From positions 1 through 25,854 of the IMG/VR virus record IMGVR_UViG_3300027906_003334: a stretch of DNA of 25,854 nt; one strand, 5' to 3'. The translations under genes were made by a program, and so were the position numbers. Source of the stretch: a virus. Shown here in pieces: positions 1-25,854 of the stretch. Every line of letters begins with the position of its first letter. The stretch's first letter is position 1. Below the pieces are notes generated by a model that saw only the letters and a list, made by a program, of their open reading frames with translations, was not told where the DNA came from and ran no database searches.

Positions 1-804
1 GTATGTATTCTCATATTCACTATAATCTTTTTCAGTCAATGATTCGAAAGTCTCTTCGCTGTCATCATAATAAAACTTTCTGAACATTCTAAAGGGGTTT
101 TGTATGTATTCCAGCTCTCTTGTCTCTGTATCAAAGATATGAAACCCCCTGGGGTCTTTATAATCACTCCATGTTATTTCATAGGGATTCCCCAAATAGT
201 AAACTGTTCCATTATCCGATTTGTGGTGAAAGTGTCCACTCATGGCCATATCAAATTTTTCAAATATTTTTGCTTCTACACCATCATGACTCCATGAACC
301 AATATGTTGTTCAAACCCCTTTACTTCAAGATGACCCATAAGGATTTGACATTGTGTATTTTTAATGGCTTTCATACACTCCCCATAATTGTCTTCATTT
401 ATCCACGGCATCATTAAAATACCCAAACCATCAAAGTCCACTTCCTTTGGAGAAGAATACATCCACGGCTCAACTTTCCCCTCATGTGTAGTAAAAATTT
501 CTTGGAGAGAGTTTAGTTCATTGGTGTTCTTGTGGAAGGTATCATGATTACCAATAATTATGTGAGTATCTACCCCCATTTTCCACAAACGTTCAACAAA
601 ATTTGTTCGTAGATCATTCAATATCTTAAAGTTGATAAACTTTCTGCGATCAACTACATCACCTAAATGGATTAAAGTCTTGATATTGTGTTCTTCCAAA
701 TAAGGAAAAAACACCTCATCATAAAACTTTCGAAAGTAGGTTAGGAATGTGAGGGAATCTCCCCTAGCGCCCCAATGAGTGTCCGTTATAAGAGCAATCT
801 TCAT
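1..804 (-). CDS. 47: Recombination endonuclease subunit gp47 (SbcD/Mre11-like), 3' end cut by window
   Basis: This is the nuclease subunit of the T4 gp46-gp47 complex, which resects DNA ends for recombination-dependent replication and helps degrade host DNA. The reading frame starts with ATG at 804 and is open to the left edge (268 codons), so the C-terminus is missing. Calcineurin-like metallophosphoesterase motifs are all present and in order: D8-x-H10 near the start, GDVVDRR with the metal-binding Asp at residue 49, GNHD at 85-88, then MGHLE and SGHFHH further on. The start overlaps the gene 55 stop in an ATGA (801-804), so the two are probably translationally coupled. Gene 46 would be expected just beyond the left edge. 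The identification is firm because all phosphoesterase motifs and the neighbours agree. Confidence 0.93.
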   Translation of the reverse strand, partial: MKIALITDTHWGARGDSLTFLTYFRKFYDEVFFPYLEEHNIKTLIHLGDVVDRRKFINFKILNDLRTNFVERLWKMGVDTHIIIGNHDTFHKNTNELNSLQEIFTTHEGKVEPWMYSSPKEVDFDGLGILMMPWINEDNYGECMKAIKNTQCQILMGHLEVKGFEQHIGSWSHDGVEAKIFEKFDMAMSGHFHHKSDNGTVYYLGNPYEITWSDYKDPRGFHIFDTETRELEYIQNPFRMFRKFYYDDSEETFESLTEKDYSEYENTY

Positions 805-1376
805 AATGTAACACCCATAAACAATTCTAGTTTTGTTGGTTCTTTTTTAACCGCTTTTTTCTTTTTACTCTTTTCAAAATTATCGACAAACTCATCAACC
901 ACTATTTTAAATTCTGAATTTTTGTAATCTCCTGTAGGATCGGGAACATCATTCGTTTTTTCTTGATCCATATAGTTTGGCATTATATCATAATTTTGCA
1001 TGCTCTTATATTTAATATACAACTGTTTCTTTTCTTTTTGTATTCTTCTAATAAAAGCATAGTAAATTATTTGGGTAAAATATGCAAATGGATTGTTTGA
1101 TTTTTCGGGATTGAAATTGTGGATATAATGTAGACAGTTTTCTATTCCATCAGATATCATATCATTCTTAAATGCGTAATTTATGAAATTAGGCCGGAAG
1201 GATAATCTTTGTGCTATCTTCAAAAATACTGAACCTAGATACTCAGAAATTTGTGGAAGGTCTTTTTCATTTTTAACTGCGGTGTCATATTCCTTTTTAT
1301 ATACGATCATCGCTTCTAGAAACTTTGCATTATCTACGTAATGAGCCTTATTTTTAATATTCTTTCTTCGTGCCAT
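801..1376 (-). CDS. 55: Late-transcription sigma factor gp55
   Basis: T4 gp55 is the phage sigma factor that directs host RNA polymerase to late promoters (TATAAATA) and couples late transcription to the gp45 sliding clamp. This 191-residue protein has the family layout. A basic N-terminus is followed by a sigma region-2-like segment (about residues 76-120: DMISDGIENCLHYIHNF, then PFAYFTQIIYYAFIRRIQKE), which fits -10 recognition and core binding. A Lys-rich linker leads to a short hydrophobic/acidic tail, LELFMGVTL, that resembles the clamp-binding C-terminus of T4 gp55. It is followed by gene 47 with an ATGA overlap and is preceded by a consensus sigma-70 promoter (1421-1448), which suits expression before late genes. 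Late promoters matching its expected specificity occur at 17098, 19086 and 22063. Confidence 0.93.
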   Translation of the reverse strand: MARRKNIKNKAHYVDNAKFLEAMIVYKKEYDTAVKNEKDLPQISEYLGSVFLKIAQRLSFRPNFINYAFKNDMISDGIENCLHYIHNFNPEKSNNPFAYFTQIIYYAFIRRIQKEKKQLYIKYKSMQNYDIMPNYMDQEKTNDVPDPTGDYKNSEFKIVVDEFVDNFEKSKKKKAVKKEPTKLELFMGVTL

Positions 1377-1420
1377 AATTTTACATCTTTTTGGTTAGAT
1401 TAAACTTAATTACTATACTC

Positions 1421-1448
1421 ATTATATCATAAAATTCATAGATGTCAA
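1421..1448 (-). promoter_or_regulatory. Consensus sigma-70 promoter for genes 55-47
   Basis: On the minus strand the -35 box TTGACA (1448-1443) and the -10 box TATAAT (1426-1421) both match the consensus exactly, with a 16-base spacer. Transcription would begin near 1414 and leave a leader of about 38 bases before the gene 55 ATG at 1376. This is what an early promoter read by unmodified host polymerase looks like. It lies back to back with an equally perfect promoter on the other strand. Confidence 0.85.
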
Positions 1449-1471
1449 GTGGGGTGCTGGGGTCTTGACAT
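1442..1471. repeat. 8-bp inverted repeat joining the two divergent -35 boxes
   Basis: ATGTCAAG (1442-1449) and CTTGACAT (1464-1471) form a perfect inverted repeat with a 14-base G-rich spacer. The arms contain the -35 boxes of the two divergent promoters, so part of the symmetry follows from the promoters being back to back. The spacing of about two helical turns between arm centres would also suit a dimeric operator. Confidence 0.6.
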
Positions 1472-1492
1472 TTGAAAAAAAGATGTTATAAT
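1465..1492 (+). promoter_or_regulatory. Consensus sigma-70 promoter pointing antisense to the operon
   Basis: On the plus strand TTGACA (1465-1470) and TATAAT (1487-1492) again match perfectly with a 16-base spacer. No convincing plus-strand gene follows: the transcript would start near 1499 and run antisense through the 3' end of the 125-residue gene and towards uvsW. It could make an antisense RNA or a short leader RNA. The box quality makes chance unlikely, but its activity is inferred. Confidence 0.7.
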
Positions 1493-1517
1493 TAGGTGTT
1501 AAACCGAAAAGGTAAGT

Positions 1518-1895
1518 TTAATTCATTAATCCTTTTGGTTCATAATCTGCTAAGATTTTAGACATTTTATCTAATTCTTGATCTTTATCTAATACTTTAT
1601 CCTCTTCTACAGAATTTATATAAAAGTCTTGAAAATCCTTGCCTAATTCTGAAACAGACATAATACTTCTTGCTGATAAAGGAACATGTGTGGTATCCGT
1701 GAAGGGAAGCCATTTAAGTAATGCTAATTGTGTCTCTTTTTTGTCATCATTAAATTTCATCATCACTTTCATCGGCCAATGTAATTCTAAATATCCACTA
1801 CTTTTACTTCTATCAGTTACATTTACCTTCGCAAAAATAATCTCACCATTTTCTAATCTTATAACTTTTAAGTTTTCTTTGGTTAATTCTTCCAT
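1518..1895 (-). CDS. Small conserved marine T4-like phage protein, possible Sm-like fold
   Basis: This 125-residue protein lies between uvsW (stop codon directly abutting this ATG) and gene 55. It has no signal peptide or membrane segment. Its first 80 residues have a small-beta-barrel look: alternating hydrophobic strands around LKVIRLENGEIIFAKV (8-23), then ELHWPMKVMMKF, then ALLKWLPF, with a charged helical tail rich in Asp, Glu and Lys. An Sm-like (LSM) domain is my best structural guess, and a phage RNA- or nucleic-acid-binding helper role would fit the neighbourhood, but both are inference. The reading frame, its tight packing with uvsW and the conserved-looking position make it a real gene. 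The function is unknown. Confidence 0.8.
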   Translation of the reverse strand: MEELTKENLKVIRLENGEIIFAKVNVTDRSKSSGYLELHWPMKVMMKFNDDKKETQLALLKWLPFTDTTHVPLSARSIMSVSELGKDFQDFYINSVEEDKVLDKDQELDKMSKILADYEPKGLMN

Positions 1896-3380
1896 TCATG
1901 CCTTAAGTGGTATGTTGTGAATCTTATATGGAAATTTCTCTTCATCATATATTTTCATTCTATCTTCATGATGTCGATAAGCATAATTCTTTCTGTTCTT
2001 CCACCTCAAATCATCCGCAATATCATATAGTACAGTTTCTTGGTTATTGTCCGACAATCTCAGACCCCTACCTATAGACTGTAAGTTCCTAATACGAGAT
2101 TTAGAAGGACTAGCGAACACAATGTTATGAAGATTCCTAATGTTGATGCCGGTACTGAATACACCATAACTGGCCACGATGATCGCGTCAGTTTCTTTTT
2201 CAGCAATGGCTCGTATTTGTTCTCTTGTATCGGTTTCTGTTCCACCATGTACAAAGAAGACTTTTCTAGATCCAACATCTATTTTCTCCCAAAGTAAATC
2301 ATATAAAATACGTCCATGTTTTTTGACCAATCTAAACAGGAGCAAAGTATTACCTTCAAGAGATAATACTAAGTTTCGTATATATTTATTTCTTTTCTCA
2401 TGACCCACTAGAAATTCTATCTCATCTGCATATTTAATTTGTTTAAACTGTTCACATATTACATCAGGATATCTTAATACAATAATTTCTATACGAAATG
2501 GAGCCAATTCTTTTTTGTCAATCAATTGTTTAGTGGTTGTAACCTTATAAACCTTACCAAATAGACCTTCAAGTACTAATTTGTGAGTTTGCGTTCCATC
2601 TAATGTTCCTGTAGTACCAACTCTGTATTCTGCGTTCACACATTTGGTCATGATGGATGTAAGAGACTTTGACTTGAATCCATGTGCTTCATCACCTATA
2701 ACTAACTTATATGGTTCAAAAAGTTTCTTATTAAGTTTATAAATGGATTGCCACGTAGAGATAACCACCTTTTTATCTGACACTTTATCTTGACCTGCGT
2801 AGACTTGGTGACAAAATTTTGCGGAATCCCATCCATATTCTTGAAAGTCTGAATACAACTGAGAAACAAGTGAAGTGGTAGGTACGATTATGAGAGTCTT
2901 AACGTTAAGTGCTCGTACAATTAGATAGATGATTAGGGATTTTCCACTTGCGGTAGGAGATACCAACAGACATTTTTTATATGACAAAGCATGGTGAAAT
3001 CCTTCGAGTTGATAATCTCTAGGTTCAAAAGGTAACTTTAAGTCATCAAGGAAAGCTTGATTTTTTGCTATTTTTCTAGGTTTCCAATCAAAACCTATCG
3101 GGGCTACTCGATAATTTCGGGGCTCAGCAAAGATAAACACGTACTCAAGTAATCCACTATACAGTAACCTATTGTGAATATTGAATAATCTTATCTTTCC
3201 ATCCCAAATCTTCATACGATATGCTGGCATGAATGTGTGGCCCGGAACAGTAAATGTGAAATAATCACAAATTTCTTGCGCTACGCCAGCTTCACAGCTT
3301 ATCTTGAGATATACTTCATCTTTCTTAGTAACCTCAATGACCTCAATGACCTTCTGTGAATCGTTTCCAATCGATTGCAT
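1896..3380 (-). CDS. uvsW: UvsW-type RNA-DNA and DNA helicase
   Basis: UvsW is a superfamily 2 helicase that unwinds R-loops and branched DNA, shutting off origin-primed replication and driving recombination intermediates late in infection. The 494-residue product carries an N-terminal DNA-binding segment (CDYFTFTVPGHTFMP then KIWDGKIRLF at about 38-66, as in T4 UvsW). Next come Walker A SPTASGKSL (141-149), motif Ia IVPTTSLVSQ, the DEAH box (230-233), the GTTGT motif III region, and helicase C-domain motifs VASYGVFSTGINI and QSIGRGLR. Length is close to T4 UvsW (about 500 residues). The ATG at 3380 lies 38 bases inside the end of uvsY, so translation is likely coupled. No later in-frame ATG before the conserved N-terminal motif would keep the domain intact. 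Confidence 0.96.
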   Translation of the reverse strand: MQSIGNDSQKVIEVIEVTKKDEVYLKISCEAGVAQEICDYFTFTVPGHTFMPAYRMKIWDGKIRLFNIHNRLLYSGLLEYVFIFAEPRNYRVAPIGFDWKPRKIAKNQAFLDDLKLPFEPRDYQLEGFHHALSYKKCLLVSPTASGKSLIIYLIVRALNVKTLIIVPTTSLVSQLYSDFQEYGWDSAKFCHQVYAGQDKVSDKKVVISTWQSIYKLNKKLFEPYKLVIGDEAHGFKSKSLTSIMTKCVNAEYRVGTTGTLDGTQTHKLVLEGLFGKVYKVTTTKQLIDKKELAPFRIEIIVLRYPDVICEQFKQIKYADEIEFLVGHEKRNKYIRNLVLSLEGNTLLLFRLVKKHGRILYDLLWEKIDVGSRKVFFVHGGTETDTREQIRAIAEKETDAIIVASYGVFSTGINIRNLHNIVFASPSKSRIRNLQSIGRGLRLSDNNQETVLYDIADDLRWKNRKNYAYRHHEDRMKIYDEEKFPYKIHNIPLKA

Positions 3381-3783
3381 TTTTAATTAAATAACCTCTG
3401 TTAGACAAACTTTTCACTATAGATTCAAGATAATCAGTTTTTTCTTCTTGAAGTGTGAGTTTTTTCTTCAGTTCTATTATATCTTCATCAGCATCAATGT
3501 ATTCTTGTACATCTGCCTTGAGTAGTTTGAATTGAAATGGCTCCCAATCAAGAGCCTCCATTTCTTCTGCACTCATCCTCCCCGAATAGTATTCCCTTTT
3601 TAGTTTCAAGAGTTTACTATTTTCGAATTTCATAGTACGGAGTCTTATACGTTCATCGTGAAAGTATATTAAGTATTTGTTGTGTAATTGTGGAATTTTT
3701 ATTGATTCTTTGGAGAGCTCAGTTTCATCCATTTCACAATCGATTGTCCATTGATATTGTATTTCTTCAAACTTCATTCTCAT
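3343..3783 (-). CDS. uvsY: Recombination mediator UvsY
   Basis: UvsY loads the UvsX recombinase onto gp32-coated single-stranded DNA. The 146-residue protein matches T4 UvsY in size and in two diagnostic places: the LKLKREYYSGRM segment in the middle (T4 has ARLDYYSGR) and the C-terminal NRGYLIKNAIDWKRFTEGH (T4 has SRGFAIKHIQDMRAFEAGK). The middle and C-terminal parts are strongly helical and charged, consistent with the coiled-coil hexamer of the family. It overlaps uvsW by 38 bases and its start lies 17 bases inside the end of the upstream methyltransferase gene. The accessory enzyme cluster therefore reads directly into the recombination genes without a visible promoter. ATGs at 3783 and 3777 are both possible starts. 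Confidence 0.93.
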   Translation of the reverse strand: MRMKFEEIQYQWTIDCEMDETELSKESIKIPQLHNKYLIYFHDERIRLRTMKFENSKLLKLKREYYSGRMSAEEMEALDWEPFQFKLLKADVQEYIDADEDIIELKKKLTLQEEKTDYLESIVKSLSNRGYLIKNAIDWKRFTEGH

Positions 3784-4369
3784 AATCTTTCAATTTTTTG
3801 AGTGCAACCATTGTACCCGCTTGTTCGATTATTTCGGCATAACCCTCTTCGATCCATTCATCTATAAATTGTGTCACACCCTCACAAGTTGGATCAGTAT
3901 AATCATGTGCTAGACACGGACCATTCAAATAATTCCAATGATGTATGAAATCTTTTTTAACACCTTCATACGAATGATCACCATCTACAAATAACAATGA
4001 TATTGGGAAGTTTTTCATTCCCCACGAATTATCTACTCTAATATCTATTCGTTCTTTTTCTTCGTAATTATTCAACCAATCATCCACATCAGGATCATGG
4101 CATCCTTCAACAACATCAACTGAAACTATTTTTACCTTAGTATCATGGGTAGCCAATGCGAGTAAAACTGTTGATCCTGCCCAATACCTACCAATCTCTA
4201 ATATAATATTACCCGTATTATCTTTGGGCATCTTTATCCATTGTTGTGATGCATACTTATACAATAAACCGGCTTCATGTAAATCTAATCGGATTATATT
4301 TCTTGTTTCTCTAGGGGAATTAAATAACCATAATAAATTAACAAAATCTGATTCCGTATAATCATTCAT
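3767..4369 (-). CDS. Class I SAM-dependent methyltransferase (Methyltransf_24-like)
   Basis: A 200-residue Rossmann-fold methyltransferase. Motif I appears as NIILEIGRYWAGST (about 53-66), a strand end VKIVSVDVVEG carries the acidic ribose-binding residue, and FVDGDHSYEGVKKDF (about 128-142) is the hallmark of the Methyltransf_24/CmcI-like group. LAHDYTDPTCEGV follows, another group feature (acidic/His residues that can hold a metal). Members methylate small molecules or sugars, so O- or N-methylation of the cluster product is the natural inference. The start overlaps the stop of the radical SAM gene in an ATGA, and its own end overlaps uvsY. A second protein of the same family is encoded at 10278-10898, but the two are quite different in sequence, which suggests different substrates or positions. 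Confidence 0.85.
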   Translation of the reverse strand: MNDYTESDFVNLLWLFNSPRETRNIIRLDLHEAGLLYKYASQQWIKMPKDNTGNIILEIGRYWAGSTVLLALATHDTKVKIVSVDVVEGCHDPDVDDWLNNYEEKERIDIRVDNSWGMKNFPISLLFVDGDHSYEGVKKDFIHHWNYLNGPCLAHDYTDPTCEGVTQFIDEWIEEGYAEIIEQAGTMVALKKLKDYENEV

Positions 4370-5622
4370 AATATTTCTTTCAATTTAGGTATATATTTTT
4401 CTATAGTGTTAAAGGGGGTATCTTCATCAATTAGCCATCTATAAGTAGGTATTAATCTCCTTACAACTTTTTTCTTTTTGTTATCATCTTCATCATACTG
4501 TACAACTTCTGAATGAAAAGTAAAATCTACACCATCTGGGGGATCGCCTATAGTTGTCTCTAAGTATTCATAAAAATCAGCTACTAATTTTTTCATAGGC
4601 CAATCTTTTTTATCATAAGAACACAACCATTTAGGTGTATAAGTGTCTCCATCTTCAACATATTCTAACTTATCTTCTATTCTAGAAAATGTGTGTTTAT
4701 GATTTTTATAAGATCCAATTCCTAATACATTATAATTTGTCGCGTGTAATATATGGGATTCGGTGCACAAGCCGTCAAGGTGTATATCTTGTTGAGACAT
4801 TTCATCCCAATCTATTTCTTTTTTATACATCTTCAATTCTTTTCTACACTTTCTTCCCGTTTCATCACGAAAATAATCTTCTTGTTGTACGCCTTCCATA
4901 CCTCCCACACAATATTGACTATTATCATTCAAAAATTTGTTAACTAATTTACAAACTATAGGATCGTATTTTCCCAATTCATCAAAAATTGTTTGGACAC
5001 TTATTTCTGATATATCATGATCTATTAATTTTTGTATATCTGAAGAAAGTCTATCTAAGTCTTTTTGTAAATCTCCCGTATCAAAAAAGATAACATCTGA
5101 CATTGTAAATAATCCTAGTGAATTTGCATAGTCTATGAATTCAAAAATAACATCATCATTTTTTGGTGCTCTTCGTTTTTGTTGTTTTACTACTTCTCTA
5201 TCAAAACTCTGTACACAAGCTATTACTGTATTAAAGTTATATTCTTTTAGAACATCTAATTGTTCCTTATGTAATCTGGAATCTGCCATGTGAAATTCCA
5301 TTAATTTTCTTGGACACTCTTTGAAATTGGGGATGAGATCAAATATATTTCTCATTATTTCTGGAGTCATTAATGAGGGAGTACCACCACCCCAAAAATA
5401 ATTACGAATGAGACCTGAACTTAATACAGGCTCATAAAATTTAATCATGTGGGGGAGATATTCTGAATAATAACGTTGGAAGGCATTCTTTTCAAACATT
5501 GAACCCTTAAAAGTACAATAACTACATTGCTCTTTACAAAAGGGACTATGTATGTAAACTCCCGTTTTAAGTTCTGTATTACTCCATGCCGTTAAAATAT
5601 CTTCAGAGGTAAGGTCTTTCAT
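4366..5622 (-). CDS. HemW/HemN-like radical SAM protein
   Basis: A 418-residue radical SAM enzyme. The 4Fe-4S/SAM motif CKEQCSYC (Cys 29, 33, 36) follows YIHSPF exactly as in the coproporphyrinogen dehydrogenase/HemW family. GGGTPSLM (78-85) and the later VQSFDREVVKQQKRR are also HemW-type. I use ATG at 5622, six bases after the previous stop with a GGGAA upstream; a TTG start at 5637 would add five residues and overlap the preceding gene. True HemW proteins act in haem trafficking and HemN in haem synthesis, but family resemblance alone does not give the substrate: HemN-like proteins also include methyltransferases and cyclopropanases. Its place between a DUF6445 gene and a methyltransferase gene points to a tailoring step. 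The C-terminal 120 residues are divergent and rich in Lys, Asp and Glu. Confidence 0.85.
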   Translation of the reverse strand: MKDLTSEDILTAWSNTELKTGVYIHSPFCKEQCSYCTFKGSMFEKNAFQRYYSEYLPHMIKFYEPVLSSGLIRNYFWGGGTPSLMTPEIMRNIFDLIPNFKECPRKLMEFHMADSRLHKEQLDVLKEYNFNTVIACVQSFDREVVKQQKRRAPKNDDVIFEFIDYANSLGLFTMSDVIFFDTGDLQKDLDRLSSDIQKLIDHDISEISVQTIFDELGKYDPIVCKLVNKFLNDNSQYCVGGMEGVQQEDYFRDETGRKCRKELKMYKKEIDWDEMSQQDIHLDGLCTESHILHATNYNVLGIGSYKNHKHTFSRIEDKLEYVEDGDTYTPKWLCSYDKKDWPMKKLVADFYEYLETTIGDPPDGVDFTFHSEVVQYDEDDNKKKKVVRRLIPTYRWLIDEDTPFNTIEKYIPKLKEIL

Positions 5623-5627
5623 TTTAA

Positions 5628-6383
5628 TTATTCCCAAAAAAATACTTGTGATATTCTATCGGTAATATTATTCGGCTTGTCACTTTTTAGTACCGGATAA
5701 TGTAGCATACCCCCAAAATAAGTTACCATTGAATTATACTTACCTTGAGATTGATATATTATTTCCCAATTATCAATGTCAGTTGATACATCTTTTATAG
5801 GCGGGACCTTTTTCATATATTCCTCATATTTACTTACTTTATTCAAATAAGTATTAGGTTCTAAACCTTCAATATCGGTAATCCAGTCCACATGAAGAGG
5901 GTGGCGAGGATACACACAAATATCTGATAACTTGTGCCTGCAAATAGCACTTCCCAAATTATCATCTGGAGGCTTATTTAAATAGATCACACTCGAAAGT
6001 ATACTACGATCACTATGAGGATTCCTTTCAGGGGACTCAACATCAAAATTACTAAAAATATTACACATAAATTGATTGTGTACATTTAAATTTTCAAGAT
6101 CAATATAATTACTAATACCCAATTTTAATAATAACACTCCTTTTAATTGATCTACGATACCTTCTATATTGAGCAAATCACTTCTTTGATATCTATGATA
6201 TCCAAATTCTTTATAAGTAGGAAATTCGGGGAGAGGTGACTGTAGTATAAAATCTCTCACTATATCTGGATTTTCATAAAAATTATCAATAATAACTACT
6301 GGGTATTTTCCTTCTATTAAAGTAGTATGAATCTCCATGTCTAGATTTAGTCTAAACATTTCATTATTATCATACGATATCAT
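5628..6383 (-). CDS. DUF6445 protein, 2OG-Fe(II) oxygenase-like (copy B)
   Basis: A 251-residue protein of the DUF6445 type. The N-terminus YPVVIIDNFYENPDIVRDF (27-45) is the family opening. NPHSD (H123-x-D125), the segment GSAICRHKLSD (144-154, where family members have GTAFYRH) and a distal His in GGMLHYP (H228) together look like the HxD...H iron site of a prolyl-hydroxylase-type jelly-roll oxygenase. DUF6445 proteins often sit beside tryptophan halogenases in bacteria, as here. The ATG at 6383 lies 14 bases inside the preceding carbamoyltransferase C-half. Its opening MISYDN aligns with MTVYDN in the paralogue at 6956-7765, but overall identity is modest, so this is an old duplication or two acquisitions. 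The 2OG co-substrate and hydroxylation chemistry are inferred from the motif. Confidence 0.8.
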   Translation of the reverse strand: MISYDNNEMFRLNLDMEIHTTLIEGKYPVVIIDNFYENPDIVRDFILQSPLPEFPTYKEFGYHRYQRSDLLNIEGIVDQLKGVLLLKLGISNYIDLENLNVHNQFMCNIFSNFDVESPERNPHSDRSILSSVIYLNKPPDDNLGSAICRHKLSDICVYPRHPLHVDWITDIEGLEPNTYLNKVSKYEEYMKKVPPIKDVSTDIDNWEIIYQSQGKYNSMVTYFGGMLHYPVLKSDKPNNITDRISQVFFWE

Positions 6384-6951
6384 CAGACTTTTTAAATAAG
6401 AAATTTCCCATAATGAGATAATCTATTTTAGTAGATTTAAATGTTTTTAATGCATCTTCGGGTGATTCTACTATAGGTTCACCATTCACGTTGAATGAAG
6501 TATTTAATAAAATTGGTACAGAAGTTTGTTTATAAAATTCCTTTAACAATTGAAAAATGGGTTTATTTAGGCGTTCTGTTACAGTTTGTATTCTTGCTGT
6601 ACCATCTACATGTGTTACTGCGGGAACTTGACCTATTTTATCGGGCCGAAGGTGAGCATTAAAAAGCATATAAGGAGAAGATTTTTTAGGAATATCATAC
6701 CATTCATAAACATACTCTTCTAACATAATTGGAGCATAAGGTCTCCACTCTTCTCTATGTTTAACTTGTTTATTGATATAATCTTGATTATCTATAATTG
6801 TAGGATTAGCTAGTATAGACCTATTTCCCAATGCTCTAGGTCCGTATTCACTGCGACCTTGAAACCAACCGATAATCTTATTTTCTATTAAATAATTAAC
6901 AACTTGTTCACATAATATATTAAAATTTTCATACTCTTTATAAGTTATCAT
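6370..6951 (-). CDS. Carbamoyltransferase C-terminal (YrdC-like) domain as a separate gene
   Basis: This 193-residue protein is the C-terminal half of a NodU/CmcH/TobZ-type O-carbamoyltransferase. The signature GWFQGRSEYGPRALGNRSIL lies at residues 28-47, followed by the REEWRPYAP segment, VTHVDGTARIQTV and LNTSFNVNGEP, all in family order. In the fused family this YrdC-like domain makes carbamoyl-adenylate from carbamoyl phosphate and ATP. The missing N-terminal half is encoded separately at 7752-9032, with a DUF6445 gene in between. I use ATG at 6951, which has AAAGG eight bases upstream; a TTG at 6969 would add six residues. The protein is complete, with no internal stop, so it looks like a working subunit and not a decayed fragment. 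Confidence 0.88.
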   Translation of the reverse strand: MITYKEYENFNILCEQVVNYLIENKIIGWFQGRSEYGPRALGNRSILANPTIIDNQDYINKQVKHREEWRPYAPIMLEEYVYEWYDIPKKSSPYMLFNAHLRPDKIGQVPAVTHVDGTARIQTVTERLNKPIFQLLKEFYKQTSVPILLNTSFNVNGEPIVESPEDALKTFKSTKIDYLIMGNFLFKKSDDIV

Positions 6952-6955
6952 AAAT

Positions 6956-7765
6956 TTAACCTTTACCAATTGAGTCCCAAAATATCATTTGATTGATTCG
7001 TTTAAAGTTTTTATCTTTCATTAAACCTAAATCAGAATGTAATGGACCGTGTAACATTCCTCCCATATAGGAAATCATTTGATTAAACTTTCCTTCCGTT
7101 TTATATAATACGTTGTAATTTTTATCATCTTCTAGTATAGAATTTTTACATGAAGGATTACTTTTACGCCAGTCTTCATATCTTTTCACTTTTAATTTAT
7201 AATCATTAGGTGATATGTTTTCTTTTTTACATACCCAATTAAGCTGAATTTCATTATTGGGATATACACAGATACCAGTTTCTTTATGTTGATAAAACCC
7301 GGTACCCATTGTGTCATGATTATTTTTATTTAGATAAATTATTGAGGCCATTACAGAAGTATCACTATGAGGTAAAAAAGAACTGTGTTCATTCATTTTA
7401 AACTCTGGATGCATCACATTCATGCAAAAGTTACTATTTTGATTTTCTATATTTAATACATCTTTGATTAAATGAGATAAATCTAATTTTTGCATTACTA
7501 TTAAAGATATAGTATCTAAAAATGTTTTATTAGCAATAAAGTTACTAATTTCAAGTCTACTACCCACAAATGCATTAGTCTCCACATAATGAGTAGGTAT
7601 TGGTAGAGATAGAGCGAAATCTCGCACTTCATCCGGATGTTTATATACATCATCAATAATAACTATTGGATATAAATCTGAAATCATGACAACATGTATT
7701 GTCGCATTAGGATTATATTCAAACATTGTTTTATTATCATAAACTGTCATATCACGAGTGTTCAT
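6956..7765 (-). CDS. DUF6445 protein, 2OG-Fe(II) oxygenase-like (copy A)
   Basis: A 269-residue DUF6445 protein lying between the two halves of the carbamoyltransferase. It has the family opening YPIVIIDDVYKHPDEVRDF (32-50), the putative iron site LPHSD (H133-x-D135), GTGFYQHKETG (154-164), a close match to the family's GTAFYRHR segment, and the distal His in GGMLHGP (H239). Hydroxylation or another oxidative step using 2-oxoglutarate is the likely chemistry, by motif only. ATG at 7765 overlaps the end of the N-half gene by 14 bases and has GAGGA upstream. An ATG at 7750 gives MTVYDN, which aligns with the start of copy B, so either may be real. This copy keeps family motifs better than copy B (GTGFYQH against GSAICRH). 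Confidence 0.82.
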   Translation of the reverse strand: MNTRDMTVYDNKTMFEYNPNATIHVVMISDLYPIVIIDDVYKHPDEVRDFALSLPIPTHYVETNAFVGSRLEISNFIANKTFLDTISLIVMQKLDLSHLIKDVLNIENQNSNFCMNVMHPEFKMNEHSSFLPHSDTSVMASIIYLNKNNHDTMGTGFYQHKETGICVYPNNEIQLNWVCKKENISPNDYKLKVKRYEDWRKSNPSCKNSILEDDKNYNVLYKTEGKFNQMISYMGGMLHGPLHSDLGLMKDKNFKRINQMIFWDSIGKG

Positions 7766-9032
7766 CTAATCCTCGTACAAAATCATTAATATCATATTCC
7801 ATTCCAATACATCCTATATTATGAGGTAAACTTAAGCTGTCCTCAAATTTCCAAGCACATAATATAGCGGCACCAAAATTTAAACCATCATCATTGGGTG
7901 CTGTGGGAACAAAAACATCTTCATATACTCCATCCTCTATAATTTTAGAATTGGCAATAATGTTCAATGCACATCCACCCGATAAACATATTTTTTTACT
8001 TTTAATATCTTCAGGAATATTTTTTAATAACGAAATTAAATAATGTTCAAAATTATATTGTAACCAAGATGCTAAATCTTCTGCGCAATAATCATGTTCG
8101 TTATCGGAAATATAATCTTTGATATGAAAATTAGTACAGATAACAGGCCACTCCTCTCCGTTGCCATATACATTTTCCTTTTTAAACGACAAATAAAATA
8201 AATCATCACATTTTATATTTTTATAATCTCCGTATGATGCAAGACCCATTATTTTACCTGCATATTTTTCTCTATCTAAACCTCCACCAACATAATCCTC
8301 CGGGTGAATACCAATAAAATTTGTAGCATCTACTTCTGAGTCGGCCGATATTAAATTTAATAATTTTTTCCTCATATTTGTTTTATACTCAACAGACTCC
8401 GTATCAGTATACTTAATATCATCTGTTTTTAATCTATAGATATATTCTCCTAATTCAGTATAAGCTCCGCCAAACATATTTTCACCTGAATAGGTACATG
8501 TTTTGTTATGAACAGTAATTTTTTTATCTGAAAAATTAAAAGAATAAAAAGAGGTATTATTTAATAGAACTTTAGGTTCAATTCCATCTGACATCAAACA
8601 AAAATCACCCGCGCCGTCAAATGTAAACACATTTGATTCGTTGAAACCTGAAGCTAAAAATGTTCCTGCGGCATGAGCAAGATGATGATCTACAAAATAT
8701 ATTTTAGCATTGGGAAAGTTTACCTTTAAAGCTTCGGTGAAATATCCTTGAATTTTTAAATAATGCCCCATAAGAGTTGCATTTGAGACCCATGCTACTA
8801 TATCAATATCATTTTTTGTTAAATTACTCGATTTTAACAATTTATTTGTGGCCGATTTAGGATATCTTCCATCATGTTTAACTCGCGATAATCTTTCTTC
8901 TGATATTGAACCTATTAATTCACCATCAATAAAAAGTGTGGCGCCACTACCATGAACCCAAAAATCTTGGTCTTTCACATATTCTATTCTGCCATCCCAC
9001 CCAAGAGAACCATTTATTCCAAGTATATTCAT
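7752..9032 (-). CDS. Carbamoyltransferase N-terminal (Kae1-like) domain as a separate gene
   Basis: A 426-residue protein corresponding to the N-terminal, Kae1-like ASKHA-fold domain of NodU/CmcH/TobZ carbamoyltransferases. This domain binds the acceptor and transfers the carbamoyl group from carbamoyl-adenylate. Visible family features in order: MNILGINGS start, GSISEERLSRVKHDG (41-55), FVDHHLAHAAG with the metal-binding HHxxH (116-120), TFDGAGD (137-143), the KIMGLASYG segment, and LSGGCALN near the C-terminus. It stops just after the end of this domain (VRGLDEHS), where fused homologues continue into the GPRALGNRS domain; here that is the gene at 6370-6951. The ATG abuts the U32-like gene stop. 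Together the two halves total about 620 residues, the usual length of a fused enzyme. The acceptor, sugar or otherwise, cannot be told from the sequence. Confidence 0.9.
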   Translation of the reverse strand: MNILGINGSLGWDGRIEYVKDQDFWVHGSGATLFIDGELIGSISEERLSRVKHDGRYPKSATNKLLKSSNLTKNDIDIVAWVSNATLMGHYLKIQGYFTEALKVNFPNAKIYFVDHHLAHAAGTFLASGFNESNVFTFDGAGDFCLMSDGIEPKVLLNNTSFYSFNFSDKKITVHNKTCTYSGENMFGGAYTELGEYIYRLKTDDIKYTDTESVEYKTNMRKKLLNLISADSEVDATNFIGIHPEDYVGGGLDREKYAGKIMGLASYGDYKNIKCDDLFYLSFKKENVYGNGEEWPVICTNFHIKDYISDNEHDYCAEDLASWLQYNFEHYLISLLKNIPEDIKSKKICLSGGCALNIIANSKIIEDGVYEDVFVPTAPNDDGLNFGAAILCAWKFEDSLSLPHNIGCIGMEYDINDFVRGLDEHS

Positions 9033-10265
9033 TTAAATTTTAATATCTTTTGTTATTACAGAGCTATCATAATCAGGTATTCCAAATGCTCTTTCACATT
9101 CATGACAATTATAACATTGAGAACGACAATTCAATAGAATTTTATTAAGTCTTTGTCCTGTATCAGAAAGCCAAAATTCATCTTGTAAAAAATCTTCGGA
9201 ATATTCTTTAAAATTATCTTCTGTCAAATTATCATCTTTATCAGTAGGTTGGACTATCAACCATCTATCAAAAGGCACGGTATTTAAATCATAACATTTT
9301 TGAAAAGAAGAAGAGTATAAACTAAAGCCGTCATCTCCCATAGAATTAGAACGTAAAAGTTTAATATTTTTACTTTTTATATCATCTTCAGTATAGATGT
9401 TATATCTGTTTCCATCAAGTCTACCAGAACTTTTTAATATATTAACTGTGTTTAAATATTCATCTAAAAATTCTTTAGTTGATACAACCATATTAATACC
9501 ATTTCTGGGCAATTTATCTCTTTCATCAGATTTCCAATGGTTACAAGATAATGTTGATAGGGCATTACCCTCTCCCCAATAATTACTACTAATAGTTCCA
9601 CCAACCGTGTCATGTTCCAATTTAAAAGGGCATCGATATAAACAAGATTCACTTAATAACAATGAAGTTTGTATATCAGGATGACTCTCTGATAAAAACT
9701 TATAGATTCTTTTTAATTCTTTAATATTTCTATTTAAAGACCTATCTAATAATATAGTATTAAAACCACAACCAATAGTATCTGCGACCTGTTGCCCATC
9801 GGATATTAAATGATTTACTGTATTTTTCCAATGCATATCAGGACATCGCCGTTGTAACTTTCCTGTTCTCATAATATGCATATTACCAATAGTACAACTT
9901 CTCAACCCCTTATCATAATATTTTCCTATCCATTCAACAAAATCATCCTGTAATGTTTGATCTAATAGTAGTTCATCTGGATATGTGGTTGAATTCATAG
10001 TTAATGAAACACATACTCCAAATTCTTCTTGTATTCTAAGTAAATTTTCAGTTTGTTCGTCTGTGGCTTCTGATCCCATAGCATTACCCACAAACTTCAT
10101 TCTCCTTTGATATTTGTAATAAAAATTCTTACCAAAGTATATGTCTTCTATTTCATTAAGAATTGATTTTGGAGTATTTTTTATCACTAGATAATAATGA
10201 TTTGGGTAGCCGTTTTCTAGACCCTTTTCAGGATGGGCAATAGAAAATCTGCGTGTGAAATCCAT
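9033..10265 (-). CDS. U32-peptidase-like (UbiU/RlhA-type) Fe-S protein with C-terminal Cys4 motif
   Basis: A 410-residue protein whose layout resembles the U32 'peptidase' family, whose known members (UbiU, UbiV, RlhA/YdcP) are mostly oxygen-independent hydroxylation proteins with Fe-S clusters and not proteases. The middle has the TIM-barrel-like run VADTIGCGFNTILLDRSLN, followed by LLLSESCLYRCPFKLEH and LSCNHW, then FQKCYDL: four cysteines in the order typical of the U32 cluster site. The C-terminus adds a second motif, C-x3-C-x2-C-x2-C (380, 384, 387, 390). ATG at 10265 has AAGGA ten bases upstream. It directly abuts the carbamoyltransferase N-half. The family call rests on motif pattern only and is moderately sure; a divergent radical-SAM-like TIM barrel is the alternative, though a CxxxCxxC near the N-terminus is absent. 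Confidence 0.62.
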   Translation of the reverse strand: MDFTRRFSIAHPEKGLENGYPNHYYLVIKNTPKSILNEIEDIYFGKNFYYKYQRRMKFVGNAMGSEATDEQTENLLRIQEEFGVCVSLTMNSTTYPDELLLDQTLQDDFVEWIGKYYDKGLRSCTIGNMHIMRTGKLQRRCPDMHWKNTVNHLISDGQQVADTIGCGFNTILLDRSLNRNIKELKRIYKFLSESHPDIQTSLLLSESCLYRCPFKLEHDTVGGTISSNYWGEGNALSTLSCNHWKSDERDKLPRNGINMVVSTKEFLDEYLNTVNILKSSGRLDGNRYNIYTEDDIKSKNIKLLRSNSMGDDGFSLYSSSFQKCYDLNTVPFDRWLIVQPTDKDDNLTEDNFKEYSEDFLQDEFWLSDTGQRLNKILLNCRSQCYNCHECERAFGIPDYDSSVITKDIKI

Positions 10266-10277
10266 AATGGTATATCC

Positions 10278-10898
10278 TTAAATAGTTTTTTTGTATATCA
10301 TAAAAGCTAACCAACTGTTTTCTATATGATATATTGTTTGTTCATACGTATTCAAAAATAAATCTAATGCTTTTTTTGTTCCAGTGTATCCTGTATTCTT
10401 GTAGTCATGCCAAAAGACCAATGCATTATCAACAATATTATTCATAACATTAACACTATCTTTCATTATACCATATACAGAATGATCACCATCAATATAT
10501 ACAAAATCAAATTTTGGAAGATTATTATATGTTGAACCTTTGGTTGAATCGGCATAAATTAAATTCACATCTACTTTTTTATTTTTAAATATTATCCCCA
10601 CATCTTCTTTTTTTAAAACTTCAGAGGCCTGAGTAGAATCAATATAACCTCGCATACCTTTAAAAATATCAATTGTATATACATTAGATTTTGAAGAAGC
10701 TAATTTAAAACTACAAGAAGTATGTCCTGCAAATGTGCCGATTTCTAATACATTTTTTCTATGTTTAGAAGAAAGCATGTCTAACAGAATTTGTAAATCT
10801 CTCCTAGGAGTGGCAGACCATTCAAAATCATAATTATTTTTTTCAGCACCCACCATACTATATGCTTCATTAGTACTGATTGTTTTTATACTAGTCAT
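10278..10898 (-). CDS. Class I SAM-dependent methyltransferase (Methyltransf_24-like)
   Basis: A 206-residue methyltransferase of the same broad group as the one at 3767-4369. Motif I is NVLEIGTFAGHTS (about 49-61), VYTIDIFKG carries the acidic ribose-binding residue, and FDFVYIDGDHSVYG (about 127-140) with FWHDYKNTGYTG are the group hallmarks. The N-terminal SATPRRDLQILLDML is typical of lid helices in this family, and it resembles catechol or small-molecule O-methyltransferase-like proteins more than nucleic-acid methylases. It overlaps the halogenase stop by eight bases, so it is probably co-translated with it, which suggests that methylation and halogenation act on the same compound. The substrate is not identifiable. 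Confidence 0.85.
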   Translation of the reverse strand: MTSIKTISTNEAYSMVGAEKNNYDFEWSATPRRDLQILLDMLSSKHRKNVLEIGTFAGHTSCSFKLASSKSNVYTIDIFKGMRGYIDSTQASEVLKKEDVGIIFKNKKVDVNLIYADSTKGSTYNNLPKFDFVYIDGDHSVYGIMKDSVNVMNNIVDNALVFWHDYKNTGYTGTKKALDLFLNTYEQTIYHIENSWLAFMIYKKTI

Positions 10899-12456
10899 TA
10901 TATATATTGTCTTTTAAATACCTATACATACTAGGAAACTGAGATACATATTCTTTTTGATACTTGATATACTGACCTATATCTTTATGTATTTTTAAGT
11001 TATTCTCTATATAACGTTCATCACTTGTCACTTTATCTACTACAGGATTCATACCAAACCCCGCCATTATATAAGGTGTGCCATCTTCAGGTTTTAAATG
11101 TTGCCATTTATTAATATGCTCATCATAAAATTCCGGTATGTATACATGTAAATATTTGGTCCAAGTTTCTTTTATAGATAGATAGTCTATATCTTCCGTT
11201 ATAGTTTTCCAATACTCGGTATCATTCTTTGTGGCCATAGCATAATGACCAATAACAAATCCAACAAAATATTCAGAACGATGTTGTACACGTTTGTTGA
11301 ATATTGACTTATCATAACCATTCACAATTCCATCGCGAGCAACTAAAGTATCTACCAGGATCTCTATTGCATCACCTATAAACATTAATCCAGTAGCCTC
11401 AAGAGGTTCTATAAACCCATTAGATAATCCTATAGCACATACATTTTTAACCCAGCTTCTTTCATGAAAGCCTGGAGTCATTTGTATGTGACTGTATTGT
11501 AATGAATTAATTATTTCTTTTGAACATTTAGTATTATTAATTAAATATTCTTTAAATTCTTTTTCGGCTTCATCTTCTGTCAAAAACTGTGAACTATAAA
11601 CATAACCTTTACCAATATTAGTCCAAAGAGGTACATTCCATATCCAGCCATTTTTATGTGCGTATGAATCTGTACTTGTCACCATTTCTTGTTCTATATC
11701 TGTATATGGAATATGAGTTGCTACAGCCCTATCATTGAGTAAATATTTTTCAAATGAAACAAATGGAGTATTTAATGTTTCTCCTAATAATAAAGATTTA
11801 AATCCTGTACAATCTATAAACAAATCGGCATCATATTCAGTACCATTTGATGAGGTTAAACTTTTTATAGTACCATCATAATCTACTATAACATCTTTTA
11901 TAGTATCTTGTATATAATTTAATCCTCGAGGTAATGCATAATCGTTCTTTAAATAATTAGCGAATAGAGTTGCATCTAACTGAAACCCTGTCATGTCTTT
12001 AAAATCAAATCCAATTATATTATCATCATCATGAACAAATTTCTCTTGTCTTAATAACTCTGAGTGTCCCATAGCAAACTGTTCATAACTATAATGATTT
12101 TTAATAGTTTTATCTTGTTTGTATATGAACCAATCAATAGGTTTATATTTGTTTAACCATGTCCCTTTACCAAAAGGATATTTAATTGTTTTACCATCTC
12201 CAGACCAATTAGTAAAATCTATTGACAATTTATAAGTAGCATTACATTTAGTCATCCATTCTTCATCTTTAAGTCCTATAATGTCTGTATATTGCCGAAA
12301 TATTTGTACCGTAGATTCACCAACACCTATAGTTGAAATATTTTCAGATTCCACTAACGTTATATCTTTATCTGGAAACTTACCTATCAATGCAGCGGCA
12401 GTCATCCACCCTGACGATCCCCCTCCAATAATAAGAATTTTATTAATTTTTTTCAT
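10891..12456 (-). CDS. Flavin-dependent tryptophan-halogenase-type enzyme
   Basis: A 521-residue FADH2-dependent halogenase, the usual family length. The dinucleotide motif GGGSSGW (11-17) opens the protein, followed by VGESTVQIFRQY. Lys75 in CNATYKLSIDF corresponds to the conserved lysine (K79 in PrnA) that carries or positions hypohalous acid. DCTGFKS lies at 215-221. GWIWNVPL holds W270, W272 and P275 of the WxWxIP halogenase motif, with Val for Ile. EPLEATGLMFIG (349-360) holds the active-site glutamate region. All catalytic positions appear intact. From memory, cyanophage Syn10 encodes a related halogenase (VirX1) able to iodinate diverse substrates, so halogenases are known in marine phages; whether this one uses tryptophan is open. 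No flavin reductase is encoded nearby. It overlaps the preceding GT9 gene by 14 bases. Confidence 0.92.
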   Translation of the reverse strand: MKKINKILIIGGGSSGWMTAAALIGKFPDKDITLVESENISTIGVGESTVQIFRQYTDIIGLKDEEWMTKCNATYKLSIDFTNWSGDGKTIKYPFGKGTWLNKYKPIDWFIYKQDKTIKNHYSYEQFAMGHSELLRQEKFVHDDDNIIGFDFKDMTGFQLDATLFANYLKNDYALPRGLNYIQDTIKDVIVDYDGTIKSLTSSNGTEYDADLFIDCTGFKSLLLGETLNTPFVSFEKYLLNDRAVATHIPYTDIEQEMVTSTDSYAHKNGWIWNVPLWTNIGKGYVYSSQFLTEDEAEKEFKEYLINNTKCSKEIINSLQYSHIQMTPGFHERSWVKNVCAIGLSNGFIEPLEATGLMFIGDAIEILVDTLVARDGIVNGYDKSIFNKRVQHRSEYFVGFVIGHYAMATKNDTEYWKTITEDIDYLSIKETWTKYLHVYIPEFYDEHINKWQHLKPEDGTPYIMAGFGMNPVVDKVTSDERYIENNLKIHKDIGQYIKYQKEYVSQFPSMYRYLKDNIYND

Positions 12457-13261
12457 CTATTTTTTCTAAAATATTAGTTACATCTATATCAATAGCAATA
12501 TCATTATTACAACACAAATGTATATGTTTATTATATCCTATACGTTGAGGTCTTGTTTGGCTTTCATTCCATAATACTATAGTTTTTGTATTTGTCAAGG
12601 CAGATAAATGCATTAATGCAGAATCAATAGTTATAACAAATTTAGATTTCTCAATTAAAGGAATTATATTGAGCAAACTATCTGTAGAAGGATCAGAACT
12701 AAATGAAATAACACCTTCGGCTTTTGGTTCATTATCATGTCTCAAACATACTACATCTAAATCTAATACATTTTTCAATCTATATATTAATTTTTGTACT
12801 AAATCTAAACGATAATCTCTCGGTTCATTAACAGATGCTTCACACCTACCCCCTTTACCACCATTAAATTGTACTACACAATAGTCCTTTTTTGTAAACT
12901 CGGAACTAATATCATGTGAAAATTCAATTTCATCAATATTAATATATGGTATGTGCTGGCCTCTATTTACACCATACATATCTGCCCACGCATCTACAAT
13001 GTGTAAATCATTATCTTTAGTATAATTAGAGAGGTAGGGTTCATAATAAATTATATTATCATATTTTTCTAATTCTTTAAAATATCGGAAATCTGTTGTA
13101 GGTTCTACATTGTTCACTTGTTCATTATTTTTAAAGATATAATCCCATGGAGACATTATAGATATTTTGTCTGCATTATCTTTTTCACATAGCCTAGATA
13201 TTAATGAAGTAAATATAATATTTTTACCTATTCCCCCCATTACTACATGTAAATTATTCAT
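12443..13261 (-). CDS. GT9 (heptosyltransferase-like) glycosyltransferase 1
   Basis: A 272-residue protein resembling glycosyltransferase family 9. The N-terminal MGGIGKNIIFTSLISRL (8-24) corresponds to the GxGDxxxxTP acceptor loop of heptosyltransferases but lacks the usual Asp. The C-terminal Rossmann half contains FVITIDSALMHLSAL (208-222), with D213, S214 and H218 matching the DSGxxH nucleotide-sugar site, then TIVLWNESQTRPQRIG. It is shorter than bacterial WaaC/WaaF (about 320-350). It is followed by a second GT9-like gene's end eight bases upstream and overlaps the halogenase start by 14 bases. The likely role is transfer of a sugar to a glycan or small molecule; donor and acceptor are unknown. 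Confidence 0.75.
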   Translation of the reverse strand: MNNLHVVMGGIGKNIIFTSLISRLCEKDNADKISIMSPWDYIFKNNEQVNNVEPTTDFRYFKELEKYDNIIYYEPYLSNYTKDNDLHIVDAWADMYGVNRGQHIPYINIDEIEFSHDISSEFTKKDYCVVQFNGGKGGRCEASVNEPRDYRLDLVQKLIYRLKNVLDLDVVCLRHDNEPKAEGVISFSSDPSTDSLLNIIPLIEKSKFVITIDSALMHLSALTNTKTIVLWNESQTRPQRIGYNKHIHLCCNNDIAIDIDVTNILEKIDEKN

Positions 13262-13269
13262 ATTTTCCT

Positions 13270-14214
13270 TTATACATTATTTAATTCATATATCACTTCA
13301 TCTACTAAGGGCCAACTATCCGGCTTTTCATTTTCGGGTAAAAGACAACAATTAAGATTAGTTCCATCATCTACTATCATACCTCCAAGATCAATACATG
13401 ATGGTTTTCCACAATGTCTAATTGCCTCTAAATTTACATTATGTTCATGTCCATGTGTTCTGACATAAGAACTACCCCATAAAACAATACCCCGTTTCAT
13501 TGAATGTAGAGATAGATGTGCTACTATTGAGTCTATGGCTATAAATGTATGTGATATTTCTAATAAATATGCAACTTGTCGAAAATTAATGCTATCACAC
13601 AAATCTATATTATGGTGTTTTATATCAAAATCGGGCATTATTCTAGATGGTTGTTCCGGTGCAATCTTACTTCCCACTTGATAAACATTATAATCAGATA
13701 AGTTAGAAACCAGCTTATACCACCATTCATAATTTGGTGTTTTTCCATAAGGAAATTTATATGAATGTCCAGTATGAATTACTATATTTTTTTTATCATT
13801 ATGTAGAATTAATTTATCAACTTGGTCTTTTTCTTCACTTGTTAAATTAAATTTAAAAGTAGAATCAAATTTATTTCTATCAATCTTAACTTCAAATTCC
13901 TTTTCCATGATATCAAAAAAATGCATATCATTTCGAAAAAATAATGTTATTCCTAATCTTTGAATATCTAAATTATATACTTTGTCAAATTGATGAAAAA
14001 GATTATCGATAATTCTTTTATTTCCGGTGTTACTAATAAACTCTATCCAATCATCGATAATATTTTCATTTACAATTAAGGTTTTAATTGCTTTATTAGA
14101 TGCTAATGTTATGTGATCTTTTTTATGTTTTTTTCGGAGGGATTCTAAGATGGGTAATAATAAATAAAAATCACCATATCCCAATACATCTGGGTAATAA
14201 TATAATATATTCAT
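13270..14214 (-). CDS. GT9 (heptosyltransferase-like) glycosyltransferase 2
   Basis: A 314-residue GT9-like protein. The N-terminus MNILYYYPDVLGYGDFYLLL contains GYGDFYLLLP (12-21), close to the GxGDxxxxxP acceptor loop with its Asp retained. NIVIHTGHSYKFPYGKTP (143-160) is the mid-protein nucleotide-binding stretch, and TFIAIDSIVAHLSLH (223-237) gives the D228-S229...H233 motif of heptosyltransferases, followed by RGIVLWGSS. It is only distantly similar to the neighbouring GT9-like protein, so the pair probably adds two different linkages and does not represent a recent duplication. It is the first enzyme gene after the three Cys-repeat genes, 11 bases downstream of the last one. The upstream ribosome-binding signal is weak. 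Confidence 0.78.
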   Translation of the reverse strand: MNILYYYPDVLGYGDFYLLLPILESLRKKHKKDHITLASNKAIKTLIVNENIIDDWIEFISNTGNKRIIDNLFHQFDKVYNLDIQRLGITLFFRNDMHFFDIMEKEFEVKIDRNKFDSTFKFNLTSEEKDQVDKLILHNDKKNIVIHTGHSYKFPYGKTPNYEWWYKLVSNLSDYNVYQVGSKIAPEQPSRIMPDFDIKHHNIDLCDSINFRQVAYLLEISHTFIAIDSIVAHLSLHSMKRGIVLWGSSYVRTHGHEHNVNLEAIRHCGKPSCIDLGGMIVDDGTNLNCCLLPENEKPDSWPLVDEVIYELNNV

Positions 14215-14225
14215 GTTTTTTTATA

Positions 14226-14798
14226 TCAAGCGTTATTTTCTTGTTCATAATACAGCCATGTAGTAACTGTAAATCCTGTAGGTATAATTTGAGTCCATGA
14301 GGCACTTCCGTTCACAGCAATGGCTGAGCAACTTCCAGAAAATCCTCTGGCAGACCCGTAACCGTATCCAAATCCGTAACCATAACCTGTACGGCCACAA
14401 TATCTTCCACAGTAATGGGCACAATAACGGGCACAATAGCGAGCACAAAAGTGAGCACAGTATCTAGCACAGTAATGAGCACAGTAACATGCGGTATGGT
14501 AATGCCAATATCTGCCGGCAGTACCACTATCTGCACCTCCCTGAGTACCACCATCAGAGCCGGAGAAAGTTCCTCCTTCAGCTCCAGAATCCGCTCCACC
14601 TTCTAGACCATCTGCGTGAGTGGCAACATGTCTCGCAGTACTATATTCAATGGCTTCTATTAATTTACAAACACCATGTGCAATCCATGTCGTTCCGGAT
14701 GGTACACTATCTGATGCAATTGTGGGTAGAGAAGCATTATTAATAGTGGCTTTAAATACTACTCCACCACCTCCTTCTTCACCAATTACTCCTGTCAT
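14226..14798 (-). CDS. Cys/Tyr/His period-4 repeat fibre-like protein, copy 3
   Basis: I do not recognise the family of this 190-residue protein. It has three parts. Residues 1-62 form a beta-rich head (GGGGVVFKATINNASLP, SDSVPSGTTWIAHGVC). Residues 63-152 form one continuous array with a four-residue period: Gly-rich units such as GGAD, SGAE, GGTF and SGSD, then YWHYHTAC, then Cys at 106, 110, 114, 118, 122, 126, 130 and 134 in YCAH/YCAR units, then GYGYGFGYGYG. Residues 153-190 form a tail with IAVNGSASWTQIIPTGF, which echoes the head. In an extended strand Cys and His/Arg would lie on one face and Tyr/Ala on the other. Its place among fibre genes and the absence of a signal peptide suggest a virion fibre or tip. 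It is a close paralogue of the next gene. Confidence 0.85.
   Translation of the reverse strand: MTGVIGEEGGGGVVFKATINNASLPTIASDSVPSGTTWIAHGVCKLIEAIEYSTARHVATHADGLEGGADSGAEGGTFSGSDGGTQGGADSGTAGRYWHYHTACYCAHYCARYCAHFCARYCARYCAHYCGRYCGRTGYGYGFGYGYGSARGFSGSCSAIAVNGSASWTQIIPTGFTVTTWLYYEQENNA
14391..14489 (-). repeat. 12-bp-period tandem array encoding YCA[HR] units (copy 3)
   Basis: Eight 12-base units code for residues 104-136 of the protein. The codons for Tyr, Cys and Ala are largely conserved, while the fourth codon alternates between His and Arg. Unit sequences differ at silent positions, so the array is not a fresh slippage product and the protein pattern has been kept by selection. Confidence 0.9.
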
Positions 14799-14810
14799 AG
14801 TTTCTCCATT

Positions 14811-15407
14811 TTACCCGGCATTATTTTCTTCTTCATAATACAGCCATGTAGTAGCTGTAAATCCTGTAGGTATAATTTGAGTCCATGATGAACTACCATT
14901 TACTGCTATTGCTGAACAAGACGCACCATAACCTCTTGCAGAGCCGTAACCATATCCAAATCCGTAACCATAACCTGTACGGCCACAATATCTTCCACAA
15001 TAATGGGCGCAATATCGAGCACAATATCTTGCGCAAAAGTGGGCACAGTATCTAGCACAATAGTGAGCACAGTAACAAGCAGTATGGCCAGACCAATATC
15101 GGCCGGAAGTACCACCATCTGCTCCGCTGAATGTACCACCATCAGAACCAGAAAAAGTTCCTCCTTCAGCTCCAGAATCCGCCCCACCTTCTAGACCATC
15201 AGCATGGGTAGCAGTAACGCGTGAAGTACTATATTCAATGGCTTCTATTACTTTACAGACACCATGTGCAATCCATGTTTTTCCTGCTGGAACACTATCT
15301 GATGCAATTGTGGGGAGAGATGCATTACTAATAGTGGCTTTAAATACTACTCCACCACCAGATTTTGCTTTACCAGTTTTTGTAGCTGAGCCTAGTACAC
15401 CTGACAT
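14811..15407 (-). CDS. Cys/Tyr/His period-4 repeat fibre-like protein, copy 2
   Basis: A 198-residue paralogue of the products on either side, closest to copy 3. The N-terminus is eight residues longer (MSGVLGSATKTGKAKSGGG). The beta-rich head, Gly-rich four-residue units, YWSGHTAC, eight YC units (Cys 113 to 141, every fourth residue), GYGYGFGYGYG and the SSSWTQIIPTGF tail all recur in the same order. Changes relative to copy 3 are mostly in the head and in the Gly-rich units, while the cysteine array is identical residue for residue. A 12-base gap separates it from copy 3, with an AGG ribosome-binding site before each ATG. Recent tandem duplication with strict conservation of the array is the simplest reading. 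The biochemical role is unknown. Confidence 0.85.
   Translation of the reverse strand: MSGVLGSATKTGKAKSGGGVVFKATISNASLPTIASDSVPAGKTWIAHGVCKVIEAIEYSTSRVTATHADGLEGGADSGAEGGTFSGSDGGTFSGADGGTSGRYWSGHTACYCAHYCARYCAHFCARYCARYCAHYCGRYCGRTGYGYGFGYGYGSARGYGASCSAIAVNGSSSWTQIIPTGFTATTWLYYEEENNAG
14979..15077 (-). repeat. 12-bp-period tandem array encoding YCA[HR] units (copy 2)
   Basis: The units code for residues 111-143. The protein array equals that of copy 3, but synonymous changes separate the DNA (for example gcgcaatat against gcacaataa), which points to purifying selection on the amino-acid pattern. Confidence 0.9.
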
Positions 15408-15420
15408 AGTTTACCTATTT

Positions 15421-15993
15421 TTATTTATTGGACTCTTCTTCATAATACAGCCATGAAGTAATTGAGAATCCAGAAGGAATAATTTGAGTCCATGAGGCAC
15501 TTCCGTTCACAGCAATGGCTGTACAGTCTGCTGCATATCCTCTCGCGGATCCATAACCATATCCAAATCCATAACCATATCCTGCTCGTCCACAATACAG
15601 AGCACAATATCTTGCGCAATAGTGAGCACAGTATCTAGCACAGTAATGAGCACAATATCTAGCACAGTAATGAGCACAATAACAAGCAGTATGATGATGC
15701 CAATAACTGCCCTGAGCACCACCATCTGCTCCGCCCTGAGTACCACTATCTGCCGCGCCTTCTGTACCTGAATCTGCACCACCCTCGGCCCCTCCTGAGG
15801 TTCCATCTGCACCTGTCTCAGAAACAGTCGCGGTACTGTATACAATAGCTTCCGCTGATGTACAAACACCATGAGCAACCCATGTTTTTCCTGCTGGAAC
15901 ACTATCTGTTGCAATTGTAGGAAGAGTGGCACTACTAATAGAACCTTTAAATAGGGTTCCGCCGCCCCCTCCTGCGCCTACTACTCCTGACAT
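15421..15993 (-). CDS. Cys/Tyr/His period-4 repeat fibre-like protein, copy 1
   Basis: A 190-residue paralogue and the most divergent of the three. The head is GGGGTLFKGSISSATLP with a conserved HGVC (Cys44). The Gly-rich units run from about residue 66 (GGAE, GGAD, SGTE, GAAD, SGTQ, GGAD). YWHHHTAC then leads into an unusually regular alternation of YCAH and YCAR, with Cys at 106 to 134 every four residues and Leu replacing Arg or His in the last unit but one. GYGYGFGYGYG and SASWTQIIPSGF close it. It is first of the three in transcription order, 44 bases after the 126-residue gene, with AGGA before the ATG. No close T4 counterpart comes to mind; a metal-binding or cross-linked virion fibre is my inference. 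Confidence 0.85.
   Translation of the reverse strand: MSGVVGAGGGGGTLFKGSISSATLPTIATDSVPAGKTWVAHGVCTSAEAIVYSTATVSETGADGTSGGAEGGADSGTEGAADSGTQGGADGGAQGSYWHHHTACYCAHYCARYCAHYCARYCAHYCARYCALYCGRAGYGYGFGYGYGSARGYAADCTAIAVNGSASWTQIIPSGFSITSWLYYEEESNK
15586..15684 (-). repeat. 12-bp-period tandem array encoding YCAH/YCAR units (copy 1)
   Basis: The array codes for residues 104-136. Here the alternation of His and Arg units is nearly perfect, giving a higher-order period of 24 bases (eight residues), unlike the other two copies, where the order is broken at the fifth and sixth units. Confidence 0.88.
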
Positions 15994-16037
15994 ATTTTTT
16001 TCCTATAAATTAATTTGTATTATTAAATTGGTTATGT

Positions 16038-16418
16038 TTAACCGGGATTAGGCGCGTCACCATCTCTCTCTGGAACAGAAGAATCATAAGCATCAAACCG
16101 ATCTTCATGAACTAAAATAGGAGGAAGATCACCTACTGATCTTGTCATAACATACCATCCATCAGGATATGCCGGCCATTGTTCGCCGGATCTTGGTCGT
16201 AACAACATTTCAGAATTATAATCAATATGTATTCCATCAATATTACCATGTGCAACTGAAACCCACTCAGACCGGAAATCTTTCCAAGCTTGTACAGTTG
16301 CAGCATCAAGTTGGTATGGATTGTCGTCTGCAACTAGGGCATTCGTCAACTCTAACTCACCCATCATTCGCATAAGAAGTTTATATCTTATGTCTGTTAT
16401 ACTATTATTTGCTGGCAT
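16038..16418 (-). CDS. Small acidic protein of the fibre region, unknown
   Basis: A 126-residue protein I do not recognise. It has no signal peptide or membrane helix. The N-terminal half is helical (TDIRYKLLMRMMGELELTNA, AATVQAWKDFRSEW), and the rest is rich in Pro, Asp, Arg and Trp, ending in VPERDGDAPNPG. The combination of a short helical head with an AWKDFR-type segment recalls phage tail-fibre assembly chaperones, which often sit next to fibre genes, but this is only an analogy. It lies between a small structural gene and the Cys-repeat genes, with AAGGA upstream of its ATG and a 16-base perfect palindrome just before that. Confidence 0.7.
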   Translation of the reverse strand: MPANNSITDIRYKLLMRMMGELELTNALVADDNPYQLDAATVQAWKDFRSEWVSVAHGNIDGIHIDYNSEMLLRPRSGEQWPAYPDGWYVMTRSVGDLPPILVHEDRFDAYDSSVPERDGDAPNPG

Positions 16419-16428
16419 TTTTTTCCTT

Positions 16429-16444
16429 TAATTTACGTAAATTA
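16429..16444. repeat. 16-bp perfect palindrome in a 5' leader
   Basis: TAATTTACGTAAATTA is a perfect palindrome in the 31-base gap upstream of the 126-residue gene, about 10 bases before its ATG. It could be an operator half or a weak RNA hairpin near the ribosome-binding site. AT-rich spacers make such palindromes fairly likely by chance. Confidence 0.4.
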
Positions 16445-16449
16445 TTATA

Positions 16450-16803
16450 TCAAGTGGACCAATCCTGATCAATATAGGATACGACAATATCTATATCACA
16501 GGACGCATTAGCCTTAAATACTAAATGGTCTTTTTCTTGTAGTACAAGTCTATCATTAAATATGAAGGTTTTATTTCCTCCCAACTCAGTATCGGAAAGA
16601 ATTTCATAATCGGTACTTCCACCATTTTTAGCAATAAATAAATCAAAAGTTTTATCTGCGGCCGCAGTATTACAAATTGTACAACTTAAAAGTGTGTATA
16701 TATGTTCTTTGCTACCATTTATTATTTTTTCTTCACTTGTCCCAGTAACAGTAAAATATCCTGTTTTTAGGGTTTCGGTTCCAAATCCTGAAGGTATTGC
16801 CAT
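16450..16803 (-). CDS. Small virion structural protein, paralogue of the gene at 21392
   Basis: A 117-residue beta-rich protein. It shares its opening (MAIPSGFGTETLKT against MAIARGAGTEIIRT), a central HIYTLLS/HVYTVLS strand, a FIFNDRL/FVWNDKF strand and its ending (VVSYIDQDWS against VTFIDQNNS) with the 151-residue product of 21392-21847. The two are clearly paralogues in the same fibre block. The fold looks like a compact jelly-roll or beta-sandwich, as found in phage decoration, tail or fibre-attachment proteins. AGGAT lies before the ATG, and the gap to the next upstream gene is only three bases. The precise role is unknown. Confidence 0.8.
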   Translation of the reverse strand: MAIPSGFGTETLKTGYFTVTGTSEEKIINGSKEHIYTLLSCTICNTAAADKTFDLFIAKNGGSTDYEILSDTELGGNKTFIFNDRLVLQEKDHLVFKANASCDIDIVVSYIDQDWST

Positions 16804-16806
16804 AAC

Positions 16807-17073
16807 TTATCCTATTTGTCCTGATCCTGCAATAGCAGTGGTGATCATAATCAATGATGCTCCCAATGTATTTCGCGAAAATGAATGTCTTAATTTAATG
16901 TTTGTTGCATGTAATGCACCCTGTACTCTCATGTCATCAGAAGTGGATTTCATTTCATGTGACATGTGACCTGCTTCTAATCTCTCTTCTTCGACAACTG
17001 AAACCTGAGCAACAGAAGGGCTCATCATATTTGCTAATTTTCTAGCTCTTGAACGCTTTCTTACCCGTGGCAT
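16807..17073 (-). CDS. Small basic protein, unknown
   Basis: An 88-residue protein with a strongly basic N-terminus (MPRVRKRSRARKLANMM), a polar middle and one weakly hydrophobic stretch near the end (ASLIMITTAIAGSG). It is too short and polar to call a holin, and the basic tail could contact nucleic acid or capsid. It is the first gene after the best late-promoter match in the window (17098-17105), and AGGAGA lies seven bases before its ATG, so it should be well expressed late in infection. That is a point in favour of a virion or packaging role, though I cannot name one. Confidence 0.72.
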   Translation of the reverse strand: MPRVRKRSRARKLANMMSPSVAQVSVVEEERLEAGHMSHEMKSTSDDMRVQGALHATNIKLRHSFSRNTLGASLIMITTAIAGSGQIG

Positions 17074-17097
17074 AATTGTTTTCTCCTATTGTTAATT

Positions 17098-17105
17098 ATT
17101 TATAA
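17098..17105 (-). promoter_or_regulatory. T4-type late promoter TATAAATA
   Basis: The minus strand reads TATAAATA, identical to the T4 late consensus recognised by gp55. It lies 24 bases upstream of the ATG at 17073, with AGGAGA between, so a transcript would start near 17090 with a short leader. It lies in the intergenic gap and not within a coding region. Confidence 0.75.
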
Positions 17106-17111
17106 TATTCA

Positions 17112-19043
17112 TTAAATTCTAGACTTCAATTCATCTATCTGTTTTTGTTGTTCTTTAATTGCTTCAAGAAGAACTGCTGTCATTTTAGTATATTGAACTC
17201 CATGTACTTCCCCATCTTCATCATGAGTTACCAAATGAGGAAATACTTCGGCTACTTCTTCTGCAATGAATCCATAATTATCTTTTGTACCTTCTTTCCA
17301 ATCAAATTTTACTCCTTGCATTTGTAGAACTGCAGGAAGTATATTTTCAAGAGGTTCAATATTAGTTTTCATTTCTCTACTAGAAGTTTCAGTAAGTGTT
17401 CCTGCGATGGTCAAGGTATCTGCACTTTCATCCCATTCACAATATTTACTAGCGGTTGCACCAAAAAACTTTACATCGTGGCCGGTGTCATTTACACCAA
17501 CAGTTAAAGTTCCTGTAAGTTGCATATTACCAGTTTGGTCTGAACTTCCGACAATTTTCATTTGATCTGCGGATTCATCCCACAACCAATAACTACTAGC
17601 AGTTGCACCGAAAAACTTAACATCATGTCCTGTATCATCTACACCTACAGTTAAAGTTCCTTGTTGTACTACTCCATCTGCTGATTGATCCCACATCCAA
17701 TATTTACCGGCCGTGTCACCAAATAACTTAACATCATATCCAGTACCATCTACACCAACTGTTACTAATCCAGTTTCATCTATCTTCATTCGTTGTGTAC
17801 CGGCGGTATAGAAATCTAAATCATCATTATCGGCTCCTGCTGATGTTTCTGCAATGATTTTAGTATCTTGGTCAACATCAATAAGTCCACCAAGTCCTGA
17901 CCATGTTGATCCACTATAACCTTCAAAAGAACTTGTTGTGGTATTGTATCTAATTCCACCTTGAACCGCCGTTCCTCTTTGGGCGGTTGTTCCAACTGGA
18001 ATAACAATAGTTGTTTGTGCATCAAATTTTCCTGCAATATGAGGAGCATCTTGTTTTACATAAAGAGGTACTGCGGCTGTTGCTGAGGCGTGATTTTGAA
18101 TTATACTTACGACATTTCTTGTTCCAGTATCGTCTGAATCTGAATCAATATAAAGAGATGAACCAGTAGTTGCTGAATCATCATAAATGTTTATAACTTT
18201 ACCTGTAGTAATTGATTCTGCTTGAATATCAAGAATTGTACCGCTTGTTGCTGCTGAAGCTATTTTTGCAACATTTGTTGATGCTTGTTCTGAATCAATT
18301 TCAAGTGCATAACCACCAGTCTGTAAATTCGAATCAATGAATACTCCTCGACCCGCATCGGCTTGAACTTGAATTGCAGTAGATCCTGTTGCAAGTGCAC
18401 TATCGTTTGTAACTTTAAAAAGAGTTCTGGTGCCTGTAGAAGTCGAACTGGAATTTAACATCATCAAAGATCCAGTAGTAAGGGCTCCTGCCGTAACATC
18501 AATAGCATTACCAGTAGTTAATGAATTTGCATCAATATCTAAAACATTTGCACTAGATTGTTCTGCATCAACATCTATCGCTATTTGATCTACATCTGCT
18601 GAAGTAATTGAAATAGCAGGCTTTCCTGCAGCAGCTCCTTGTTCTACATTTAAATGTCCAGTAAATGTATTAGCCCATCCAAATGTAGTATTACCAAGAT
18701 CGAAATTCATATCTGCATTAGGAATCATATTGGAATTGATATCGGCAGAAAAAGATACTTGATCTGTTGCCGCATCTCCAAAGACAAGATTACCACTAAT
18801 AGTTGTATCACCATCAGTTATAACATTACCATGTACTCTTAGGTTTTCACCTATCGTGGCTGATTTTAATACTCCTAGACCACCTGCGGTAATAATAGAA
18901 CCTGTAGTATTACTCGTTGAGTTTGTAGTATCTAACACCTTAATGAAATTACTCATTCCATCAGTCTGTGTCATTACTATAACTTCGTTAGTCTTGACTC
19001 TCCATTGATCAAAACTGTCTGTCAAGGCTACGTTTGCACTCAT
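17112..19043 (-). CDS. Tail fibre with C-terminal S74 intramolecular chaperone
   Basis: A 643-residue fibre protein. Residues 1-60 form a head with the LDTTNSTSNTTGSIITAGGLGV pattern common in marine phage fibres. Residues about 100-380 are low-complexity Ala/Ser/Thr/Asp beta repeats (units such as ALTTGSL, SITTGKV, SATTGSS). Three units of VGVDxTGxDVKxFGxTAxxYWxWDxSAD follow. The last 90 residues are an S74 peptidase-type chaperone of endosialidases and many fibres: Ser554 and Lys559 in SSREMK form the self-cleavage dyad, followed by TNIEPLENI, YGFIAEEVAEVFPHLV and a helical LLEAIKEQQKQIDELKSRI. The domain trimerises the fibre and then cleaves itself off. A GATAAATA late-promoter match lies 43 bases upstream. 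This is probably a receptor-binding or side fibre. Confidence 0.92.
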   Translation of the reverse strand: MSANVALTDSFDQWRVKTNEVIVMTQTDGMSNFIKVLDTTNSTSNTTGSIITAGGLGVLKSATIGENLRVHGNVITDGDTTISGNLVFGDAATDQVSFSADINSNMIPNADMNFDLGNTTFGWANTFTGHLNVEQGAAAGKPAISITSADVDQIAIDVDAEQSSANVLDIDANSLTTGNAIDVTAGALTTGSLMMLNSSSTSTGTRTLFKVTNDSALATGSTAIQVQADAGRGVFIDSNLQTGGYALEIDSEQASTNVAKIASAATSGTILDIQAESITTGKVINIYDDSATTGSSLYIDSDSDDTGTRNVVSIIQNHASATAAVPLYVKQDAPHIAGKFDAQTTIVIPVGTTAQRGTAVQGGIRYNTTTSSFEGYSGSTWSGLGGLIDVDQDTKIIAETSAGADNDDLDFYTAGTQRMKIDETGLVTVGVDGTGYDVKLFGDTAGKYWMWDQSADGVVQQGTLTVGVDDTGHDVKFFGATASSYWLWDESADQMKIVGSSDQTGNMQLTGTLTVGVNDTGHDVKFFGATASKYCEWDESADTLTIAGTLTETSSREMKTNIEPLENILPAVLQMQGVKFDWKEGTKDNYGFIAEEVAEVFPHLVTHDEDGEVHGVQYTKMTAVLLEAIKEQQKQIDELKSRI

Positions 19044-19085
19044 TGGTTATACTCCATTTTATTTTTTAAAGTGTTCGTTTTCATA

Positions 19086-19093
19086 TATTTATC
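19086..19093 (-). promoter_or_regulatory. Late promoter candidate GATAAATA
   Basis: The minus strand reads GATAAATA, one base from T4 TATAAATA and matching the NATAAATA form reported for marine T4-like phages. It lies 43 bases before the ATG of the S74 fibre gene in a 68-base gap. A second AATAAATA at 19100-19107 in the same gap could be the functional one. Confidence 0.55.
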
Positions 19094-19111
19094 TATTACT
19101 ATTTATTCAGG

Positions 19112-19474
19112 TTAATCTCTTTTATCTTCATCCCATGCTTTTGTATCTTCATTCCAAATATAAAATTGATCATCATCGGTTCCTTTGCCCGGTCGATCAG
19201 GCATTGGTGTTGGCGGTTTCCATGTACAAGTATCTTCATCTAATGTCCATGAAGGATAAGGTTGGGGCGCATAAAAAGCATCACGATCTTTATCGTATGT
19301 GTAACCTGTAACAGCAAAGTTCTTCCTTAGAGGTGTACCACCATTTGAGTGAACTCCTGCTACTGTATTATATGATGTTTGTACCCATTCACCAGGAAGT
19401 GTTTTGATATAATCCTCCTCGGCTACTATTTTTTGTGTAACAATACCATCTTCTATTTTAGCAAAATGTGCCAT
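19112..19474 (-). CDS. Marine T4-like phage fibre-region protein (GGTPLRKN type)
   Basis: A 120-residue protein of a type I remember as widespread in cyanophages and related marine phages. It starts MAHFAKIEDGIVTQKIV, then has GEWVQTSYNTVAGVHSNGG, TPLRKNFAVTGYTYDKDRD, and PYPSWTLDEDTCTWKPPTP before an acidic C-terminus. It lies beside fibre genes, and small tail or fibre-associated roles have been proposed, but its function is unknown. It is downstream of the glycine-rich adhesin gene with a nine-base gap. Its presence supports a marine T4-like phage, not an enteric one. Confidence 0.85.
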   Translation of the reverse strand: MAHFAKIEDGIVTQKIVAEEDYIKTLPGEWVQTSYNTVAGVHSNGGTPLRKNFAVTGYTYDKDRDAFYAPQPYPSWTLDEDTCTWKPPTPMPDRPGKGTDDDQFYIWNEDTKAWDEDKRD

Positions 19475-19483
19475 ATTTCCTTT

Positions 19484-20362
19484 TTAAATTTGGTATCTAA
19501 AAATTACAACGCCTGAACCACCACTCCAAGCGGCATTTGATCCTCCATCGGCGCCGCCTCCGCCTCCGCCGCCTGTATTTACTGTACCATTTGAACCATG
19601 GGCTCGGGTTATTTTACCGCCTGTTCCGCCGCCGCCATTACCACCTTTTCCTACACCGGTGTTGCTTGTTGTATAAACGCCAGAACCACCGCCGCCGGCA
19701 TAAAATTTACCACACCATTGTCGTCCATCTCCTCCGTTACCATTATTTCCGTGGCCTTGGCTCGTGGGTTGAATTTGGTTGTGATCGTGGTCACGGCCTT
19801 TCTGGCCTGCACCACCGCCTCCGCCTCCGTAGTAAGAGTCTGTCCAAGATTTCCCAACCGAATAGCCGTTTCCTCCATCATTACCTTGGCCCGCAACTCC
19901 AGTACCACCACTAGTATAGTCTGCACCACCCGCAGAGCCTCCGTTTTGAGTGTTAGCAGAACCTTCATGTCCAACTCCCCCCGTTCCGCACTCGCCTCCG
20001 CCACCTCCTTGAGCAGTGATAGTCAAACTTCCTGCGGTAATAGTTGAGTTGGCTCCACTTTCACCACCTTTGTCATTTCCACCGGCACCGCCAGCTCCTA
20101 TTACAACTGCATAAGTTTGTGGAGTAACATGTAATGTATCTGTTATCATACCGCCGGCTCCGCCTCCACCGCCAGAAGCAGATGGGCCACCATTTCCGGA
20201 ACCACCACCGCCACCACCAGCGACACATAGATATTCAACTAATCCTGGAACTGAAGGTACAAAATTACCTGAGGATGTAAAGGTATGATATTTCCAGTTA
20301 TCAACTGTAGTTATTGTGCCGCCTGTTGCTACGACACCCAACGATCTTCCAATTAATGCCAT
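19484..20362 (-). CDS. Glycine-rich adhesin/fibre tip protein
   Basis: A 292-residue protein with a beta head (TVDNWKYHTFTSSGNFVPSV, about 20-39) that matches the opening of glycine-rich tail-fibre domains, then about 230 residues dominated by runs of Gly interrupted by Ala, Asn, Ser and Asp, and a short closing strand VVIFRYQI. Glycine-rich adhesins at the tips of T4-like long tail fibres (the gp38 class) fold as bundles of polyglycine type II helices and decide host range; this protein is built the same way, so a receptor-binding tip is my inference. The DNA is much more GC-rich than its neighbours because of glycine codons. Its last codon region overlaps the upstream gene's stop by one base, so the two may be coupled. 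Confidence 0.82.
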   Translation of the reverse strand: MALIGRSLGVVATGGTITTVDNWKYHTFTSSGNFVPSVPGLVEYLCVAGGGGGGSGNGGPSASGGGGGAGGMITDTLHVTPQTYAVVIGAGGAGGNDKGGESGANSTITAGSLTITAQGGGGGECGTGGVGHEGSANTQNGGSAGGADYTSGGTGVAGQGNDGGNGYSVGKSWTDSYYGGGGGGAGQKGRDHDHNQIQPTSQGHGNNGNGGDGRQWCGKFYAGGGGSGVYTTSNTGVGKGGNGGGGTGGKITRAHGSNGTVNTGGGGGGGADGGSNAAWSGGSGVVIFRYQI

Positions 20363-20817
20363 TATTCTATTTCCTCTAAAACAAATTTAAACATTTTTCC
20401 ATTTTTATTGTTTCGGATAGAAAGATATTCTTCTTCCTCGATTATTGTCCAATCACCTCTATCATTATTAAGATGTAAGTCAGTAGTATAGATATTTCTC
20501 CATCTCTTAGTAGATGAACCTAAATCTGAAGTATCATCGGCAGTTGGTAACATGTGACTTGAAACTGAACCAACAGTAAGAGTGCTTGAAAGTGTAGCAG
20601 CACCTGTAAGGGTGGTTGTTCCAGTAACGGCAAGAGTACTTGACAATGTTGCAGCACCTGTAGAAGTAAAAGGTCCTGCAGTAGTTACTGCACCCGTGCT
20701 ATTAGCAATTGTAACAGATGAAGTACCATCTTTTGCTGCAATAATACCGGATTGCAAAGTCGCGTTTCCAGCTGTCTCTGTTGCTACTATTACACCGTTT
20801 ATTTTTAAGTTTGCCAT
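20362..20817 (-). CDS. Short fibre-type protein
   Basis: A 151-residue protein built like the start of a tail fibre: MANLKINGVIVATETAGNA head, then repeated beta units (STGAATLSSTLAVTGTTTL and GAATLSSTLTVGSVSS). A TADDTSDLGSSTKRWRNIY segment follows, typical of the module that precedes chaperone domains in marine phage fibres (compare NADMNFDLGNTTFGWANTF in the S74 fibre), and an acidic tail ends in KFVLEEIE. It may be a truncated fibre or an adaptor joining a shaft to the glycine-rich tip encoded by the next gene, whose start overlaps its stop by one base. Confidence 0.8.
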   Translation of the reverse strand: MANLKINGVIVATETAGNATLQSGIIAAKDGTSSVTIANSTGAVTTAGPFTSTGAATLSSTLAVTGTTTLTGAATLSSTLTVGSVSSHMLPTADDTSDLGSSTKRWRNIYTTDLHLNNDRGDWTIIEEEEYLSIRNNKNGKMFKFVLEEIE

Positions 20818-20851
20818 TACGTGTTACTCTTTTTATTTATTTTTTCTAGTT

Positions 20852-21382
20852 TCATGCTGTTGCCTCTATTAAAAATCCTCCATTATCGTTCTGCCAATGG
20901 AAATAATTCATACCGGCAGCAAGCTTGCCCGCAAGTTGACAATGATATTGTGTATTCGGAGTAACAGCCATAGTGGTATTAAGCGAGAAAGAGACATACA
21001 AATCATGTCTCCCAGAGTCGTAGTTTGGATTATATTGTCCAAGCTCGTGATTTTCAGTAATATCTGCACCTGAAGGTGCTGCTCCGGCAGTTGTAGAATC
21101 AGAATGATGTACTAATTTAAAACCACCATTTAGTTGTCCTCCTGCTGCATCATATAGCATAGCTTTACCTGACCACATGATATACAGTTTGTTTGTGTGA
21201 GGCCCAGTAACCAGAGAAAAACCTATTCCTGTTGTAACATAAGTGGTACTTACAACTTGATAATGATTCGCCGATACCCCATTTGGATTTGATGTTGACC
21301 ATGGCTGTATCCCCTGTATATCACCATTTACTTTGCCGATGACACGAGACTTCGATCCTGCTCCGCCAATTTTTCCGCTCAT
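20852..21382 (-). CDS. Virion fibre-region protein, unknown
   Basis: A 176-residue, beta-rich, soluble protein I do not recognise by family. It opens MSGKIGGAGSKSRVIGKVNG, similar in style to MSGVLGSATKTGKAKSGGG in the Cys-repeat proteins, and contains QVVSTTYVTTGIGFSLVTG, KLYIMWSGKAML and YVSFSLNTTMAVTPNTQYHC. The latter strands and its ending, NDNGGFLIEATA, are the pattern of jelly-roll C-terminal domains of phage fibres. It fits a set of small structural genes that start with AGGAGA-type ribosome-binding sites. Confidence 0.78.
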   Translation of the reverse strand: MSGKIGGAGSKSRVIGKVNGDIQGIQPWSTSNPNGVSANHYQVVSTTYVTTGIGFSLVTGPHTNKLYIMWSGKAMLYDAAGGQLNGGFKLVHHSDSTTAGAAPSGADITENHELGQYNPNYDSGRHDLYVSFSLNTTMAVTPNTQYHCQLAGKLAAGMNYFHWQNDNGGFLIEATA

Positions 21383-21391
21383 GAGTCTCTC

Positions 21392-21847
21392 CTATGAGTT
21401 ATTCTGGTCGATGAAGGTTACCGTAACATCAAATGTAGTACTTGCATGATTAGATACAACCTCAAGTTTTTGTGGAACTGCAGATCCTTGATCTGCGATT
21501 GCATTTTGTTTCGTTGCATCATCCATTGCACCCGAAAAATCAACCGGTTCGTAACCATTGAAAGAGAACTTGTCGTTCCAGACAAAGGTTTCATTAACGG
21601 CACTAGGTTTAAATTCAAATATGTAAATATCTTGAGCAGTTGTTCCTGCATACGAATCATAAGCTAGTAGTTTACATAGTAAATTATGACCAACAGCATT
21701 TAATGTGGAACACCAAACAATTATTGATAATACAGTATAAACATGATGTTGTTCTCCCACAATTATTGGTGTATCTGTAGTTCCCGCAATTGCTTCAAAA
21801 CTTGCAGTACGAATTATTTCTGTTCCAGCTCCGCGTGCTATGGCCAT
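21392..21847 (-). CDS. Small virion structural protein, paralogue of the gene at 16450
   Basis: A 151-residue beta protein that shares its opening, middle strands and ending (VTVTFIDQNNS) with the 117-residue product of 16450-16803. It is longer because of an inserted segment near the C-terminus (SGAMDDATKQNAIADQGS). The two genes are separated by the S74 fibre and the glycine-rich adhesin, so the paralogues bracket the main adhesin block. The function is probably structural (decoration or fibre-associated). It is separated by one base from the 63-residue gene upstream. Confidence 0.8.
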   Translation of the reverse strand: MAIARGAGTEIIRTASFEAIAGTTDTPIIVGEQHHVYTVLSIIVWCSTLNAVGHNLLCKLLAYDSYAGTTAQDIYIFEFKPSAVNETFVWNDKFSFNGYEPVDFSGAMDDATKQNAIADQGSAVPQKLEVVSNHASTTFDVTVTFIDQNNS

Positions 21848-21848
21848 T

Positions 21849-22040
21849 CTATCCTCCTAAAATCCATGCTTTATGTAGTGATCGTTTTATGGCAGATGTA
21901 GTATTACCTTCATCTTTTAATGCTTCGGTTGTAACAGTATTTGCGGCTGGTGCAGCGGCATTTTGAACAGCTGATGCAATAGTTACTACGCTTCCATTTG
22001 AAGTTAGTGCGTCAATTCCTTCTAATGTTATTTTTGCCAT
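21849..22040 (-). CDS. 63-residue structural-region protein
   Basis: A 63-residue product beginning MAKITLEGIDALTSNGS, which resembles the shared heads of nearby fibre proteins (MANFKISGKDVFTQTG, MANLKINGVIVATET). It continues with an Ala/Thr-rich middle and ends in AIKRSLHKAWILGG. It may be a stand-alone fibre head or a small peptide that docks fibres. AGGAAAA lies before the ATG and an AATAAATA late-promoter match lies 23 bases upstream, so it is probably expressed late and is real despite its size. Confidence 0.7.
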   Translation of the reverse strand: MAKITLEGIDALTSNGSVVTIASAVQNAAAPAANTVTTEALKDEGNTTSAIKRSLHKAWILGG

Positions 22041-22062
22041 AATTTTCCTATTTGTTTTTAAC

Positions 22063-22070
22063 TATTTATT
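22063..22070 (-). promoter_or_regulatory. Late promoter candidate AATAAATA
   Basis: The minus strand reads AATAAATA 23 bases upstream of the ATG at 22040, with an AGG ribosome-binding site in between. The spacing is almost the same as for the perfect promoter at 17098, which supports it even though the first base departs from the T4 consensus. Confidence 0.5.
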
Positions 22071-22076
22071 ATTATT

Positions 22077-22148
22077 CTATACTGGCCCGCTGTTATCTTG
22101 TAGAACTAAATTGCCGTCTGCGGCTGGTTTAATTATCATGTTTGCCAT
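22077..22148 (-). CDS. 23-codon scar gene: fibre head fused to assembly-protein tail
   Basis: This tiny frame reads MANMIIKPAADGNLVLQDNSGPV. Its first 13 codons match the start of the fibre gene at 24091-24702, with 39 identical bases (22110-22148 against 24664-24702). Its last six residues, DNSGPV, and about 20 bases of DNA match the end of the assembly-type gene at 23765-24094. It has AAGGA nine bases before the ATG. The simplest reading is that a former [fibre + assembly protein] cassette lost everything between these points and left an in-frame remnant, which may still be translated. Confidence 0.7.
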   Translation of the reverse strand: MANMIIKPAADGNLVLQDNSGPV

Positions 22149-22162
22149 AGTTTATTATCCTT

Positions 22163-22759
22163 TTAAATTGCTAATCTAAATCCCATTGCTACTGTATAAT
22201 TACCGGGCAATACATTTCTAGCTGATCCATGAGAATGGGTACCAGCAAACCAAAAATAATCAGAAGTTCCATTTGCATATTCCATACTTGCTATATCTAC
22301 ACTTTTACCACCAGATGCACTTCCTGGCCTCATATCTCTTTGTCTAACAGGAACACCAGAAACAGCATTTTTAAAGATTCCTGCTGACATATGGACACCA
22401 TCACCTATATCATCCCATGATATCATAGTATATAACCAGTACCATCCAGCTTTATTAGGTGTAAATTTATATGTTGAAGTACTATAACAATCACCAGCAT
22501 TAAGTGTTGTTGAATTTGCAAATCCTGCCCATGTACTATTAGCCATTGATAGACTGCCTGAGCGTTGAGCACAAAAACTAGGTTGATTTATCTCAGCTGC
22601 AACTCCACTTCCTATAGTTCCTGCCGTCACAGTTCCTATATTTCCACCTGAGAAAGTAGCACCAGAATCAGAAGTAGAAAGTATAGTTGTTCCCGCTTGA
22701 TTTTCTATTATTAATTGATTACCGGCCCCTGTTGCTGGGCGTATTTTCATATTAGCCAT
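22163..22759 (-). CDS. Small tail fibre protein (cassette 3)
   Basis: A 198-residue fibre protein with the shared head MANMKIRPATGAGNQLIIEN (1-20) and TILSTSDSGATFSGGNIGTV. A C-terminal beta domain (SFCAQRSGSLSMANSTWAGF, YKFTPNKAGWYWLYTMISWD, then YFWFAGTHSHG) resembles C1q/TNF-like jelly-roll domains found at fibre tips. Such domains trimerise and bind receptors. It is followed 14 bases later by the scar gene and not by a complete assembly protein, unlike the two cassettes upstream. AAGGA precedes the ATG. Confidence 0.85.
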   Translation of the reverse strand: MANMKIRPATGAGNQLIIENQAGTTILSTSDSGATFSGGNIGTVTAGTIGSGVAAEINQPSFCAQRSGSLSMANSTWAGFANSTTLNAGDCYSTSTYKFTPNKAGWYWLYTMISWDDIGDGVHMSAGIFKNAVSGVPVRQRDMRPGSASGGKSVDIASMEYANGTSDYFWFAGTHSHGSARNVLPGNYTVAMGFRLAI

Positions 22760-22762
22760 TTA

Positions 22763-23053
22763 TTATCCTTTAGGGTATTTCTTTTTAATTGCTTCAATTG
22801 CATCTTCCCATGTAGTAGTACCATCTTTTTTATCATCATATTGCATTTCAAGTTGGTTCAAGGCATCATATTCTGCTTTCCTGTTTCTTGCGTATTCCTG
22901 GGAGTCGTATTCTGCCTGTAGTCTTTTTACTTCTGCATCTATTTCTTTTGATGTTGGTTGTTTGTTATCTGGGTCATTCCATTTTATCCTGTCACCAATA
23001 ACACCAAAAGATGAATTAGGACACAATGATTTAATAGCTTCAGTTATATTCAT
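22763..23053 (-). CDS. Tail-fibre assembly-type small protein (cassette 2)
   Basis: A 96-residue helical protein. Its core EIDAEVKRLQAEYDSQ plus EYARNRKAEYDALNQLEM is nearly identical to the 109-residue product at 23765-24094, and the ending TTTWEDAIEAIKKKYPKG is typical of small proteins that follow fibre genes in marine myoviruses. I infer a chaperone or adaptor for the fibre encoded just upstream, with which it overlaps in an ATGA. The N-terminal 35 residues differ from the paralogue, which may reflect partner specificity. Confidence 0.82.
   Translation of the reverse strand: MNITEAIKSLCPNSSFGVIGDRIKWNDPDNKQPTSKEIDAEVKRLQAEYDSQEYARNRKAEYDALNQLEMQYDDKKDGTTTWEDAIEAIKKKYPKG
22871..22919 (-). 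repeat. Near-identical 49-bp direct repeat, copy in cassette 2
   Basis: The stretch encoding the SQEYARNRKAEY core differs at only about two of 49 bases from 23888-23936 in the paralogous gene. This is far more alike than the rest of the two genes, so it is a natural site for recombination between cassettes. Confidence 0.8.
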
Positions 23054-23757
23054 GTTGCTACCTCAGTTACTTGTAATGTTGACACAGAACGCATAGAATA
23101 AGCCGCATCTGCATCTGTATTATACTTATTAATCCAAAGGGTATTCCCTCCACTTGTATAGTGTGATGACATAGCTACCCTATAAGATATAGTGGCACCT
23201 TTAGCAATAGATGCTCCTGTATGTTTTAAATTAGCAACTAAAGTTATATTGGCAAATTCTCCAGCTCCATGCCTCATCCACGAGCCTGTCATTACTCTAG
23301 TTCTATTACCAGCTTGATTCCCTCTGTCAACTGGATTAGCATAAGTATCAGCAGATGAATAAATATTTACTGCTAGGCCATACCCCCCATCCATATCACT
23401 ATTCCCAACTTGATCTAAATTTAACAATAAATAAAAATCACTATTAGTTCCTTTAGCAGTAACAGTAATACTTAAATCATCTATAATACTCCCATGTGAT
23501 TGATTCCCTCTAGTAGTGGCTGTTCCCCAATCCCATGCAGATGAATTAGTATAAGTCCACACGTCTTTCAAATGAGATGTTTGTATTTGTAAAACATGAC
23601 CAGCAGGGAACACAACTCCACTTGCTAAAGTACCACCTGAAATTGTTCCTAATGAAGCTCCAGAATCAGCAGTTGTGAGGACTGCCCCACCCGCCTGATC
23701 TTGTAGGATCAATTTATTACCGGCTCCGCCTTTTCCTTTTATAATTAAATTTCCCAT
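23050..23757 (-). CDS. Tail fibre protein (cassette 2)
   Basis: A 235-residue fibre protein with the shared head MGNLIIKGKGGAGNKLILQD, QAGGAVLTTADSGASLGTIS, and the FPAGHVLQIQTSH transition also seen in cassette 1 (FPAGMILQVVHF). A beta-sandwich tip follows (SITVTAKGTNSDFYLLLNLD, TISYRVAMSSHYTSGGNTLW). Head and linker are conserved while the tips differ completely from those of the neighbouring fibres, the usual picture for receptor-binding modules. The stop overlaps the following assembly-type gene in an ATGA. Confidence 0.87.
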   Translation of the reverse strand: MGNLIIKGKGGAGNKLILQDQAGGAVLTTADSGASLGTISGGTLASGVVFPAGHVLQIQTSHLKDVWTYTNSSAWDWGTATTRGNQSHGSIIDDLSITVTAKGTNSDFYLLLNLDQVGNSDMDGGYGLAVNIYSSADTYANPVDRGNQAGNRTRVMTGSWMRHGAGEFANITLVANLKHTGASIAKGATISYRVAMSSHYTSGGNTLWINKYNTDADAAYSMRSVSTLQVTEVAT

Positions 23758-23764
23758 TTATCCT

Positions 23765-24094
23765 TTATACTGGTCCGCTGTTATCTTTTGGCCATTTGGC
23801 TTTAATTGCTACAATAGCGTCTTTATGAGTTGTAGTATCATTAATAGAATCATCTGACATTAATTCAAGTTGATTTAGAGCATTATATTCTGCTTTCCTG
23901 TTTCTTGCGTATTCCTGAGAGTCGTATTCGGCCTGTAAGCGTTTAATCTCTGCATCAATTTCTGTTTGAGTTGGTTGAGTTATACCACTTGGAGGGTCAC
24001 TAGTATCCCAATTAGTAATTACTCCATCTACTGAATCATAACTAGGCCCCATACCAACTAATGAAATTACTGCATTTTTTAAGTTTGGTGTCAT
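23765..24094 (-). CDS. Tail-fibre assembly-type small protein (cassette 1)
   Basis: A 109-residue helical protein starting MTPNLKNAVISLVGMG, with the conserved core QTEIDAEIKRLQAEYDSQ and EYARNRKAEYNALNQLEL and the ending AIVAIKAKWPKDNSGPV. It follows the cassette 1 fibre with an ATGA overlap, as its paralogue follows cassette 2. A role in folding or attaching that fibre is inferred from position and from similar small genes after fibre genes in other tailed phages. Its last residues DNSGPV reappear in the scar gene at 22077-22148. Confidence 0.82.
   Translation of the reverse strand: MTPNLKNAVISLVGMGPSYDSVDGVITNWDTSDPPSGITQPTQTEIDAEIKRLQAEYDSQEYARNRKAEYNALNQLELMSDDSINDTTTHKDAIVAIKAKWPKDNSGPV
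23888..23936 (-). repeat. Near-identical 49-bp direct repeat, copy in cassette 1
   Basis: Partner of the stretch at 22871-22919, in direct orientation about 1 kb apart. Recombination between the two would delete or duplicate one fibre gene and swap tips. Confidence 0.8.
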
Positions 24095-24702
24095 ACTGCT
24101 ATCTCCATTACATATCCGTTACTATTCATTGATGACCCCGCTGGTTGACTACTCAAACCTGCCTGGTTTATTTGCCAACTTGCTGCGTTTTGTTTGTAAA
24201 CCTGCACAGTATAAGCTAGGGCAGTACCCGCAGCTGCTGATGGTGAATCTGTATAGGTGAATACAACGGCGGGTGAACTTTCATAGGTATCATGACCTAC
24301 AGCAAGACCCTGATTACTGGCAAGAACCTTAGTTCCATTTCTTGCTAGTTGTCCAAAGTTATATGTAGAGTTTGAGGACACATCAACTTCCACACTCGCA
24401 TCAAAATGATACAGGAATTTGGAGTTTGCTCGTTTGGATGTTATAGTTACAGAAGACGCGGCAATAGTTGTCCAAGTGGTAGCGGAGGCGATATTTGTAG
24501 CTGTTGCAGAGGTGAAATGTACTACTTGTAAAATCATCCCTGCTGGAAATGTACAGTTAGCCATACTAGCAATCGTTGGTGCAGTCAAAGAAGCATTTGC
24601 AATAGTTGCTCCAGAAGAAGCTGTTGACAATACAGCACCGCCAGCCCTATCTTGTATAAGTAGATTGCCGTCTGCGGCTGGTTTAATTATCATGTTTGCC
24701 AT
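24091..24702 (-). CDS. Tail fibre protein (cassette 1)
   Basis: A 203-residue fibre protein: head MANMIIKPAADGNLLIQDRA, GGAVLSTASSGATI, transition FPAGMILQVVHFTSATATN, then a beta domain containing SVTITSKRANSKFLYHFDAS, VEVDVSSNSTYNFGQL and ALAYTVQVYKQNAASW. The strand pattern (SKFLYHFD, ALAYTVQ, NGYVMEIAV at the end) matches the C-terminal domain of the neighbouring 340-residue fibre. GGAT lies before the ATG, six bases after the upstream gene. It overlaps its assembly-type partner in an ATGA. Confidence 0.87.
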   Translation of the reverse strand: MANMIIKPAADGNLLIQDRAGGAVLSTASSGATIANASLTAPTIASMANCTFPAGMILQVVHFTSATATNIASATTWTTIAASSVTITSKRANSKFLYHFDASVEVDVSSNSTYNFGQLARNGTKVLASNQGLAVGHDTYESSPAVVFTYTDSPSAAAGTALAYTVQVYKQNAASWQINQAGLSSQPAGSSMNSNGYVMEIAV

Positions 24703-24708
24703 TTATTT

Positions 24709-25731
24709 TTATCCTACAATCTCTGTTATTGTTAATGCCCCAGAAGGCGCGGGATGCCATAAGACCCCAGAACCAAAAGCGATAGCGGCTCGTACATCAT
24801 AAGTTTTAGCATTTGTAGTATTTGGGGAATACATTAATGAACCAACCCACGAACCCGTAGGCATATTATTGTAAGTGATTCCATAGACAGCAGTAGTAGC
24901 TTCACCATGAGTACCAGTTCCATAACCAATATAAACACCATCTCCATAAATTCTCCATCCAAATACAGTATCATTACCACTATCAATATAACCACCAACA
25001 TTAAATTGTATTAGAAGTTTATTACTAGTTGTACCTGTTGCTACAGAAAGAGACAAGCCAGGTATTACAGTATAAGTAGAGGTGGTCTGTGTAAGAGATG
25101 AAGTTTGATACGAATGGTGTATCCTAATAGGAAATCCTGAAGGAAAAACTGTTCGATTAAAAGTACCTGATATATCTCCTGCATCTGGAACCGCTGCCGA
25201 TCCCAAAAATTCACCAGCTTCAAATACTGCAGTATCAAATGTTAAGTCTGTAGTTGCTGATGCAGTTGCGTTCTGTGATAATTCAAATGTTGTTGCATTA
25301 GTAACAGTTAAAATAGTTGTACTTGCGGGTATACCCGATCCTGTTACTCCTTTTCCTGCTCTAAGATCGGATGTATCAGTTGTAGTGACTGTGGCATCTC
25401 CACTAGTAGTAGTACATTCAATTACTTTACCTGCAGTTGTTATTGTTCTTCCGTTGCCATCATCTTCAATAATGACATCTTGTCCAGATCCGCTGAGGCT
25501 TGCTAAAACAAGATTATCATTAATCGTTAAATCTCCCGTAAGGGTGAATTTATCTCCAATAATCATTTCGTGTTCTGTGTATGTCCCAGTAAGATCCTGA
25601 TTACTAATAGGTTTTATAGACTTTATACCAACACCTGAAACCGCGGGAATACTAACATTATTAGCTAATGCCGGTTCTTCGGTTCCAGTTTGAGTAAATA
25701 CATCTTTTCCGCTTATTTTAAAATTTGCCAT
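24709..25731 (-). CDS. Large tail fibre protein
   Basis: A 340-residue fibre protein. Its parts are the head MANFKISGKDVFTQTG, a beta-helix-like segment TLTGDLTINDNLVLASL, a Thr/Ser/Asp-rich module (about 100-165: TTTSGDATVTTTDTSDLRAG, KGVTGSGIPASTTIL) of the kind repeated in phage and bacterial surface proteins, a transition FPSGFPIRIHHSYQTSSL, and a C-terminal jelly-roll-like tip (KLLIQFNVGGYIDSGNDTVF, YDVRAAIAFGSGVLW, ALTITEIVG). The transition and tip are built like those of the cassette fibres. No assembly-type gene follows it. Only one base separates it from the partial gene upstream. Confidence 0.87.
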   Translation of the reverse strand: MANFKISGKDVFTQTGTEEPALANNVSIPAVSGVGIKSIKPISNQDLTGTYTEHEMIIGDKFTLTGDLTINDNLVLASLSGSGQDVIIEDDGNGRTITTAGKVIECTTTSGDATVTTTDTSDLRAGKGVTGSGIPASTTILTVTNATTFELSQNATASATTDLTFDTAVFEAGEFLGSAAVPDAGDISGTFNRTVFPSGFPIRIHHSYQTSSLTQTTSTYTVIPGLSLSVATGTTSNKLLIQFNVGGYIDSGNDTVFGWRIYGDGVYIGYGTGTHGEATTAVYGITYNNMPTGSWVGSLMYSPNTTNAKTYDVRAAIAFGSGVLWHPAPSGALTITEIVG

Positions 25732-25732
25732 T

Positions 25733-25854
25733 TTATCCTATTAAATTTAAAGATCCGCCTGTCGTGATACTTGTATTGCCGGTAACATTTATTTCACCCA
25801 TTACTGTTAAATTTCCATTTACTGTTAAATTTGGAACCAAAACAGGCCCTACTA
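25733..25854 (-). CDS. C-terminal end of a further fibre gene (5' part outside window)
   Basis: A minus-strand frame enters from the right edge and stops with TAA at 25733, giving 39 residues that end TGGSLNLIG. The visible part has the repeated strand pattern NLTVNGNLTVMGEINVTGNT, the beta-helix shaft repeat common in phage fibres (compare GDLTINDNL in the next gene). It is the end of an upstream fibre or structural protein whose identity cannot be told from this piece. Confidence 0.7.
   Translation of the reverse strand, partial: VGPVLVPNLTVNGNLTVMGEINVTGNTSITTGGSLNLIG

Follow-up and report, generated by a model that had tools for sequence, protein, structure and literature searches.

A tandem cysteine-array protein family encoded among tail genes of uncultured phages

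The window analysed here, the whole 25,854-nt stretch of IMG/VR virus record IMGVR_UViG_3300027906_003334, carries T4-like genes (UvsW, UvsY and a sigma factor). Its nearest named UvsW relatives are those of methylophage Melnitz, Synechococcus phages and pelagiphage Mosig, at 51–54%. Three tandem open reading frames on the minus strand, each containing a Cys array, encode what we term Cys-lattice protein 1 (15421..15993, 190 amino acids (aa)), protein 2 (14811..15407, 198 aa) and protein 3 (14226..14798, 190 aa). Identity to protein 1 is 71% for protein 2 and 69% for protein 3, and proteins 2 and 3 share 88%. Protein 1 consists of terminal regions predicted to form a beta domain and an insert of ~105 residues. 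Each of the three proteins has 11 Cys: eight in the array, one two residues upstream of it, and single N- and C-terminal ones.

The insert runs from an acidic Gly array through a basic Cys array to a Gly-Tyr array. In protein 1 these comprise a Gly/acid array of period 4 (15712..15807, minus strand; DGTS GGAE GGAD SGTE GAAD SGTQ GGAD GGAQ), the Cys array (C104 to R136; 15586..15684, minus strand) and a Gly-Tyr tail (15547..15582, minus strand; GYGYGFGYGYGS). The Cys arrays of proteins 2 and 3 lie at 14979..15077 and 14391..14489, both on the minus strand. The eight Cys at an exact spacing of four that the initial annotation had described are present in all three reading frames, as are the Gly-rich period-4 segment ([GS]-G-[AT]-[DE]) before the Cys array and the GYGYGFGYGYG after it. 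In 100,000 composition-preserving shuffles per protein, the longest run of Cys at spacing 4 was five, never eight. The units are YCAH, YCAR or YCGR, that is, YC[A/G]x, and the strict alternation of His and Arg that had been read into them does not hold, the order being HRHRRHRR in proteins 2 and 3, with a Leu in protein 1. Compared unit by unit, [GS]-G-[AT]-[DE] and Y-C-A-[HR] carry charge at the same position with opposite sign: acids fall mostly at the fourth position of Gly units and bases at the fourth position of Cys units, and the Cys array and Gly-Tyr tail have no acidic residues. At the DNA level the arrays show tandem periodicities of 12 and 24 bp. An HxH-like stretch (WHHHT or WHYHT) stands just upstream of the array in two of the three window proteins.

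Upstream of the array genes lies a long tail fibre gene whose product ends in a Peptidase_S74 chaperone (17112..19043, minus strand), a neighbour shared by the main-lineage relatives. Between the fibre and array genes are two conserved neighbours on the same strand, encoding a 117-aa protein (16450..16803) and a 126-aa protein (16038..16418) that occurs in one or two copies in relatives. The order of fibre with S74 chaperone, 117-aa protein and array genes is constant in loci L031–L040, which bears out the tail-fibre context initially proposed and places the array genes within the tail structural module of these loci. Downstream is a cassette encoding GT9 enzymes, a 410-aa protein (9033..10265, minus strand; ~62–68% identity across array-bearing phages), a two-gene carbamoyltransferase and DUF6445 proteins, with a Trp halogenase in the window and L033. 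The most divergent lineage differs in its setting: in L006 and L007, three arrays lie between neck and tail genes (names read from the sequences) on the opposite strand, and no cassette gene occurs within these short contigs (8.8 and 5.0 kb). As judged by gene content, the array genes sit among structural genes in both types of locus. In L006, the three arrays (5477–7163) run opposite to the flanking neck and tail genes, beside a 115-aa protein whose C-terminal part resembles a 70-aa protein near the neck genes of other contigs. The 117-aa neighbour was considered as a homologous domain without the insert, but profile comparison did not support this.

Searches against known families returned no match, in agreement with the initial annotation, which had recognised no described family. 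For the three window proteins Pfam yielded nothing up to an E value of 1, and for two of them NCBIfam yielded nothing up to 0.1; the best PHROGs match among 20 family members had an E value of 0.32. Neither sequence nor profile searches of the PDB found a match, and the exact array strings were absent from the literature searched. Among named phages (50,697 records), tblastn found nothing credible, either with whole proteins or with hand-written consensus N- and C-terminal pieces; the family therefore marks a lineage for targeted isolation. On sequence grounds, the Cys-lattice proteins constitute a previously undescribed family with relatives found only in uncultured phages.

Pattern scans identified these relatives in 11 IMG/VR contigs, to which two metagenome-assembled genome (MAG) contigs were added. 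The MAG contigs are near-identical to L032 and L036; they were assigned to Chloroflexi and Pelagibacterales bins, which is not evidence of host. Relaxed DNA patterns recovered the family together with arrays that had arisen by chance and were unrelated to it (among them L012, L020, L024, L063 and L064), and another scan by pattern turned up no second family that has arrays of this kind. A Bryobacterales MAG (L042) was rejected as a relative: it matches only at a brief YCAH stretch that occurs by chance in a long frame unrelated to the family. All relatives occur as a tandem pair or triple except L039, where the contig (member at 9950–10276) stops where the Cys array starts. Short-read assembly may break at such repeats, and the family may thus be undercounted.

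A tree of 20 members clustered paralogues by phage lineage, grouping the three window proteins, two each from L031 and L005, two paralogue groups from L032–L037 and three proteins from L006. The number of Cys units is eight in the window, seven in L031/L005, six in L032–L037 and five in L006; it is equal among co-encoded paralogues, and array lengths vary between lineages by whole four-residue units only. Because paralogues cluster by phage lineage, equal arrays could simply reflect duplicates or products of gene conversion. In L032–L037, two paralogue groups, one of them weakly supported (82/66), appear to predate the phage split, and both keep six units.

Across the family, Cys is present in 127/127 units (units were located by their Cys, and the alignment shows no broken unit inside any array), with Tyr in 104 and Ala in 96. 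The residue two positions after the Cys is Arg in 61 units, His in 43, Leu in 13, Ile in five, Gln in four and Val in one, and one His column is invariant in the alignment. Since Cys is invariant while this +2 position varies, Cys appears to be the functional core, with most His not individually required. Between the window paralogues, the arrays have pS of 0.55–0.84, pN of 0.05–0.12 and pN/pS of 0.10–0.17; pN/pS is 0–0.05 in the Gly-Tyr tail and 0.34–0.57 in the N-terminal part. The window arrays and Gly-Tyr tail are under purifying selection. The initial claim that the array is the best-conserved part while its DNA has drifted silently is thus right for the window, where the array and Gly-Tyr tail have the lowest pN/pS while synonymous sites are strongly diverged, but does not extend to L006, in which array pN/pS is ~0.5 and the array is not best conserved.

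Inspection of the alignment brought out a correspondence, not predicted beforehand, between the numbers of Gly/acid and Cys units, which are 5–6:5, 6:6, 7:7 and 7–8:8 in four lineages (two overshoots trimmed by hand). With a tolerant scorer, the counts of the two arrays differed by at most one in 18 of the 20 proteins, 14 of which had identical counts; in the other two, the Gly/acid count overshot into Ala/Ser/Thr-rich sequence. The scorer was written after the first regular-expression counts had been seen, so the counts are descriptive rather than a blind test; given this adjustment and a sample of four lineages, the match is no more than suggestive.

AlphaFold2 monomer models of two representatives, both run on one set of 20 sequences, agreed with each other. 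Both termini contribute to one small beta domain (means of pLDDT over 10-residue blocks mostly 70–87), with predicted strands at 13–21, 36–46, 154–163 and 176–188 of the window protein. Nearly all of the insert (~105 residues) had pLDDT below 50, with weak calls of helix, not strand. A fold search of the PDB and BFVD found no match, including to any known adhesin, and says little about the insert given the low confidence of its model. In all 20 aligned members, aromatic residues hold one parity across the Cys array and the Gly-Tyr tail, and the junction between the two, YCGxxGYG, is conserved (WCGxxGYG in one member). The extended strand originally suggested is therefore plausible from aromatic parity, whereas the monomer model, with its low pLDDT and weak helix calls, speaks against it. 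The findings neither favour nor contradict the trimer proposed initially.

These observations are consistent with a new tail-associated family of marine T4-like phages that provides an extended, cysteine-stabilised arm for host contact at or near the tail fibre, a reading we advance tentatively and with somewhat less than even confidence. Gene order suggests that the proteins are part of the virion. Their N- and C-terminal parts, as predicted, would fold together as one small beta domain, and the acidic and basic arrays, both in extended conformation, might pair side by side with each unit opposite its counterpart. The Gly-Tyr array would prolong the aromatic face, and the whole insert would form an elongated arm that may contact the host at or near the tail fibre. 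The invariant Cys could lock strands, or co-encoded paralogues, to one another, either through thiolate–metal sites or through disulphides that form once the cell has lysed; we slightly prefer disulphides because Cys alone is invariant. We count against the arm the low-confidence insert with its weak helix calls and the lack of a structural match to adhesins. The most likely role is nevertheless that of an arm on the virus tail that contacts the host and is cross-linked or bound to metal. A more specific picture, in which the acidic four-residue array matches the Cys-basic one unit for unit and the two form a ribbon on the tail, locked by cysteine, possibly modified by the cassette and acting as a redox- or metal-dependent host-contact arm, is speculative and on balance doubtful.

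An alternative is a metal-binding tail tip, with Zn, Fe or Cu held along the axis of the fibre by Cys and some His from several chains. HxH iron sites have been described in T4 gp37 and suggested for the tails of marine phages (PMC11705849); the tip would resemble them in function and might be connected with iron-dependent adsorption at sea. Cys at fixed spacing, followed two residues on by His in about a third of units, fits such a tip, but individual units do not conserve the His, and Arg is commoner at +2. This variation weakens the strict Cys-x-His metal site inferred initially. The repeated His-x-His of the gp37 type, with which a comparison was drawn at the same time, is absent from the arrays (units YCA[HR]), and we regard the metal tip as rather unlikely. 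Shared with the gp37 tip are the tail-fibre context and potential ligands at regular intervals on a segment that may be extended; it differs in that here Cys rather than His is invariant, the period is four residues, the proteins are separate and small, and there is no PDB sequence match.

Less probable than either the cysteine-stabilised arm or metal sites, and unlikely in itself, is that the YCA[HR] units are substrates for modification (for example, hydroxylation, halogenation, glycosylation or carbamoylation) by the enzymes encoded downstream. The cassette follows the arrays in the main lineages, and close relatives of the 410-aa protein occur on ten contigs, of which the eight that reach the array position all carry arrays and the two others end before it; near-identical repeated units would also suit a processive enzyme. 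Shared descent accounts for this co-occurrence equally well, however, because the phages are closely related; the short L006 and L007 contigs have arrays without a cassette gene, none of 117 cyanophage records with distant relatives of the 410-aa protein matched the array proteins, and the presence of GT9 and carbamoyltransferase is explained no less well by modification of glycans. High Cys content would also befit small non-virion proteins made during infection, serving redox buffering or metallothionein-like metal sequestration, but we consider this equally unlikely given a gene order inside the tail module and a Gly-Tyr array and predicted beta domain unlike metallothionein. That the arrays are functionless low-complexity products of slippage, maintained by repeat expansion, would explain their 12- and 24-bp periodicity but is highly improbable: it is contradicted by the selection pattern in the window arrays, in which synonymous change far exceeds nonsynonymous, and no unit has lost its Cys in any lineage.

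To our knowledge, Cys this dense and regular is a great rarity among the structural genes of phages. Salmonella phage S16 gp38 and related polyglycine-II adhesins also combine Gly-rich arrays with a small protein encoded after the long tail fibre. Polyglycine II has three residues per turn, whereas the periods here are four or two, the arrays are Cys-rich and the proteins have no Pfam Gly-rich match; in the window, such a match (Gly_rich_2, PF21722) belongs to a separate Gly-rich protein at 19484–20362. The high glycine-tyrosine keratin-associated proteins, which form cross-linking material, have Gly-Tyr dyads and many Cys. No homology is claimed for this resemblance, and the Cys-lattice proteins differ in their regular Cys spacing and flanking predicted beta domain. 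Should the arm prove to be linked by metal or disulphides, it would represent a new way to build a tail appendage and would bear on marine phage–host contact and on the debate over phage tails acting as metal ligands.

The 410-aa protein of the cassette has an invariant Cys cluster at its C-terminus and belongs to no Pfam family; a guess that it is U32-like had no Pfam support. A Trp halogenase-type flavoprotein (10891–12456) occupies the tail-adjacent cassette of the window; among the relatives it is confined to L033. At 6370–9032, the N and C domains of the carbamoyltransferase are encoded by separate genes with a DUF6445 gene between them, a split conserved in relatives, some of which have no gene in between.
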